NCBI RefSeq assembly: GCF_029633915.1
Contig: NZ_CP091092.1
Span: forward strand, 1,364,001 to 1,428,000
From: Methanomicrobium antiquum
GTDB lineage: Archaea > Halobacteriota > Methanomicrobia > Methanomicrobiales > Methanomicrobiaceae
Length of the DNA: 64,000 bases
Direction of reading: 5' to 3'
Shown: piece by piece, positions 1 through 64,000 of the stretch
How the letters are laid out: each line of letters begins with the position of its first letter
How positions within the stretch are numbered: position 1 is the first letter of the stretch
The notes under the pieces: generated by a model
The model's database searches: none
What the model was told of the DNA's origin: nothing
The model's input: only the letters and a program-made list of their open reading frames with translations
Program-made: the position numbers and the translations under genes

Positions 1-47
1 CTGCCTGATTCCTCTCTGCATTCAACCTCAAAATAATCAATAGCCAT
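1..47 (-). CDS. Start of a further methanogenesis marker gene (possibly marker 17), cut by window edge
   Basis: An ATG on the minus strand at 47..45 opens a frame that runs off the window and begins MAIDYFEVECREESG. It starts two bases after the stop of the marker 15 gene, so it is the next gene of the same operon. In other methanogens marker 15 is often followed by marker 17, which is the basis for the tentative name; only 15 residues are visible, so the identity is an inference from position. Confidence 0.5.
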   Translation of the reverse strand, partial: MAIDYFEVECREESG

Positions 48-49
48 GT

Positions 50-1294
50 TTATTTTTCTCCGATAAATCCTGACGAAAGAAGACCTGCACCAACAGAGCC
101 AATATACTGTGAATATGGTGGAACAACAACATCAGTCTTAAGAAGTTTTCCCATCTCAATTACAAGACCTTCTATAAGCGAGGAGCCTCCAACCATTATC
201 ACAGGCTCTTTTATATCGACTTCCTGGAGCTGTTGTTCATATACCTGTTCTGAAACACTTCTACAGGCCGCTGCCGCAACATCTTCTTTTGAATGACCTT
301 CAGCAAGTGCATTTACAAGACTCTGTGTTCCAAAGACTATACAGTAACTGTTCATTGGAACCTCCTTTGAACTGCCTTTTGCCGCCAGAGGGCCAAGTTC
401 TGTAATATCAACTCCAAGACGTTTGGCAGTCATCTCAAGAAAACGCCCTGATGCACCGGCACAGATACCGCCCATTGTAAACGAACCCGGAATTCCGTCC
501 TGAACAGATATCGCTTTGTTGTCCATTCCGCCAATATCAATAACGGTCGCCTCACCATGTTGCCTGTCAGCAAGATATACAGCTCCTTTTGAATTAACAG
601 TCAGTTCTTCCTGTATGAGATCTGCTTTGAATTTATCCCCAACAAGATATCTTCCATAACCTGTTGTTCCAATAGCCTCAATATCTGACATTTTAAGTCC
701 TGACTGTTCAAAGGCAGTTTTAACAGCACTTTCAGCACTTTCAATTACTCCCGTGGTAGGATTCCATCCAACACCTATTATTTCGTTGTCTTTCATGACA
801 ACCGCTTTTGTTGTGGATGAACCTGAATCTATACCAAGGGTTGTTCCGGTCTGTTCTTCACGTGCAAGAAGTGCTCTTCGTCTTGCAACTGTTGTCAGAG
901 CCTCCATTCTTGTAAGAAGCGTTCCGGAAGTGGTTCTTTCTGTAAAAGAATAACTTACAACAGGAAGAGTTGACTTATTGTGTATGTACCTTCTAAGTTC
1001 GTTTCTTACAATTGCCGCTTCGGAACATCTGAAACATGTCGCAATAAAAACAGCATCTGCTTCAACAGCTCCGTCAACAAGTGCTTTTGCCCGTGCTATA
1101 GCGAGTTTCAAATCCGCAGATTTTGCCTCAAGGCCAAATTCAGAATATGCTTTTTTGATATCTGCTAAAGTTACGTCAGGGAAAAACATCTCAGCATTTA
1201 CCATTGCCGCTGCGTCATAGATCTCTTTTTGAACTCCGCTGTGTTCAGGTCCGCAGGACAGCTGTACAACTCTTACAGGCTGTTCTTTTTTCAT
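50..1294 (-). CDS. Methanogenesis marker protein 15 (BadF/BadG-type ATPase)
   Basis: This 414-residue protein belongs to the BadF/BadG/BcrA/BcrD family of ASKHA ATPases that energise low-potential electron transfer. The phosphate-binding segment [13 protein letters not shown] lies near residue 154 and the second signature [11 protein letters not shown] near 251; CAGASGRF near 278 matches the loop that carries a cluster-binding cysteine in activator ATPases. The extra N-terminal 150 residues, with cysteines in LSCGPEH and TCFRCSE, are typical of marker 15. Its start overlaps the marker 5 stop by four bases (ATGA), so translation is probably coupled. The inferred role is ATP-dependent reductive activation of methyl-coenzyme M reductase together with AtwA. 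Confidence 0.93.
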
Positions 1295-1773
1295 TTTACA
1301 TTCTCCCCGGACTTTTCTGATTTCTCCATATTACCTGGAATACCGGCTAAAAATTCTTTTATTCTTTGAATGAATGCTAAACCTTCATCCTCATCAGATG
1401 GATATGTCAACTCAAGAATAGGTATTTCTGTTCTTTGACGGGTCAAAAATTTCACAAGTTCATTTGTCCTTGAACACCCCATACAACCAAAAGCAAGATC
1501 AGAATCATTGATTATAATTGCGGCCTCTGCTGATTCAATAAGAGGTCCAAAAAGCGACATTCTCCCCCGGACTCCTGAAGGAACTTCTACAGCGGCATAT
1601 TTGAGACCTTTTTTTGGATCTTCAGGCGTCATTTGAAGCGGTGGTGAATCAAAGCCTGGTGTCTGTATCTTCTCACGTATTGCAATTGCCACTCCAAGCG
1701 GTTCGTGCCCAAATCTTTCAACCAGATCTGAAAGAATCAGACTTGTTGAAGGATAAATAAAAACTTTAGACAT
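1291..1773 (-). CDS. Methanogenesis marker protein 5
   Basis: A 160-residue protein of the marker 5 family, found in methanogens and their relatives. The motif [13 protein letters not shown] around residue 94 carries two closely spaced cysteines and is the family's most conserved stretch, suggesting thiol or metal chemistry; no biochemical function is established. It is followed with a 4-bp overlap by marker 15 and lies 5 bp behind marker 6, inside one operon. The length is normal for the family. Confidence 0.92.
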
Positions 1774-1778
1774 TTTTT

Positions 1779-2249
1779 TCAGCTCTCCTCTGATTTTATT
1801 ATTTTTAGAAGTTTATCGACAGGTAATTTTTCAGCCTCATCTTTCCCAATTCCCTTTATTGCATCGGGGGTTGCTCTTTCTCCTGCATAATCCTTTAAAA
1901 ATCCCTTTGATATATACCTTAAAAGTTTCATTTCAAACTCATGTCCGTAGTATCCGGGACGTGCACCACCAAGATTTGCCCTGCAGCGTCTTGGATCTCC
2001 GGGAGGAAAACCTCTGTCTTTTACAAGTATATGTGCAGGATCAATTTTTCTAAGCTCTTTTATAATCCCTTTTACTTCTTCAGGCATACCTGTTATCTGA
2101 AGACCAAAACAGGTCTCTTTTATCATAACACCGTGCGATATTTCATAAGCCCTTATTGCAAGATGCTGAGGGGTAACATCAGGAGATTCAACAAAAACAT
2201 ATTTTGTGACTGTTCCAACAAAATCGGGCTTGTACTCTTTTGATGCCAT
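1779..2249 (-). CDS. Methanogenesis marker protein 6
   Basis: A 156-residue protein matching marker 6: KYVFVESPDVTP near the N-terminus, the KDRGFPPGDPRRCRANLGG block near residue 97, and GHEFEMKLL near 122. The C-terminal 30 residues (DAIKGIGKDEAEKLPVDKLL) look like a short helix-hairpin-helix-type tail. It sits two bases behind marker 3. Proteins of this set co-purify with the methyl-coenzyme M reductase activation complex in some methanogens (established knowledge); its own activity is unknown. Confidence 0.92.
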   Translation of the reverse strand: MASKEYKPDFVGTVTKYVFVESPDVTPQHLAIRAYEISHGVMIKETCFGLQITGMPEEVKGIIKELRKIDPAHILVKDRGFPPGDPRRCRANLGGARPGYYGHEFEMKLLRYISKGFLKDYAGERATPDAIKGIGKDEAEKLPVDKLLKIIKSEES

Positions 2250-2251
2250 GA

Positions 2252-3799
2252 TTAAACCTCCCGGATGTAGATGACATCTCCTTCTTTTAGAGACTTTAAT
2301 TTTTCTGTATCAATAAGCTCACCAATTATGTTTGTTGCAGAAAAAGGCTCTGATGTAGGACCAAACTCTGAATTAGGAGATGTCCTTACACCAACAAGAC
2401 CTGAACCTTTTCTTGAATCATTTGTCATTGCAAGCATATTTGCAGGAACAGTATCTTTGGGAGTATTTTCAATGTTGATTTTAATTTTTGTAGAGACTTT
2501 TGGCTGGAAAAGCGAAACATCATCGAATTTAAAGATCAGAGGCATCTTTCCAATCATATACCATCGAAGACCTGTTACCTCTCTGAAAATATTGCATGTT
2601 TTTGGAGCGTTCTCATCATCAAGTCTGATTCCAATAACTCTTGATAATGGAACAGTAGTAAGTGCAACTTCTCCTTTTTCCAAAATTTCCATTGTATTGG
2701 GAGGGTCCTGTTCAATAACAACCCGCTCACCAGTATCATCATCGGCAATTGCCTTGATTTTATTTTCATTTGAGATTTTTATCGCTTCATCAAGAGACAA
2801 ACCACGCAAGTCTATTTGTTTTGGAATTGTCGTAACAGAGATTGTTTCATTTTCGGATACAAGTTTTACAAGTTCAATTCCGTGTATTACCTCACCAACA
2901 ATTGTATGGTTAGGACTTCCCGGAATATCTTTTGTGTAAATATAAATACTTCCCGCCAGTTTACCGCTTGTTCTGGCAGTAACGGTTCCTTCAAGACGTG
3001 AACTTTTTAATTCATGAGGAACTGTAGAATTTTTCATTGTTTCATCACGGATGAAACCGGAAGAGGACAGACTTGATTTGAATTCTCCGCTTTTTAAAGC
3101 AATAAGAAAGTGCTCAACGCTGTTTGAGGCATCTATGTTTATTTTATCTTTGCTATATCCTTTTGCAGAAATCACGGCATGCGTAATAATTTCCATACCG
3201 TCTTCTAAAATAAGGTCACGGTCAGTTGTTGTAAATGAATCACTTGTGTTTTCCCGGCTGATTATTCTTTCAGCTGACTTTATTGAATCATCTTTGGCCC
3301 ATTTGTTAAGAGTGCTTTTTCCGGAGACTACTTTTCCAATAATTCCCCCGGATTCATCTGCACCATGATCAGCCATATGTTGTATTTTTGAAAAAATGAG
3401 GTAGGATTTGTTTGGATCGTATCCTCCGCATCCTAAAATGACATCACCTTTATTGTAGCGGTGCTGTTTTTTATCTGGAACAATTTTTGTCTTAAAGGAT
3501 CCGTACGCAGAGCTTTGACGATCAGTCCATCTGATTTTTAAAGAACCGGATTTGTTTTTTTCATCAAAAAATCTGCTAAATATTCCTTCAGAAAAGAAAT
3601 CCATGCCTTTAGAGTTTAATTCAATTACTAACTCTCCGGCAGATGTAAAAAGACGTACATTTTTTGTTGCAGATTCACTTGATTGAGATGATCTTATAAC
3701 TGCAACAGAAAATTTGGAAGATAAATCAGGAATAAGACTCCCAAGATTTGTATCGTCTTTTATTTCTTTTATCTGTCCATCCAGATGGACTTTAATCAA
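2252..3799 (-). CDS. Methanogenesis marker protein 3
   Basis: A 515-residue protein of the marker 3 family. The first 60 residues resemble a small beta-grasp or ubiquitin-like lead (KVHLDGQIKEIKDDTNLGSL), the middle holds several beta-rich repeats, and the last 130 residues, including GLVGVRTSPNSEFGPTSEPF, resemble a cyclophilin-like barrel. It carries an ILGCGGYDPNKSYLIFS segment near residue 120. The gene lies 12 bp behind atwA and 2 bp before marker 6. Association with the reductase activation complex is known for the family; a catalytic role is not. Confidence 0.9.
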   Translation of the reverse strand: MIKVHLDGQIKEIKDDTNLGSLIPDLSSKFSVAVIRSSQSSESATKNVRLFTSAGELVIELNSKGMDFFSEGIFSRFFDEKNKSGSLKIRWTDRQSSAYGSFKTKIVPDKKQHRYNKGDVILGCGGYDPNKSYLIFSKIQHMADHGADESGGIIGKVVSGKSTLNKWAKDDSIKSAERIISRENTSDSFTTTDRDLILEDGMEIITHAVISAKGYSKDKINIDASNSVEHFLIALKSGEFKSSLSSSGFIRDETMKNSTVPHELKSSRLEGTVTARTSGKLAGSIYIYTKDIPGSPNHTIVGEVIHGIELVKLVSENETISVTTIPKQIDLRGLSLDEAIKISNENKIKAIADDDTGERVVIEQDPPNTMEILEKGEVALTTVPLSRVIGIRLDDENAPKTCNIFREVTGLRWYMIGKMPLIFKFDDVSLFQPKVSTKIKINIENTPKDTVPANMLAMTNDSRKGSGLVGVRTSPNSEFGPTSEPFSATNIIGELIDTEKLKSLKEGDVIYIREV

Positions 3800-3811
3800 T
3801 TTCCATTCACC

Positions 3812-5422
3812 TCAGGGATTGGGTCCGGCCATAATCTCTTTTTCTTCCTGAGTTAAATACTCTAATACCTCTAAGGTCGGCCCGATTTTTACAATTTTCC
3901 CATGCCGCATCAATATTGCACGATCACAAATATCCCTTACGAAATCCATGTCGTGAGAGACAACAATGAATGTTTCATCCATATCCTCTCTTGCATGAAG
4001 AATTGAATGCTTAACATCGATTTTTGTGATAGGATCCATTGTTCCTGTAGGCTCATCAAGAAGAATTATTCTTGGCTCCCGTATCAGCACCTGTGCAAGT
4101 GCGACACGGTGTTTTTCGCCCTCACTTAACTGATCAGGAAGCCGGTTTAGAATTTCCTTGCTTTTTTCCTCTGAAAAACCTGACATTTTCAGAGTGATTA
4201 TTGCTTTTCTTACAGCAAGCTCTTTTGGAAATTCAAGTCCGATGGAGTCTGTAAGATTGTCCAAAACAGTTCTGTGGGGGTATAAATCATATTCCTGGTG
4301 AAGAAGACCAATGTACCCTTTTGCCCGTCCACGATATTCTATTCCGGGTTTTGTCATATCAATCCATTTTTCACCGATGCGGATATTCATCTCACCTCCG
4401 GTTGGTTCAATTATGCCTGATATGATTCTGGACAACGTTGTCTTTCCCGCCCCGCTTGTACCGATTATACCAAAAATCTCCTTTTCGGAAACATTGAAAG
4501 AAACGCCGTCAACGGCTTTTATCATTCCCCTGTCAACTGTAATGTACCTCTTGACCACATCACGTGCCTGAAGAATATCTTCACCTGTTTCGCATCTGTC
4601 AAATTCTTCTGCATCTTCGGCGTCCTTCATAAAAAGTTCAACAATTTCATGTGGCTTGCCCAGTTTTTTAATGACACCGTTTTCCAGGAAAATCGCTCTG
4701 TTGCAGACATCTTCAATAATTTGTGAAAAATGTGATGAAACCATCATTGCCATTTGATTGTCAGTTGCGGCCTCTTCTAACATCTCATGCACAATTGCTG
4801 CTGTCCTTGGATCAAGTGTTCCTGTAGGCTCATCTGCACACAGCATGAAAGGCTCTTTTGCAAGTTGTCTTGCTAAAACAACCCGCTGTTTTTCACCACC
4901 TGAAAGATCACGTGCGATATGCATCATCCTGTGTGAAAGTCTTACTTCGTCTAAAAGATCAGCAGCTCTTGATACCTGTTTTTCTGAAGGATAGTTTATA
5001 TCAGCTAATGCATGCATTACATTTTCTATTACACGATCGTCACCGTATAATGCAAAAGTTCTTTGAAACATTATTGCAGTGCGTCCCATTATTCTGCGTT
5101 TTAATGCAACATTATCTTCGTTCCAGAAATCAACATCCATTGAAACAAGTTTCCCACCACATTTTGGACATTTTTCTCCTGATTTGCTCTGGAGTCCGAC
5201 ATGACTGCATTTATCGCATGCTGATATGTGATAAATAATTTTTCCGGAGGTTGGTGGTTCGTCAACACCTCTTATGAGATGCATAAGAACTGTTTTTCCT
5301 GCTCCGCTTCTTCCAATAATTCCTAAAATTTCACCTTCTTCAAGAACAAAATTTATATCTTTAAGAACTTTGGTGCCGTTAAATTCCTTATTTAAATTCT
5401 CAACAGTGATTAATGGGGCCAT
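3812..5422 (-). CDS. atwA: Methyl-coenzyme M reductase activation ATPase, component A2
   Basis: A protein with two tandem ABC ATPase domains that supplies ATP hydrolysis for reductive activation of methyl-coenzyme M reductase. The first domain has Walker A GRSGAGKT, signature LSGGEKQR and Walker B ADEPTG; the second has [16 protein letters not shown] and LLDEPTG. A zinc-ribbon-like insertion with two CxxC pairs (CDKCSH, CPKCGG) lies in domain 1, as usual for AtwA. The start is placed at the ATG at 5422 ([10 protein letters not shown]) because GAGGA lies about 8 bases upstream; an upstream in-frame ATG at 5440 would add six residues. It is the first gene of the operon. Confidence 0.95.
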
Positions 5423-5457
5423 AAGACTTATCCTCAACATTTAAGTGTAACGTTTTT

Positions 5458-5470
5458 TAAATATATAATT
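5458..5470 (-). promoter_or_regulatory. Candidate TATA box of the atwA operon
   Basis: Read on the minus strand this is an A/T-only TATATATT-like stretch about 40-48 bases before the chosen atwA start. Archaeal transcription begins about 25 bases downstream of the TATA box, which would give a leader of roughly 15-20 bases containing the GAGGA ribosome site. Confidence 0.45.
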
Positions 5471-5983
5471 CAGTTTAACTATAATTAGTACCTGCTAATT
5501 ATCTTTACATTAATGACTGATTTTATCAATGTTAAATTTTCTTCTCATAATTTTACTTTCAGGATTGCAATTCAATCCTTTGCCTGACTCTGAGATAAAT
5601 AAATGCTTGCAATAGAGCAGGATATTTAAGAAAATTATGTGTATTAGAGTTTTTTGCGGCATTCTTTTATTAGTCTTTATATTGTAACATATTTTTAGAC
5701 TGAAAGAAAACTCATTGGGGACTTTTTTACTCCTAATTTTTTTCTACTTTTTTTTCATTTACTTTTTCTTTTATACTTATACATTTTTTTTATCCCCGTT
5801 CTTCAGGAAAAAAATATTTTGAATATTCTCTTTGGGGTTTTAAGATTAAGCATTTCATTCTGTCCTTTAAAAAAAAAAATGCTTTTCCCAAACAAAAATA
5901 TCAGGGATATTCATAAATAAATTTGATACTCAACAGATATTTTACCAGAAAAAACAAGAATATATTGATTTTCCATATCAAAT

Positions 5984-6040
5984 TATAATTTTTAGGATTT
6001 GGTATAATTTTTAGGTTTAGTATAATTTTTTAGGATTTGG
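5984..6040 (+). repeat. Three tandem units of about 19 bp
   Basis: Units TATAATTTTTAGGATTTGG (5984-6002), TATAATTTTTAGGTTTAG (6003-6020) and a 20-base version (6021-6040) follow one another directly and end next to the stop codon of the HAD gene. They look like a local slippage duplication. Confidence 0.8.
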
Positions 6041-6041
6041 A

Positions 6042-6857
6042 TTATTTTTGAAGATTGGATTTTTTTGCAATTTCTATAACTTCAGATACATCATTTATGA
6101 TATAATCAGCGGCTTCGACAAGAATTTTTGGTTTTTTGCCCTTTTGTTGTTCTGTAAGGATGGCAATATCCGCTTCTTTCATAGCCGCAATATCGTTTAC
6201 ACCATCTCCCACCATAATTACATTCTCATATACTTCTTTTAAGTCCTTAACAATCTGGGCTTTAATTGACGGAGTTGAAACTCCATGGACATTTCCGTGA
6301 GGAATTCCCAGATAATCTGCCATTTTCATAAGTTTATCTGTCCTGTCGCCGGATGCAACATAAGTTGCGATATCCATCTCCTGAAGTGTTTGAATGGTTT
6401 TTTTGGCACCGGAAAAAGGTCTGCCGCCGGATGTTATTGCATATTCAATTCTGCCGATATTTTTATTCACAATAACGCCGCTGTTCATAGCAACAACAGG
6501 CAGTTTTTTACAGCAACTCCACACCTTTCTGATGCATGTCTGAAGATCGCCTGTTTTAGCAACCTCATCAGAATACAATATATCAGAAACATCTCCAATT
6601 GTTACTACTCCACAAGAGCATGCAACACCAAATGTAATTCCGTTAAATTTCAGGTATGAGGAGAGAAGTTCACTTTCAGGTTCGTTAATTATGTTCTTTG
6701 AATGTGCATATAAAAGAACAAGAGCCCTTCCTTTGGCAGAGCATGTAAGTGTTGTTGTCTCAACACCTTCCACCATACTGTCGTTAATTATGTCTTTTGC
6801 CACTCTGTAAGTATGAAGAAGGGTTCCTGCACTGTCAAAAACTACTGCGGTTTTCAT
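6042..6857 (-). CDS. Soluble P-type ATPase-like HAD phosphatase
   Basis: A 271-residue HAD-superfamily protein resembling the phosphorylation and hinge domains of P-type ATPases but with no membrane segment (COG4087-like). HAD motif I is VFDSAGTLLHT, where DSAGT replaces the DKTGT of true pumps; motif II is VASGDRTDK near residue 168; motif III/IV is MVGDGVNDIAAMKEADIAI near 215. The middle region holds cysteines (VACSCGVV, SCCKK). The substrate is unknown. It stands alone on the minus strand, facing away from the RuBisCO gene. Confidence 0.85.
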   Translation of the reverse strand: MKTAVVFDSAGTLLHTYRVAKDIINDSMVEGVETTTLTCSAKGRALVLLYAHSKNIINEPESELLSSYLKFNGITFGVACSCGVVTIGDVSDILYSDEVAKTGDLQTCIRKVWSCCKKLPVVAMNSGVIVNKNIGRIEYAITSGGRPFSGAKKTIQTLQEMDIATYVASGDRTDKLMKMADYLGIPHGNVHGVSTPSIKAQIVKDLKEVYENVIMVGDGVNDIAAMKEADIAILTEQQKGKKPKILVEAADYIINDVSEVIEIAKKSNLQK

Positions 6858-7083
6858 AAACTAATAATCCCTTGAAATTTTGCAATTCTTTTGCACGAAA
6901 AAAACATGATTTTTTTCTATCCTTTTTTTTGCTATAATTTTTTTTCTATCCTTTTGGATAAAAAATTTCATGTAATGCTAATTTTATTTTTCTGCAAAAG
7001 TATATTGGATTTTTAATCTTTTTAGCATTTGCAGAACAACCAATAATTAAAATAGGCATAGAGATTATTTAAGGTTAGATATT

Positions 7084-8286
7084 ATGACTGAAGTCACAGC
7101 AATATATTATTTTGAACCGGAGACAGGAACCACACCTGAATTTGCCGCACAGGCAATAGCTGATGAGGAAACAACAGGTACATGGACTGATCTGTCTACA
7201 CGTACAGACTATGTTGAAAGGCTTGACGGCAAGGTTTTGTCTCTAAAACCATCCGGTGACGGCTACATCACTGAAATTTTATATCCGGCCGAAATCTTCG
7301 AACCCGGCAATATATCCCAGTATTTGTCAGTGATAGCCGGAAATCTTTTCGGACTTGGAAGACTCAAATGCGTAAGGCTTCTTGATGTTGATTTTCCAAA
7401 AGAGCTTACAAGATTCAATGGCCCGAATTTTGGTATTAAAGGTGTCAGAAAATTAATTGGAACAGAAAAAAGTAAAAGACCTCATGTAGGAACGATAATA
7501 AAACCAAAAGTCGGCTTAAACCCGAAAGATACAGCAGAAGTCGCATACCTTGCCGCAATAGGAGGTGTTGATTTCATAAAAGATGATGAAACATTAACAG
7601 ATCAAAAATTCTGTCCTCTTTTTGAGAGGGTTGAAACTGTGATGTCACGCCTTGATGATGCAATGTCTGAAACCGGAAGGTCGATTCTTTATGCCGCAAA
7701 TGTTTCAGAAAGAGCAGATAAAATTGTTGAGCGTGCAAGAAAGGCAGTTGACTGTGGTGCAAACGCTGTCATGGTCGATGTTATAACATGTGGCTTTTGC
7801 GCAGTTGAAGCCCTTGCACAGGACCCGGGAATTAATGTTCCAATTCACGTTCACAGGACAATGCACGCGGCAATGACACGGAATACAAAACATGGTATTG
7901 CAATGCGCCCCATTGCCCGTCTTGTCAGGCTTGCAGGCGGAGATCAGCTTCACACAGGAACAGTAAGCGGTAAAATGGGTCATGACCCAAAGGACATTAT
8001 TGTGGACAATAAAACTCTTACAGATGAATACTTTGGCTTAAATCCCGTGTTTCCTGTTGCAAGCGGCGGACTGTATCCAGGAAAGGTACATGCAGAGCTT
8101 TCAGCGCTTGGAACAGAAATTATTCTTCAGGCAGGAGGAGGTATTCACGGACACCCTGATGGAACAAAATATGGTGCAATGGCAATGAGACAGGCTGTTG
8201 ATGCCTTTATGGAAGGTGCATCTCCTGAAGAGTATGCAAAAACCCACAGGGAATTAAGACTGGCAATTGAAAAATGGGGCATTTAA
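7084..8286 (+). CDS. rbcL: Type III ribulose-bisphosphate carboxylase
   Basis: A 400-residue RuBisCO large-subunit homologue of the archaeal form III. All catalytic elements are visible: Lys140 in GTIIKPKVGL, the carbamylation/metal segment FIKDDE (Lys166, Asp168, Glu169), HVHRT at 255-259, His290 in QLHTGT, loop 6 Lys297 in SGKMG, and the phosphate-binding SGGLYPG and GGGIHGH. It is therefore expected to carboxylate ribulose-1,5-bisphosphate, either in nucleoside salvage or in the reductive hexulose-phosphate route shown for Methanospirillum. The helper enzymes (AMP phosphorylase, R15P isomerase or phosphoribulokinase) are not in this window. The roughly 225-bp upstream region is AT-rich. 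Confidence 0.95.
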   Translation: MTEVTAIYYFEPETGTTPEFAAQAIADEETTGTWTDLSTRTDYVERLDGKVLSLKPSGDGYITEILYPAEIFEPGNISQYLSVIAGNLFGLGRLKCVRLLDVDFPKELTRFNGPNFGIKGVRKLIGTEKSKRPHVGTIIKPKVGLNPKDTAEVAYLAAIGGVDFIKDDETLTDQKFCPLFERVETVMSRLDDAMSETGRSILYAANVSERADKIVERARKAVDCGANAVMVDVITCGFCAVEALAQDPGINVPIHVHRTMHAAMTRNTKHGIAMRPIARLVRLAGGDQLHTGTVSGKMGHDPKDIIVDNKTLTDEYFGLNPVFPVASGGLYPGKVHAELSALGTEIILQAGGGIHGHPDGTKYGAMAMRQAVDAFMEGASPEEYAKTHRELRLAIEKWGI

Positions 8287-8493
8287 ATCAACCTTCCCTG
8301 ATCTGATATAATAAAAAGATAAATTAAAACCATTGTATTTTTTTTGCTTTACAGACTTTTTTCCTGATTTCTAAATGAGAAAATTAAAAGAGAAGAATAT
8401 GGAAATAAGTATTTATTACAAAATTCATGAAATTTTTAGTAAATTAGTTACAATATAGAGTAGAGATAATTTAGAGGCAGGTGAAAAACAGTT

Positions 8494-9318
8494 ATGGAAA
8501 TACCATTTGTTAAACTTCAGGGAAATGGAAATGATTTTATCCTTATTGATGAGACAGACAAAATAGTCATCCCTGATGACATGAAGGGAGATTTTGCAAA
8601 ACTTTACTGTGACAGGCGCTTTGGAATAGGGGCGGATGGGATATTATTCATCTCACGCTCAAATAATGCAAATGTCAAAATGAGGCTTATACAGCCTGAT
8701 GCCAGTGAAGCAGAGATGTGCGGAAACGGAATTCGCTGTCTTGCAAAATATGCATATGACATGGATTATGTTGAGAGAGAATGCAAGATTGAAACACTCT
8801 CAGGAGTCCTTGATGTTTATATGGGCTACAGCGAGGATGATGAATTCACAGCAACCATCGATATGGGAAAAATAATTTATGACAGATCTGATATTCCGGC
8901 AACAGGAGATGGAGAATATGCTGAAGAAATTTGCGGAGAGAAAGTATATGCCGCAAATACCGGAGTTCCACATGCAGTTATTTTCACTGATTCTATAGAT
9001 TCTGTTGACATAAAAAGCGTAGCACCAAAAATCAGATACCATAAAACCTTCCCTGAAGGTGCAAATGTCAATTTTGTTCAGGTAACAGGGGAGGATGAGA
9101 TTACAATCAGAACTTATGAAAGAGGAGTTGAGGATGAAACATTCAGTTGCGGTACCGGCTCAACTGCCTCAGCCGCAATTGCTTATAAGACTGGCAAAAC
9201 AGGAAAAAAAGTTCTTGTTCATACAAAAGGCGGCCCTCTTACAATAACAATAAATGGTGAAAATGCAAGCATGAAAGGGCCTTCAGCCACTGTATTTTCA
9301 GGAATTATATCCATATAA
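8494..9318 (+). CDS. dapF: Diaminopimelate epimerase
   Basis: A 274-residue DapF converting LL- to meso-diaminopimelate in lysine biosynthesis. Both cysteines of the two-base mechanism are present, in AEMCGNGIRCL (about residue 74) and in TFSCGTGSTAS (about residue 219), along with the N-terminal GNGNDFILID. An AGGCAGGTG ribosome site lies upstream of the ATG. It is convergent with radB, with only 6 bp between the stops. Confidence 0.96.
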   Translation: MEIPFVKLQGNGNDFILIDETDKIVIPDDMKGDFAKLYCDRRFGIGADGILFISRSNNANVKMRLIQPDASEAEMCGNGIRCLAKYAYDMDYVERECKIETLSGVLDVYMGYSEDDEFTATIDMGKIIYDRSDIPATGDGEYAEEICGEKVYAANTGVPHAVIFTDSIDSVDIKSVAPKIRYHKTFPEGANVNFVQVTGEDEITIRTYERGVEDETFSCGTGSTASAAIAYKTGKTGKKVLVHTKGGPLTITINGENASMKGPSATVFSGIISI

Positions 9319-9324
9319 TAAGAG

Positions 9325-9996
9325 TTAAATCTCTTGAATTCCTGTTTCAACCATTTTAAATTCAAATGCTTTTCCTTCTTCCATTGACCTGTGCTTTTCT
9401 AATACAGCACGTCTGTGATCGGCGTATTTTTCAACCCTTATTATTATCTTTGAAATATGCTTAAGAGAAGTTCCTCCAAGACCTGTAAGTCTGTCGTTGT
9501 TTATATCCATGTAAACCTGATTTGTAACAATTACAGGAATGTTGTATCGTCTGGCATAACCCAGAAGATGAACAATCTGACGGCCCAGTTTTTTTTGCCC
9601 CTCTCCTGCGCTTCCAAGCTCTGTTCTGTAAAGAGAAGTTGCAGAATCGATAATAATTAGTCCGACATCACTGCTTTTAAGAAGCGGGTCACATTGAGCA
9701 ATCATAAGGCCCTGTTCTGTAAAATCCGTTGGCTCAAAAAGATAAAGGTGCTTAGATAGTTCTTCTGCAAATTCACCACAAATCTGTCTGAATCTTTCTA
9801 CTGAAAAGCCCTCACTGTCAATTATTATAACATCTTTTCCGGATTTCAATACACCTGCCGCGCTCATTAGTGCAATTGTACTTTTTCCTGAGGCCGGTTC
9901 TCCATATAACTGTGTTATTGCCTTCTTCTCAATACCTCCTCCGATAAGGTCATCAAAAGCTTCGCATCCCGTGGTGATTTTTGAATTTTCAGACAT
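9325..9996 (-). CDS. radB: DNA repair and recombination protein RadB
   Basis: A 223-residue archaeal RecA/Rad51 paralogue. It has Walker A GEPASGKST near residue 31, Walker B LIIIDSAT near 114 and the core ATVTNQ-like segment IPVIVTNQVYMD, but lacks the N-terminal helix-hairpin-helix domain of RadA, as is normal for RadB. It assists RadA in homologous recombination. It lies 10 bp behind larC on the same strand. Confidence 0.94.
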   Translation of the reverse strand: MSENSKITTGCEAFDDLIGGGIEKKAITQLYGEPASGKSTIALMSAAGVLKSGKDVIIIDSEGFSVERFRQICGEFAEELSKHLYLFEPTDFTEQGLMIAQCDPLLKSSDVGLIIIDSATSLYRTELGSAGEGQKKLGRQIVHLLGYARRYNIPVIVTNQVYMDINNDRLTGLGGTSLKHISKIIIRVEKYADHRRAVLEKHRSMEEGKAFEFKMVETGIQEI

Positions 9997-10006
9997 CAGT
10001 TTACCT

Positions 10007-11209
10007 TCAATTTTCTATAATATTATCTTCTGTAATCTGTTTAATTGCGGCGGATTCTGCCATTATTGCTATTTGTTTTATTGGAAGACCTGTTTTTTCA
10101 GCACATTTTCTGGCATCTTCAAATTCTGCTTTAAATGTTACGGGTCTTCCTTCTATCCATCCGGTTTTTACATTTATTATGTGGACAGAGTTATTTATAT
10201 CCAGTTTAATGTCTTCGAAAGTTCGTTTAAGTACAGATCTGTGAACTGCCTGAAAATGGCGAATGCCAAGTGTTCCCAGTTCTTCAGAAAGAATTCTTAC
10301 GAATTTTTGTGATTCACCTTTTAAACAGATAATTCTTATTAAATATCCTATTCTTCCTTTCTTCATTATTACAGGAACAGATGAAATATCTCTTGCACCC
10401 TCTGCCATGACTTTCTGCATAGTATAAGACAAAATCTCTCCTGATACGTCATCGACATTTGTCTCAAGAATCTCTACAGTATCGGTTAATTCATCCTCTT
10501 TTTCATCAGATTCCAAAATAACAGTTCTCAGGACATTCGGCGTATCTTTTGGGTTGTTTGTTCCTGCACCATATCCTGTTTTGATAATTTTTCCTGATGG
10601 TAAATGTTTATTTCCACAATAGAATTCTGAAAGCAGTGCCGCACCGGTAGGTGTGCACAATTCACCTGTAGAAATATCTGAATCATATATTGTCAAAAGC
10701 CCTGATTCCTGCAAAATCTCCTGTGTAGCAGGTGCAGGCACAGGGTATTTTCCATGTTGTGTTATTACAAAACCTGCACCAACATTTACCGGTTTTATAT
10801 GCACCAAATCAAAATCAAGCGACAAAAATGCAGTACATGCTCCAAGGACATCTGCGATAGCATCATCTGCACCAACCTCATGGAAATGTGTATGTGCGCC
10901 ATGAACTTTTGTCTCGCCTCTTTCAATTCTTTCAAAAACACGGATTGCCATTTCAACTGCTTCTTTTGATGCTGTAGATTTTTTGACAATTTCAATTACA
11001 TCATTGAGATTTCGGTGAGATTTTTGGGCATTTGTATCAATTTTAAGAGATTTTATGCCGCATCTGTCTACTCTTGTGATATCAGGCCTTGCAACAACTG
11101 ACGTCATTACATCGATAACACTTTGCATATCTGCCCCGGCATCAAGAAGAGAGGCGATAATCATATCGCCGGCGGCTCCGTGGAATGGATCAAAGAGAAG
11201 TATTCTCAT
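10007..11209 (-). CDS. larC: LarC-type nickel insertion protein
   Basis: A 400-residue protein of the LarC (DUF111) family, starting MRILLFDPFHGAAGDM, the family signature. HGAHTHFHEVGADDAI near residue 103 is a histidine/acidic metal-binding region, and the C-terminal third (METNVDD-like ETNVDDVSGE onward) matches the LarC2 part. In lactate racemase maturation LarC inserts nickel into the pyridinium pincer cofactor using CTP. LarB, LarE and LarA are not nearby, so the user of the cofactor here is unknown. It probably shares a transcript with radB. Confidence 0.9.
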   Translation of the reverse strand: MRILLFDPFHGAAGDMIIASLLDAGADMQSVIDVMTSVVARPDITRVDRCGIKSLKIDTNAQKSHRNLNDVIEIVKKSTASKEAVEMAIRVFERIERGETKVHGAHTHFHEVGADDAIADVLGACTAFLSLDFDLVHIKPVNVGAGFVITQHGKYPVPAPATQEILQESGLLTIYDSDISTGELCTPTGAALLSEFYCGNKHLPSGKIIKTGYGAGTNNPKDTPNVLRTVILESDEKEDELTDTVEILETNVDDVSGEILSYTMQKVMAEGARDISSVPVIMKKGRIGYLIRIICLKGESQKFVRILSEELGTLGIRHFQAVHRSVLKRTFEDIKLDINNSVHIINVKTGWIEGRPVTFKAEFEDARKCAEKTGLPIKQIAIMAESAAIKQITEDNIIEN

Positions 11210-11220
11210 AACTACAAGTA

Positions 11221-11229
11221 CTTATAAAC
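11221..11229 (+). promoter_or_regulatory. Candidate TATA box for the CDC48 ATPase gene
   Basis: CTTATAAAC lies in the 50-bp divergent gap between larC and the CDC48 gene. A start of transcription about 25 bases downstream would leave a very short leader containing the AAGGTGG ribosome site at 11249-11255. Confidence 0.5.
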
Positions 11230-11259
11230 GATTGCATATATGAGTGTTAAGGTGGTTCT

Positions 11260-13800
11260 ATGATAAGTTTAAAAGTTGACAGTGCCTATCCCGAGGATCA
11301 GGGGGGAGGAAGGGCAAGGCTTGATCCGGAAACTATGCTTCAGCTTCATATCTCTCCGGGGGATCTGGTATATATTGACGGCAAAAACCGGACAATAGCC
11401 AAAGTATGGCGCATGATGGTTAATGACTGGAATCAGGAGAAACTCAGGATTGACAACTATACCCGCATGAATGCCGGAGTAAGCATAGGAGACAGGGTAA
11501 CAATCTCTCCTGTTGAAGGGGTCATTCCGGCAAAAAGTCTCATTCTTGCTCCTCCGGAGGATATGCCAAAACAGCTCCCGATAAATTACAACAGCGCAAT
11601 AGCACGCCTTATTGACTTTCCTGTTATGAAAAATGACAGTGTCCCTGTAGTTGCCGGACTTCCATTCATGCAGCCACAGACAGTCTCATTTAAGATTGTT
11701 CATATTGAACCTGAAAATTCTGTAATAATAACACGTGAGACTGAAATTGAATTTTCAGATAAACCTGCCGCAGGATTTGAAGGATTAAAAACAATCTCAT
11801 ATGAGGACATTGGCGGGCTAAAAGGTGAGCTTCAGAATGTCAGAGAGACTATTGAGCTTCCAATGAGACACCCGGAATTATTCAGAAAACTGGGTATCGA
11901 TCCGCCAAAAGGAGTTTTGCTTTACGGCCCTCCTGGAACCGGAAAGACTCTGATTGCAAAAGCGGTTGCTAATGAAAGTGGAGCGCATTTCATATCCATT
12001 GCAGGCCCTGAAATAATCTCAAAATATTATGGTGAGAGTGAACAGCGCCTGAGAGAAATCTTCGATGAAGCAGAAGACAACGCGCCGGCAATTGTTTTTA
12101 TCGATGAACTTGATTCAATAGCACCTAAGCGTGAGGATGTAACAGGAGAGGTTGAAAGAAGAGTTGTTGCCCAGCTTCTTACAATGATGGACGGCCTTGA
12201 AGAAAGAGGTCAGGTGGTTGTGATAGGCGCTACAAACAGGCTTGATGCAATAGATCAGGCTCTAAGAAGACCAGGGAGATTTGACAGGGAGATTGAGATA
12301 GGGGTCCCGGGAGAAGAAGACAGGCTTGAAATTCTAAGAATTCATACAAGAGGAATGCCTATCGAAGGGGAGAATCTGATACTTGATACGAGAAAAAAAT
12401 GCGAGACTGCACAAGGTGAAGAAAAAGAGAATCTTGAAAAGGAATTTAAGATATTAACTGACGAAGTGCACAAAAACCGCGAATCAATGCTTGAGGAATT
12501 TGCTTCAAAAACAAATGGTTTTGTTGGCGCAGATCTTGCCGCATTAGCCCGTGAAGCGGCAATGAGAGCTTTGAGAAGGTATCTTCCGGATATAGATCTG
12601 GATTCTGATGAAATCCCACAATCTGTTCTTGAATCAATGGAAATAAAGATCAGTGATTTTAAAAACGCTTTAAGGGAGATAAGTCCCAGTGCGATGAGAG
12701 AAGTTTTCCTCGAGGTTTCTCATGTGAAATGGTCAGAAGTGGGAGGACTTACTGAAGAAAAAGAGGAAGTCCGCGAAGCTGTGGAATATCCTCTTACACG
12801 CAGAGATAAATTTGAGAATCTTGGAATCGAACCACCAAAAGGAGTTTTACTTTATGGTCCTCCGGGAACAGGAAAAACTCTCATCGCAAAGGCTGTTGCA
12901 AATGAAAGCGGTGCTAATTTCATTCCTGTTCGCGGGCCACAACTTTTGTCCAAATGGGTAGGAGAAAGTGAAAAGGCAGTTCGTGAGGTATTCAGAAAAG
13001 CACGTCAGGTGGCACCTTCAATTATATTTTTTGATGAACTTGATGCACTTGCACCTTCAAGAGGTGAAGGCAGTGAATCCAGAGTTATTGAAAGTGTGCT
13101 AAATCAGATTCTTACAGAGTTTGACGGACTTGAGGATTTGACAGGCGTTGTTGTGATGGGCGCTACAAACCGTCCGGATATAATCGACCCTGCGCTTTTA
13201 AGAGCAGGCAGATTTGACAGGCTTGTATACGTTGGTGAACCTGATGAGAAGTCAAGAATGAATATTCTTCAGATTCACTCGAAATATACACCAATAGAAG
13301 GCTCTCTCATTGATGAAATTGTAGATTTTATAAAAAATTATGACGAAAATTCAATAGATGAGGCATTTAACCGTCTGAGCATGAAGAAGAACATCTCAAT
13401 TAACAGAAAAATCACAGCGGATGAGATAAAGACATGCTTTGCTGGCACTGAGCCTGAAAAATCGCAGGTATTGTCAGGATGGCAGAGAAGAAAAATTCTT
13501 GTTGCCCAATTTTTAAAGAACGGGTTTTATCTTGAAGATCCTGTCCGTGACAACCTCTTAAAAAAGATTGCAGTGAAAACCTCAGGTTATGTAGGATCAG
13601 ATCTTGAACTTTTATGCAGGGAGTCAGCAATGTTTGCAATGCGCGAGAATAAAAGCTGTGTATCAGAGAGTCATTTCAACATGGCGCTTGAAAAGGTTCA
13701 CCCCATGATGAATGACAGGTTAAGAGAACAGTACACAAGAATAAAACAGCACTTCAAAGGCGGTCTTCCCCCACAGGTCCAGCCTGTTGAATATCAGTGA
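11260..13800 (+). CDS. CDC48/VCP-like AAA+ ATPase
   Basis: An 846-residue archaeal CDC48 (VAT-like) unfoldase feeding substrates to the proteasome. An N-domain (residues 1-180) precedes two AAA modules. D1 has GPPGTGKT near 222, pore loop SKYYGES and FIDELDS; D2 has GPPGTGKT near 532, pore loop SKWVGES and FFDELDA. Arginine-finger regions [10 protein letters not shown] and LRAGRFDR are intact. The usual length is about 730-810 residues; the excess lies in two insertions, residues 370-414 in D1 and 673-775 in D2, each before the small lid subdomain. The ribosome site AAGGTGG supports the ATG chosen. Confidence 0.95.
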
Positions 13801-13883
13801 TATGTTTAGAAATTATATCAAAAACCTGATTAATATGATGGTTTGCCTTTGAATTTATCCTTTAAATTCTACAGGCAAACTAA

Positions 13884-13931
13884 AAAAAGTTCATGAAACC
13901 GTGCAGAAAATGATAATTTCATGAACTTTTT
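13884..13931. repeat. Hairpin element, divergent single-stem copy
   Basis: AAAAAGTTCATGAAA (13884-13898) pairs over 15 bases with TTTCATGAACTTTTT (13917-13931) around an 18-base loop. The CATGAAA/TTTCATG core matches the hairpin family seen at 14059 and elsewhere. On the plus strand it lies behind the CDC48 gene and ends in T's, so it could also act as a terminator. Confidence 0.75.
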
Positions 13932-14020
13932 AATGAAAATACTATAGTTATTTTAATGCTAAAATGAGCATATATATACATTGCAGATCTGTAATTTTGA
14001 AATGAAACAGATATAAATTT

Positions 14021-14087
14021 TACATGAAAGTTACTTCGTAACTTACATGAAGCCGGTGCATGAAATATAATTTCATGGACGTTTTTA
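14021..14087 (+). repeat. Two-hairpin intergenic element, near-consensus copy
   Basis: Hairpin 1 (14023-14049) has CATG at both ends and the stem AAGTTAC/GTAACTT with loop TTC. Hairpin 2 (14059-14077) is CATGAAAT-ATA-ATTTCATG, a perfect 8-bp stem. A 9-base spacer separates them and GACGTTTTT follows. The element ends directly at the start codon of the acyl-CoA ligase gene, so it occupies that gene's leader or promoter. The copy at 25744 is almost identical. Confidence 0.9.
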
Positions 14088-15647
14088 ATGGAGGATAAAG
14101 ATTTGTCAAATTGTACCGCCTTTCTTGACGTAAACAAGAGGCTGGGAGATAAAAATGCCCTGATATTTCCATCAGACAATATCAGCATCAGTTATGCTGA
14201 GCTTTATAAATCAGTGTGTCGCCGTGCAAGTCTGCTTAAACAATCAGGCATATCTAAAGGGGACAGAGTATGTATATACCTTCCATCAACACCTGAATAT
14301 CTAATATCCTATTTTGCAATATGGCGTGCCGGCGCAGTTGCAGTGCCGCTAAACATCGTTCTTTGTGAATCGGAAATAAACTATATGATGAAAAATTCAG
14401 GCGCCAGTGCAATAATTACCAATGAAAATGGTCAAAAAACAGCTGGTCCTGCATGCTCTGATATAAATCCTAAACCCGTTATTTTTGTTACAGGAAATAA
14501 AGAATGGGAAGATAAAATCTCAAATATATCTGATTTGGCAAATCCTGTAAACTGCTCATTTGATGATCTGTGTCAGCTTCAGTATACCTCCGGTACAACA
14601 GGAAAGCAAAAAGGTGCAATGTTAACCCATGGAAACTGGATGGCGGCAATTGATTCGGAATGCAGTCTTTTGAATTATAAATCCAGTGATGTTTACCTAG
14701 GAATATACCCGATGGCCCATGTAGGTGTCTCATGGGGAATTTCCTCATTAAAAGCCGGTGCAACATGGGTAATATTGGAGCAGTTTGAGATAGACAAATA
14801 CATTGAGTACGCAGATTCATATAAAGCGACTGTTGTTGCCGGAATGCCTCCTGTAATTCACTCACTTTTAAAGACAGAAACAGGAACAGAGAAGAAATTT
14901 GAATCTGCAAGAGAGATGATCAGTGGCGGCGGCCCGCTTCATCCAAGCATCTGGAAAGAGTTTTATTCAAGATTTAAAATTCCCGTTGTAAATGCATACG
15001 GCCTTTCTGAAACAATAGTTGTCGGAACAGGAACTGCAATCAGACCTGAGGATTATCAGTCAGCTGATGAATTTAAAAGTGTAGGCTCACCTGTAGGATA
15101 TACCGAGATGAAGATTGTTGATACAAATGATCATACAATAGAATTAGCAGGAACTGATGTTGGTGAAATAGCATTGCGTGGCCCGGCTGTTGCCAAAGGC
15201 TATTGGGGAATGAAAGAAGAAACAGAGCAGGTATTTTTTCCTGACGGATGGTTTTTGACAGGCGACATTGGATTTATTGATGAAAACGGCATGCTTTCCA
15301 TCACCGACCGGAAAAAAGATATGATTGTAATGTCAGGGTGGAAGATATATCCGACAGAGGTTGAAAAGACATATATCAGCCATCCGGGTATTGAAGATAT
15401 TGCAATTTTCGGATGCCCGGATATTCACAGAGGAGAAGTTCCTGTTGCCGCAGTCGTTCTTGCAAATGGCATGGAAACCAATGAGAATGAGTTGATAAAA
15501 TTTGGAAAGGAAAGGCTTGCAAAATACAAAGTTCCCCGCCATTATATTTTTCTGGATAATCTTCCAAGAGTTCACGGATGGAAACTTCTCAGGCGCGAAC
15601 TGCGCGAAAAATACTGCAGTGAGAATAATTCAACTCTCATTTTGTAA
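14088..15647 (+). CDS. AMP-forming acyl-CoA synthetase
   Basis: A 519-residue member of the ANL (AMP-binding) superfamily. The P-loop-like motif YTSGTTGKQKGAMLTH lies near residue 166, the adenine motif NAYGLSE near 302, TGDIGFID near 389 and the hinge DRKKDMIVMSGWKIYPTEVE near 405; the catalytic-lysine region of the C-domain is RVHGWKLLRREL. It should activate a carboxylic acid to its CoA thioester; the overall pattern is closest to medium or long-chain acyl ligases, but the substrate cannot be fixed. The two-hairpin repeat directly precedes the start codon, and the first ATG has no strong ribosome site, so a slightly later start is possible. Confidence 0.88.
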   Translation: MEDKDLSNCTAFLDVNKRLGDKNALIFPSDNISISYAELYKSVCRRASLLKQSGISKGDRVCIYLPSTPEYLISYFAIWRAGAVAVPLNIVLCESEINYMMKNSGASAIITNENGQKTAGPACSDINPKPVIFVTGNKEWEDKISNISDLANPVNCSFDDLCQLQYTSGTTGKQKGAMLTHGNWMAAIDSECSLLNYKSSDVYLGIYPMAHVGVSWGISSLKAGATWVILEQFEIDKYIEYADSYKATVVAGMPPVIHSLLKTETGTEKKFESAREMISGGGPLHPSIWKEFYSRFKIPVVNAYGLSETIVVGTGTAIRPEDYQSADEFKSVGSPVGYTEMKIVDTNDHTIELAGTDVGEIALRGPAVAKGYWGMKEETEQVFFPDGWFLTGDIGFIDENGMLSITDRKKDMIVMSGWKIYPTEVEKTYISHPGIEDIAIFGCPDIHRGEVPVAAVVLANGMETNENELIKFGKERLAKYKVPRHYIFLDNLPRVHGWKLLRRELREKYCSENNSTLIL

Positions 15648-15705
15648 ATTTCCTGAATTTTAAAATCCAGTCTTCTTTTTATAAAAAAAAGCCCTAATAT
15701 TAATT

Positions 15706-16320
15706 ATGTCACCAGAAATTGAGCAGATATCCTCTATTAAATCCGAGAAGAGATCGACTGGCATTATTGGTCTTGATTTTCAGCTAGGCGGAGGCATTCC
15801 TAAAGGAAAATCAACAATCTTATACGGTGATGCACTTTCAGGATGTGATATTTTAGCAGAACAGTTCTGGCATGCGGATGATTCCAAAAAAAGCACATAT
15901 CTGATGATAGATGGTCTGATAAAAGAGGGTATGACTGATGCTGAAGAGATGAATCCTGAATCTCTTTTCAATGCAATGGAGGGCAATTGGATTGTTGTTG
16001 ATTCTTTGTCATCAGTTATTATAAAATACGGAATTGATGCATCAGTCTCTTTTCTTGAAAAATGTATGAGTGCTATAAAAGAAAATGAGGCAAATATTTT
16101 ATTTCTGATGTATCCGGACATTCATACTCCTGCAGAAGAGGCAAAAATTATTCGGCATTCAGACATTTTCATAACTCTTTCAAATACTCTTCATGGAAAT
16201 GAGATAGAAAGAAGTCTGACAATAAACAAAATTTCCGGCGCAGATGTTCCAAAAAGAGCATATCCCTACAATATTTTATCAGGGGGAATAGAGCTTTCAA
16301 CAACAGGAAGGGTTGTATGA
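15706..16320 (+). CDS. RecA/KaiC-like protein with degenerate P-loop
   Basis: A 204-residue protein with a KaiC-like lead (STGIIGLDFQLGGGIPKGKS) and a RecA-fold layout. The expected Walker A GxxxxGK(T/S) reads GDALSGCD at residues 41-48, so the lysine and serine/threonine are gone. Walker B-like IVVDSLSSV near 95 is retained. ATP hydrolysis is therefore doubtful; a regulatory or partner role is more likely. It follows the acyl-CoA ligase by 58 bp on the same strand and is convergent with the acyltransferase gene. Confidence 0.75.
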   Translation: MSPEIEQISSIKSEKRSTGIIGLDFQLGGGIPKGKSTILYGDALSGCDILAEQFWHADDSKKSTYLMIDGLIKEGMTDAEEMNPESLFNAMEGNWIVVDSLSSVIIKYGIDASVSFLEKCMSAIKENEANILFLMYPDIHTPAEEAKIIRHSDIFITLSNTLHGNEIERSLTINKISGADVPKRAYPYNILSGGIELSTTGRVV

Positions 16321-16343
16321 TAATTTTTAAAATATCCTTCTAA

Positions 16344-17330
16344 TCAGTTTTTTTTGTATTTAATGGACAATGCATGTTTTTCTATTGCATACCATGAAAA
16401 AACAGCAAGTGGAATTGCGGCTGTAAAGGATAAAAGAATCATCACAGGTATTTCAATATCAGGCAGGAAATGAATTATTGTCTGCTGAACAGGGTATGCA
16501 TAAATAAACATTCCAAATGAGAAATCACCGTATTTACCAAATTTTTTTAATCTTTTTGTGGGATATTTGGCAAACCAGAGAACTGTGTATGGTATTGCAA
16601 TATAGGCAAAAATAAACATAAACTGAGTATTATATGATAGAAGAACAGGAATCCACAATACCAAAACAGCCGGGAATTTAAACTCAATTTTATCCCTGTT
16701 TAAGTAAAGGTGTGCTCCAATAAAGAAATACAGAGCGAATCGTATCTTGTTTAATGCGGGATTATCATACCACAAAAACCATAAAATTACTGTCAACAAA
16801 ATAAAAGGAATCATCGAATTTTTCCTGGATAAAAGCCCTGCAATTCCAAGCAGAGCAACAATAGCATACAGGAAAAATTCAAACGGAACCGCCCAGAGTG
16901 GGGCATTGACATAGGTTACAGGATTGGTTGTAAAAAGCCCCAAAGCCGTACCATTAACATAGAAAGGAACTGATGCCCATGTTGATGGATTTAAGAGAGC
17001 GGCAATATACTCACTAAATCCCAAATCTGAGACCAATGGTCCTATAATAAATATTACAAGAAGAACCGATGCAAAAAGACCCGGAATTATTCTAAGAATT
17101 CTCTTTTTAAAAAAAGTTGTCAGTGACGGTTTTCTCTCCCAGCTTCCCAAAATCAGATAACCGCTTATCACAAGAAGAATTGCAAGGCCGGTTTGTCCGA
17201 TTAGAAGGTGCCAGTCAAAGATGAAAACATTGGAATAACCAAGGCACAACGCAAACGAATGTGAGAAAATTATACATGATGCGGCTAAAAATCTAAGAAA
17301 ATCAAAATTATTTGTAAATCTTTTATCCAT
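16344..17330 (-). CDS. Membrane acyltransferase (acyltransferase 3 family)
   Basis: A 328-residue integral membrane protein with about ten hydrophobic segments. The N-terminus NFDFLRFLAASCIIFSHSFAL contains the family's F(D/R)-x-LR-x-(L/A)A and histidine pattern, and GQTGLAILLVISGYLI matches the second conserved block. Such proteins O-acetylate or O-acylate surface polysaccharides or lipids. No glycan cluster is adjacent, so the substrate is unknown. It lies between core genes and may be a recent acquisition. Confidence 0.85.
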   Translation of the reverse strand: MDKRFTNNFDFLRFLAASCIIFSHSFALCLGYSNVFIFDWHLLIGQTGLAILLVISGYLILGSWERKPSLTTFFKKRILRIIPGLFASVLLVIFIIGPLVSDLGFSEYIAALLNPSTWASVPFYVNGTALGLFTTNPVTYVNAPLWAVPFEFFLYAIVALLGIAGLLSRKNSMIPFILLTVILWFLWYDNPALNKIRFALYFFIGAHLYLNRDKIEFKFPAVLVLWIPVLLSYNTQFMFIFAYIAIPYTVLWFAKYPTKRLKKFGKYGDFSFGMFIYAYPVQQTIIHFLPDIEIPVMILLSFTAAIPLAVFSWYAIEKHALSIKYKKN

Positions 17331-17380
17331 GCCAAAAACTCTGAGGATTTATCTGTATAGAATTTATAAATTTTATTTTT

Positions 17381-18277
17381 TTAAAGATTTGATCGGACAG
17401 ATTCTGCCGCCAGAACCATGTTTCTTAACTTTCCATATGCAGTTTCCCTTGTGTGCATACGAAGACCACAGTCCGGATCAACAAGGATTTTTTCAGGTCC
17501 GAATAATTCAACGCCTTTTTCTATTCTGGATATAATTGTCTCAACCGAATCAATCTCAGTATCCGCTGAATCTACAACACCAAGTCCAACCTGTTTTTCA
17601 CGAAGATCTTTTTTTGAGATGACATCCAGATTATTCTGATTGTTTGAAAATTCAAGATCCAGAATATCAACAGGCATTTTTAAAAGATTGTCAATTATGT
17701 TTTCGATATTGCCGCAGACATGCATGCATGTCGGCACTCTTAAAACACCTGTTATTGCACTTATTGCCTGATAGGCTGTATTCATATCAGCAACACCTGT
17801 TGAGAGTATCGGCTCATCTATCTGAAATATTGCAATTCCAAGCGATTCTAGCCTTGTTGCTTCCGCCGCAACAATCTGTGCAAGATCAAGAATTAACTCA
17901 TCCCTGTTTCTGTAAAGAGGAGTGTCAATCTTTAATGCATGCGAGATTGTACTTGGACCTGCAAGCATAGCTTTTACTTTTGCATGTTTTGATATTGCGT
18001 ACCTTGTATCCTCAACAGTCATCGGCTTTTGGGTAGGTCTTAAAATACCTGTAACTTTTTTATCTTTTATACCAGGTATCCGGGATGTAAGAGAAGTTAT
18101 CATATCTTCTCTTACCTGTCCTGATGAAATGATGTCTATTCCTGCGGCAATCTGATCCTCTACTGCAATATTAAGAGCCTGTGAATAGGGATCAATAATT
18201 GACTTAAGACCTTTTGCCCGGATTGAGGGATAACTGCCTACAACAGTTGTCGGGAGTAATTTTTTAATCAGCTTCAT
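17381..18277 (-). CDS. Archaeal short methionine synthase (MetE catalytic-domain type)
   Basis: A 298-residue protein equivalent to the C-terminal catalytic half of MetE. The start PTTVVGSYPS, the zinc-site segments CMHVCGN and DPDCGLRMH, and the substrate segment QIDEPILSTG are all present. Short archaeal forms transfer a methyl group to homocysteine from a corrinoid protein or methylcobalamin rather than from folate. The start overlaps the aspS stop by 4 bp (ATGA), so the two genes are co-transcribed. Confidence 0.88.
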   Translation of the reverse strand: MKLIKKLLPTTVVGSYPSIRAKGLKSIIDPYSQALNIAVEDQIAAGIDIISSGQVREDMITSLTSRIPGIKDKKVTGILRPTQKPMTVEDTRYAISKHAKVKAMLAGPSTISHALKIDTPLYRNRDELILDLAQIVAAEATRLESLGIAIFQIDEPILSTGVADMNTAYQAISAITGVLRVPTCMHVCGNIENIIDNLLKMPVDILDLEFSNNQNNLDVISKKDLREKQVGLGVVDSADTEIDSVETIISRIEKGVELFGPEKILVDPDCGLRMHTRETAYGKLRNMVLAAESVRSNL

Positions 18278-19563
18278 GGTGTTACTCTGTGCCGGTCACG
18301 CGGGAAGAGTACTGCTTCTCTGATGTTTGGAAGATCAAGCATTGTCATGACAAGGCGATCCATTCCAACACCCCAGCCTGCATGTGGGGGCATCCCGTAC
18401 TTGAACGGCTTTAGATAGAATTCAAAACTCTCAGGTGATAAACCTTTTTTCTCCATCTGCTCAACCAAAAGATCGTACTGATGGATACGCTGTGCACCGC
18501 TTGAAAGCTCCATTTTAGGATGCATCATATCAAATGCCCTGCATATTTCAGGTTCATCTTCATAAGGCATTGCATAATATGGCTTTATTGCAGTCGGCCA
18601 GTCGGTGATAAAGTAATGTTCACCCATCTCTTCACCAATTGCACGCTCTGCGGCAGATGATAAATCATCACCGTATGCAATCTCCTCGTCAACAGATAGT
18701 GAAGCAATGTCTATTGCCTCTGAATATGGCAGTCTCGGGAACTTTCCGGTTGGAACTTTGAAATCAGTTTCAAGCGTATTTAATGCATCACTGCATGTTT
18801 TGTCAACATATTCATATGTAGAAACAATCATATTTTCTAAAAGGTTCATCACGTCATTGTGATCTGCAAATGAAACTTCGACATCGATTGATGTTGCTTC
18901 GTTTAAGTGCTTAGTAGTGTTATGCTCTTCAGCCCTGAAAATCGGGCCTATCTCAAACACTTTTTCAAATCCGGCGGCCATCATCATCTGTTTGTAAAGC
19001 TGAGGACTCTGGTTCAAAAAAGCCTCTTTTTCAAAATATGCAATTGGAAAGAGCTCTGTTCCTCCTTCTGTTGCGGCGGCAACAACCTTTGATGTTGTAA
19101 TATTGATAAAGCCTTCTTTGTAGAGATAATCTGTTACTGCATGGTTTACAGCACTTCTGATCTGGAAAATTGCGGCTACTTTTGGCCTTCTTGCATCCAG
19201 ATACCTGTTGTCAAGTCTTGTATCAACTTCGGCAAGCACTTTTTCCGATACATCAAGAGGCAGGGGTGTTTCTGCTTTGCTGATTATCTCAAAATATTCA
19301 GGTATTATTTCACGTCCGCCAGGTGCCTTGTCGGATTCTTTTACAATACCTGAAATTTTAACAACAGACTCTCTTGAAACCTCTTTCGCCGCTTTTAATA
19401 CAGCCTCAGATGCTTTCTTTTTAATGATAGTGGCCTGTAAAAAACCGGTCCTGTCTCTTAATATGTAAAAAGAAAGACCTCCAAGATCCCTTATCTCATG
19501 AACCCATCCTGTTACTTCTGCGGTCTGTATCTCCGGTGTTACTTCTCTTAGTGGTATTCTCAT
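18274..19563 (-). CDS. aspS: Aspartyl-tRNA synthetase (archaeal type)
   Basis: A 429-residue class IIb synthetase with an N-terminal OB fold (residues 1-105, [13 protein letters not shown]), motif 2 [17 protein letters not shown] near 205 and motif 3 [11 protein letters not shown] near 395. The length and lack of a bacterial insertion domain match archaeal AspRS. Whether it also charges tRNA-Asn depends on whether the genome has AsnRS or GatCAB, which is not visible here. It heads a two-gene operon with the methionine synthase. Confidence 0.96.
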
Positions 19564-19802
19564 AAAATATCTGCAATAAGATGTGTCTTATACTATTATT
19601 TTTGTTTTGCATCAGTTTTATGAAAACATTCATAAAATGAATTCAATTGAAAAAATTTCATGAACCTGACCATTCAAAAATCATGAGTATTATCATCTGA
19701 AATCAATACACTATATCCTCTGAAATTAAGGATTATATGAAAAAATACAATTTTTTTCTTCAGATAATTTATTAAGGAAAATCCTTAAATTCAATAGTAT
19801 TT

Positions 19803-20252
19803 ATGTTCAAAAAAATTCTTGTGCCTCTTGACGGATCATCGGTTTCTGAGGAGACTCTTCATACTGCGATTTTTGAAGCAAAGCTTAGAGATTCTGAGAT
19901 TCATGCAGTTAATGTAATAAATCACGTCTTTGTCCATCCTTTAATGGTTGAATCTTCACAGGGCGCGTCAGGCGGAAACACAGAGATGACTGAAATTTTA
20001 GAGGCTGAGTCTGATAGAATTTTAGCGCATGCAAAAGACGTCTGTGATGATGAAGAAGTAAAAGTGTTTCTGTATAAAAGGTATGGAGACCCGCGGGAGG
20101 AGATTCTCAATCTTTCAGATGAGATTAATGCAGATCTGATAATTCTTGGAACAAAAGGCAAGACAAATCTTGAAAGGCTTCTTTTGGGAAGTGTCAGTTC
20201 AACTGTTATTATGAACAGCAAAATTACAACACTGGTTATAAAAAACAGATAA
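19803..20252 (+). CDS. Universal stress protein, UspA family
   Basis: A 149-residue single UspA domain. The N-terminus KKILVPLDGSSVSEETL and the nucleotide-binding pattern GTKGKTNLERLLLGSVSSTV near residue 120 match the ATP-binding subclass. It stands alone after a 240-bp gap in which a degenerate CATGAA/TTCATG hairpin-like sequence lies near 19630-19675. Confidence 0.92.
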   Translation: MFKKILVPLDGSSVSEETLHTAIFEAKLRDSEIHAVNVINHVFVHPLMVESSQGASGGNTEMTEILEAESDRILAHAKDVCDDEEVKVFLYKRYGDPREEILNLSDEINADLIILGTKGKTNLERLLLGSVSSTVIMNSKITTLVIKNR

Positions 20253-20291
20253 AAACATTATATCACTGTAAAAAAGAAATATCTGTAAGAT

Positions 20292-21554
20292 ATGTCAAAG
20301 AATTTTTGGAATAAAATTATATTTGCCAAATTATCAATAATTATTATTATTCTTTTTATTTTCCCGGTATCTGCCGGAGATGACCTTGAGTTATGGGGAT
20401 ATGTGAATCCAGAGGGAAATCTTGCACCCGGTGATGAAGTTTTTTGTTACTATACAGTCGATTATAATTTTGAGTCAGACAAAGAATCTCTTATCTTTTA
20501 TACAGATCTGACAGATCCGCGCTGGCAGCTCACAATAGCAATTGACGGTGCTGAACAGGATAAAGCAAAAAGTATGGGAAGATATGAAAGAGTTAGTGGT
20601 TTTGAGCTGTATTATCCGGGTTCATACCAGACATATGTAAGGGTTAAGCTAAACGGTACTGTTCCAAATGTTGGTGCAACAGGAAACTACACTATTTTTG
20701 ATGTAACTCATTACGATGCTGTTGGACAAGAGGCTTCTTACAGCTCAGTTGAAAGAGTATTTATCAACCCTTCTGATCTTTTATCAGTTCAGTCCTCAAT
20801 GGAGATAAAAATTTCAAATCTCCGCTCAAAGATAGATTCGCTTTATTCTCAGGGTGTTGACACCTCTTTGGCGGAAGTGAAATATTCTGCCGCGTATGAC
20901 GCAGTTTATTCAGCAAAAAAATCAGTTCCTTCAAAGCAAAGCAGCCTTTTATCTGATGCTGATCTCTATATAACAGAAGCAGAATCTTACCTTGATGTTT
21001 CATGGGCAGAATCATCAATTAATGGTGCAAAAGATAAAATCAGTTCTGTTGATTCAACAGTTTCATATTTTGAAAACTCAGCAGGACTTTCAGGAGATTC
21101 ACGTGTATGGGTCATTAAATCCTACAATGACAATGCAAAAACACTTCTTGTTCTTGCTGAGGATAAATTTCAAAATAAGGATTATTCTTCAACACGCGAT
21201 TATGCATTACAGGCAGAAAACAAAGCAGTTGAGGCATACAATTATGCAGTGAATCTTAACAACGAACTGAATCTGAACGCTCCTTTAAATTCTGAAATTC
21301 AAAAGACAAACACGCCTGTTTCTACAGATAAAACATCTTCACCAACACAAAATACACAATCACCTGCAAATCTTTTGGATGATGTTATAAAGGATAATAA
21401 CACAGAATCAAAAAAATATGATGATATAGATGCACTTTTGCATTCTGAAGTTAATATTGAAAGTTTTTTGGCAATTGCAGGAAAATTTTATGATCTTTTA
21501 ATAAATGCGTTTAATTTCATAAAGGATTTATCTGCTCTTGCTTCTGACAATTGA
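20292..21554 (+). CDS. Exported protein of unknown function
   Basis: A 420-residue protein with an N-terminal signal sequence (hydrophobic SIIIIILFIFPVSAG), a beta-rich domain up to about residue 160, and then a long helical region (about 165-340) rich in serine, alanine and lysine that is likely coiled-coil. A low-complexity Thr/Ser/Gln linker lies near 345-365. No transmembrane anchor is obvious at the C-terminus. It may be a cell-surface protein. Its 3' end overlaps the convergent cofD-like gene by 27 bp. I do not recognise a family. Confidence 0.8.
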   Translation: MSKNFWNKIIFAKLSIIIIILFIFPVSAGDDLELWGYVNPEGNLAPGDEVFCYYTVDYNFESDKESLIFYTDLTDPRWQLTIAIDGAEQDKAKSMGRYERVSGFELYYPGSYQTYVRVKLNGTVPNVGATGNYTIFDVTHYDAVGQEASYSSVERVFINPSDLLSVQSSMEIKISNLRSKIDSLYSQGVDTSLAEVKYSAAYDAVYSAKKSVPSKQSSLLSDADLYITEAESYLDVSWAESSINGAKDKISSVDSTVSYFENSAGLSGDSRVWVIKSYNDNAKTLLVLAEDKFQNKDYSSTRDYALQAENKAVEAYNYAVNLNNELNLNAPLNSEIQKTNTPVSTDKTSSPTQNTQSPANLLDDVIKDNNTESKKYDDIDALLHSEVNIESFLAIAGKFYDLLINAFNFIKDLSALASDN

Positions 21555-22418
21555 CATTATCTCCCATGCAAGAGATTCTGATTTGTGCCATGAGTCAAGA
21601 GTTGTGTTAAGACGGACTGAACCTTCAATATTAATCTCCTCTTTTATGTCCTGTATTATTACATCAGAAACACTCCTTAAAATTTCCAGCATTTTCATGC
21701 AGGACGGATATTTTTCGTCAGAATAGTCAGCAGGCAGATTTGGAAGAATAGTAATTACAAATTTATTTTTTAATGATTTTCTAAAATGTCTTATTGCAAG
21801 AATTGGCAAAATTATAGTGTTCGTTCTTTCAGGGCCGATAATTACCGCATCGGATTTATTTATGATATCTATAACATCTTCTGACATTTGTGGAATTTTT
21901 TTGCAGTCAATAACAACAGATGCCCGAAATTCCGCATTATAATCATCACAGAATAATTCTCTGAACTCTGTTGGTGGATATAAACAATCATCTATCTCAG
22001 CATATACCGAATACCGGTTGTCTGTGCCGGGCAGTATTTTGGATGTTATTTTAAAAAATCTGCAGAGATATTTTGCGGCATCGGTGATATTTCCACCATT
22101 TCTAAGTATATTGCTTCTTGCGATGCAGACTGCCCTTTCTTTATCGCCGATTGGGAAAAATGCATCTTTTTCTGATATTTTATTTAGAAGTTTTTGTGTG
22201 GAAAAAGAATCTCCCTTAATTCCTCTCCACTGCGCCGTGTTGAGATTTCCTGAAAAAAGATAAATCAGATCGTCCAAATCAGGGCAGACAAGATTTCCGT
22301 CAGTCCAGAAACAGCCCGAAGTGTTTGCAATCACTGATATTTCATCATCATATAATATATTTCTAAAGGCCTGAATAAGTTTTAGTGATTCCTTTCCGCC
22401 TGAGATGACAGTAATCAT
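21528..22418 (-). CDS. CofD-like 2-phospho-L-lactate transferase homologue
   Basis: A 296-residue protein aligned by eye with CofD, which transfers phospholactyl groups to Fo in coenzyme F420 synthesis. The segment GNLVCPDLDDLIYLFSG near residue 42, followed by WRGIKGDSF, is clearly CofD. However, the nucleotide loop usually GGTGTPK reads GGKESLK, and the usual NT(A/G)(E/D)D reads NTSGC. A methanogen needs a working CofD, so this is either a divergent enzyme or a paralogue with another role. It is convergent with and overlaps the exported protein gene. Confidence 0.72.
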   Translation of the reverse strand: MITVISGGKESLKLIQAFRNILYDDEISVIANTSGCFWTDGNLVCPDLDDLIYLFSGNLNTAQWRGIKGDSFSTQKLLNKISEKDAFFPIGDKERAVCIARSNILRNGGNITDAAKYLCRFFKITSKILPGTDNRYSVYAEIDDCLYPPTEFRELFCDDYNAEFRASVVIDCKKIPQMSEDVIDIINKSDAVIIGPERTNTIILPILAIRHFRKSLKNKFVITILPNLPADYSDEKYPSCMKMLEILRSVSDVIIQDIKEEINIEGSVRLNTTLDSWHKSESLAWEIMSIVRSKSR

Positions 22419-22548
22419 TTGCAGGATTAGTCTTAATTTTAACAGATAAAGTAATTTGCAAAAATGTTCATGACACTAATTTTTCATGCATCATGATTGT
22501 AAAGGTCACTGGTTTTATGGAATACTAAGACGATATGTTATTAGTAGT

Positions 22549-23232
22549 ATGAAACAGAAAATTCCGGCTGGCGTAAGACCCAAAGCAATTTTGTTTGATA
22601 TGGACAATACCCTTTATGATTTTTCTGATGCAAAGTTAAAGGCCTGTACAGGCGTCACCGATCACATTGGGGCAGGAACGGGTGAAGAACTTTTAAGATA
22701 CTTTTTATTCGGAAGTTACGGGTTCGAAGACCATGGAAATATAAAGCAGTTCATGAATGACAAAAATGTATGGGATGAAGATACATTCATGAGTGCGGTC
22801 TCTCTTTATGAATCATTGAAGCTTGAATCATTAATAGCATATCCGGGAGTTTATGAAACTCTCCCGGTCATTCAGGATGCAGGAATCAGTATGTCAATTG
22901 TAACTGATGCAGAGAGTTCACAGGCGAAAAAAAGGCTTGAAAAACTTGGACTTAGAAAATATTTCAGTGATATAATAACACCTGACGTTTCAGGAAAAAG
23001 AAAGCCTGAACCTGATACATTCCTAATGGCTCTTGATAAATTGTCTACAAAGCCATCTGATTCAATGGTTGTCGGAGACAGCCCGAGAAGAGAGATTGAG
23101 CCATGCAACAGACTTGGGATTACAACAATATATGCAGAATACGGCGACTGGCTTAAAATTCCCTCACCAAACACAATTCCTGATTATACAATCAAAAATT
23201 TCTCAGAGATTACCGGAATTTTAAAGCTTTAA
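22549..23232 (+). CDS. HAD-superfamily hydrolase
   Basis: A 228-residue HAD phosphatase with motif I FDMDNTLYDF, motif II VTDAESS, motif III KRKPEPD and motif IV VVGDSPRREIEP. The cap inserted after motif I is helical, like pyrimidine 5'-nucleotidases and phosphoglycolate phosphatase. The start is set at the ATG at 22549 (MKQKIPAGVRPKAILF); an upstream in-frame ATG at 22486 would add 21 poorly conserved residues. The substrate is unknown. Confidence 0.85.
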   Translation: MKQKIPAGVRPKAILFDMDNTLYDFSDAKLKACTGVTDHIGAGTGEELLRYFLFGSYGFEDHGNIKQFMNDKNVWDEDTFMSAVSLYESLKLESLIAYPGVYETLPVIQDAGISMSIVTDAESSQAKKRLEKLGLRKYFSDIITPDVSGKRKPEPDTFLMALDKLSTKPSDSMVVGDSPRREIEPCNRLGITTIYAEYGDWLKIPSPNTIPDYTIKNFSEITGILKL

Positions 23233-23861
23233 ACAATAAAATTTTAGAACAGTTAAAAAGATTGACTCTTCGCCATATTTCTGATCACCCTAATTTGGAA
23301 TTGATTTGTCGCGATGTACACAATATCCCCGGGAACCGGAGGGGCTTAGCCCCCCTCCGGTGACCTATCGTAAGCGGGGTGGGTTTAAGGGAGGGGCCTG
23401 TCCCCTCCCTTGCTAATAATCGATTAGCTTTGATTGTCTTCCAGTCAAGGCCAGTAACCTAAGAAACTGATGAAATCTTCCATATCAATAATCTTAAAGC
23501 CCACAAATGAGAACATAGATGTGAATGCAGAAATGCATTCCCTCCATTTGTAATGTTTATTGGACATATCATCATATTTGGAGGTTATTCTCTAAGTTGT
23601 TTCTCTTTTTGGATAGTCCTAACTTTCAGAAAAATGGAGAAGAACCAAAAGATTATAACTGACAAATATTGCCTGAATAAAATAATAAAATAGTATAACA
23701 ATTAAAATCAATTAAAACCAGAATTTTTATATCTTGTCCCTTATTGTCAAATTTTTTTTCTTAGGGTTTATTTATTTGTGATTCAATATTAAAAACCGCT
23801 TTCATTCTTTCAAAAAGTCTTTTTTCTGTGAAGGTAGATATACATTACAGGTGATCTCCAC
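23233..23861. other. 630-bp gene-free region with GC-rich hairpins
   Basis: No convincing gene is seen. The part from 23310 to 23412 is strikingly GC-rich against AT-rich surroundings and holds two strong hairpins listed separately. A 27-codon frame from about 23470 and fragments beyond it do not resemble a known protein. The region may hold a decayed mobile element or a structured RNA. Confidence 0.5.
23336..23411. repeat. GC-rich double hairpin, element copy 1
   Basis: CCGGAGGGG (23336-23344) pairs with CCCCTCCGG (23352-23360), and AAGGGAGGGG (23387-23396) pairs with CCCCTCCCTT (23402-23411). The second hairpin and its flanks (CTAATAATCGAT behind it) recur at 44271-44315, which marks a repeated element. 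Confidence 0.75.
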
Positions 23862-24491
23862 TTGAGTTTGAAAGACTGGTTAATTCCGCAGGATAAGCAT
23901 TTTTTTGATTTGTTTGAACAGCAGGCCGAGGTTTTGAAACAGGCCGCTGATCATTTATATTGTATGATAGAAAATTTTGATGACATCAAAAATATGTGCC
24001 ACAAAATGAAGACCTATGAGCATGCCGGAGACGATATTACTCATTCTTTATACCAGCTTTTAAACAAGAGTTTTATAACTCCAATCGAACCTGAAGAAAT
24101 ATCAAGGCTTGCAACAGGAATGGATGATGTAATTGATGCAATCGATGACACTTCCAGAAAGATGTTTTTCTACGACATTGGAACGACTGATAAATATATG
24201 CTTGAGTCCGCAAAACTCATTCGTCTTCAGGCAGAATCACTTGAACAGGCGGTTTTGGGGATACGCGACATGAAAAATCCCAAAAAAATATCTGATCACT
24301 GCATTGAGATAAACAGACTTGAAAACTTAGCCGACGATGTTTTGGCAGTTGCCTTACAGGATCTTTTTAAAACAAACGATGCAATAAGAATTGTAAAATT
24401 CAAGGACATTTATGAAACACTTGAATTTACTACCGACAGATGTGAAGATGTGGCAAACGTCCTTGGAGACATTGCAATTAAACATACCTGA
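23862..24491 (+). CDS. PhoU-like DUF47 family protein
   Basis: A 209-residue all-helical protein of the DUF47/TIGR00153 family, related to PhoU. The pattern EHAGDDITHSL near residue 52 and the second ENLADDVLAVALQDLF near 152 are the paired E-x3-D metal-binding repeats. The gene begins with TTG at 23862, supported by AGGTGATC 6-13 bases upstream. It lies 6 bp before the Pit permease gene, so it probably regulates phosphate uptake by it. Confidence 0.9.
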   Translation: MSLKDWLIPQDKHFFDLFEQQAEVLKQAADHLYCMIENFDDIKNMCHKMKTYEHAGDDITHSLYQLLNKSFITPIEPEEISRLATGMDDVIDAIDDTSRKMFFYDIGTTDKYMLESAKLIRLQAESLEQAVLGIRDMKNPKKISDHCIEINRLENLADDVLAVALQDLFKTNDAIRIVKFKDIYETLEFTTDRCEDVANVLGDIAIKHT

Positions 24492-24497
24492 TATAAA

Positions 24498-25679
24498 ATG
24501 GATATAATAGTAATACTCCTTGGAATAACGCTCGCATTGTTATTTAACTTTGTAAACGGTCTGAATGATGCGGCAAACTCAATCGCAACCGTTGTTGCGA
24601 CAAAGGCCCTTTCACCATTCAAGGCAGTTTTAATGGCTTCTGTTTGCAATATGATAGGGCCTTTGTTGTTCTCAACGGCAATTGCAAAAACAATCGGCAA
24701 AGGAATTGTCGAATCCTCTTTTTTAACAACACATCTTATTCTTGCCGCAATGGTCGGCGCTGTTCTCTGGGTTTTTCTGGCTTCATATTTTGGTGTACCG
24801 GTATCAAGCAGTCATGCACTTGTCGGAGGACTTGTTGGTGCAGGAATAGTTATGGGAGGAATGGGATCTATTATCTGGCCTGATTTATCTTCGGTATTTC
24901 TTCTCTTCATATATGCAGTCGCAGGCGGATTGGCGCTTGCCGCAATATTTATTGTCATAGGCAGGCATCACGGTGAAGAGTGGGGAAAATATTTTGCTAT
25001 TTCTTTTCTTGCCGGCTTTTCACTGACAGTTCCACTTCTTATAATCTCAGGCGCTGTTAAGGTTTCAGGAATTTTTGCTGTTGTTGTATTCATTGTTGTA
25101 TCACCAATGCTTGGAATGATATCTGCATTTTTGCTCGGAGTCGCTATTATGTGGATATTCAGGAAAAAATCCCCTAAAAAGATTGAACGGGGATTTCGTC
25201 CGTTTCAGATATTAACAGGCGGACTTCAGGCAATCGGTCATGGTGCCAACGATGCACAAAATGCCATGGGTATGATTACAGCAATGCTTTTTGCGGCAGG
25301 AATTATTACGACATTTGAAGTTCCTCTCTGGGTTATTTTGTCATCCTGTCTTGCAATATCGCTTGGTACACTTCTTGGCGGGTGGAAGGTGCTTGATAAA
25401 ATGGCAAACAAAATTACAAAAATCAGACCATATCAGGGAATTTCAGCTTCGATGGCAGGAAGTGGTGTACTTGCACTTATGACATCTTTTGGAGTACCTG
25501 TGTCTACAACTCATGCAATAAGCGGATCTATTATGGGTGCCGGAATCACCAGGGGTTATGCATCCGCTGTCAGATGGAGCAATGTAAGAGAGATAGTTGC
25601 TGCATGGTTCCTGACAATTCCATGTGCCGCGACTGTTTCAGGATTTGTTTACTTTATTTATGCCCTGATTTTTATCTAA
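24498..25679 (+). CDS. Low-affinity phosphate permease, Pit family
   Basis: A 393-residue membrane protein with about ten membrane segments in two inverted halves. The PiT signatures are present in both: FVNGLNDAANSIATVV at about residue 20 and GHGANDAQNAMGMI at about residue 248, each with its GVPVS-S/T-HA partner. It imports inorganic phosphate (or metal phosphate) with protons or sodium. It is the second gene of a pair with the DUF47 regulator. Confidence 0.95.
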   Translation: MDIIVILLGITLALLFNFVNGLNDAANSIATVVATKALSPFKAVLMASVCNMIGPLLFSTAIAKTIGKGIVESSFLTTHLILAAMVGAVLWVFLASYFGVPVSSSHALVGGLVGAGIVMGGMGSIIWPDLSSVFLLFIYAVAGGLALAAIFIVIGRHHGEEWGKYFAISFLAGFSLTVPLLIISGAVKVSGIFAVVVFIVVSPMLGMISAFLLGVAIMWIFRKKSPKKIERGFRPFQILTGGLQAIGHGANDAQNAMGMITAMLFAAGIITTFEVPLWVILSSCLAISLGTLLGGWKVLDKMANKITKIRPYQGISASMAGSGVLALMTSFGVPVSTTHAISGSIMGAGITRGYASAVRWSNVREIVAAWFLTIPCAATVSGFVYFIYALIFI

Positions 25680-25743
25680 AGGGCTGTTACTATCATCTCT
25701 AATATTATTTTTAGCATCATTCAAACGTAATTTTTTTTCATTT

Positions 25744-25808
25744 TGCATGAAAGTTACTTCGTAACTTACATGAAATCGTGCATGAAATATAATTTCATGG
25801 ACGTTTTG
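25744..25808 (+). repeat. Two-hairpin intergenic element, near-consensus copy
   Basis: Hairpin 1 spans 25746-25772 (stem AAGTTAC/GTAACTT, loop TTC) and hairpin 2 spans 25781-25799 (CATGAAAT-ATA-ATTTCATG), separated by 8 bases and followed by GACGTTTT. It is nearly identical to the copy at 14021. It lies between the Pit gene and the lipoprotein gene. Confidence 0.9.
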
Positions 25809-25909
25809 AATGAAACTGCTGTATAAATTCGTTCAATTAGAGATTCATTTCTGAAATTTAATTGAATTAAAAAGGTTTTTTTTTATAATATGTCAATCAA
25901 AAAAAGAAT

Positions 25910-26959
25910 ATGATTATCCATAACACCAAAAAGAGGATTTCAATTGTATCACTTGCCTTAACAGTTATACTGTCAGGTCTTGTTATTGTATCCGGATGTA
26001 CTGGTTTTGAAGATTCATCTCAAAACAGCACTGATATTTCAAATTTAGATGTAAACTCAGCCCCATATGAGATAGATTATTCAGATTCATACAACTGGCT
26101 TTCACTTCCTGAAATTGAAAAGCAGGTTGATGTTTTCTATGTTTATCCAACAGTCAGCAATAATGAATCAGGCTATATGCTGATTACAGACGATACTGAC
26201 AGGGCTCTTGCACAGGGAATTCTAAAAGCACAGGCCAGCGTTTATGAGTCAGATGCAAATGTATTTGCTCCGTATTACAGACAGATGTCAACAGGTGTTT
26301 CAATGACACAGAGCGGTCTTGCAACCGATACGGATGAATTCAAACGTGGTGCAGAGGATGTTTTGACAGCATTTGATTATTATATTGAAAATTTAAATGA
26401 TAACCGTCCCTTTATTCTTGCAGGGCATAGTCAGGGAACAATGGCTCTTATTGAACTTATAAAAAAGCGTTTTGGAGATGATGAAGCTCTTAAAAACCGT
26501 CTTGTCGCGGCCTATTTAATTGGATATACTGTGACAGATGATGATTTAAACAAAGCAAATCTTACTCCTGCAATCTCTTCAGACGATACTGGAGTTGTAA
26601 TAACATACAATACCCAGTCGCCAACTTCTGAAGGCGGTCCTATGCTTATGGAAGGTGCGCACTGTATAAATCCGCTCAACTGGAAGACAGATTCAACATA
26701 TGCATCCGCTTCAGAAAACCTTGGTGCACGTTTTTATGATGATTCAACCGGAGAATTTTTAAGAGAAGTTGCAAATTATTCTGATGCAAAGATAAATCCT
26801 GATACAAAAGCTCTTGAAACTACAATTCCAAAAGGAGAACAACTTGACATCGGTCCTTATACAGAAGGTGTGTATCATCGCTACGATTATGCTTTCTGGT
26901 ATAGAAACCTTGAACAAAATGTCGGGGTAAGAATAGCGGCCTATCTGGCAAATCAGTAA
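25910..26959 (+). CDS. DUF3089 lipoprotein, alpha/beta-hydrolase fold
   Basis: A 349-residue exported protein with a lipobox-like VIVSGCTG near residue 29, so it is probably anchored by a lipidated cysteine. The DUF3089 core includes VDVFYVYPTVSNN, the nucleophile elbow LAGHSQGTMAL (serine near residue 170) and a C-terminal HRYDYAFWYRNLEQN with a candidate catalytic histidine. It is likely a hydrolase at the cell surface; the substrate is unknown. Confidence 0.85.
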   Translation: MIIHNTKKRISIVSLALTVILSGLVIVSGCTGFEDSSQNSTDISNLDVNSAPYEIDYSDSYNWLSLPEIEKQVDVFYVYPTVSNNESGYMLITDDTDRALAQGILKAQASVYESDANVFAPYYRQMSTGVSMTQSGLATDTDEFKRGAEDVLTAFDYYIENLNDNRPFILAGHSQGTMALIELIKKRFGDDEALKNRLVAAYLIGYTVTDDDLNKANLTPAISSDDTGVVITYNTQSPTSEGGPMLMEGAHCINPLNWKTDSTYASASENLGARFYDDSTGEFLREVANYSDAKINPDTKALETTIPKGEQLDIGPYTEGVYHRYDYAFWYRNLEQNVGVRIAAYLANQ

Positions 26960-27101
26960 ATTAGAATTGTTGAAATGAACTCAAATTATTAAAATAAAAA
27001 TTTAAAGGATTGAGATAAAAAATCAGAATAATTAAAATGAAAATCTGAAAAGAATTAAAAATTGAACTTAAATTAATTTTTTTCAATTCTTTTTGTTATT
27101 T

Positions 27102-27767
27102 TTATGTATTATTTTTCTTTAATTTCGATTCGTTTTGATAATATCTGCACATTTTTTTTATTTTACAAACAGCACATGATGGATTTTTCGCCTTGCAGAC
27201 AAGTCGTCCATGTGATATTAAAAGAAAGTTAATCTCTCCCCACACAGATTCTTTAAAAAGAGATTTCAAATCAGTTTCGATTTTGTCCGGATCATTGTTT
27301 TTAGTAAATCCAAGGCGAACTGAAAGCCTTTTTACATGTGTGTCGACTGCTATTCCCTCATTTATTCCATAAGCATGATTCAGGACGATGTTTGCTGTTT
27401 TTCTTCCAACACCGGGAAGTTTTACAAGTTCATCAATAGTTTTTGGAACAAAACACCCATAATTTTCAGAAAGCATCTGTGAGGCTGATATTATGTGCTT
27501 CGCTTTTGCATGATAAAATCCTGTACTTTTAATTATTTCCTCCACTTCCAAAATATCGGCAGAGGCTAAACTTTTGCAGTCAGGATATTTTGAAAACAGT
27601 GCATTTTTGACGCTGTTGACATTTTTGTCAGTCGTCTGCGCTGAAAGAATAGTCATTATTAGAATTTGAAACGGATTTTCAAATTCAAGAAAGCATAAAT
27701 TCGTATCTTCTTTTAAGTAAATTTTTCTAAGAGCCAGATAAATTCTGCATGCATCATCAGTCTGCAT
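27102..27767 (-). CDS. nth: Endonuclease III
   Basis: A 221-residue base-excision DNA glycosylase/AP lyase. The helix-hairpin-helix LPGVGRKTANIVLNHAYG carries the catalytic lysine, the catalytic aspartate is in AVDTHVKRL, and the 4Fe-4S cluster ligands are in CKAKNPSCAVCKIKKMC (spacing C-x6-C-x2-C-x5-C). It removes oxidised pyrimidines. A tRNA-Pro gene lies 11 bp upstream on the same strand. Confidence 0.95.
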   Translation of the reverse strand: MQTDDACRIYLALRKIYLKEDTNLCFLEFENPFQILIMTILSAQTTDKNVNSVKNALFSKYPDCKSLASADILEVEEIIKSTGFYHAKAKHIISASQMLSENYGCFVPKTIDELVKLPGVGRKTANIVLNHAYGINEGIAVDTHVKRLSVRLGFTKNNDPDKIETDLKSLFKESVWGEINFLLISHGRLVCKAKNPSCAVCKIKKMCRYYQNESKLKKNNT

Positions 27768-27778
27768 AAAAATGTAAT

Positions 27779-27852
27779 GGGGTAGGGCAGATTCGAACTG
27801 CCGTCAAAGCGTCCCAAACGCTCTAGGATGGACCAGGCTACCCTACTACCCC
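27779..27852 (-). tRNA. tRNA-Pro (anticodon TGG)
   Basis: Read on the minus strand the 74 bases form a cloverleaf with acceptor GGGGTAG/CTACCCC, anticodon loop TTTGGGA and T-loop GTTCGAATC. The CCA end is not encoded. Anticodon TGG reads proline codons. Confidence 0.93.
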
Positions 27853-27929
27853 GTTTGTGACATCATATATTTCTCTGTCCGGTTAAAAAATATGCCGGTT
27901 TAAGTCTGGTAATAGAAGTTAAAGTAAAA

Positions 27930-28634
27930 TTATTGCAGTGGATTTTTGACACCATCGGCTATAACAACAGATCCAAATAATTTGCCTTTTAAAAGCACAT
28001 TTTTCAGATTTTCAGGGTCTTTTCCATCAATTACCAAAAGAGGTATTCTGCTTCTCTGAATGATTTTTGCCGCAACAAGGTCAATTACATTGTTTGACCC
28101 CGCACCCATAGTTCCTGCAGATACAATATCTATCAGTTTTTCAGGCGTAATTGAGTCAAATTTGACTGCGTCTTTGTTATTTTTTGGATCTTTGGAATAA
28201 ATGCCGTCAATTGAAGTCAGATTTATTAAAAGATCAGCCCTCAGTCTTTCTGCAAGAACGGCTGATACCGCATCAGTTGTCTGTCCGGGTGTAACACCGC
28301 CCATTAGAACAATTTTTCCAGATTCTGCGTATTTTAAGGCATCTGTGTAGTTTTCTGCAACCGCAGGATATGCCAAATCCCCAAGTGCCCAGCATAGAAG
28401 CGATGCATTGATTCTTGTAATAAGAATCCCAAGTTCATCAGATGTTGCCTCATCAATTCCAAGCGAGCGCGCCGCACCTATGTATCTTCTGGCCTCCCCG
28501 CCTCCTCCTATGACAACAAAGATCTGATATTTTGAAGAGATTTCTTTTAAAACATCGCGATAATTTTCAATTTTATTTGATTCAAGTGAAGGAACAAGAA
28601 TAGAACCGCCAAGCGATAATACAATTTTTTTCAT
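27930..28634 (-). CDS. pyrH: Uridylate kinase, archaeal type
   Basis: A 234-residue amino-acid-kinase-fold UMP kinase. The N-terminal KKIVLSLGGSIL and GGGGEARRYIGAARSLG motifs and the late NLTSIDGIYSKDP segment fit archaeal PyrH, which converts UMP to UDP and lacks the bacterial GTP-activation features. It stands alone; a 250-bp AT-rich divergent region separates it from the AmrS gene. Confidence 0.95.
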   Translation of the reverse strand: MKKIVLSLGGSILVPSLESNKIENYRDVLKEISSKYQIFVVIGGGGEARRYIGAARSLGIDEATSDELGILITRINASLLCWALGDLAYPAVAENYTDALKYAESGKIVLMGGVTPGQTTDAVSAVLAERLRADLLINLTSIDGIYSKDPKNNKDAVKFDSITPEKLIDIVSAGTMGAGSNNVIDLVAAKIIQRSRIPLLVIDGKDPENLKNVLLKGKLFGSVVIADGVKNPLQ

Positions 28635-28884
28635 ATTGGAACTAAACTTTGGTTATAATAGCATATATTCTTTCCAAAGAATCATAACTCATTCAAATGA
28701 TACATGAAAAAAACTAAAAACGCAAAAAGCACTGATAAATAATGATTTTTCAATTTTAATTTACATTTTTTTGTTAATTTTTTTTGTTAATTTTTTTTTG
28801 ATACATTTTTTAAAAGTTCCTTTGATAGTAAATATCATAAACCCGTGCGGCAAAGACTGGGATAACAACCGGGGGTGATGAAAT

Positions 28885-29904
28885 TTGCATGAAGCACTTC
28901 TTTATGAAAAAGAAGAGAATAAATTTGTAAAATGTGGTCTTTGTAGTCACAGATGCAAAATTGCAGAAAATAAAACCGGCATATGTGGTGTAAGAATAAA
29001 CCGCGGAGGTGTTCTTTATGCTGAAAGCTATGGCAAAATCAGTGCAGAGGCAATAGATCCAATTGAAAAAAAACCTCTGTATCATTTTCTTCCCGGAACC
29101 AATGTCTATTCACTCGGTAGTATAGGATGCAATTTCAGATGCTCACACTGTCAGAACTGGGAGATATCGCAGAATAAATCAGCAGACTTCCTACAATTTT
29201 TAAGCCCCGAAATGGGTGTTTTAAAGGCGAAAGAGTATAACTGCAAAAGCATTGCATGGACATACAATGAGCCTACAATCTGGCATGAATACACAATGGA
29301 TATGGGAAAAACCGCCAGAGAAGAAAATCTTGGAACGGTATATGTCACAAACGGATATATGACAGAAGAGGCAGTATCTGATCTTTCAAGAATGCTTAAT
29401 GCATTCCGGGTTGACATAAAGGCATTTTCAGATGAATTTTACAAGAAAGTCTGCAAGGCAAAACTATCACCTGTCCTTGATGCAACAATAAAGGCAAAAG
29501 AGTGCAGGATGCACATCGAAATCGTAAATCTTCTGATTCCCGGCCTTAATGATTCTCCGAAAGAGTTAAAAGAACTTATCAGGTGGATTTATGAAAATAT
29601 TGGAGAGGATACACCTGTTCATTTCACAAGATTTCATCCGGACTATAAAATGAGTGATATTGGGCCAACTCCAATAAAAACACTTGAAAAAACATACATG
29701 CTTGCAAAAGAGGAGGGATTAAGATACCCCTACCTTGGAAATATCGCTTCACATCCGTTTAACAATACCTGGTGCCATAAATGCGGTTCTCTTCTTATTG
29801 AAAGAAGTGGATTTTCGCAGAAGAACGTAAATCTGAAAGGAAATATTTGCAGGATATGTGGAGCGAAAATACCGGTTATAACAACAACTGAAGGAATTAT
29901 CTGA
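28885..29904 (+). CDS. amrS: AmmeMemoRadiSam system radical SAM enzyme
   Basis: A 339-residue radical SAM protein. The SAM cluster motif is SIGCNFRCSHCQNWEIS near residue 77 (CxxxCxxC), preceded by a cysteine-rich lead CGLCSHRCKI at residues 18-27 and followed by a C-terminal zinc-ribbon-like pair of CxxC motifs. The gene starts with TTG at 28885 behind GGGGGTGAT. The family travels with MEMO and AMMECR1 proteins, which are not in this window; its substrate is not established. Confidence 0.9.
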   Translation: MHEALLYEKEENKFVKCGLCSHRCKIAENKTGICGVRINRGGVLYAESYGKISAEAIDPIEKKPLYHFLPGTNVYSLGSIGCNFRCSHCQNWEISQNKSADFLQFLSPEMGVLKAKEYNCKSIAWTYNEPTIWHEYTMDMGKTAREENLGTVYVTNGYMTEEAVSDLSRMLNAFRVDIKAFSDEFYKKVCKAKLSPVLDATIKAKECRMHIEIVNLLIPGLNDSPKELKELIRWIYENIGEDTPVHFTRFHPDYKMSDIGPTPIKTLEKTYMLAKEEGLRYPYLGNIASHPFNNTWCHKCGSLLIERSGFSQKNVNLKGNICRICGAKIPVITTTEGII

Positions 29905-30034
29905 CTGAACAGAGATCATACATCATATTTTATAAGGAAACATGAAGTTCATGAAATTTACTTATTTTTCCGGCGATGACCGGTTTAATATGATATAATG
30001 CGGCAACTCATATGTTGTTTTTCAAGGGGGAGAA

Positions 30035-30544
30035 ATGACTGATAAAAGTACATTTTTAACTGACCGTATGTTAGGTGCACTTACACGTTATCTGAGATTT
30101 TTAGGATATGATACAAAAAGTGCTGATATATTAAGTAATGGAAACAGCAATGAAGATACAATTCTTCTAAAGATTGCAAAAGATGAGGGCAGATATCTTC
30201 TGACACGAGACAAAGAGCTTTTTATGAGAGGAAGAAGTGATTCAGCAGTCTATATTGAGTCTGATGAAGTGCTTAGTCAGATAAAGCAGCTTTTCAATTC
30301 AGGTCTTATTGATGAAGAATTTTTCTTTGGGATGCAAAGATGTGTAGTCTGTAATTTAAAACTTCGTCCTGCAACAGAAAAAGAGGTCGAAACAGCCTCT
30401 TATGCTCCAAAAAGAAAGGAATTTCTGCATTTTATGTGGTGTGAGAAATGTAAAAAGTTATACTGGCCGGGTACACATTCATTAAATATGCAAAAAAGAC
30501 TTGCAAAAATATTTGAAAATCAGGTGCATGAAAAAATAGATTGA
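30035..30544 (+). CDS. Mut7-C RNase domain protein
   Basis: A 169-residue protein with the Mut7-C (PF01927) fold, a PIN-like nuclease domain: FLTDRMLGALTRYLRFLGYDT at the N-terminus and YLLTRDKEL near residue 65 supply the conserved acidic residues. The C-terminal part has paired CxxC motifs (CVVC, CEKC) forming a zinc ribbon. It is probably an RNase; the RNA target is unknown. A GGGGGAGA ribosome site precedes the start. Confidence 0.85.
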   Translation: MTDKSTFLTDRMLGALTRYLRFLGYDTKSADILSNGNSNEDTILLKIAKDEGRYLLTRDKELFMRGRSDSAVYIESDEVLSQIKQLFNSGLIDEEFFFGMQRCVVCNLKLRPATEKEVETASYAPKRKEFLHFMWCEKCKKLYWPGTHSLNMQKRLAKIFENQVHEKID

Positions 30545-30626
30545 ATTTATCTGCCAGACAAAATTCATGAACCAAATGTTTCAGAAAAGGTATGTATTAC
30601 TTATCTTTCACCATTTTAACTAAGCC

Positions 30627-31292
30627 CTACAGCCATCCCTGTTTTTTCCAGTGCATGTATTCATGTGTCCATTCATCTTTATTTTGTGTAACCAGATATT
30701 TCATCCTCTCTTTCATTTCAAGATGAACATTTTCCTGGTCCGGCCACGTCATTTTCGCATTAATTGCCTCTACCAGATCTTCACCCATTGAAAATGCCTG
30801 CTCTTCAGCATTGGAAAAACCGTCAGGATTTGGACCAATGTCAATACTTACTTTCCCAACTGTGTTTGCGCCAAGAATATGAAGTGTGTTGTTTAAATAA
30901 TCGCATATGGAATCCGAGTTTGAACCACCGGCGGTTGATACTGAAAATCCATATTTTCCAGTAAATCTCTGGCAGTGGATTGAGTCTGCAAGCCTGTCTA
31001 AAAATACTTTCATCTGTGCCGATACAGAATTGATATAATTAGGTGATCCGAGAATTATTCCGTCACAGGTTAAAATATCATCAAAAATTTCCTGAAAGTC
31101 ATCTTTATGGATACATTTTCCTTCTTTGTAGCATACATTGCATCCTGTACAAAATTTAATCCTTTTCTTCCCAAGATCATAGAGAACAGTTTTTGCTCCC
31201 TTATTCTCAGCACCCAAAAGCCCTTTTTTTACAAGCGTCATTGTAGAGCTTTTTTTGCCTCTCGGACTTGCACAAATTCCAATTATCTTCAT
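30627..31292 (-). CDS. Iron-sulfur flavoprotein
   Basis: A 221-residue flavodoxin-fold NAD(P)H/FMN reductase-like protein. The FMN phosphate loop is ASPRGKKSSTMTLV, and the compact cysteine motif CTGCNVCYKEGKC near residue 49 matches the 4Fe-4S site of archaeal iron-sulfur flavoproteins. SPNYINSVSAQMKVFLDRL is the second FMN-contact block. It may reduce oxygen species or carry electrons. Its start overlaps the lipoprotein gene's stop by 4 bp, so both are on one transcript. Confidence 0.88.
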   Translation of the reverse strand: MKIIGICASPRGKKSSTMTLVKKGLLGAENKGAKTVLYDLGKKRIKFCTGCNVCYKEGKCIHKDDFQEIFDDILTCDGIILGSPNYINSVSAQMKVFLDRLADSIHCQRFTGKYGFSVSTAGGSNSDSICDYLNNTLHILGANTVGKVSIDIGPNPDGFSNAEEQAFSMGEDLVEAINAKMTWPDQENVHLEMKERMKYLVTQNKDEWTHEYMHWKKQGWL

Positions 31293-31693
31293 CTGTAATC
31301 CTCCGTTATATCAACACCAATTCCGTATAATGTGTCACAGTCACCATCAAGATTTACTGTAAATACTTTATGATCACCAGCGTCAATCACTTCAAAAAAT
31401 TCACTTTTTGTATCAACAATACTACCTGAATCTGATTCTTTTAAGTTGCACCTGATCATTACATTTTTTGCATCGTCTTTTCCTGTGTTTTTAATATCAA
31501 TTGTTGATGTATAGTAACATGAACCATCAGATCTGTAATGTTTCTCTAAAAGAGAGACTGTCTTAGTAAAACTTGTCTGTGAAGCAGATTCATCTGACTG
31601 CGTTGTCGTACATCCTGAAAATGCGGTAACTGTAGCAATAAAAACAATTATTATTGCTGTAATTAAGACCTTTTGAATATATTTGAGTTGCAT
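31289..31693 (-). CDS. Small lipoprotein with beta-sandwich domain
   Basis: A 134-residue exported protein with a hydrophobic leader and a lipobox-like AFSGCTT near residue 27. The mature part (STIDIKNTGKDDAKNVMIRCNL) resembles the FxLYD type of beta-sandwich seen in archaeal surface lipoproteins. It overlaps and precedes the iron-sulfur flavoprotein gene. Function unknown. Confidence 0.78.
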   Translation of the reverse strand: MQLKYIQKVLITAIIIVFIATVTAFSGCTTTQSDESASQTSFTKTVSLLEKHYRSDGSCYYTSTIDIKNTGKDDAKNVMIRCNLKESDSGSIVDTKSEFFEVIDAGDHKVFTVNLDGDCDTLYGIGVDITEDYR

Positions 31694-31783
31694 TAAACAT
31701 CACCTTTCTAATTTAGTCATTATCAATGCAAAGCAAATAAAGGTTTTTTTATAAAATGAAAAATGTATCCTGTGAAAATTCTA

Positions 31784-31845
31784 CACGAAAATTACTTCAT
31801 AACTTACATGAAACTTTTACATGAAATATAATTTTATGAACGATT
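31784..31845 (+). repeat. Two-hairpin intergenic element, degenerate copy
   Basis: The first arm (31784-31810) reads AATTACTTCATAACTT in the stem, with several mismatches to the consensus; the second (31820-31838) is CATGAAATATAATTTTATG. It lies in the divergent region between the lipoprotein and mannose-1-phosphate guanylyltransferase genes. Confidence 0.8.
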
Positions 31846-31985
31846 TTTTATTAAAGTCAAAATACCAAAATGCTTAACCAAATTGCCTGTTTACTGACTT
31901 CATCTGATTCATGTAAACAATAAATATTGAATAATTACCAGTAATACTATATTACAAAAATACGAATATATCCGGTGATTTATTA

Positions 31986-33332
31986 ATGAAAACAATAATT
32001 CTTGCAGGCGGGACAGGCACAAGACTCTGGCCACTTTCACGTGAATATTATCCAAAACAGTTTTTAAACTTTGACGGCAATTCTCTGTTTCAGGAGACTT
32101 TTTTAAGAGCATTAAAACTCTGCAGTCCTGAAGAGATAATAGTAGTCACAGGTGAATTGTACCAGTTTCTCGTTAAAAACCAGATAGAGGATTTGGGTTT
32201 TTCAATACCTGATGAACATATTTTAAAAGAACCCTGTGGCAAAAATACTCTGCCTGCAATTTTATGGGGCGTAAATAAGTTTGTAAAAGAGTCTGGTGAT
32301 GATGAAATAATTGTTTTTCCAAGCGATCATGTTTTATCAGAAGACGCTGTGTCTGTATTCAAAAAGTCTGCAGAGTTAGCAAAGGAAAATATTGTTGTGT
32401 TCGGCGTAAAGCCTGATTCACCAAACACCGGTTACGGATACATAAAACCTGGTAAAAAACTTCCTTTTGGTTCAATTGTAGATGAATTTAAGGAAAAACC
32501 GGATTTAGCTCTTGCAGAAGAGTATGTAAAGGCAGGATATTTATGGAACAGTGGAATTTTCATGTTCTCATCAGAAGTTTTTCTGTCTGAAACAAAAATT
32601 TATCAGCCTAAGCTTTCTTCTGCTTTTGAAACAGATAATCCCAATTACAGCACACTTGAATCAATATCTATAGATTACGGGCTTTTGGAGAAATCAGAAC
32701 GTTGCGCAGTTGTTCCTCTTGATTGTTTATGGAGTGATCTTGGAAGTTTTAAGTCACTTTATCAGACAAAAAAATGTGATGAAACCGGCAACGCAGGGGA
32801 GGGTGTTTTCTTAAATTCCAAAGGAAATTATGTCTCTTCCGGCGGAAAAAAAGTAGCTCTTGTAGGAATTGAAAACACAGCAGTTATTGATTCCGGAGAT
32901 GCACTTTTGGTCTGCAATATGGAGTGCACAGAATCTGTCAAGGATATTGTGCAACATTATCGTGATATTGGAGACGATGTTGCAAAGTACCATCTGACTG
33001 TGAACCGGCCCTGGGGTTCATATACCATTCTTGAATCACATGACTTTCATAAGATTAAAAGGGTCTCAGTAAAACCAGGAAGCGTTCTTTCACTTCAGAG
33101 GCATCATCACAGAAGTGAGCACTGGGTTGTTGTAAGCGGAAGTGCAGAAGTAACTGTTAATTCCGAGACAAAAACACTTTCAAGAGGTCAGAGCACATAT
33201 GTCCCTGCCGGAGTTGTGCACAGGCTTGCAAATTATGGAAAAATTCCATTGGAGGTAATCGAAGTTCAGATTGGCGAGTACCTCGGAGAAGACGATATTG
33301 AAAGATTTGAAGATAAATACGGCAGAGTCTGA
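31986..33332 (+). CDS. Mannose-1-phosphate guanylyltransferase / mannose-6-phosphate isomerase
   Basis: A 448-residue bifunctional type II enzyme. The nucleotidyltransferase signature LAGGTGTRLWPLSR begins at residue 6, with FPSDHVL near 114 and FKEKPD near 171. The C-terminal cupin (residues 340-448) has RPWGSYTILE, HHHRSEHWVVVSG and FVPAGVVHRLAN-like YVPAGVVHRLAN, the metal-binding isomerase part. It makes GDP-mannose for glycans of the cell surface, for example archaellin or S-layer glycosylation. It has its own promoter region. Confidence 0.93.
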   Translation: MKTIILAGGTGTRLWPLSREYYPKQFLNFDGNSLFQETFLRALKLCSPEEIIVVTGELYQFLVKNQIEDLGFSIPDEHILKEPCGKNTLPAILWGVNKFVKESGDDEIIVFPSDHVLSEDAVSVFKKSAELAKENIVVFGVKPDSPNTGYGYIKPGKKLPFGSIVDEFKEKPDLALAEEYVKAGYLWNSGIFMFSSEVFLSETKIYQPKLSSAFETDNPNYSTLESISIDYGLLEKSERCAVVPLDCLWSDLGSFKSLYQTKKCDETGNAGEGVFLNSKGNYVSSGGKKVALVGIENTAVIDSGDALLVCNMECTESVKDIVQHYRDIGDDVAKYHLTVNRPWGSYTILESHDFHKIKRVSVKPGSVLSLQRHHHRSEHWVVVSGSAEVTVNSETKTLSRGQSTYVPAGVVHRLANYGKIPLEVIEVQIGEYLGEDDIERFEDKYGRV

Positions 33333-33379
33333 TTTTCATGACATCTGTGTATTAAAAAATTAGTTTAATGGATTTTTTC

Positions 33380-33886
33380 TTAATTTTCAGCCCTTAAAAA
33401 ATCTGCTTTTTTTATGAAATAATATCCTACTGTCAAAGAAAATATTATAGCACCAATTCCGATAAGTTCAAATTCTGTTGCGGTTGCAGGGTCTATTACA
33501 ATTATTTTTCTTGAAACTGCAATTATTGCCAATATTATTACTATTCCAACCTCTATTTTCTTTGTCTCAATAAATGACTTTATTGTATCCATTAATTCAA
33601 GACCTATTAAAATAAGAAGGAAAAATTCAAAAAAGCTCAAAATACCCATTGTTTCAAGAAGAAACGGAGTTTCATCATAGAAGAGATCATAGCTTACAAT
33701 TGCTATCAGTTCATAAAGTGAAAATAATGTAACAAAAGTCAGCACTATCATCAAAATCATATAAATCACAATTTCGATGTTTGTTATTGTATTTACGATT
33801 CTCTGGTGCATTTTCCCGTTAGAAGTGTGCAATCTAATATTATTTAATTTTAGTGCAGTATTTTTTTCTTTTTCATTTTTTTGCAT
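33380..33886 (-). CDS. PsiE-like membrane protein
   Basis: About 168 residues with four membrane segments, the last two separated by SRKIIVIDPATATEFE, a pattern of the phosphate-starvation-inducible PsiE family. The start is set at the ATG at 33886, one base after the upstream gene's stop; an alternative GTG at 33910 would overlap that gene. Neither has a clear ribosome site. Function unknown. Confidence 0.75.
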   Translation of the reverse strand: MQKNEKEKNTALKLNNIRLHTSNGKMHQRIVNTITNIEIVIYMILMIVLTFVTLFSLYELIAIVSYDLFYDETPFLLETMGILSFFEFFLLILIGLELMDTIKSFIETKKIEVGIVIILAIIAVSRKIIVIDPATATEFELIGIGAIIFSLTVGYYFIKKADFLRAEN

Positions 33887-33887
33887 T

Positions 33888-34106
33888 TTATTTATGTAAA
33901 TGCTCTGCACAAAAGTCAGTTCTTACAATTTTTGGACCAGACAAATCAACTGCATAATGACAGGGGTTTGCCATTAAGTCTGCAATGTTAACCTTCATTT
34001 CAATCAGGCTTTCATAACTGAAAAGTTCTGAGCTTACATCATTTCCTAAAATATATGATACCTGAAGTCCTGTGGGGCTTTTTTTAACGCTTATTATCTC
34101 TTCCAT
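33888..34106 (-). CDS. Small conserved-looking protein, function unknown
   Basis: A 72-residue frame directly preceding the PsiE-like gene on the same strand. The sequence (MEEIISVKKSPTGLQVSYIL and a later DLSGPKIVRTDFCAEHLH) has no motif I recognise. Single cysteines at about 49 and 67 may be incidental. The tight spacing suggests co-transcription with the membrane protein. Confidence 0.6.
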   Translation of the reverse strand: MEEIISVKKSPTGLQVSYILGNDVSSELFSYESLIEMKVNIADLMANPCHYAVDLSGPKIVRTDFCAEHLHK

Positions 34107-34131
34107 ATTTATTCTCTGTCGGGCTTATAAA

Positions 34132-34159
34132 AAAAAGTTCATGAAACAAATGTTTCATG
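34132..34159. repeat. Single hairpin of the intergenic element family
   Basis: CATGAAAC-AAAT-GTTTCATG (34140-34159) is an 8-bp perfect hairpin preceded by AAAAAAGTT. Compared with CATGAAAT/ATTTCATG elsewhere, both sides of the last stem pair have changed (T/A to C/G), keeping the pairing. Confidence 0.8.
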
Positions 34160-34238
34160 CATACTTCTTCAAATCACAATCTGGTTTAGGTGCAAATATA
34201 ATTTGCTGTATTTTTTTAATTGTGTACTCAACCATTTT

Positions 34239-35264
34239 TCACTCAATAATGCCTGTTTTGCAATAATAATGAATCTTATGAACAGCGATTCCTAAAACTG
34301 TGAATACAGATGTGATAAATACCCACCATCCTATAAGAAAAATTATGCAGACTGTGGTCATTTCAAAATGATGCACTGAGAAGAAATGATAATCATAACC
34401 AACAAGAGCAGGTGTTAAACTAATAAAAAACTCAGGTAGTGAGATTAAAAATAATATTACGCCAAAAATTAAAAAGCATCCAAAAATTTCAATTAATGCT
34501 TTTCTAAATACTGAAAAAGAGCTTAGCAATGCAGAAATTATGTTTTTATTTTCTAATACTATCCCCGGAATAGTGAAAAGTGTCATTAAAAACAAAGCTG
34601 AGCTGATAATAATTTTAATGAAGATATGATTTTGTGCTGAAAGCACTATATCCGGAATATAATATATGAATGGAATGTATAGAACAGAGGCAAACCAGGG
34701 ATATATATGTGTGTATAAATGACTATGAGTTAAAACTGTATACAGTGCAGTTCCTGCAAGTGCGATTATAAATGACCATCCAAAAACCTGATAGAAGTGA
34801 CTTTTAAGCACTGATAAACTTAATTTTAGATCAACGTAGCCTTTTGTTTTTGCTAATGATAAATTAATCAACAAGTCTGCAAGAAGAAGATTTATGGCTG
34901 AAAACGCTAGCAATTCAATTGAAAACGTAAACAAAAGCCCTTGTAGGTAACCTAAAGTCCAGTACGTATGGCTGTCTGCTAAACTCATAAGATTAATTTC
35001 CAAAACAAACATAGCAAGAATTATAAGACCTGCTATGAATGAGAACCAGAAAAGCTTTTTGTTTTGGAACAGTGTTTGAATGCTTTTTTTGGCAATTATA
35101 ACACCGTTTTTTATTCTGAAATTCTTTTTTTCACCGCCTCCGGAATTAATTTCAGTTGAATCATAGCAATCGCCTATGCAATATACCGGTGTCTTTATGA
35201 AATTTTGTTCCATCGGACACCATCCAAGACTCTTTTGATTTTTATCAGATGCATTTTCAGTCAT
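34239..35264 (-). CDS. Multi-pass membrane protein paired with an HTH regulator
   Basis: A 341-residue protein with a cytoplasmic-looking N-terminus of about 60 residues that holds two cysteines (WCPMEQ, YCIGDCYDS) and then seven or eight membrane segments. Its start overlaps the stop of the HTH gene by 4 bp, so the two form one operon. I do not recognise a family; the middle resembles generic archaeal DUF membrane proteins. It may be a sensor or transporter controlled by its partner. Confidence 0.78.
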   Translation of the reverse strand: MTENASDKNQKSLGWCPMEQNFIKTPVYCIGDCYDSTEINSGGGEKKNFRIKNGVIIAKKSIQTLFQNKKLFWFSFIAGLIILAMFVLEINLMSLADSHTYWTLGYLQGLLFTFSIELLAFSAINLLLADLLINLSLAKTKGYVDLKLSLSVLKSHFYQVFGWSFIIALAGTALYTVLTHSHLYTHIYPWFASVLYIPFIYYIPDIVLSAQNHIFIKIIISSALFLMTLFTIPGIVLENKNIISALLSSFSVFRKALIEIFGCFLIFGVILFLISLPEFFISLTPALVGYDYHFFSVHHFEMTTVCIIFLIGWWVFITSVFTVLGIAVHKIHYYCKTGIIE

Positions 35265-35707
35265 AGACTTTCCCTCACTTTTCTAAACAGTTCGTCCGCC
35301 ATTTCTGTGGGATCATTTGTATTTTCAATTTTTATTCCAAGCTCTTCAGCATAGTCCCATAAAAGTTCTGTACATTCCTTATACTTCTCACAATTTTCAC
35401 AGACACCTTCGTGTTCAAACCAGACCTGTACGCCCTGCTTTTTTGAGACAAAAATGATTGCAGTGACTTTTAAGGGAACTGAACGCCCCAATAAGATTCC
35501 TTTTTCAAAATTGACGATTTCTACTGCAATGCTATTTGCATTCGCCATGTCCAAAAGAATCTTTTCAATTTTTTTAGTCATTGATAAAAGAGCATGAGAA
35601 ACAGCCTGTCTTGAAATATCAAAGTTTTTAGCAATTTCTATGTTTTGCATACCGCTTCTTCGCATAGTCCAGAATGCAAATTGTTTTTCATCAGTTGGCA
35701 GGAACAT
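35261..35707 (-). CDS. HTH transcriptional regulator with cysteine cluster
   Basis: A 148-residue protein. An HTH like that of Tfx/sigma-region-4 proteins spans residues 8-45, with NIEIAKNFDISRQAVSHAL as turn and recognition helix. The C-terminal half includes CENCEKYKEC near residue 103, a CxxC-x5-C group that could bind a metal or cluster. It is translated just before the membrane protein gene with a 4-bp overlap and lies next to a gap of about 190 bp that holds its probable promoter. Confidence 0.8.
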   Translation of the reverse strand: MFLPTDEKQFAFWTMRRSGMQNIEIAKNFDISRQAVSHALLSMTKKIEKILLDMANANSIAVEIVNFEKGILLGRSVPLKVTAIIFVSKKQGVQVWFEHEGVCENCEKYKECTELLWDYAEELGIKIENTNDPTEMADELFRKVRESL

Positions 35708-35899
35708 ATGTCAATATGTGAATGTTGACAAAATATACTTTGTGGATATAAATATTTTTACATAGAATGATAATTTTCATGAAAGTTTTAAATGAAACAT
35801 ATATAATGATGAAAATTAAACATCAATGTACACATATGTCAAAAAAAATATATTCACGGATATTCAGAAACAGAGTCGGGGAGACTTTCTATACAGGCT

Positions 35900-36643
35900 A
35901 TGACTTTAAATGAAATTCTTTATGGCGATACTATATTTAAAGAAGGCTCGCTTGTCCTTGAAGCCGGATGCGGAGTCGGCGCCCAGACAAAAGCAATTGC
36001 AAAAAATAGTCCCGGTGCGAGGATAATTTCTGTTGACATTTCACTAAAATCACTCAGCGCCGCCAGAAAAAAAGCAGCTGATGAGACTAATTTTCCTGCT
36101 GAATATTTAAACTGCGATATATTCAGCCTGCCGTTTTTAAAGAATTCCTTTGACTATATTTTCGTATGCTTTGTATTAGAGCACTTAAAAAATCCAAGGG
36201 ATGCGCTTTTGGAGCTTTTAAAATTCTTAAAGCCCGGCGGGGAGATAATTGTAATTGAAGGCGATCACGGCTCTGCCTTTTTTTATCCTGATAGTTCTGA
36301 TGCTAAAAGAAACATCGAATGCCTTGTCTCTCTTCAGGCAAAGGCCGGCGGCGATGCCTTAATTGGAAGAAGACTTTATCCTCTTTTAAAAGATGCAGAT
36401 TTTTCTGATGTATGTGTTTTTCCAAGAATAATTTATGCAGACAGCTCAAACCCTGCACTTGTCAGAGGTTTTACAAAAAAGACATTCACAGCAATGGTAG
36501 AGGGGGTGGGTTTTGATGTAATATCATCAGGGATAATGACAGAAAAAGAATGGGAAAACGGAATTCGTGCCCTTTACAGGACTTGTGAAGAGGACGGAAC
36601 ATTTTGCTATACATTTTTCAAAGCGACAGGAAAAAAAATCTGA
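35900..36643 (+). CDS. SAM-dependent methyltransferase with possible N-terminal frameshift
   Basis: A class I methyltransferase with SAM-binding motif VLEAGCGVGAQTKAIA, acidic motif ISVDIS and FDYIFVCFVLEHLKNPRDAL. The frame given starts at an internal ATG (MTLNEIL). Upstream in the same frame, without any start codon, the sequence reads YIHGYSETESGRLSIQA, which matches the usual N-terminus of this family. An ATG at 35836 enters another frame and meets eight A's (35841-35848); removing one A would fuse MSKK to this upstream sequence. The original protein was therefore probably about 269 residues. Substrate unknown. Confidence 0.82.
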   Translation: MTLNEILYGDTIFKEGSLVLEAGCGVGAQTKAIAKNSPGARIISVDISLKSLSAARKKAADETNFPAEYLNCDIFSLPFLKNSFDYIFVCFVLEHLKNPRDALLELLKFLKPGGEIIVIEGDHGSAFFYPDSSDAKRNIECLVSLQAKAGGDALIGRRLYPLLKDADFSDVCVFPRIIYADSSNPALVRGFTKKTFTAMVEGVGFDVISSGIMTEKEWENGIRALYRTCEEDGTFCYTFFKATGKKI

Positions 36644-36718
36644 TTTTTTTTAGATATCGTAAAAATATTAAATTTCAGAATCATATTATTAGAAAATAAT
36701 AACTAAAAGAAGATATTT

Positions 36719-37441
36719 ATGAAAAATATAAATTTAAGAAGGACAATGATTGTAATTTCAGCATTTTTAATGCCGTTTACAATCTTTTTTATGTCGCCGG
36801 CAGTAATTTTAATGGCCGCGTCAGAGGGGATAATAAATTCAAGTGCTCTTGTATTTTTGCTTATATTTATTGTTTCTTTATTTACCGGAAGAATCTGGTG
36901 CGGATGGTTGTGTCCTGCCGGCGGAATGCAGGAATTAATTGGTAGTGGCTGTGAAAAGAAGCCTTCAGATGGATTTCTTAATTATTTCAAGTACATATTA
37001 TTTGCCATCTGGGCAACTATGATTCTCATTTTGTTTGTCATGGCAGGCGGAATTAATGGTGTTAATCCAATGTATGGCACAGAGGGGGGAATTTTCCCTA
37101 AGATTATGTATGTCTATCTTATTTTACTGGCAATATTTGTTATATCCACCTTTATATTAGGAGGACGTTCAATGTGCAGGTATTTCTGCCCGATGTCAGT
37201 CATAATGATTATCGGAAGAAAAATTGGAAATATCCTTAATCTTCCCGGATTGCGGCTAAAAACCGAGCCTGAAAAATGTATTGATTGTGGACTTTGCAAC
37301 AAGGCATGTCCTGTTGGCATTTCTGTATCTGAAATGGTAAAAAACAATGATTCCAATACAAATGACTGCATTATGTGTGGTTCATGTGCAGATTCCTGCA
37401 AAAAAGGTGCCGTCACATTTGGATTTTCTAAAAATAAGTAA
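36719..37441 (+). CDS. Polyferredoxin-like membrane protein (NapH type)
   Basis: A 240-residue protein with about five membrane segments, two CxxxCP motifs at membrane edges (WCGWLCPAGG near residue 62, CRYFCPMSV near 157) as in NapH/NosR/CcoG proteins, and two C-terminal 4Fe-4S clusters (CIDCGLCNKACPVG, CIMCGSCADSCKKG). It should pass electrons across or along the membrane. Partners are not adjacent; the methyltransferase gene lies 75 bp upstream on the same strand. Confidence 0.88.
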   Translation: MKNINLRRTMIVISAFLMPFTIFFMSPAVILMAASEGIINSSALVFLLIFIVSLFTGRIWCGWLCPAGGMQELIGSGCEKKPSDGFLNYFKYILFAIWATMILILFVMAGGINGVNPMYGTEGGIFPKIMYVYLILLAIFVISTFILGGRSMCRYFCPMSVIMIIGRKIGNILNLPGLRLKTEPEKCIDCGLCNKACPVGISVSEMVKNNDSNTNDCIMCGSCADSCKKGAVTFGFSKNK

Positions 37442-37497
37442 TTGGATTAAATAACTTGGATATAACTTGGATAAAAGTTAAAAGACTTAGAAGATTG

Positions 37498-37630
37498 CTA
37501 TGAAAGTCAAAATTCCTGATAAACTTATCATCACTTTTTGTGTGATGAAAAAAGCTCATCATGTGCGTTTTACATGAAAGTTACTTTGTAACTCACATGA
37601 AACAGTTAGCATGAAATGATAATTTCAATT
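37498..37630 (-). repeat. Composite intergenic element: two-hairpin part plus third module
   Basis: On the minus strand it reads the AAGTTAC/GTAACTT-type arm (37573-37599) and a partial CATGAAAT arm, then a third module: TTTTTTCATCACACAAAAA followed by a GGAATTTTGACTTTCAT end (37500-37563). The third module recurs at 49889-49932 and 53639-53682. The element lies between two convergent genes. Confidence 0.75.
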
Positions 37631-37636
37631 TGAAAA

Positions 37637-39787
37637 TTAGTTTTTCTTACAAAAGTGCTTTAAAATATACTCACCTGTAAACTGGAAATAAACCTCCCTT
37701 GTTTCGGAGTCTGTTCTTTTATAAAAATGGGCTTTCTGTCTTTCATTATTGTAAAATGCAATAGCATAAAATGGAATATCTGATTTTTTAACATGAATCC
37801 GGCATACAGTATCCCCTTTGACTTCTTCAAAAGATATATTCAGATATTTACTAAAATGAGTGATAATATCCTTTGGATATATCATTTTATCAATGATATC
37901 ATCAATGATCTTTCTTTTATAGCCATCCAAATTTTTATCCTGAAGTTTTGAATATTCATTTGTAATACTGTGAGTTTTACAGATATCGCCTTCTTCCTTC
38001 AATTCTTCAACGCCTATTAAAAGAGTTCCTCCGTTTGTATTCAGAAAAGCAACAATTGTTTTTGCAATAGAAAACATGCTGTTGTTCTTTTCAAATATAA
38101 AATTAGGATCATCATCATAGACAAATCCAGGATATCCATCATATTTTGCACTGCGAAATACTCCCTTCTTAAATTCAATTGTTTCACATTCGCCAATATT
38201 AATGAGATTTTCCACTGTAACATCCAAAGAATCATCTGTATCTTTCACCTCTATTTTTGGAGAAAGAACAATGTTATCAATAATGCCGGTTTTCATTTCA
38301 AGCAGTTCGGAAGCTTTCCGAGAGAGTATATGATCTTTGATAAATTTTCCAAAATCTCTTAATGCTTTGTCACCTTCTGCAAGAGAGTGATAACAATGAA
38401 TAACATCAATGTTTGTATTTTCCTTCAGATATTCCCAGTCAATAGAGAAATGGTAACTTATTACATCACAGTAAGTAAAGTCAAAAATACGTTTAATGTT
38501 GTTTTTCCGAATATATTCAGCCATAACCTCAGTTATAAGCTTAGATTTTGTCCAAAGGTAATATGCACTGTTTTTCTGACCGAACTGGCAGGCATAATTC
38601 TGAATAGATTCTTTTGGTAGTAAAAGACCATAACATGCAGATAATATCATAAAATGATGATTTGATGATAAAATCCCTGATTTGCCTTCTTCTCCAAGTT
38701 CCTTATAAAATTGTCCGTCAAATCTCTTTATTGCAGGAAGATAATTTGCAGGAGTCTGACCACCAAAATCTCTGCCTTTTACAAGGTAATTATTATATTT
38801 TTCTATTTCCTGCTCGCATTTGTACCAGTGGATTTCATTATTTGATAGATTTAATAAAATTTCATCTCTTGTTTTAATAAATTTTGAACGGATTGCTTCA
38901 TCATCAATTGAATTAATTAATGCATTTTTCATGTCATATTCTGATGAGCCGCCGGATAATTTATGAAAAGAATCAATAAAAAGAATGAGGACGGGACTCT
39001 TGGTTGGCTTTTTTTCGTTAGAAGCTAAATTGTCCTGATCACCTTCAAAATTATCTTCCGGTTTATCAAGGGGTTCCAGAGAAATTTTATCGGAACCTGC
39101 TGCTGTCCACACTGCTATTTCGACCATCCGGGGAGTCCAGTCAAAATTAGTAAGAGTGGTCAATTTTTTTGCACACTTTCTGCTAAAATCAGTCCATTGC
39201 AAATAGGTATTCCAATTTGCCTCACGATTATAGAAAGATCCAGATATACCTCCATCTTCTGTTGTAAGAAAGTTTGTCGATTCTTTATATCCAAATTTGT
39301 CTTTATTATCATGCCACCATTTTGCAATTCTTCTGTCAGCAATAGGATATTCAGCAGGGTCATAAAAAGAAAGGAATGTTATTGGTAATGCATACCCGGA
39401 AGGCATGTTACATAGATTACAAAAATTATTAAAATTTTCAAACGTTGGTTCTTTACTTAGCGATGAAATCGATTCTGCGAATTTCTCCCAAACAATAGCC
39501 TTATCCTGCCTTATATATGATAAGTGCCTGATAAAGTCTGATGTTTTCGTGTTAACATCACGTTTAGAATTCAGTTTCCAGAACAATATTTCTCCGGCAA
39601 CAATTCTCTCATCAAAATTATTTTCAGGGTTATTAATCGCGTTCTGAAACTTTTTTTCCAACAAATTTAGATTTTTAAGATCAATTTTTGAATTGAAAAA
39701 ATCAGGGTAAGAGTTTTTATCTCTGTACTTTGTAAGGTCTACAACCCAGTTAAAAGAATTATATGCATCTATCCATTTGTTGTACAT
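37637..39787 (-). CDS. Multidomain protein with AlbA_2 (schlafen-type) C-terminus
   Basis: A 716-residue protein next to the restriction locus. Residues 1-235 are helical, with MPSGYALPITFLSFYDPAEY then PIADRRIAKWW, reminiscent of a DNA-glycosylase-like helical core. Residues 340-490 contain NHHFMILSACYGLLLPKESI, resembling the YaaA/DUF6884 fold. Residues 520-716 are an AlbA_2/Divergent-AAA domain with ETIEFKKGVF, FLNTNGGTLLIGVEE and a GDTVCRIHVKKS strand. AlbA_2 proteins occur in Schlafen and several defence systems. The combination, position and AT-rich code suggest a defence effector; the target is unknown. It is divergent from hsdM, 256 bp away. Confidence 0.75.
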   Translation of the reverse strand: MYNKWIDAYNSFNWVVDLTKYRDKNSYPDFFNSKIDLKNLNLLEKKFQNAINNPENNFDERIVAGEILFWKLNSKRDVNTKTSDFIRHLSYIRQDKAIVWEKFAESISSLSKEPTFENFNNFCNLCNMPSGYALPITFLSFYDPAEYPIADRRIAKWWHDNKDKFGYKESTNFLTTEDGGISGSFYNREANWNTYLQWTDFSRKCAKKLTTLTNFDWTPRMVEIAVWTAAGSDKISLEPLDKPEDNFEGDQDNLASNEKKPTKSPVLILFIDSFHKLSGGSSEYDMKNALINSIDDEAIRSKFIKTRDEILLNLSNNEIHWYKCEQEIEKYNNYLVKGRDFGGQTPANYLPAIKRFDGQFYKELGEEGKSGILSSNHHFMILSACYGLLLPKESIQNYACQFGQKNSAYYLWTKSKLITEVMAEYIRKNNIKRIFDFTYCDVISYHFSIDWEYLKENTNIDVIHCYHSLAEGDKALRDFGKFIKDHILSRKASELLEMKTGIIDNIVLSPKIEVKDTDDSLDVTVENLINIGECETIEFKKGVFRSAKYDGYPGFVYDDDPNFIFEKNNSMFSIAKTIVAFLNTNGGTLLIGVEELKEEGDICKTHSITNEYSKLQDKNLDGYKRKIIDDIIDKMIYPKDIITHFSKYLNISFEEVKGDTVCRIHVKKSDIPFYAIAFYNNERQKAHFYKRTDSETREVYFQFTGEYILKHFCKKN

Positions 39788-40043
39788 GTCAATCCCGGCA
39801 GTATTCTGATAATAATGACTTCGGTTTATAATCTATAAGAATATCCATTTAAAATTACATCAAATAAATTTAAATCGGCAAACTTTCATGCCCATGAAAT
39901 TGGAACTATCTTATTATACTCCTATTTTATTTTCAAATGGAAGATGAGCTTTGATTTTTACAGCTTCATATTAAATGCGATACCCTTTATTAGTCCTTAA
40001 CTCACACATAAAATAAGAAAATAATCGCGGGTATAAGGTCAAT

Positions 40044-41765
40044 ATGAGTAATCTAAGTGCTAACATAAGTGAAAAAGCCAATCTTATCTGGTCAATTGCG
40101 GACAAATTAACCGGTACATACAAACCACATGAATATGGAGAAGTAATTCTTCCCCTGACTGTAATAAGGCGTTTTGACTGTGTACTTGCGGACACAAAAG
40201 ACGCTGTTCTTGCAAAGAACGAGACAATGAAAGCGGTTGCTTTGAAAGATGAATTTCTGAAAAAAGCATCAGGCTACTCATTTTATAATACAAGCAAATT
40301 TACTTTTCAAAAATTATTAGATGATCCGGACAACATTGAGGCAAACTTCAAAAATTATCTCAACGGCTTTTCTCCCAATGTGCAGGAAATAATTGAGAAG
40401 TTCAAATTTGATGCACACATTACAACGATGGCAAAAAAGGGCATTTTGTATAATGTTTTAAAGGAATATACAACATCAAAAGGATACCTCCACCCCTCAC
40501 ACATCTCAAACCTTGAGATGGGCTATATCTTTGAAGAAATTATCCGGCGTTTTTCAGAGTCTCATAATGAGGATGCCGGACAGCACTACACTCCCCGTGA
40601 AGTCATTGAACTGATGGTAAACATTCTGTTTACTGATGATAATGATATTTTGTCCGGCAAAAACATCACAAAGACACTTTATGATCCGGCCTGCGGTACA
40701 GGCGGTATGCTTTCGGTTGCCACCGAATACCTGCACAGATTAAATTCGGGTGCAAAACTTATCGGTTTTGGTCAGGAATTAAATGATCATACGTTTGCTA
40801 TCTGCAAGGCCGATCTTTTAATTAAAGGTGATAGTGCAGACCAGATCAAAAACGGAAACACTCTTTCCGATGATCAGTGCGCCGATATGCAGTTTGACTA
40901 TATCCTCTCAAATCCTCCTTTTGGCAGGGAATGGAAAAATGAAAAAAATGCGGTTGAAAAAGAGGCCAAACTGGGTTTTGCCGGTCGCTTCGGCCCGGGG
41001 CTTCCTGCTATCGGTGACAGTCAGATGCTCTTTTTACTGACAGCAATCTCGAAGATGAAGGATTCAGGATCAAGGGTTGCAATAATTCACAACGGATCAC
41101 CGCTCTTCTCAGGCGATGCCGGTTCAGGCCCGTCTGAGATCAGAAAATATATTCTGGAACATGACCTTCTTGATGCGATAATTGCTCTTCCAAATGACTT
41201 ATTTTATAATACAGGAATTGCGACTTACGTCTGGATTTTGTCAAACAAGAAGCCTGCGAAAAGAAAAGGCAAAGTTCAGCTCATAAACGCAAACCAGATG
41301 TTTGTCAAACGCAGGAAATCGCTTGGAAACAAGAGAAACGATATCTCGCAGGATGCTATTTCAGAGATAACAAAGATTTACGGCGAATTTAAAGAGAATG
41401 ACGTCTGTAAAATCTTTAATAATGATGATTTCGGCTACCACAAAATAACTGTTGAAAGACCCCTTCTTGATGAGAACAAAAAGCCTGTTCTTTCAAAGGG
41501 AAAACCAAAGCCTGATTCATCATTGCGTGACACAGAAAACATACCCTTAACAGAGGACATTTCAGAGTATTTTAAGCGTGAAGTCCTCCCATTTGCACCG
41601 GATGCATGGATTGACGAGAAGAAAACAAAAGTCGGTTATGAAATTTCCTTCACCCGCTATTTCTACAAATACACTGCACCAAGACCAAGCAGTGAAATAA
41701 TGAAAGAAATCTTAGAGCTTGAATGCGAGCTTGAAGGAAGTCTTGCGGAGATTTTTCAGAAATGA
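40044..41765 (+). CDS. hsdM: Type I restriction-modification system, methyltransferase subunit
   Basis: A 573-residue N6-adenine methyltransferase. The N-terminal HsdM helical domain (LIWSIADKLTGTYKPHEYGEVILPL) is followed by SAM motif LYDPACGTGGMLSVA near residue 212 and the catalytic motif ILSNPPF near 288. The GIATYVWILSNKK block near 395 is typical of HsdM. It overlaps the DUF1016 gene by 4 bp. With HsdS it methylates host DNA; with HsdR the complex restricts invaders. Confidence 0.96.
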   Translation: MSNLSANISEKANLIWSIADKLTGTYKPHEYGEVILPLTVIRRFDCVLADTKDAVLAKNETMKAVALKDEFLKKASGYSFYNTSKFTFQKLLDDPDNIEANFKNYLNGFSPNVQEIIEKFKFDAHITTMAKKGILYNVLKEYTTSKGYLHPSHISNLEMGYIFEEIIRRFSESHNEDAGQHYTPREVIELMVNILFTDDNDILSGKNITKTLYDPACGTGGMLSVATEYLHRLNSGAKLIGFGQELNDHTFAICKADLLIKGDSADQIKNGNTLSDDQCADMQFDYILSNPPFGREWKNEKNAVEKEAKLGFAGRFGPGLPAIGDSQMLFLLTAISKMKDSGSRVAIIHNGSPLFSGDAGSGPSEIRKYILEHDLLDAIIALPNDLFYNTGIATYVWILSNKKPAKRKGKVQLINANQMFVKRRKSLGNKRNDISQDAISEITKIYGEFKENDVCKIFNNDDFGYHKITVERPLLDENKKPVLSKGKPKPDSSLRDTENIPLTEDISEYFKREVLPFAPDAWIDEKKTKVGYEISFTRYFYKYTAPRPSSEIMKEILELECELEGSLAEIFQK

Positions 41766-42808
41766 ATGAGGATAATCCGGCACTTCCTTCGGATGAGGTT
41801 TACTTAAATATCCGCAGGAGTGTTATTACTGCTCAGAGGCAGGTTTACGCTGCTGTAAATTTTGCAATGGTGCAGACATACTGGGAGATTGGTGAGCAGA
41901 TTTACTATGCATGCGGGGAGAATTTTCGTGCGGAATACGGGAAGAATCTTTTAAAATTTTTGTCTGAAAAACTCACAGAGGAGTTTGGGAATAATTATTC
42001 TGATCGAAATCTCCGTTATATGAGGCAGTTTTATGCAACATTTCCAATCCGGAACGCACTGCGTTCCGAATTAAGCTGGACGCATTACCGGCTTTTAATG
42101 CGGATTTCGGATGAAAACGCCCGTGATTTCTATATGGATGAATGTGCTAAATCAGACTGGAGTTCAAGACAGCTTGAGCGGCAGATTAATTCATTTTTCT
42201 ATGAGCGGCTTCTTGCAAGCAGGGATAAGGAGGATGTCATAAAAGAGGCTGAATCAAACGGGTTGAAAACGGAGTATGAGCGTATTATAAAAGACCCTTA
42301 TGTTCTGGAGTTTTTAAACCTTGAAGCGAACCCGAAATTCTATGAAAAGGATTTGGAAGAGGCTCTGATTACAAACCTGCAAAAGTTTCTGCTTGAACTT
42401 GGACGCGGATTTTCGTTTGTATCTCGGCAGAAGAGAATTTCCTTTGACGGACGCCACTTCTATATCGATCTTGTCTTTTACAACTACATCCTGAAGTGCT
42501 TTGTTTTAATTGACCTGAAGCTTGGCGATCTTACTCATCAGGACTTGGGTCAGATGCAGATGTATGTCAACTACTACACCCGCGAGATGAGAACGGAGGG
42601 CGACAACCCTCCTGTGGGAGTTGTTCTGTGTGCCGACAAAAGCGATGCTGTTGTAAAATACACACTTCCGGAGGACAATTCACAGATCTTTGCATCAAAA
42701 TACATGCTTTACATGCCGACAGAAGAAGAATTTAAGCGGGAGTTAAACCTCGATAGCTTCCGGAAGATGAGCAGAGACAATCCAAAAGATGAGGGTGATG
42801 ACGCATGA
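41762..42808 (+). CDS. DUF1016 (YhcG-type) PD-(D/E)XK nuclease
   Basis: A 348-residue protein with an N-terminal DUF1016 helical domain (VNFAMVQTYWEIGEQI, ELSWTHYRLLMRI) and a C-terminal nuclease fold, FYIDLVFYN then CFVLIDLKLG and GQMQMYVNYY. The DLK in place of ExK is normal for this family. It is wedged between hsdM and hsdS with 4-bp ATGA overlaps on both sides, so it is expressed with them. Known DUF1016 proteins cluster with type I systems; whether it cuts DNA itself or helps the complex is unknown. Confidence 0.92.
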   Translation: MNEDNPALPSDEVYLNIRRSVITAQRQVYAAVNFAMVQTYWEIGEQIYYACGENFRAEYGKNLLKFLSEKLTEEFGNNYSDRNLRYMRQFYATFPIRNALRSELSWTHYRLLMRISDENARDFYMDECAKSDWSSRQLERQINSFFYERLLASRDKEDVIKEAESNGLKTEYERIIKDPYVLEFLNLEANPKFYEKDLEEALITNLQKFLLELGRGFSFVSRQKRISFDGRHFYIDLVFYNYILKCFVLIDLKLGDLTHQDLGQMQMYVNYYTREMRTEGDNPPVGVVLCADKSDAVVKYTLPEDNSQIFASKYMLYMPTEEEFKRELNLDSFRKMSRDNPKDEGDDA

Positions 42809-43989
42809 GGGCAATGAAGGATTCCGGGATTGAGTGGATTGGCGAGATTCCGGTGGGGTGGGAAATAAGACGGCTTAGATTTTTATGCCAAATAATTACA
42901 GGAGATAAAGATACAATAAACAAAAAAGAGGATGGATTATATCCATTCTATGTTCGTTCTCCAAATATTGAAAGGATTGATTCTTACACTTTTGACGGAG
43001 AAGCAATACTGATGGCAGGTGATGGTGTTGGTGCTGGAAAAGTGTTTCACTATGTAAATGGCAAATTTGACTATCATCAACGAGTGTATAATCTTCATTT
43101 TTTTAAAGATATTTCAGGAAAATATCTATATTATTACTTAAAAGAAAATTTTTGGAAAAAAATTGAAGAGAGTAATGCAAAATCTACTGTTGACTCCGTT
43201 AGACTTCCAATGCTTCTTGATTTTCCTGTTGCTTTAGGTGAGCTTCCAGAACAAACCCGCATCGCCTCTTTCCTTGACAATAAATGCACCGCAATTGACG
43301 CTTCAATCGAAAAACAGCGGGCTTCAATTGATAAGCTGAAGGAATACCGGCAGGTAGTGATAACAAATGCTGTGACAAAGGGTCTGAATCCGGATGTTCC
43401 AATGAAGGATTCCGGGGTTGAGTGGATTGGGGAAATTCCGGAAGGGTGGGATGTTGTAAAGTTAAAATGGCTTGCAAGGATGAAAAGTGGTGAAAGTATT
43501 ACCTCTAATATCATTGATAATGATAGTACCTATCCAGTATATGGAGGAAATGGATTAAGAGGATATGCTAAATCTTTTACACACAATGGCTCTTATATCT
43601 TGATTGGAAGACAAGGAGCACTTTGTGGAAATGTTCACATTGTAAAAGGAAATTTTTGGGCATCTGAACATGCAATTGTAACATATGAGTTAATTACATT
43701 GGATCAAAAATGGTTGTTCTACATTCTTTCTGCTATGAATTTGAATCAATATTCAACTTCAGCAGCCCAGCCGGGTCTTGCAGTTGAACAAATTCAAAGG
43801 TTGTCTACTTTATTACCTCCGATTTCAGAACAACATGAAATCGCTGCCTATCTTGATCAAAAATGCACCGCAATTGATGAAGCAGTATCCAAAAAAGAAA
43901 CTCTCATCAAAAAACTTGAGGAGTATAAGAAATCCTTAATCTATGAGGCTGTGACCGGTAAGATTGAAATTCCGGAATTATCAGCCTGA
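42805..43989 (+). CDS. hsdS: Type I restriction-modification system, specificity subunit
   Basis: A 394-residue HsdS with two target-recognition domains. Each half begins with MKDSG(I/V)EWIGEIP and ends with a coiled helix (NKCTAIDASIEKQ, QKCTAIDEAVSKK). The second domain has PVYGGNGLRGYA and ILIGRQGALCGNV, the common recognition-domain pattern. The DNA of the two repeats is about 90% identical over 50 bases (42814 and 43402), which would allow domain exchange by recombination. The two half-sites recognised cannot be predicted by eye. Confidence 0.95.
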   Translation: MRAMKDSGIEWIGEIPVGWEIRRLRFLCQIITGDKDTINKKEDGLYPFYVRSPNIERIDSYTFDGEAILMAGDGVGAGKVFHYVNGKFDYHQRVYNLHFFKDISGKYLYYYLKENFWKKIEESNAKSTVDSVRLPMLLDFPVALGELPEQTRIASFLDNKCTAIDASIEKQRASIDKLKEYRQVVITNAVTKGLNPDVPMKDSGVEWIGEIPEGWDVVKLKWLARMKSGESITSNIIDNDSTYPVYGGNGLRGYAKSFTHNGSYILIGRQGALCGNVHIVKGNFWASEHAIVTYELITLDQKWLFYILSAMNLNQYSTSAAQPGLAVEQIQRLSTLLPPISEQHEIAAYLDQKCTAIDEAVSKKETLIKKLEEYKKSLIYEAVTGKIEIPELSA

Positions 43990-44039
43990 ATTTTTAATTG
44001 GTTTTCCTTTTTTTCATTTATTTTAAATTGATTCATGCA

Positions 44040-44150
44040 ACCCATGCGCAAGGTTCGCTTCGCAAAGCTTCGCGAACCACGCCCTGCCCTCAGGGCTTTG
44101 CGCCATCACGACAGCCTGCTTCGAGAATACCCTGCGGGTATTCTCAGCAG
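44040..44150. ncRNA. GC-rich three-way-junction structure, candidate RNA or mobile remnant
   Basis: GCGCAA (44046-44051) pairs with TTGCGC (44098-44103) and encloses two stems: GGTTCGC (44052-44058)/GCGAACC (44072-44078) and GCCCTG (44081-44086)/CAGGGC (44091-44096). A separate 10-bp hairpin GAGAATACCC/GGGTATTCTC follows at 44123-44145. The stretch is far richer in G and C than its surroundings. It lies in the 600-bp gap between hsdS and hsdR. The strand, if transcribed, is not known. Confidence 0.45.
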
Positions 44151-44246
44151 CCATATTTTGAAACATCAGATTTGAATGATATTTAAACGGAGCTTTAAAA
44201 AAATGTCAGGAGCATTGGGAATGCTCGTCCATTCCCAATGCGGGGT

Positions 44247-44315
44247 ATCGTTATAAAAGGGGGAGGGTCTAAGGGAGGGGGAAATTCGTTCCCCCTCCCT
44301 TTTACTAAAAACGAT
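44247..44315. repeat. GC-rich hairpin element, copy 2
   Basis: AAGGGAGGGGG (44271-44281) pairs with CCCCCTCCCTT (44291-44301), extended by AA/TT inside, and an outer ATCGTT (44247-44252) pairs with AACGAT (44310-44315). The core and the trailing CTAAAAACGAT parallel the copy at 23387-23425. Confidence 0.75.
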
Positions 44316-44371
44316 CATGAAACAAAGGTTTCATGCACCGTTTAATGTAAATCACAACGTGATTTTCATGG
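44316..44371 (-). repeat. Two-hairpin intergenic element with paired substitutions
   Basis: Arm 2 is CATGAAAC-AAAG-GTTTCATG (44316-44335) and arm 1 (44344-44370) has stem AAATCAC/GTGATTT with loop AAC. Relative to AAGTTAC/GTAACTT elsewhere, three stem positions differ and each keeps its partner. It lies upstream of hsdR. Confidence 0.8.
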
Positions 44372-44591
44372 TAAATTAAAGATAAAAGTTTGGAATTTTC
44401 TTAATTGATCTCTAAAATAATTGTGAAAACCATCAGGATATTTAAAAATATTTTAATAAACCACACCTTCAGGTGAAATGAATACGTGACAAATTGTCAC
44501 GGTTTTAATCTTCCATTATATGCAAAATAACGCAATAAATTATTATTCCCTTATACTCAATATTACATTAAGGGTAAAAAAGGTGAAATAA

Positions 44592-47500
44592 ATGGCATCC
44601 GCAGAATATACAGAAAAACAGTTTGAAAATGATATTGAATTTTCACTTTGCACAAATGGCGGTTATGTCAAAGGAAATCCGGAAAAGTTTGACAGGGTTC
44701 TGGGGCTTGACACGGAAACCCTCCTCACATTCATCAAAACAACACAGCCGAAGGAATGGAAAAAATACAACAGCATATACGGTGATGACAGCGAAAAGAC
44801 GTTTATTGAAAGATTCACAAGGGAAGTTGCAAGAACAAACCTCCTTCGCGTACTCCGGCAGGGAATAAACGACCGGGGATGCAGGTTTAAGGTAATCTAC
44901 TGGAAACCGGAAACAGCAATCAATGAGGAATCAAGAGAACACTATGATCAGAATATCCTCAACTGCACAAGACAGCTTCACTACTCCCCCACAAATGAAA
45001 ACAGTCTGGATATTGTTCTGTTTGCAAACGGAATCCCGGTTGTATCAATGGAACTCAAAAACCAGTTCACCGGCCAGAATGTAGCAAACGCAATCGGACA
45101 GTACAAATTTGACAGAAACTCCCGCGATCCAATCTTTGAATTCAAAAAGAGAGTCATTGTTCACTTTGCAGTTGATCTCTACAATGTCTATATGACAACC
45201 CGCCTCAACGGAGGGCAGACAAAATTCCTCCCGTTCAATCAGGGATCAAACGGAGCAGGAGAGGTAGGCGGAGCAGGAAACCCCCTTTATTACAACACAT
45301 ATCAGACCGCTTATCTCTGGGAAAAAGTTCTCACAAAAGACAGCCTTCTTGAAATCCTTCACAAATACCTTCATATTAAAACCGAAACTCTGACAGACTT
45401 AAACGGAAAAACAACCGAAACAAAAGAGACCCTTATCTTTCCAAGATATCATCAGCTCGATGTCGTAACAAAACTCCTCTCAGATGTCAGGGAAAACGGT
45501 GCAGGCAAAAATTATCTCATACAGCACAGCGCCGGAAGCGGAAAATCTAACTCTATCGCATGGCTTGCACACCGGCTCTCGGGACTGCATGACAGAACAG
45601 ATAATAAAATTTTCAAATCGACAATAGTTGTAACTGACAGGAAAATTCTTGACAGTCAGCTTCAGGACACAATCTATCAGTTTGATCATGTTGAAGGCGT
45701 CGTTGTAAAAATCGACAAAGACTCAAAACAGCTTCGCGATGCAATCAACTCCGGCGCAGGAATAATCATCACAACACTTCAGAAGTTCCCGGTAATCTAC
45801 AAAGAAATAAATTCAGACAACAAAAATTTTGCAGTCATTGTTGATGAGGCTCATTCGTCACAGACCGGAGAAGCGGCAAAAAAGCTCAAAACAGCGCTTG
45901 CCAACATAGAAGAAGTCCTCGATGAGTACGCAAAAGCCGAAGGCGAAGAGGAAGACAAACGCCCGGACGAAGAGGATAAGTTAATAGCCGAAATTGCCGC
46001 ACAGGGGCAGCACAAAAACCTTTCATTTTTTGCTTTCACCGCAACACCAAAAGACAAAACACTTCAGATGTTCGGAGTAAAACAGCCGGACGGCAAATAC
46101 AAGGCATTTCACATCTATTCAATGCGGCAGGCCATTGATGAAGGATTCATCTTAGACGTTTTGAAAAATTACATGACATACAGCATGTATTACAAAATTA
46201 TCAAAAACATACCTGATGATCCGGAACTTGACACAGCCGCAGGAATTAAAGCAATACGGCGCTATGAAAGCCTTCATCCTCATAACCTTGCACAAAAGAC
46301 CGCTATCATGGTTGAACACTTCAGGAGTCAGACAAAAAACCAGATTGGCGGAAAAGCAAAGGCGATGGTCGTTACAGCCTCACGCCTTCATGCAGTAAGA
46401 TACTGCTTTGAGTTTAAGCGATACATCAAAGACAAAGGATACACAGGCCTTGATGTTCTGGTTGCCTTCTCAGGCGAAATAGACGATGAGGGAATGTCAT
46501 GGACTGAGGAAAAGATAAACAAAACAAAATCAGGAGAGCACATTAAGGAAAAACAGCTTCCAAAAGAGTTCCATGATAATTTCAATATCTTAATTGTGGC
46601 AGAAAAGTATCAGACCGGATTTGATGAGCCGTATCTTCACACAATGTTTGTTGATAAAAAATTAAGCGGAGTTAAGGCAGTCCAGACCCTCTCACGAATA
46701 AACAGGATTGCCGAAGGCAAAGACAGCACATTTGTTCTTGACTTTGTGAACACTGCCGAAGATATTCAAAAAGCATTTCAGCAATACTACGAAGCAACAA
46801 TTCTCGCTGAGGAAACAAACCCCAATGTTCTCTATGATCTCAAATACACTCTTGATGACTTTGGGATATACAGAGAGTCAGAGATAAATTCATTCGCAGA
46901 AATCTTCTTTGCAAACACTCAGGAAAGAGATATGGGAAAACTCTCTGCAACCCTCCGCCCTGCAATGGACAGATTCGCTGCAAAACCTCTTGAAGAGCGT
47001 GAAACATTCAAAACAACACTTTCCCGCTTCATCCGCATATATGGGTTTATAACTCAGGTATGCAGGATGTTTGACGAAGAATTGCATAAGTTCAGTGCAT
47101 ATGCAAAATTCTTATCAACAGTTCTTCCAAAAGGAGAGAAAGTAACAGTCGATTTGGACGATAAAATTCTTCTTCAATATTACAGACTTGAAAAGTGCTT
47201 TGGCGGATCTATTGTCATGGATAAACATGATGAATCAGGGATTGATCCAATCAAAGGGGAAGCCGGAGTCAGAAAAGAGAAAAAGGACACTCTCACAAAA
47301 CTTCTTGACAGAATAAATGAGAAATTCGGTACAAACTTTACCGAGATGGATAAGGTTCTCCTCCAGATTGAAAATGATATTCGTGCCGAAGAAAGCCTTG
47401 TAAACTTTGCACAGAACAATGATGAGCGTGTTTTCCGCCCGGTCTTTGAAAAAGTGTTCAAAGATATGGCGATTCAAAGGTATGAGCAGAATGATGAATT

Positions 47501-47597
47501 CTTTATTCGTATGTTCAACGATTCTGCATTTATGCAATACACAATGGACTTAATGCGGTCAGATATATACAGGAAAATTAAGACTGCACAGGTTTGA
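44592..47597 (+). CDS. hsdR: Type I restriction-modification system, restriction/translocase subunit
   Basis: A 1001-residue HsdR. The N-terminal nuclease has SLDIVLFANGIPVVSMELKN near residue 138 (PD-(D/E)XK: Asp, then Glu-x-Lys). The motor has Walker A SAGSGKS near 313, DEAHSSQTG near 419, FTATPKD motif III and TGFDEPYLHTMFVDK/QTLSRINR in the second RecA lobe. The C-terminal helical part binds HsdM. The gene has its own upstream region with a GGTGA-type ribosome site, unlike the tightly coupled hsdM-DUF1016-hsdS. It appears intact. Confidence 0.96.
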   Translation: MASAEYTEKQFENDIEFSLCTNGGYVKGNPEKFDRVLGLDTETLLTFIKTTQPKEWKKYNSIYGDDSEKTFIERFTREVARTNLLRVLRQGINDRGCRFKVIYWKPETAINEESREHYDQNILNCTRQLHYSPTNENSLDIVLFANGIPVVSMELKNQFTGQNVANAIGQYKFDRNSRDPIFEFKKRVIVHFAVDLYNVYMTTRLNGGQTKFLPFNQGSNGAGEVGGAGNPLYYNTYQTAYLWEKVLTKDSLLEILHKYLHIKTETLTDLNGKTTETKETLIFPRYHQLDVVTKLLSDVRENGAGKNYLIQHSAGSGKSNSIAWLAHRLSGLHDRTDNKIFKSTIVVTDRKILDSQLQDTIYQFDHVEGVVVKIDKDSKQLRDAINSGAGIIITTLQKFPVIYKEINSDNKNFAVIVDEAHSSQTGEAAKKLKTALANIEEVLDEYAKAEGEEEDKRPDEEDKLIAEIAAQGQHKNLSFFAFTATPKDKTLQMFGVKQPDGKYKAFHIYSMRQAIDEGFILDVLKNYMTYSMYYKIIKNIPDDPELDTAAGIKAIRRYESLHPHNLAQKTAIMVEHFRSQTKNQIGGKAKAMVVTASRLHAVRYCFEFKRYIKDKGYTGLDVLVAFSGEIDDEGMSWTEEKINKTKSGEHIKEKQLPKEFHDNFNILIVAEKYQTGFDEPYLHTMFVDKKLSGVKAVQTLSRINRIAEGKDSTFVLDFVNTAEDIQKAFQQYYEATILAEETNPNVLYDLKYTLDDFGIYRESEINSFAEIFFANTQERDMGKLSATLRPAMDRFAAKPLEERETFKTTLSRFIRIYGFITQVCRMFDEELHKFSAYAKFLSTVLPKGEKVTVDLDDKILLQYYRLEKCFGGSIVMDKHDESGIDPIKGEAGVRKEKKDTLTKLLDRINEKFGTNFTEMDKVLLQIENDIRAEESLVNFAQNNDERVFRPVFEKVFKDMAIQRYEQNDEFFIRMFNDSAFMQYTMDLMRSDIYRKIKTAQV

Positions 47598-47644
47598 AAT
47601 TCTCCCTCTCTAATATTTTAACAGGATATCATTTCAGGTTTATA

Positions 47645-48145
47645 TTATACCTCAGAAGATTCTTCAGGTATCCATTTTAAATTTGGAGGGTAATTTTTTT
47701 CAATAATTATTGATAAGCCAAATTTATACTTGTATTCTCCTTCAGGATCTATTAATTTATTAATTTTCTCTATATCTTCCTTATTATCTGGATTCCACCA
47801 AGTCTTAATCTCAAGAACTAGAAGATTGTTTTTCATAGATCCTCTTTTATGAATTATTAAATCAGGGATAATTGCATTAATGCCCATTTTTTTTATAATA
47901 TCTACATTTCTATTGTATTCACAATCTAAATGATAATACTTTAAACATTCATTAGCAGACATTAATTCTTGTAAATATATGCCAAATCTAAACACGATTG
48001 CTCTTTCAGATACATATTCTTTTAATTCATCAGGGAGATACTTTAAAATCGGTTCATGCCGTATCAAATATTTATCACACTTATAAAGTTTAGTTAACGC
48101 TTCCCAAATCAATTTTTCAAGTAAAGATTTTTCTATATTATCCAA
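47645..48145 (-). CDS. Putative PD-(D/E)XK-like nuclease, orphan
   Basis: A 166-residue protein. The segment AIIPDLIIHKRG then LLVLEIKTWW around residues 92-113 gives the PD...ExK order of restriction-type nucleases, with an upstream acidic/helical region. The family is not recognised. It is convergent with hsdR, 47 bp away, and its AT-rich code fits the island. It may be a nuclease of a defence system or an inhibitor-like relative. Confidence 0.68.
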   Translation of the reverse strand: MDNIEKSLLEKLIWEALTKLYKCDKYLIRHEPILKYLPDELKEYVSERAIVFRFGIYLQELMSANECLKYYHLDCEYNRNVDIIKKMGINAIIPDLIIHKRGSMKNNLLVLEIKTWWNPDNKEDIEKINKLIDPEGEYKYKFGLSIIIEKNYPPNLKWIPEESSEV

Positions 48146-48382
48146 GGTTTTACCACCAAATAATTTAATTATCAGTTTTATGATCTCTGAAATGAATTAA
48201 ATTATCTGTTTTCTAACCATTATCCAGCTTTATTTCAATTTTTAGCCCATCAAATCTAATTCAATTTTTCAACCCCAGTGGAACCTTTCTGGAACTCTCT
48301 ATTTATGACCTACAAAACCGACATTAAGTCCGTTAAATCATACGCATGTGCACTGACATATGCGGACAGGAGAAAAATAACG

Positions 48383-48637
48383 ATGGAGAATAGAGCAAAA
48401 CAGGAAAGGGAGAATATACAGCGATTTAAAAAAAGACTGAATCTGACAATAAAACCTGAAAATTACGAGCATATCAAGAATAACGGCCTAAATGTATCCA
48501 GATTTGTAGATAACGCCATAAATGAACTCAGAACAAAAACAAACAAAGAATTAATCTTCATATTAAAAAAGAACAAAAACAGTGGGCCTGTTGAGATTCG
48601 AACTCAAGATCTTCGCCGTGTAAAGGCGACGTCATAA
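48383..48637 (+). CDS. Ribbon-helix-helix protein, C-terminus fused into tRNA antisense
   Basis: An 84-residue frame beginning MENRAKQERE, chosen because AGGAGA lies 10 bases upstream; a longer frame from 48278 is less likely. KKRLNLTIKPENYEHIKNN then GLNVSRFVDNAINEL is a ribbon-helix-helix domain of the CcdA/CopG antitoxin or regulator type. The last 18 or so residues (GPVEIRTQDLRRV...) are translated from the antisense of the tRNA-Val gene, so the original end has probably been replaced. No toxin gene is adjacent. Confidence 0.65.
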   Translation: MENRAKQERENIQRFKKRLNLTIKPENYEHIKNNGLNVSRFVDNAINELRTKTNKELIFILKKNKNSGPVEIRTQDLRRVKATS

Positions 48638-48656
48638 CCAGCTAGACCACAAGCCC
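48583..48656 (-). tRNA. tRNA-Val (anticodon TAC)
   Basis: On the minus strand 74 bases fold with acceptor GGGCTTG/CAGGCCC (one G-T pair), anticodon loop TTTACAC and T-loop GTTCGAATC. The 3' end faces the defence island and overlaps the end of the ribbon-helix-helix gene, which is the usual geometry of tRNA-targeted integration. Confidence 0.93.
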
Positions 48657-48780
48657 ATCAGAACACAAATTGCCTTACAATCGTGCTCTGTTATATTAGC
48701 CCTATTGATTATTAAAGATGTTGGATTTGATTTCAGCCATCTCTTAATCAGGAGCATATCTGTATGGAGAAATATGTGAA

Positions 48781-48846
48781 TCAGGTGATCATCAGGTTAT
48801 CATCAGGTTATCATCAGGTTATCATCAGGTTATCATCAGGTTATCA
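48781..48846 (+). repeat. Six tandem 11-bp repeats
   Basis: Unit TCAGGTTATCA is repeated five times without change (48792-48846), preceded by a one-base variant TCAGGTGATCA (48781-48791). The 11-bp period is close to one helical turn. It lies between the tRNA-Val and tRNA-Thr genes in a region with no gene. Confidence 0.92.
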
Positions 48847-49033
48847 TTTATTAATTATTAGTCACTCCCCAGTCCATCTCTTCCTTTAAAAAAAAAAGAT
48901 TTTCCAAAACAAATTTTTCTAATAATTAAGAGAAGTGCTTTTTGAAATCCCTGAAATTAAAAAAAGCTTAGATTATCAACTTCAGAAAAATATAATAGCA
49001 CAATAAAGAAGGGATTTGAACTTGATCTCCCAA

Positions 49034-49105
49034 AGCCGCTGGGGGGACTTGAACCCCCGGCCTGCTGATTACGAATCAGCCGCTATACCACTAAGCCACA
49101 GCGGC
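49034..49105 (-). tRNA. tRNA-Thr (anticodon CGT)
   Basis: On the minus strand 72 bases fold with acceptor GCCGCTG/CAGCGGC, anticodon loop TTCGTAA between GCTGA and TCAGC, and T-loop GTTCAAGTC. Anticodon CGT reads ACG threonine codons. It lies in a gene-free interval from 48657 to 49457 whose other content is the 11-bp and 78-bp repeats. Confidence 0.92.
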
Positions 49106-49301
49106 AAAAAACAATTCCTCAAAAAACAATTGCTCTTATACATATTGTCATTGAAAATTATAAAACCGGCGGATAATCCTCCGGAAGTTCGCCTGTATTA
49201 AGCCTGGGCCTTGTATAATCTGAATATTATATTCCTTATCTGCTATATTCTCATATTCTAATACAATAATCTGCACTATGAACTCAAAAAAAATAATAAA
49301 A

Positions 49302-49450
49302 ACTCAAACAACTTAAAGAATTTCCAATAATTAAAAAACTAGCAACAAATAAAACCAAAAAACTAACAACAAATAAAAAACTCAAACAACTTGAAAAAAT
49401 TCCAATAATTAAAAAAATAACAACAAATAAAACCAAAAAACTAAAAATCC
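49302..49450 (+). repeat. Tandem duplication of about 78 bp
   Basis: An A-rich unit beginning ACTCAAACAACTT occurs at 49302 and again at 49380 with only a few differences; the inner AACAAATAAAACCAAAAAAC stretch is also repeated. It lies behind the stop codon of the DUF3467 gene. It looks like a recent local duplication. Confidence 0.8.
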
Positions 49451-49457
49451 TGATTAA

Positions 49458-49757
49458 TCAGGAATATCCTCTTATTGTAACTTCAGTATCCTGATTTGAT
49501 TTTGCTTCAGAAGCTCTTTTAATCTCTCCAAATTTACCTTCATAATCAATAATTGTCTTTGAAAGAACTTCAGAGAAGTTTTTTGCATGCTTTGGACTAA
49601 TAGATACAATTGCCTTTGCCCTCGCGTGATTTGTTCCGGGAATTTCATGAAGAAATACAAATGTAAATTCATCATCCTTGTATGCAACCTGAATTCTGTT
49701 TGAATATACAGGATCTAAATCCTGCGGAAGGTTTACAGCAATTTCGCGTTTTTCCAT
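49458..49757 (-). CDS. DUF3467 family protein
   Basis: About 99 residues. PVYSNRIQVAYKDDEFTFVF and the later KAIVSISPKHAKNFSEVL then YEGKFGEI match the DUF3467 pattern of a small beta-alpha protein found in bacteria and archaea. The start is taken at the ATG (MEKREIAVNL); an upstream TTG at 49781 would add eight residues. The function of the family is unknown. Confidence 0.78.
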   Translation of the reverse strand: MEKREIAVNLPQDLDPVYSNRIQVAYKDDEFTFVFLHEIPGTNHARAKAIVSISPKHAKNFSEVLSKTIIDYEGKFGEIKRASEAKSNQDTEVTIRGYS

Positions 49758-49796
49758 ATCATAATATTTATCTTCAATCAAATAAGGATTTTACAT

Positions 49797-49988
49797 AAAA
49801 ACGTTCATGAAATTATATTTTCATACCAACAGTTTCATGTAAGTTACAAAGAAACTTTCATATAATACCCGCATGATGATTGCTTTTTTCATCACACAAA
49901 AACAATGAAAGTCTATCCGGAATCTTAACTTTCATGGAAAAAACGTTTATGAAACAGATTTCTCATACATTATTTCATGAAATTTTTA
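49797..49988 (+). repeat. Composite intergenic element cluster
   Basis: A CATGAAAT-type arm (49806-49824), a CATGTAAGTTAC-type arm (49836-49862), the third module ending in CATCACACAAAAACAATGAA and on to 49932, then a further degenerate arm (49935-49988) follow one another in the divergent gap between the DUF3467 and Cas4-like genes. Orientation is opposite to the copies at 14021 and 25744. Confidence 0.75.
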
Positions 49989-50041
49989 CCGATATCTGAA
50001 AAAAAATATTCCTGATATCTTCAAAAAAAAGGATAATAAAA

Positions 50042-50707
50042 ATGAAATTCCTGAGCATCTCATCAATTGTATCATGCCATATCTGCCCGATACGCTTCAT
50101 CCTAGAACAGGACAATAAACCTAAAAATGAGTCGGAATACTACACAATCGCCAAACAAATTTCATATCATCTTGGAGAAGAGATTGATGCTTATGAAATA
50201 TGGGATGAAATCAAAACAATAAATCCGGAAATATCAGAAGATGCACACCTCCAGTACTCAGAATGGATAAAATCCTGCAAAACTGCCAAATGGCCAAGAA
50301 CATCACAAAATGACATAAAAGTCTCCTCCAAAAAAATGGGAATTTACGGAGTAGTTGACAGATACTTTGATTCAAAACCCCACCTTGGCCTTACAAGATT
50401 AAGCCCGGCGCCAGAAACAGGAATATACAAAGCAGACAGGGTCAGATCAGCTCTATTTTCATTTTGTGCAAAAGAAACTCTGGGTATCAATGCCGATGAA
50501 GTAATTCTTGAATATATCCCTTCTGCGGTTACAAGAACATGCAAAATATCTCCAAGAGACAGAAGAGAAGCACTTTTAGCCCTTAAAACAGCAAGAAAAA
50601 TACTTGCCGGATATGTTCCCGTAAAAAACAAAACATTTCCCTGTGAAAACTGTTACATAAAAGACAAATGTACAAAAGGGCCTGTGAAACTATCAGATCT
50701 TTTGTAA
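50042..50707 (+). CDS. Cas4-like protein with altered nuclease site
   Basis: A 221-residue protein. The N-terminal SCHICPIRF and C-terminal CENCYIKDKC reproduce the cysteine layout that holds the 4Fe-4S cluster in Cas4. IYGVVDRYFD near residue 100 resembles the Cas4 GxVD acidic strand, and YKADRVRSALFSFCAKE resembles the following DxxQ helix, but the expected ExK strand reads LGLTRLSPAPE, without that pair. Catalysis is therefore doubtful. No CRISPR array or other cas gene is in the window. It faces the DUF3467 gene across a repeat cluster. Confidence 0.7.
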   Translation: MKFLSISSIVSCHICPIRFILEQDNKPKNESEYYTIAKQISYHLGEEIDAYEIWDEIKTINPEISEDAHLQYSEWIKSCKTAKWPRTSQNDIKVSSKKMGIYGVVDRYFDSKPHLGLTRLSPAPETGIYKADRVRSALFSFCAKETLGINADEVILEYIPSAVTRTCKISPRDRREALLALKTARKILAGYVPVKNKTFPCENCYIKDKCTKGPVKLSDLL

Positions 50708-50753
50708 ATATCAAAAAAATAACTCATAAAAAAAAATCCGGATTTATTATATA

Positions 50754-51683
50754 TTATTTTTGCTCTTCAAGAAGTGTTTTTGAAATTATATACTCACCCT
50801 TTGCCTCCCTTGTTGTCCCGACAATAAGCCATTTCTCATCACCCATATCCTCAACAACACCGCAGGCCTCAATAGTCTCACCTGATAGCGCCTGACCGCT
50901 GTATGTATGAGTAAATGAAAGCACCTTTGAAATCTCCGGATGCTCAATAACATATACAGCAGGACTGTCAAACGAAAGCGAAGCATCAGTAACCTTTGCC
51001 TCAACAGTCTTTTTACCAATGACTTTTCCCTTTTTAATAGCTACCGACGATAATGAATCATATCCCCGGGTAAACAACAGATCAAAATATGTTCCGTCAA
51101 TTTCTCCCCTGTTCCACTTCCGCATCTCATGGAGAACAAATGTCTCATAATCAATCTCAGGAACGCGTTTGTAATACACTTTCTCCCACATTTTATCCGA
51201 AAGTGCATCTACTTCTCCGGCTTTCACTGCTTTTATTAGATTCTTCTGAGCCAAAAACCAATAATCGCCATAAACAACCATGTCAATGTCAGACGCTTCA
51301 TTCTCAAGCCCGCAAAGAAGAGAACCTGTGCATCCAAAAGTCATTTTGGGGACACTAAATATCTCTGATAATTTTAAAACACGTTTATCCCCTGCAATTA
51401 TTTTTTCTATCTCTTCCTCTGGTTTTAGAACCCTTTTTATATCAGTCAGCGGGACACGGTGAACAACATCCAGATATTCGGGCTTATGCTTTTTTATGTA
51501 TTCAAATGCAGGCTCAAAATCGTATTTTTTGTACCTTACACCTTCAGGTGAAACTCTTTCTCCTTCATCATCAGGCACATATCTTAAAACACAGCCTGCT
51601 TTTTTTTCATTGTCATAAGCCGATACCGCATAAAGACAACCGTCTTTATCCTCAATAAAATCTCTAAGCCTTATCGCTTTCAT
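50754..51683 (-). CDS. Predicted archaeal nucleotidyltransferase (COG1665-like)
   Basis: A 309-residue protein. FGCTGSLLCGLENEASDIDMVVYG near residues 115-138 is a nucleotidyltransferase GS-x-DxD pattern (SDIDMVV). The N-terminal 80 residues form a small beta-rich domain, and the C-terminal 80 (VYVIEHPEISKVLSFTHTYSG) are a second beta domain. The substrate is unknown; the family is widespread in euryarchaea. It lies upstream of tsaC on the same strand's downstream side, about 110 bp apart. Confidence 0.8.
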   Translation of the reverse strand: MKAIRLRDFIEDKDGCLYAVSAYDNEKKAGCVLRYVPDDEGERVSPEGVRYKKYDFEPAFEYIKKHKPEYLDVVHRVPLTDIKRVLKPEEEIEKIIAGDKRVLKLSEIFSVPKMTFGCTGSLLCGLENEASDIDMVVYGDYWFLAQKNLIKAVKAGEVDALSDKMWEKVYYKRVPEIDYETFVLHEMRKWNRGEIDGTYFDLLFTRGYDSLSSVAIKKGKVIGKKTVEAKVTDASLSFDSPAVYVIEHPEISKVLSFTHTYSGQALSGETIEACGVVEDMGDEKWLIVGTTREAKGEYIISKTLLEEQK

Positions 51684-51791
51684 AAGAAACTGTCCCTAAA
51701 ATTTTCAAAAATATTTACAGCACTGAAGTTTACTGCCGCTTTAAATGAGTATTTTTCGATATTAACGCATTTTTCATCATGCAAAAAAATA

Positions 51792-52367
51792 TTATTCATC
51801 TGCCAGAAATCTGCAAATCTCTTCTACATTACTCCCTGCCCGAAGAATCTCCTTTTTAACAGGGTTCACAACAGTGCTCGGAATGCCGGGGAGTTTTCCT
51901 CCGTCAACGAATAGATCATATACAACAGTGATCTCGTTGAATTCAACCGGCGATTTGCCTCCTGATATATTGGCACTTGTAGAAGATATCGGAGCATCAA
52001 ACTCTCTTATGATTTCAAGTGTTGTATCATTTTCAGGAATTCTAATTCCTATATAGCCGGTTCCGCCTGTAAGCACTGAAGGAAGACATCTGTTTGCCTT
52101 TACAATCACAGTAACAGGTCCGGGCAAAAATTTTTCTATAAATTCCTGTTCAAAATCACTCATTCTTGTAACAGCCATAGCCATTTCAAGATCTGATACA
52201 GCAACAGACATCGGCTTTGAAAGAGGCCTTTTTTTAACCTCATATACTCTTTCAATAGCACATTCGGAAAATGCATCGCATCCAAGACCATAAACAGTCT
52301 CAGTCGGATAGACAATCAGACCATCCCTGTGCAAAACAGATACTGCCTCATCAATCTTCGATCTCAA
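51792..52367 (-). CDS. tsaC: Threonylcarbamoyl-AMP synthase
   Basis: A 191-residue Sua5/YciO/YrdC-domain protein. The PTETVYGLGCDA motif near residue 21, KKRPLSKPMSV near 46 and the SSTSANISGGKSP segment near 127 are the conserved active-site blocks. It makes threonylcarbamoyl-AMP for the t6A37 modification of tRNA; the KEOPS subunit Pcc1 of the same pathway is encoded at 55898. Its start overlaps the ACT-protein stop by 4 bp. Confidence 0.93.
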   Translation of the reverse strand: MRSKIDEAVSVLHRDGLIVYPTETVYGLGCDAFSECAIERVYEVKKRPLSKPMSVAVSDLEMAMAVTRMSDFEQEFIEKFLPGPVTVIVKANRCLPSVLTGGTGYIGIRIPENDTTLEIIREFDAPISSTSANISGGKSPVEFNEITVVYDLFVDGGKLPGIPSTVVNPVKKEILRAGSNVEEICRFLADE

Positions 52368-53038
52368 AATTCACGCCCCCTTACACGATTTATGTCAAAC
52401 ACAGCAAGACTACTGGCATGCATAACTGCAAACACCCCTGCCTGAATAGGATCTGTAACAACCAAATCCGCATGCTTTGGAACACTTCCTGCCATATTAA
52501 GAGAGACCACAGGTATTCCCATCTCATGAATTTTATCAACAGATTCGGATATTTTGCCGCCCATCAAAGAGCCTGCAAGAACAAGGACTGCCACTCTTGG
52601 AAGTCGGCTGACTGCATCGATAGTTGCCGCTAAGTCTTTTTCACCTACAAGAGGAATTGTATCTACAGAAATTCTCTCCCCGCGAATGTTATGGCGGTCA
52701 GCCTCATTTACCGCACCCATAGCAACCTGAGCAACCTGGGCACCCCCTCCAATAATTATCACTCTTTTTCCAAATATTTTTGAAAGCGGCTGATATGTAT
52801 GCACTGAATAAATAGTACTAAGCCCTGACAGATCGGAAGATAAAGACTCAATGTCATTTACATTCTCAAGCTCAAAATAAATAAAAGAGTTTCCTCTTTC
52901 ATTTCCTGCCGGAAGAACAGATGCCTGAACCAAAACAATATTTACATTATGCAAAGCCATAATCTCAGAGACATCACGAAGAACTCCCTGACAGTTCTGA
53001 CTCAGAATGCTGATAGCATATATTTCTGAATTTGTCAT
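52364..53038 (-). CDS. ACT-domain protein, DUF5612 family
   Basis: A 224-residue protein with an N-terminal ACT domain (IYAISILSQNCQGVLRDV) and a C-terminal NAD-like half (KRVIIIGGGAQVAQVAMGAV) followed by an LVLAGSLMGG core, as in the DUF5612 proteins of methanogens. ACT domains usually bind amino acids. It is translated just before tsaC with a 4-bp overlap. Function unknown. Confidence 0.85.
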   Translation of the reverse strand: MTNSEIYAISILSQNCQGVLRDVSEIMALHNVNIVLVQASVLPAGNERGNSFIYFELENVNDIESLSSDLSGLSTIYSVHTYQPLSKIFGKRVIIIGGGAQVAQVAMGAVNEADRHNIRGERISVDTIPLVGEKDLAATIDAVSRLPRVAVLVLAGSLMGGKISESVDKIHEMGIPVVSLNMAGSVPKHADLVVTDPIQAGVFAVMHASSLAVFDINRVRGREF

Positions 53039-53253
53039 TTGTTATGATCGTACCTTGTTTTTTTGGATAATTAATTCTTTTTAATATCATAACCTGTTTT
53101 TCTTTAAATCAACACACTAACCTTAATTTAAACCAGTTGATATCAGGAAATTTAAAAAAATAAAAAAAACACATAGTTTGCTTTTTTACATAAAACGGAC
53201 AGGAAATAAATATTTCATTTCCCACAAATAACTATTTCATACTAAGGTTTATA

Positions 53254-53318
53254 CAAAAACGTCCATGAAATTATATTTCATGCACGATTTCATGTAAGTT
53301 ACGAAGTAACTTTCATGT
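53254..53318 (-). repeat. Two-hairpin intergenic element, near-consensus copy
   Basis: CATGAAATTATATTTCATG (53264-53282) and an arm with stem AAGTTAC/GTAACTT, loop GAA (53291-53317), 8 bases apart. This is the reverse complement of the arrangement at 14021. It lies between the ACT-protein gene and the tRNA-Gly gene. Confidence 0.9.
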
Positions 53319-53335
53319 GATATCAAAAGACATTA

Positions 53336-53406
53336 TGCGATAACCGGGGATCGAACCCGGGTTAGAGGCTTGGGAAGCCACTGTCCTGCCGCTAGACTAT
53401 TATCGC
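53336..53406 (-). tRNA. tRNA-Gly (anticodon CCC)
   Basis: On the minus strand 71 bases fold with acceptor GCGATAA/TTATCGC, anticodon loop TTCCCAA and T-loop GTTCGATCC. The anticodon stem has one T-T mismatch. Anticodon CCC reads GGG glycine codons. Confidence 0.9.
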
Positions 53407-53520
53407 AAAAAAATATAACCTGATTTCTGTTTGAATTACTAAGCTATAAATATTTTTTATTGCTCTGATTTTATTAACATTTCAGGACAAAACAGCATTT
53501 ATCCAATTTAAAAGCATTAA

Positions 53521-53690
53521 AAAACGTTTTTAAAACAAATGTTTCACACAGAGTTCTTATCAACATTCAACATGATTTTTACAACGTGTTTTTCTACAAT
53601 GTGATTTTCATGTAAACTCACATAGCAGGGATAATTTCCATCACACAAAAACAATGAAAATCTATATGGAATTTTTACTTTCTTACAATA
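53521..53690 (+). repeat. Degenerate composite intergenic element with third module
   Basis: ACAAATGTTTCAC, a CATGATTTTTAC.. and GTGATTTTCATG-type arm near 53600-53615, then the third module CATCACACAAAAACAATGAA (53639-53658) to 53682 follow in the same order as at 49797-49932. The first part is decayed. Confidence 0.65.
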
Positions 53691-53881
53691 TACTTTCTAA
53701 ACAACCTGCTTTCTAAACAATATACTTTCTAAACATTCTGCTTTCTTAACAATCACCATGAACAGTTTTATGCGGCGTTCATATGATATACATCTTATAA
53801 ATGCTCAACATCAAAATCAGAACCGGATTTTCCTGTTGAATTTATTTGTGCCTTCGATGCTTTTATTATCACTTAAACCAA

Positions 53882-53889
53882 CTTAATAA
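53882..53889 (+). promoter_or_regulatory. Candidate TATA box for the structured RNA upstream of rps15
   Basis: TTAATAAA lies about 25-30 bases before the outer stem of the candidate RNA at 53911. An earlier TTATAAAT near 53796 could serve a longer leader. Either fits archaeal promoter spacing; neither is proven. Confidence 0.35.
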
Positions 53890-53910
53890 ACAGCACTTGA
53901 AATATGGTGC

Positions 53911-54025
53911 TGACTTTAGTGTAAGTCCGACGTGTCTTTAAATTTAAAAAAGACACTGCCTGAACAAACAGGCTTTGGGATTACAAAAAAGGTCAGTAAT
54001 GGCTCTTTTTGTGGACTTACATGTA
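53911..54025 (+). ncRNA. Candidate four-helix RNA upstream of rps15
   Basis: GTGTAAGTCC (53919-53928) pairs with GGACTTACAT (54013-54022) as an outer 10-bp stem. Inside lie three hairpins in a row: GTGTCTTT/AAAGACAC (53932-53939, 53949-53956), GCCTG/CAGGC (53958-53962, 53969-53973) and ATTAC/GTAAT (53980-53984, 53996-54000). A further stem pair GTCTG/CAGAC with an inner CCGGC/GTCGG lies at 54075-54108. It could be a stand-alone small RNA or a leader regulating the S15 operon. The family is not recognised. Confidence 0.45.
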
Positions 54026-54215
54026 GATATTTAAGACAAACCTGAATTTTATTTCATGGATATCTTAAAAAAAAGTCTGCCGGCTTTAACTGTCGGCTAA
54101 TTTCAGACAAATCCGGATAAGATTAAGTTAATTGATTAAATTAATTTGTCCGGTAATTCAAAAGATCAAAAAAATAAGGATTTTTTGAATCATCTACAAA
54201 TAAAGGTGGTGAACA

Positions 54216-54674
54216 ATGGCACGAATGCATGCCCGCCGACGCGGAACGTCCAGTTCAGTACGTCCGCTTCGTACAGAGGCACCAGAATGGTCCAACAAGG
54301 ACACAGCAGAGATTGAAAAGATTATTGTAAATCTTAGAAAGGATGGTATGTCAAGCGCACAGATAGGACTTGTTCTTCGTGACAAACACTGTGTACCGAG
54401 TGTTAAGCTTGCAACAGGAAAGCGTGTTGAACAGATTCTTGCTGACAACAGTCTTGAATCAGACATACCTGAAGATCTAAGAAATCTTATAGTAAAAGCT
54501 CTTGGCATGAGAAAACACCTCACCGAGAACAAAAAAGATCTTCACAACAAACGCCAGCTTCATCTTACAGAAGCTAAAGTCAGAAGACTTGGTAAATACT
54601 ATGTGAAGACCGGTAAAATGCCACAGGGCTGGACATACAAACCGGAAACAGCGGAGTTTTTGTTATCCAGATAA
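54216..54674 (+). CDS. rps15: 30S ribosomal protein S15 (archaeal/eukaryotic S13e type)
   Basis: A 152-residue S15 with the archaeal N-terminal extension MARMHARRRGTSSSVRP and the rRNA-binding core ending in KVRRLGKYYVKTGKMPQGW. A GGTGGTGA ribosome site precedes the ATG. It begins a cluster with RecJ, Pcc1, S3Ae and a DUF5350 protein; the gap to the next gene is 9 bp. A candidate structured leader lies upstream. Confidence 0.96.
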   Translation: MARMHARRRGTSSSVRPLRTEAPEWSNKDTAEIEKIIVNLRKDGMSSAQIGLVLRDKHCVPSVKLATGKRVEQILADNSLESDIPEDLRNLIVKALGMRKHLTENKKDLHNKRQLHLTEAKVRRLGKYYVKTGKMPQGWTYKPETAEFLLSR

Positions 54675-54683
54675 TTTCATAAT

Positions 54684-55898
54684 ATGTCCATTGAAGATGC
54701 CGCAGAGCAGGTTGCGGACAGATTGTCCGAATCAGACTCATTGAGAATATATGCCCATCACGATGCAGACGGAATAGCTTCGGCTACAATCATGTGCCAT
54801 GCCCTTAACAGACTTGGCAAAAAATTCCATCTGACTATAAAGGACAGGATATCCTCAGAATACATAAAAAAAGATGAGACAACACTGCTTTGTGATTTCG
54901 GCGCATCCTTGGAGGATTTGTCCGAAGATGTCATGGTAATTGATCATCATGTACCTCACTTCAATGGTGAATACCACGTAAACCCCCGGCTTAGCGGAAT
55001 AGACGGAGATAAAGAACTTTCTGCCTCAGGAGCTGCATATATAACTGCAAACTTCATGGGGGACAACAGAGATCTAAGCGGACTTGCACTTCTTGGAATT
55101 ATTGGCGACAGGCAAAACATTGCAGGCAAAAACCAGGATATAATAAACGAGGGAATTGCCAATCAGTTTATTATTCCAAACAGAGGGCTGAAACTTGCAG
55201 GAAGAAACCTTAAAGAACAGCTTTATACTGCACTTGACCCATATCTCTGCGGCATAAGCGGAGATGAGGAAAAAGTCAATGAAATTCTCAGAATTTCAAC
55301 CAAAGAAGATAAATGCAACTACAAGACCCTGCTTTCAAACATCATACTAAACACAGCAGAAAATACAAACGAAATTGCCATGCAGTCTCTCTGGGGAGAC
55401 ACATATGAACTTGAAAGAGGTGTCATACATGATGCACACAGCATGTCGGCAGTTATCGAAGCCTGTGGTCTTTCAAAAAGAGGAGGCCTCGGCGTTGCTC
55501 TTTGTCTTAGAATGACACACGGTGTTGAAGAAGCATGGGATATTACAGTAAAACACCGCTTAAAAGTTATATCTGCCATAAAAAATCTACAGAAAAATGA
55601 AGAATCATTTCCGCTCTTTGAAGTATCCAATCCGCAGACAGCAAGCAATGTAGCAGACTCACTGGCTTTTGACAGTCTTTACGACACACCTGTTTTTGTA
55701 ATCGTAGATTCGGGAGAAAAATACTCTGTTTCAGCACGATGCCCGGCAGGTGTGGAATGTGATCTTTCAGAGTTCATGAGAAAAATTGCAGAAGGAACAG
55801 GCGGCACAGGCGGCGGTCACAAATGCCGTGCAGGTGCAACGTTTGAAAAAGAAGGACTTTCATTCTTCAAAAAAGAGCTAAAGGAGGCTTTTTGCTGA
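54684..55898 (+). CDS. Archaeal RecJ-like DHH phosphoesterase
   Basis: A 404-residue DHH/DHHA1 protein. HHDADGIASATIM near residue 25 and VIDHHVPHFN near 83 supply the metal ligands; the C-terminal GGTGGGHKCRAGATF is the DHHA1 nucleic-acid-binding motif. In euryarchaea such RecJ/GAN proteins act as single-strand exonucleases, some tied to the replicative GINS/CMG complex. Placement with S15 and Pcc1 is conserved in many methanogens. Confidence 0.9.
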   Translation: MSIEDAAEQVADRLSESDSLRIYAHHDADGIASATIMCHALNRLGKKFHLTIKDRISSEYIKKDETTLLCDFGASLEDLSEDVMVIDHHVPHFNGEYHVNPRLSGIDGDKELSASGAAYITANFMGDNRDLSGLALLGIIGDRQNIAGKNQDIINEGIANQFIIPNRGLKLAGRNLKEQLYTALDPYLCGISGDEEKVNEILRISTKEDKCNYKTLLSNIILNTAENTNEIAMQSLWGDTYELERGVIHDAHSMSAVIEACGLSKRGGLGVALCLRMTHGVEEAWDITVKHRLKVISAIKNLQKNEESFPLFEVSNPQTASNVADSLAFDSLYDTPVFVIVDSGEKYSVSARCPAGVECDLSEFMRKIAEGTGGTGGGHKCRAGATFEKEGLSFFKKELKEAFC

Positions 55899-56125
55899 TG
55901 ATAAGAATTACAGGGACAATTGAGACATATCACAAAAATCCCACATGTATAGCAGAATCACTAAAAGCTGACAATATGTCATCAATGACAACTACAGCTC
56001 AGGATAATTCTGTAGTCTGCAAAATAAGCGGGGATAAACTTAGATCTATTGTGGCATCAGTAGATGACTACCTGATGAATCTTTCAGTAGCAGAAGATAT
56101 CTGCAGGTGTGTTTCAGAAAATTAA
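55898..56125 (+). CDS. KEOPS complex subunit Pcc1
   Basis: A small protein of about 75 residues (MIRITGTIETYHKN onward) matching Pcc1, the dimeric scaffold of the KEOPS complex that completes t6A in tRNA. The start is set at the ATG at 55898, overlapping the RecJ TGA as TGATG, with AGGAGG upstream; an in-frame TTG at 55892 is less likely. Its partner pathway enzyme TsaC is encoded at 51792. Confidence 0.88.
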   Translation: MIRITGTIETYHKNPTCIAESLKADNMSSMTTTAQDNSVVCKISGDKLRSIVASVDDYLMNLSVAEDICRCVSEN

Positions 56126-56166
56126 GAGCTTAACTTTAATGGACATAACAAAACTGAGGTGAAAAT

Positions 56167-56769
56167 ATGGCAAAAAGGAAACAAATCGGAAGAAGAGTAG
56201 AGGGCTGGAAAGCCAAAAACTGGTTCAAGGTGTATTCACCAGAAGTATTTGACAAGGTATACCTTGGAGATACAATTGCAAACGAACCTGAAAAAGTATA
56301 CGGACGCGTCATGCAGACAACTCTTGGCGAGATGACTCAGGACTATTCAAAGCAGAATGTTAAGATGCGTTTTAAAGTTACAGAAGTCGCAGGAGATGCA
56401 GCATATACTGATTTTGCAGGACACGAAGTAACAAAAGACTATCTTCGTGCAATGATCAAGAGACGTGCATCAAGAATTGACAGCATTGTTCTTGCAACAA
56501 CAAGTGACGGAAAAAAGATTCGTGTAACAGCAACATGCTTCACAATCAACCGTGCAGATGCAAGCCAGCAGCATGCAATCAGAAAAGAGATCACAAACTA
56601 CATCCTTAAAAAAGCAAAGGAGCAGACATATTACCAGTTTGTAAAGGACATGGTAATGGGTGAGATCTCACGCGATATCTTCAAGAGCATAAAACTGATT
56701 CACCCGACAAGACGTGTTGAGGTAATCAAATCAAAGGTAATAGAAGCAAAAACTGTCGTAGCACAGTGA
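56167..56769 (+). CDS. rps3ae: 30S ribosomal protein S3Ae (S1e)
   Basis: A 200-residue S3Ae. The start MAKRKQIGRRVEGWKAKNWF and the KVYSPEVFDKVYLGDT and QTTLGEMTQDYSKQNVKMRF blocks are typical. It lies 41 bp behind Pcc1 with a GAGGTGAAA ribosome site. It is part of the same ribosomal and RNA-modification cluster. Confidence 0.95.
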   Translation: MAKRKQIGRRVEGWKAKNWFKVYSPEVFDKVYLGDTIANEPEKVYGRVMQTTLGEMTQDYSKQNVKMRFKVTEVAGDAAYTDFAGHEVTKDYLRAMIKRRASRIDSIVLATTSDGKKIRVTATCFTINRADASQQHAIRKEITNYILKKAKEQTYYQFVKDMVMGEISRDIFKSIKLIHPTRRVEVIKSKVIEAKTVVAQ

Positions 56770-56808
56770 TGCTTTTACTAAAATAAATAAAACATGGAAG
56801 TGTTATAA

Positions 56809-57105
56809 ATGGGAAAAACTGGTATAACCTCATGGACTCAGATTAAGAGTGTATCCGGCCAGCTAAGACTTGTTCCCCAAAAAGAGGGAAACTACAAAAA
56901 GCCGGGTCCAAACCAGCGCTTTAAGTCAGGAGCCAAATTAAAGAGAGCTATTCAGAAAACACAACAGGAAGCAGGACGCGGAGGAAGAAGAGGAGGCGGA
57001 CGTCAGTCACGCTCAAGAAACACACCTCAGGTAGATCCGCGTTTTAGAAGACGCATCAAACGCTCCCCTTCATCAATAAAGGGAGCAAAGGCTAAGTCCA
57101 AATAA
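56809..57105 (+). CDS. DUF5350 family basic protein
   Basis: A 98-residue, strongly basic protein. A conserved start (GKTGITSWTQIKSVSGQLRL) is followed by an arginine/glycine-rich tail (RGGRRGGGRQSRS) and PRFRRRIKRSPSSI. The composition suggests nucleic-acid binding, perhaps to ribosomes given the neighbours. The family is found in methanogens, with no known function. Confidence 0.8.
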   Translation: MGKTGITSWTQIKSVSGQLRLVPQKEGNYKKPGPNQRFKSGAKLKRAIQKTQQEAGRGGRRGGGRQSRSRNTPQVDPRFRRRIKRSPSSIKGAKAKSK

Positions 57106-57122
57106 AACAAACCGAGGCTTTA

Positions 57123-57186
57123 AAACCGTCCATGAAATTATATTTCATGCACTGTTTCATGTAAATTACAAAGTAATCTTCATGTA
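57123..57186 (-). repeat. Two-hairpin intergenic element
   Basis: CATGAAATTATATTTCATG (57131-57149) then an arm with stem AAATTAC/GTAATCT and loop AAA (57158-57184), 8 bases apart, in the gap between the DUF5350 gene and the next gene on the same strand. One arm position (G to A) is matched by a C to T change opposite it in the stem. Confidence 0.88.
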
Positions 57187-57235
57187 AAATCAAGCCTCAC
57201 TTTTTATTTGAAATAACGAAGGCAGGTCTATTGTA

Positions 57236-57592
57236 ATGAATTCAAAAGAAGCTATTCAAAATTATCTTTTTGCAGAACGCGCCAAAACAAATCTTATTAC
57301 CCTTTCTCAATCTGCATCTGTTCTCTATGAATTAAAAGGAGCAGAAAAATCAGGTGCGAAAAAGATGCTTAAGATTTTTGCAGGTGCAATCGGACAGGAT
57401 CTCGGTTTGGCATACAACACAACAAAAAACCAGAGTTTTAAGGATGCGAACGAAATTTTAGAACAGGCTGAAGGTATGCTCGAAAACGAAGATTTAGAAG
57501 ATGCATCGCTTGCAATAAGCAGTGCTATTACAAAGGCAACTACTCCTGCACAGCAGGCATGGCAGGTATTATCCAAAAATGAACTCATCTGA
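57236..57592 (+). CDS. Small helical protein, function unknown
   Basis: A 118-residue, mostly helical protein (MNSKEAIQNYLFAERAKTNL onward) with a GAGAIGQDLG-like segment near residue 58. No motif gives a function. The stop lies 14 bp inside the nitroreductase gene's start region, so both are likely translated from one transcript. A GAAGGCAGG ribosome site precedes it. Confidence 0.75.
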   Translation: MNSKEAIQNYLFAERAKTNLITLSQSASVLYELKGAEKSGAKKMLKIFAGAIGQDLGLAYNTTKNQSFKDANEILEQAEGMLENEDLEDASLAISSAITKATTPAQQAWQVLSKNELI

Positions 57593-58106
57593 TTTTTTAG
57601 ACTTTATAAGCACCAGATCCTCTGTGAGGACTTACAAAAGTGAGCCTGTTTCAGATGAAGAGATAAATTTCATAATTAGTTGCGCATCAAAAGCGCCAAG
57701 TGCAGGAAACAGGGAATCCTGGGATGTGATTATAGTTACAGATGAATCAGTCAAAGAAATTCTCTGTGATTGTGCATTTAATCAGGAACACCTTATAAAG
57801 GCACCCGTAATTCTTGCTGTTTGTGCAAATTACATACGCTCAATGTCCCAGTACGGCGAAAGAGGTATTCTTTATGCCGTAGAAGACGCAACAATCGCTG
57901 CAACATATATGATGCTTGCGGCACATTCACTAAGACTTCAGACATGCTGGACAGGAGCTTTTGATGATGAAGCAGTTTCAGAGACACTCGGTCTTTTGCA
58001 ACATGCAAGACCAATTGCCCTTTTGGCTGTAGGACATGGCACTCTTCCGGAATACCGGACAGAAAGAATGCCAGTTAGTGAACATATTCATGAAGAAACC
58101 TGGTAA
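57579..58106 (+). CDS. Nitroreductase family protein
   Basis: A 175-residue FMN-dependent nitroreductase-fold protein. The start is the ATG at 57579 (MNSSDFLDFISTRSSVRTYK), overlapping the previous gene by 14 bp. RSSVRTYKSEPVSDEEI and APSAGNRESWDVIIV are the FMN and phosphate contacts; AVGHGTLPEYR is the C-terminal dimer part. It may reduce flavins, quinones or nitro compounds. Confidence 0.88.
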   Translation: MNSSDFLDFISTRSSVRTYKSEPVSDEEINFIISCASKAPSAGNRESWDVIIVTDESVKEILCDCAFNQEHLIKAPVILAVCANYIRSMSQYGERGILYAVEDATIAATYMMLAAHSLRLQTCWTGAFDDEAVSETLGLLQHARPIALLAVGHGTLPEYRTERMPVSEHIHEETW

Positions 58107-58124
58107 ATCAGGTTTGAGATAAAA

Positions 58125-58463
58125 ATGTCAGATTATCTTGTAACGCTGGAATCAGCATGGGTTGTCAAGAATGTGGAAACTCTTGATGACGCTATTGGAA
58201 TAGCAATTAGTAAAGCCGGAAAATGTCTAAATCCTTCCGCAAAATTTGTAGAGATTGAAATAGGCCAGATCAACTGTCCTTTCTGCGAAGAAGAGTTAAG
58301 TAACGCTCTTATTGTCGCAAACATGGGTTTGGTAGGCCTTATTCTTGAGATGAAAGTTTTTAAAGCCGAATCAAAAGAGCATGCCGCCAAAATAGCCAAA
58401 TCAGTAGTTGGAAGAGCGCTTCGCGATGTTCCACTTAAAATGATTGAAGTAAAGGAGATTTGA
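58125..58463 (+). CDS. DUF555 family protein
   Basis: A 112-residue protein ([20 protein letters not shown] onward) of the methanogen DUF555 family, with the conserved [15 protein letters not shown] cysteine pair near residue 49 and a [20 protein letters not shown] end. The CPFC pair may bind zinc. Function unknown. It lies 18 bp behind the nitroreductase gene and one base before the sugar kinase gene. Confidence 0.88.
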
Positions 58464-58464
58464 A

Positions 58465-59346
58465 ATGATTTCAGTTGTAGGTCACACTGCAATTGATAAT
58501 ATATTTACATTGCCTCATCTTCCAAAAAGGCATAATTCAGTGTTTGTTCTGGATCACAAAATTTATTTTGGAGGAGGGGCCGCAAATATAGCCACAGGAA
58601 TTGCAATTCTCGGAGGAGAATCAACATTAATAAGTGCAGTCGGAAAGGATTTTGCAGGTAGTCCTTATGAAAAATGGCTTGATGAAATAGGTGTTAATCG
58701 CCGCCTTTTCATATCTGAAGATAAAAATACCCCAACCTGTTATCTCTTTAACGATACACAGGGAGATCAGACAACAGTTTTTGAATGGGGAGCATCAGAG
58801 CTTTTTACATCCGAAGATGCACCGGAGCTTGAATTTGTCCATATGGCAACAGCAGAGCCGGAATTTAATGTAAAAGTTGCAGAAAAAGCAGAATTCTCAT
58901 CCTTCGATCCGGGTCAGGATCTGATAAAATACACAAAAGAACAACTATTGTCGATAATTGAAAATATAGACATTCTTTTTGCAAACCATCATGAGATAAA
59001 AGGAATGTCTGAAAAAACAGGTCTTTCAAAAGAAGCTCTCTTAAAAGAAATTCCAGTTTCAGTTATCACAATGTCTGGTGAAGGAAGCGAACTTCATCTA
59101 AAAGGCGATACTAAAAAAATACCTGCTATAAAAGTCAGACTTGCTGACCCGACCGGCGCAGGCGATGCATACAGAGCCGGATTTTTAACAGCATACCAGA
59201 AAGGATATTCTGAAGAGACCTGCTGTAAAATAGGAACTACAGCCGCATCGTTTGTAGTTGAAAAAACAGGATGCCAGACAAATCTCTGCGACTGGGAAAG
59301 AATGAAAAGCCGCTATCATGAGAACTTTGGTGATCTGCAAATTTAA
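58465..59346 (+). CDS. PfkB-family carbohydrate kinase
   Basis: A 293-residue ribokinase-fold protein. GGGAANIATGIAILGGES near residue 33 and the C-terminal DPTGAGDAYRAGFLTA near 230 (anion hole and catalytic aspartate) are the PfkB signatures. Substrates of such archaeal kinases include ribose-1-phosphate, nucleosides and ADP-sugars; none can be fixed. Nucleoside kinase activity would fit the RuBisCO nucleotide-salvage path, but that is only inference. Confidence 0.88.
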   Translation: MISVVGHTAIDNIFTLPHLPKRHNSVFVLDHKIYFGGGAANIATGIAILGGESTLISAVGKDFAGSPYEKWLDEIGVNRRLFISEDKNTPTCYLFNDTQGDQTTVFEWGASELFTSEDAPELEFVHMATAEPEFNVKVAEKAEFSSFDPGQDLIKYTKEQLLSIIENIDILFANHHEIKGMSEKTGLSKEALLKEIPVSVITMSGEGSELHLKGDTKKIPAIKVRLADPTGAGDAYRAGFLTAYQKGYSEETCCKIGTTAASFVVEKTGCQTNLCDWERMKSRYHENFGDLQI

Positions 59347-59386
59347 ATAAAATATTCACTTAAAAATGCAGGAGATGATTGATTAA

Positions 59387-61126
59387 ATGCCAAATACAGG
59401 CGAGTCTAAAATAGAGGGTTTAACCAGATTTTTATTCAGGGCACCTTCATGGCCGCGATCACTTGCAATAATATTAATTCTTAGTCTGAGTCTTGATGCA
59501 GCAAGTTTTATCAGAAGCAGTGATATTCACCATTTTGGATTCTGGGGTTTTTTTATTCCTGCATTGCTTGCATTTATTCTTACAAAACCATTCGTTGAAA
59601 TTTTCGGGAAAAAGATAACATGGAACAGATCTGCTCTTCTTGCGCTTGCATGTACAGTCTTTTCAATAATAATTAGTCTTTTTCCATTTTTTTTGATATT
59701 TGAAGGAATATATCCTCTATTATATGCAGTATCCCTGGGATTTATCTTTGGAATAAGATTAATTGTACTTGTTGCGATTGCAGATTACAAAATATCCCAC
59801 ATGGCATCTCCTGCACTTTTGCAAAGTATTTTCGCAATTGTTTTGGGAACATATTATTTTGGATATGTATTCACTATCTATGCAGTTCTTATCCATCTGA
59901 TGTTTGGTGCAGGTGTTATCATGTTTCTGTGGCTTGTTGAAAGACCGCTTAAGAAAAATTTTCATATAAGTGCTTTAAATTTCATAAATGCTTTTATTGC
60001 CCACAATACAGATGGCTCAAAAGCTTTGGAGGAATTTTTCAGGGATATAGGAGAAGATGTCTATGTTCCGCAGACAACATTGTTTTTCAAAAGAGATGGT
60101 AAAAAAGACATAATATTTACTGTTCCAAATTTGCATCCCGGACCTATGGGAGAAATTGGCGGAGGAAACCTTCCAAAAGTCCTCCATGAATCACTTGGTG
60201 GAGAAACTATTGTAACTCACGGATGTGCAACACATGATTTCAATCTGATTTCAGAAAATGAAATCCCAAAAGTCGTCTCGGCTATTAACAAGACAAGAGA
60301 TAATATCAAATATTACAATACTGCCGGAGTTTCAAAAAGAATTGTTTATGATTCTGTGCAGGTCTTATCACAGCCTTTTGGTGATTCCCTTCTGTTAGTC
60401 AGTACAAGGTATCCTGAAAAAACAGAGGATATTGACTATCCGATAGGACTTTCAATCATGGCAGAAGGGCAAAAAAGATTTTCACACATTGCTTTTATAG
60501 ATGCACACAACTGTATGACTGATGTCTCAAACCCGGTTATGCCAGCATCCCGCACTGCATATGAATATATGAAAGTGTGTGATATTGCCGGAGAAGAAGC
60601 AGTTAATGAAAAACAGGAAACATTTGAAGCAGGAGTTGCACATGTTTCTGTTCCCTTCTCACGTGAGGAAGGCTTTGGAGATATTGGAATTCAGGCTATG
60701 GTAATACAAAGGGGAGAAAATAAAACAGCCTATGTTCTTTTTGATGGAAACAATATGCTAAACGGCGTCAGGGAAATTCTCAGAGATGAAATTCTAAAAC
60801 ATGTCGATGAATGTGAATTAATGACAACAGACTCTCACGTTGTCAATACATTAAGCGGCAAAAATCCGGTCGGCTATAGAATTGAGGCTAAAAAAATTCT
60901 TCCATACGCACTTTCGGCAGTAAATGAGGCAATTTCAGATCTCGCACCAGCCAGATGCGGCGCTACTACTGCGTGGTGTGAGGGTGTAACTGTTTTTGGA
61001 TCACACCGGATTTCCCAGCTGGCAAGTTCAGTAAACGCCATGCTGACGTTTATTGCTCCATTGGGATTTACAATTCTTCTTTTGGCTTTTATCTTTTCAG
61101 TTGTAGGCTACTTTTTGCTTACATAA
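59387..61126 (+). CDS. DUF2070 membrane protein
   Basis: A 579-residue archaeal protein. Residues 1-185 hold about six membrane segments; residues 190-545 form a large soluble domain with PNLHPGPMGEIGGGNLPKVL, HGCATHDFNLI and DAHNCM segments whose histidines and acidic residues suggest metal binding; a final hydrophobic segment closes the protein. The DUF2070 family has no assigned reaction. A weak ribosome site AGGAGATGATTG precedes the ATG. Confidence 0.88.
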   Translation: MPNTGESKIEGLTRFLFRAPSWPRSLAIILILSLSLDAASFIRSSDIHHFGFWGFFIPALLAFILTKPFVEIFGKKITWNRSALLALACTVFSIIISLFPFFLIFEGIYPLLYAVSLGFIFGIRLIVLVAIADYKISHMASPALLQSIFAIVLGTYYFGYVFTIYAVLIHLMFGAGVIMFLWLVERPLKKNFHISALNFINAFIAHNTDGSKALEEFFRDIGEDVYVPQTTLFFKRDGKKDIIFTVPNLHPGPMGEIGGGNLPKVLHESLGGETIVTHGCATHDFNLISENEIPKVVSAINKTRDNIKYYNTAGVSKRIVYDSVQVLSQPFGDSLLLVSTRYPEKTEDIDYPIGLSIMAEGQKRFSHIAFIDAHNCMTDVSNPVMPASRTAYEYMKVCDIAGEEAVNEKQETFEAGVAHVSVPFSREEGFGDIGIQAMVIQRGENKTAYVLFDGNNMLNGVREILRDEILKHVDECELMTTDSHVVNTLSGKNPVGYRIEAKKILPYALSAVNEAISDLAPARCGATTAWCEGVTVFGSHRISQLASSVNAMLTFIAPLGFTILLLAFIFSVVGYFLLT

Positions 61127-61212
61127 AAAAACATTTTTTCAAAAATCAAATCAGTTATCTTTTTTTCCTAGAATGTGAAATATGTATACTCCACAATACC
61201 GGAGTAGTAAAA

Positions 61213-61297
61213 GCGAGAGTTGCCGAGCCTGGCCAAAGGCGTTGGACTTAAGATCCAATCTCGTAGGAGTCCGTGAGTTCGAATCTCACCTCTCGCA
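61213..61297 (+). tRNA. tRNA-Leu (anticodon TAA)
   Basis: An 85-base class II tRNA with acceptor GCGAGAG/CTCTCGC, anticodon loop CTTAAGA, a long variable arm (CTCGTAGGAGTCCGTGAG region) and T-loop GTTCGAATC. Anticodon TAA reads TTA and TTG leucine codons. Confidence 0.94.
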
Positions 61298-61332
61298 TTG
61301 TGTCTTTTTAACTATTGTGTATATTGATTATA

Positions 61333-61394
61333 GCTATTGAGAATGTTGATTATTTTTATTATGGCTATTGAGAATGTTGGTTATTTTTATTAGG
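61333..61394 (+). repeat. Tandem 31-bp repeat, two copies
   Basis: GCTATTGAGAATGTTG.. at 61333-61363 is repeated with two changes at 61364-61394, followed by shorter TTTCTATTAGG-like repeats. It lies between the tRNA-Leu gene and the M24 peptidase gene in a gap of about 290 bp with no other feature seen. Confidence 0.8.
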
Positions 61395-61587
61395 TTTCTA
61401 TTTGGTTTCTATTAGGTTTTTATTTTGACCGGCTTTTTAGCCATTTTGTCATCATACAAATTAAGCCTGAAAAAATAAAATTCAAAAATGATACTTCATA
61501 GATAATTTTAAAAGCATTCCTGCTGTTTTTGCTTATTTTTGCTGTTTTTATCCCAAGTATTATCTGTTTCTTTAGAAAAAACTAAAT

Positions 61588-62790
61588 ATGCAGGATAATG
61601 TCCCTTCATCCGAACTTGAATCAAGGATGAGCAATTTTCGTTTGAAAATGGATGAAAAGCATGAAAACTGGAAATACGCAGCTATTTTTGGAAAAATAAA
61701 TCAGTATTACTTCACCGGCACTATGCAGGACGGGGTGCTCATAATTCCGCGTGATGAGAGTGCTGTTTTTTTTGTCAGAAGCAGTTATTCACGTGCAGTT
61801 CATGAATCAGAGTTTAAGGATATAAGGCAGATAAACAGTTTTCGTGACGCCGCAACTCTATTTTCACCTGCCGGAATTGATGGAGAAACTGTTTTTCTCG
61901 ATTCTGAAGTAATATCCTATGCACATCTTCAAAGGTTCCTGAAATATTTCAAGTTTAAAAATATCGCATCTGTTGATAGTGCAATTGCTGATACAAGATC
62001 TGTTAAAAGTGAATATGAACTTGGTTTAATGATAAAATCAGGAGAAATTCACAGGACTGTTACAGAAGATATTGCACCTGATATGCTTTATGAAGGAATT
62101 ACTGAGGCTGAATTTGGAACAGAGCTTTTTAAGGCATTAATATCAGAAGGTCATCAGGGAATTGTCAGATTTGGAATGTTTGACAATGAAATTGTAATGG
62201 GGCATATTGGATTTGGTGAAAATTCCATTTATGCCTCATATTTTAATGGAGCAAGCGGAAACTGTGGAATTGGACCTTATGCTCCTGTTCTTGGAAGTTC
62301 AAAACGAAAACTAAAGAAAGGTGATTTGGTCTATCTTGATATTGGCTGCGGATATCACGGTTATCAGACAGACAAAACAATGACATATATGTATGGAAAA
62401 AGTCTTTCTGAATCTGCAATAGAAATTCACAACAGATGCGTTGATATCCAAAATGAAATTTCATCAATGCTAAAACCGGGAAACATTCCATCACAGATAT
62501 ACAATGACATAATAAACAGCCTTGATGATGATTTCAAAAAGAACTTTATGGGATACAAAAATAGAAAAGTCAAATTTTTAGGTCACGGAATCGGACTTTT
62601 AATAGATGAAATGCCTGTAATTGCCAAAGGGTTTGATGAACCGCTAAAAGAGAATATGACAATTGCAATTGAGCCAAAACAGGGTATAAGAGGGATTGGA
62701 ATGGTAGGAATTGAAAATACATTTATTGTAACAGGGTGCGGCGGCAGGTGTATCACAGGCGACAATCAGGGACTTTTACCAGTATGGTAA
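61588..62790 (+). CDS. M24-family aminopeptidase (Xaa-Pro type)
   Basis: A 400-residue protein. The N-terminal creatinase-like domain (residues 1-135) is followed by the pita-bread catalytic domain with metal ligands in [16 protein letters not shown] (two aspartates), [12 protein letters not shown] (histidine), IAIEPKQG and VGIENTF (two glutamates). It should cleave Xaa-Pro bonds, though a dipeptidase or non-peptidase role is possible. It stands alone. Confidence 0.9.
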
Positions 62791-63214
62791 ATCAGTATGG
62801 ATAAAAACTATATTTCAACATTTTATTTTTTTTATATTTTATCCATTGTTGTTTTAAAGATAAAAATTAACTGAGTCTAATAATTTGTATTTTTATTTAT
62901 CAAACCAATATTCTTGGAATTTATATCGGTCTGACAATATAAGATTCCTTCAATTTTCTAAGAAATTTTTGCTTCAAACACACATATATATTTTTAAATA
63001 AATGAATTAAGAAATATAAAACTTGACAATTTTATGGAAATTATTTTTCATAATAGGTATAAATATGACAAATAATTCACTGTCTGAAGATGCCAAATGA
63101 ATTAATTTTTTAAAGTATGCCTTTGTTAATAAGTTATGATAGATATTGGAGGGATCCAGTATTCTCTCATATTGGAAATGCTAAGCAAACAAAAATAAAA
63201 TAGGAGGAATTGTA
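62791..63214. other. 420-bp promoter region of the archaellin genes
   Basis: No gene is seen. The region is AT-rich with TATATATTTTTAAATAAATG near 62985-63005 as a possible TATA and BRE zone, and AGGAGG ribosome site at 63203-63208 just before the first archaellin. Regulation of archaellation could act here. Confidence 0.5.
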
Positions 63215-63811
63215 ATGCTAAAAATAAATAAAGAAGAAGCTTTTACAGGTCTTGAGGCCGCAATTGTATTAATTGCGTTCGTCGTTGTAGCAGCCGTTTT
63301 CTCATACGTAGTATTGGGAGCCGGTTTCTTCACAACACAGAAGTCTCAGGAAGTTATCTATACAAGTGTAGATCAGGCAAGTTCAAGTGTTGAGATTTTA
63401 GGTGATGTTTATGGTATCGGCGATACTGGCGATCCAGTAACATTTATCGACCAAATCCGTTTCACTGTAGGACTTACAGCAGGTGGAAGTCCGGTTGACT
63501 TCAAGCAGACCACAATCACATATGCTGACAAAACCAATGTTACAAAACTGGAGCGTGAGGCTGATGAAGTACTTGGAGCTCCAGACGCAACAATCACAGA
63601 AGGACACTGGGCTGTAGTTCTTGCAAAGAACAATGCAAGTGCAGATCTGCTTCTTGAAAACCAGGAACAGTTCACAATCAAAGCAAATCCGATTGATGAA
63701 ATTTCCGCAAATCAGGAGTTCACATTAGATCTGCGCCCTGCAGTAGGTACTGCATATTCAATTCAAAGATCTGCACCTGCAAGAATTCTGGGAGTAAACA
63801 CCCTCTACTAA
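63215..63811 (+). CDS. Archaellin
   Basis: A 198-residue archaellar filament protein. The class III prepilin-like leader ends at TG before LEAAIVLIAFVVVAAVFSYVV, the hydrophobic assembly helix; the prearchaellin peptidase should cut after the glycine at about residue 12. The rest is a beta-rich outer domain with Asn-x-Ser/Thr sites (for example NVT, NAS) that may be glycosylated. A second, very similar gene follows 13 bp later. Confidence 0.93.
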   Translation: MLKINKEEAFTGLEAAIVLIAFVVVAAVFSYVVLGAGFFTTQKSQEVIYTSVDQASSSVEILGDVYGIGDTGDPVTFIDQIRFTVGLTAGGSPVDFKQTTITYADKTNVTKLEREADEVLGAPDATITEGHWAVVLAKNNASADLLLENQEQFTIKANPIDEISANQEFTLDLRPAVGTAYSIQRSAPARILGVNTLY

Positions 63812-63824
63812 GGAGATGAAAAGA

Positions 63825-64000
63825 ATGGCAAAATTATTCAAATCAGAAGAAGGTTTTACAGGTCTTGAGGCCGCAATTGTATTGATTGCGTTCGTCGTTG
63901 TAGCAGCCGTTTTCTCATACGTAGTACTCGGAGCCGGTTTCTTCACAACACAGAAATCACAGGAAGTAGTCTACTCAAGTGTTGACATGGCAGCTTCAAG
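63825..64000 (+). CDS. Second archaellin, cut by window edge
   Basis: The first 58 residues (MAKLFKSEEGFTGLEAAIVL onward) repeat the leader and hydrophobic helix of the preceding archaellin. The DNA of the first 120 or so coding bases is about 90% identical between the two genes, which suggests recent duplication or gene conversion. Together they probably form the start of the archaellum operon. GGAGATG at 63812-63818 is the ribosome site. Confidence 0.93.
   Translation, partial: MAKLFKSEEGFTGLEAAIVLIAFVVVAAVFSYVVLGAGFFTTQKSQEVVYSSVDMAAS

What the first reader, a model, noticed from the sequence alone, without database searches (positions are those of the whole stretch)
35836..35902. Methyltransferase N-terminus out of frame at an A8 run
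Upstream of the internal ATG at 35900 the same frame encodes YIHGYSETESGRLSIQA, the expected family N-terminus, but has no start codon. An ATG at 35836 followed by TCA and a run of eight A's enters it only after a one-base shift in that run. Either the run is miscounted, the gene is a recent pseudogene at its 5' end, or polymerase/ribosome slippage on A8 makes the full protein (a phase switch is possible).
Basis: partly seen in the sequence, partly recalled or inferred. Interest (0 to 1): 0.6.

Follow-up and report, generated by a model that had tools for sequence, protein, structure and literature searches.

The report
Methyltransferase gene broken at A8 run
A methane-producing archaeon carries an ordinary methyltransferase gene whose start is out of frame with its body because of a run of eight A's, and because close relatives carry the same gene broken in other places, this is most likely a dispensable gene recently switched off by mutation rather than a special control device.

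Summary
ATG 35836-35838 is followed by TCA and an A8 run (35841-35848). The frame after the run is one base out of register with the frame encoding the conserved N-terminus (YIHGYSETESGRLSIQA) and the 248-codon body of a class I methyltransferase. Of 125 full-length homologues, 121 start 1-8 codons before that N-terminus (108 at 4-5 codons), none was seen to start at internal ATG 35900, and the start/promoter block is conserved in the nearest orthologues, so ATG 35836 is the real start. A miscounted run is unlikely but not excluded: 60 A/T runs of at least 8 lie inside intact long ORFs in 464 kb of this closed genome, and no frame break was found at a run of 7 or more. The gene is also broken, at other sites and by other means, in several relatives of the same family (in-frame deletions, other frameshifts, stops, remnants). 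The A-tract is not conserved. Best reading: recent, recurrent inactivation of a dispensable gene. A reversible phase switch or slippage rescue on A8 is not excluded but has no positive evidence. A common kind of event; interest low to moderate, mainly for the recurrent loss.

The parts
35800..35807 (+). TATA-box-like TATATAAT, 36 nt upstream of ATG 35836
   Evidence: same 36-nt spacing in orthologues G013 and G004 (counted from the sequences); promoter role inferred
35826..35828 (+). ATG 10 nt upstream of the true start, in the third frame; its 25-codon frame ends at TGA 35901-35903, overlapping ATG 35900
   Evidence: an ATG or GTG sits at -10 in the nearest orthologues too
35836..35838 (+). 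ancestral start codon of the methyltransferase
   Evidence: aligned with the start codons of G001, G004, G007, G013, G019
35841..35848 (+). A8 run that puts the start codon out of frame with the gene body
   Evidence: not conserved in orthologues
35849..35899 (+). conserved N-terminal segment YIHGYSETESGRLSIQA, out of frame with ATG 35836
   Evidence: also within the region matched by PDB 3MGG
35900..36643 (+). 247-aa ORF: body of a class I SAM-dependent methyltransferase, no further stop or frameshift
36644..36651 (+). T8 run directly after the stop codon, possible archaeal terminator
   Evidence: role inferred

Best explanation
This is a real inactivating indel in a poly(A) tract just after the true start codon of a solitary, dispensable SAM-dependent methyltransferase. 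DNA polymerase slipped on the run of A's in the lysine-rich N-terminal tail. Ribosomes starting at ATG 35836 now stop after 25 codons, and the 248-codon body is left behind a non-conserved internal ATG with no obvious ribosome-binding site, so little or no normal enzyme should be made. The lesion is one of several independent losses of this gene in the family. Shown: the frame error, the identity of the true start, and independent lesions in relatives. Inferred: that the run length is right in the cell, that the shortened protein is inactive, and that the loss is not reversed.
For: True start established by 125 homologues and by the conserved 5' block. The same gene is broken differently in relatives: G001 and G007 large in-frame deletions, G004 frameshift in a G-run, G010 frameshift plus TAG, G018 two frameshifts, G017 a decayed remnant. 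Leaving out the window, 6 of 15 assessable carriers in its family are broken against about 4 of 109 elsewhere (Fisher p about 0.0002, hand classification). The A-tract is not conserved, and the lesion types differ. Three private changes at near-invariant columns in the window copy (H103Y, T134I, G184D), none in intact G013. The deleted G007 copy has a longer branch than intact G013. A8 runs elsewhere in the assembly do not break genes.
Against: No raw reads, so the run length is not independently checked. The body is otherwise free of lesions and the promoter-to-start spacing is conserved, which would also fit a gene still used now and then. Relative to G004 the window copy is not faster than control genes. 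Some bypass of an 8A frameshift is possible: such indels were tolerated in a laboratory methyltransferase (PMC3812077).
Confidence: 0.65

Rival explanations
1. Reversible phase variation: slipped-strand mispairing at the A-tract switches the methyltransferase on and off in the population, and the assembly caught an off state.
For: An 8-base A-tract 3 nt after the start codon is a typical place for such a switch; 5' poly(A) tracts are proposed as general inactivation sites in prokaryotes, archaea included (PMC2831843). Body and promoter are intact.
Against: The tract is not conserved in any near orthologue. Relatives carry irreversible lesions (deletions) in the same gene. Nineteen other ORFs in 464 kb have A>=7 near their start and are in frame, so such tracts are common in this A+T-rich genome.
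Confidence: 0.09
2. Transcriptional or ribosomal slippage on A8 makes enough full-length protein from the frameshifted gene.
For: Frameshifts in an 8A repeat of M.HaeIII were bypassed (PMC3812077); 8 A's may slip productively in some bacteria (PMC1088944). From ATG 35826 a -1 slip on A_AAA_AAT would also enter the right frame (read).
Against: Nine A's is the usual length at which slippage is evident (PMC1088944). RNA downstream folds no better than shuffles, z=0.45. No conserved slippery site in orthologues.
Confidence: 0.12
3. The run is miscounted in the assembly and the gene is intact.
For: Homopolymer runs are the classic error site; no reads are available here.
Against: 60 runs of 8-9 A or T lie inside long ORFs that stay open across them in 464 kb, and none of 10 candidate frame switches has a run of 7 or more nearby. 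The gene is often broken in relatives. The closed assembly is 99.7% complete.
Confidence: 0.09
4. The shortened protein from internal ATG 35900 is a working 247-aa enzyme.
For: ORF 35900-36643 is intact, and the stop TGA 35901-35903 of the frame from ATG 35826 overlaps ATG 35900, which could allow reinitiation.
Against: No homologue among 125 was seen to start there; Met18 is not shared with relatives; the missing segment holds six near-invariant residues; no obvious ribosome-binding site at a suitable distance.
Confidence: 0.05

Closest known systems
Class I SAM-dependent methyltransferase of the PDB 3MGG type (Pfam Methyltransf_11, PF08241)
   Same: Full-length match to 3MGG over 263 residues, E=1.3e-86; PF08241 E=1.3e-23; N-terminal YxHGY...RL..Q segment
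   Different: The segment is out of frame with the start codon; substrate not identified in anything read here
Poly(A) tracts at the 5' end of genes as inactivation sites (Orsi et al. 2010, PMC2831843; Listeria inlA)
   Same: Frameshift in an A-run near the 5' end that abolishes the full protein
   Different: Here only one genome is known, reversibility is untested, and relatives lose the gene by other lesions
Frameshift pseudogene clusters of the GeneTack study (PMC3711429)
   Same: Non-conserved frameshift sites within a few genera of one family
   Different: Mixed with large in-frame deletions and remnants
Bypass of frameshifts in homonucleotide repeats of M.HaeIII (PMC3812077)
   Same: Frame error in an 8A run within a methyltransferase gene
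   Different: A DNA methyltransferase under laboratory drift, where bypass was measured; here bypass is not shown

Membership tests
3MGG-type class I SAM methyltransferase | Methyltransferase domain with motif I (LEAGCGxGAQT) | tested here: met
   PF08241 E=1.3e-23; 3MGG E=1.3e-86
3MGG-type class I SAM methyltransferase | In-frame start 1-8 codons before the conserved YxHGY segment | tested here: not met
   121 of 125 homologues have it, the window does not
3MGG-type class I SAM methyltransferase | Methyltransferase activity | not testable with these tools
   needs expression and assay
Frameshift pseudogene | Reading frame disrupted relative to intact orthologues | tested here: met
Frameshift pseudogene | Frameshift site not conserved among relatives | tested here: met
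   relatives are intact or broken elsewhere
Frameshift pseudogene | Relaxed purifying selection | tested here: inconclusive
   three private changes at near-invariant columns, but no acceleration against controls relative to G004
Phase-variable (contingency) locus | Run length varies within a population | not testable with these tools
   no reads and one genome per species
Phase-variable (contingency) locus | Repeat tract conserved at the same place in orthologues | tested here: not met
   no such tract in G001, G004, G007, G013; A6 at most in G019
Programmed frameshifting | Conserved slippery site with stimulatory RNA structure | tested here: not met
   site not conserved; fold z=0.45

The most novel reading that the evidence does not exclude
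The A8 tract is a live switch in an archaeon: the methyltransferase is turned on and off by replication slippage, or kept at a low level by polymerase or ribosome slippage, and the repeated breakage of the gene in relatives reflects selection that alternately favours and disfavours the enzyme.
Probability: 0.17. Interest if true: 0.5.

Novelty: new member of a known kind. Interest (0 to 1): 0.25.

Why it matters
As a single case it matters mainly for annotation: the gene should be recorded as frameshifted with its true start at 35836, not as an intact 247-aa protein. The broader point is that a widespread, well-conserved methyltransferase with a solved structure, but no function that I found, is lost repeatedly in one methanogen family while staying intact in most carriers of related families. 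That suggests a niche-dependent role and gives a natural series of intact and broken species in which to look for its substrate. If the A8 run proved reversible it would be a phase-variable gene in a methanogen; a search for such reports in the held library showed none on point among the titles listed.

Tried and rejected
Start at the internal ATG: rejected as ancestral, no homologue was seen to start there. Noncanonical start codon in the right frame (ATA, ATT, GTA, ATC): possible on paper, not supported. Programmed frameshifting: no conserved site, RNA fold no better than shuffles. A second copy in the genome compensating the loss: none, the next best match has E=4e-9. Conserved neighbours as a clue to function: none found among 846 flanking ORFs. 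Frame-break scan with proteins of G001 and G007 samples: only 18 good orthologues, too few for an error rate; replaced by a coding-potential scan. Acceleration of the window copy against control genes: not shown. G174, which seemed to lack the same N-terminus, is a contig end. G130 has an A8 at the same position but in frame (L137). The sigma-70 promoter scan does not apply to archaea.

Full report
WHAT IS THERE. The sequence at 35836-35902 is as described: ATG 35836, TCA, and a run of exactly eight A's at 35841-35848. The frame from that ATG ends after 25 codons at TGA 35911-35913. The frame of ORF 35900-36643 is open back to 35813 and encodes YIHGYSETESGRLSIQA directly after the run, without any ATG, GTG or TTG. 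The ORF is a class I SAM-dependent methyltransferase (PF08241, E=1.3e-23); read from 35849 it matches PDB 3MGG over 263 residues (E=1.3e-86). The window lies at 1,364,001-1,428,000 of a single-contig genome of 2,438,126 bp, 99.7% complete, and encodes methanogenesis marker proteins, so the host is a methanogen. No tool named its genus; the family label Methanomicrobiaceae is my inference from the gene content and the relatives, not a test.

THE TRUE START. In 126 full-length homologues (window included) the nearest in-frame start upstream of the conserved Tyr lies at 4-5 codons in 108 and within 8 codons in 121. Five lack one within 8 codons: the window, three that have a start at 10-11 codons, and L020. 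The nearest orthologues (G001, G004, G007, G013, G019) have their start codon at the position of ATG 35836, and in the window, G013 and G004 a TATAT box lies 36 nt upstream of it. The Met at 35900 is not shared by the relatives, most of which have Ala or Ser there. So ATG 35836 is the ancestral start and the internal ATG is accidental.

IS THE RUN LENGTH REAL? No reads are available. In 464 kb of the same assembly, 46 A-runs and 14 T-runs of 8-9 bases (coding strand) lie inside long ORFs that stay open across them, and of 10 candidate frame switches none has a run of 7 or more nearby. That scan would miss lesions near starts and in weakly coding DNA, so it bounds the error rate only loosely. 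A separate scan for ATGs stranded behind runs found this locus as the only one with a convincing coding segment.

RELATIVES ARE BROKEN TOO. A class-wide search found the gene in 137 of 232 genomes. In the window's family, G001 lacks residues 44-130 in frame, and G007 lacks about 81 residues in frame, the deletion joining two TCGAGGG repeats. G004 has a one-base loss in a G-run, G010 a one-base gain in a T-run plus a TAG, G018 two frameshifts, and G017 only a decayed C-terminal part. G027 has several frameshifts but is a poor assembly, and G019 is split between contig ends. Intact copies: G012, G013, G015, G021, G022, G023, G024, G025. Leaving out the window, G027 and G019, and G009, whose match is too distant, 6 of 14 carriers are broken by this count (the Fisher test was run with 6 of 15, which is slightly conservative) against about 4 of 109 assessable carriers in other families (G116, G122, G123, G142); p is about 0.0002. 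The classification was made by hand, and lesions close to the start, like the one in the window, would escape the survey, so the counts are approximate.

SELECTION. The window copy has three private changes at columns near-invariant in 124 other homologues (H103Y, T134I, G184D); intact G013 has none and frameshifted G004 has two. In a tree the deleted G007 copy has a branch of 0.047 against 0.007 for intact G013. For this gene the distance from the window copy to G004 in the same genus (0.52) is as large as that to G013 in another genus (0.47), whereas for Mmp3, LarC and AspS the same ratio is about 0.4-0.6. This fits relaxed constraint in the genus, but the window copy alone is not faster than the controls relative to G004, and horizontal transfer could also distort the ratio.

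MECHANISM. Most likely a slipped-strand indel in an A-run within the lysine-rich tail. Homologues often have AAA AAA there (A6 in several; A8 in frame in L137), which makes the site indel-prone without being an evolved switch. Poly(A) tracts at 5' ends as sites of gene inactivation are described (PMC2831843). Frameshifts in the 8A repeat of a DNA methyltransferase gene were well tolerated through bypass in the laboratory (PMC3812077), and 8 A's may slip productively in some bacteria although nine is the usual length (PMC1088944), so some leakage is conceivable. From ATG 35826 a -1 slip on A_AAA_AAT would also give the right frame, but no RNA structure supports programmed frameshifting. By the criteria of the GeneTack study (PMC3711429), non-conserved frameshift sites in few genera mark pseudogenes rather than recoding.

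VERDICT. Observation confirmed. Best explanation: a recent loss-of-function indel in a dispensable gene that is lost repeatedly in this family (about two in three). Phase switching and slippage together are about one in five, a miscount about one in eleven, an internal start about one in twenty. Ordinary in kind; the recurrent loss is the part worth keeping.

Noticed in passing
35704-35711 and 35832-35839: The palindrome ACATATGT overlaps the start codon of both the methyltransferase and the divergent gene 35261-35707 (weak Tfx-like regulator match); the 15 nt before the two starts are 80% alike, which could be a shared operator.
   Followed up: partly
35709-35730: Imperfect inverted repeat TGTCAATAT / ATGTTGACA in front of the divergent regulator-like gene.
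   Followed up: no
40044-47597: Type I restriction-modification genes (HsdM 40044-41765, HsdS-like 42805-43989, HsdR-like 44592-47597) with a YhcG/DUF1016 nuclease gene at 41762-42808 inserted between them.
   Followed up: no
37637-39787: 716-aa protein with weak YaaA-like and C-terminal Schlafen/AlbA_2 domains between the methyltransferase region and the restriction genes.
   Followed up: no
57236-58106: A 118-aa ORF without a Pfam match overlaps the start of a 194-aa nitroreductase-family ORF in another frame; overlap or frameshift not resolved.
   Followed up: no
L161 (G122:C2): A third large internal deletion of the same methyltransferase gene, in another family, joining about residue 105 to about residue 252.
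   Followed up: partly
L137 (G130:C149): A distant orthologue has an A8 run at the same position, directly before the conserved Tyr, but in frame (MTEKKY).
   Followed up: partly
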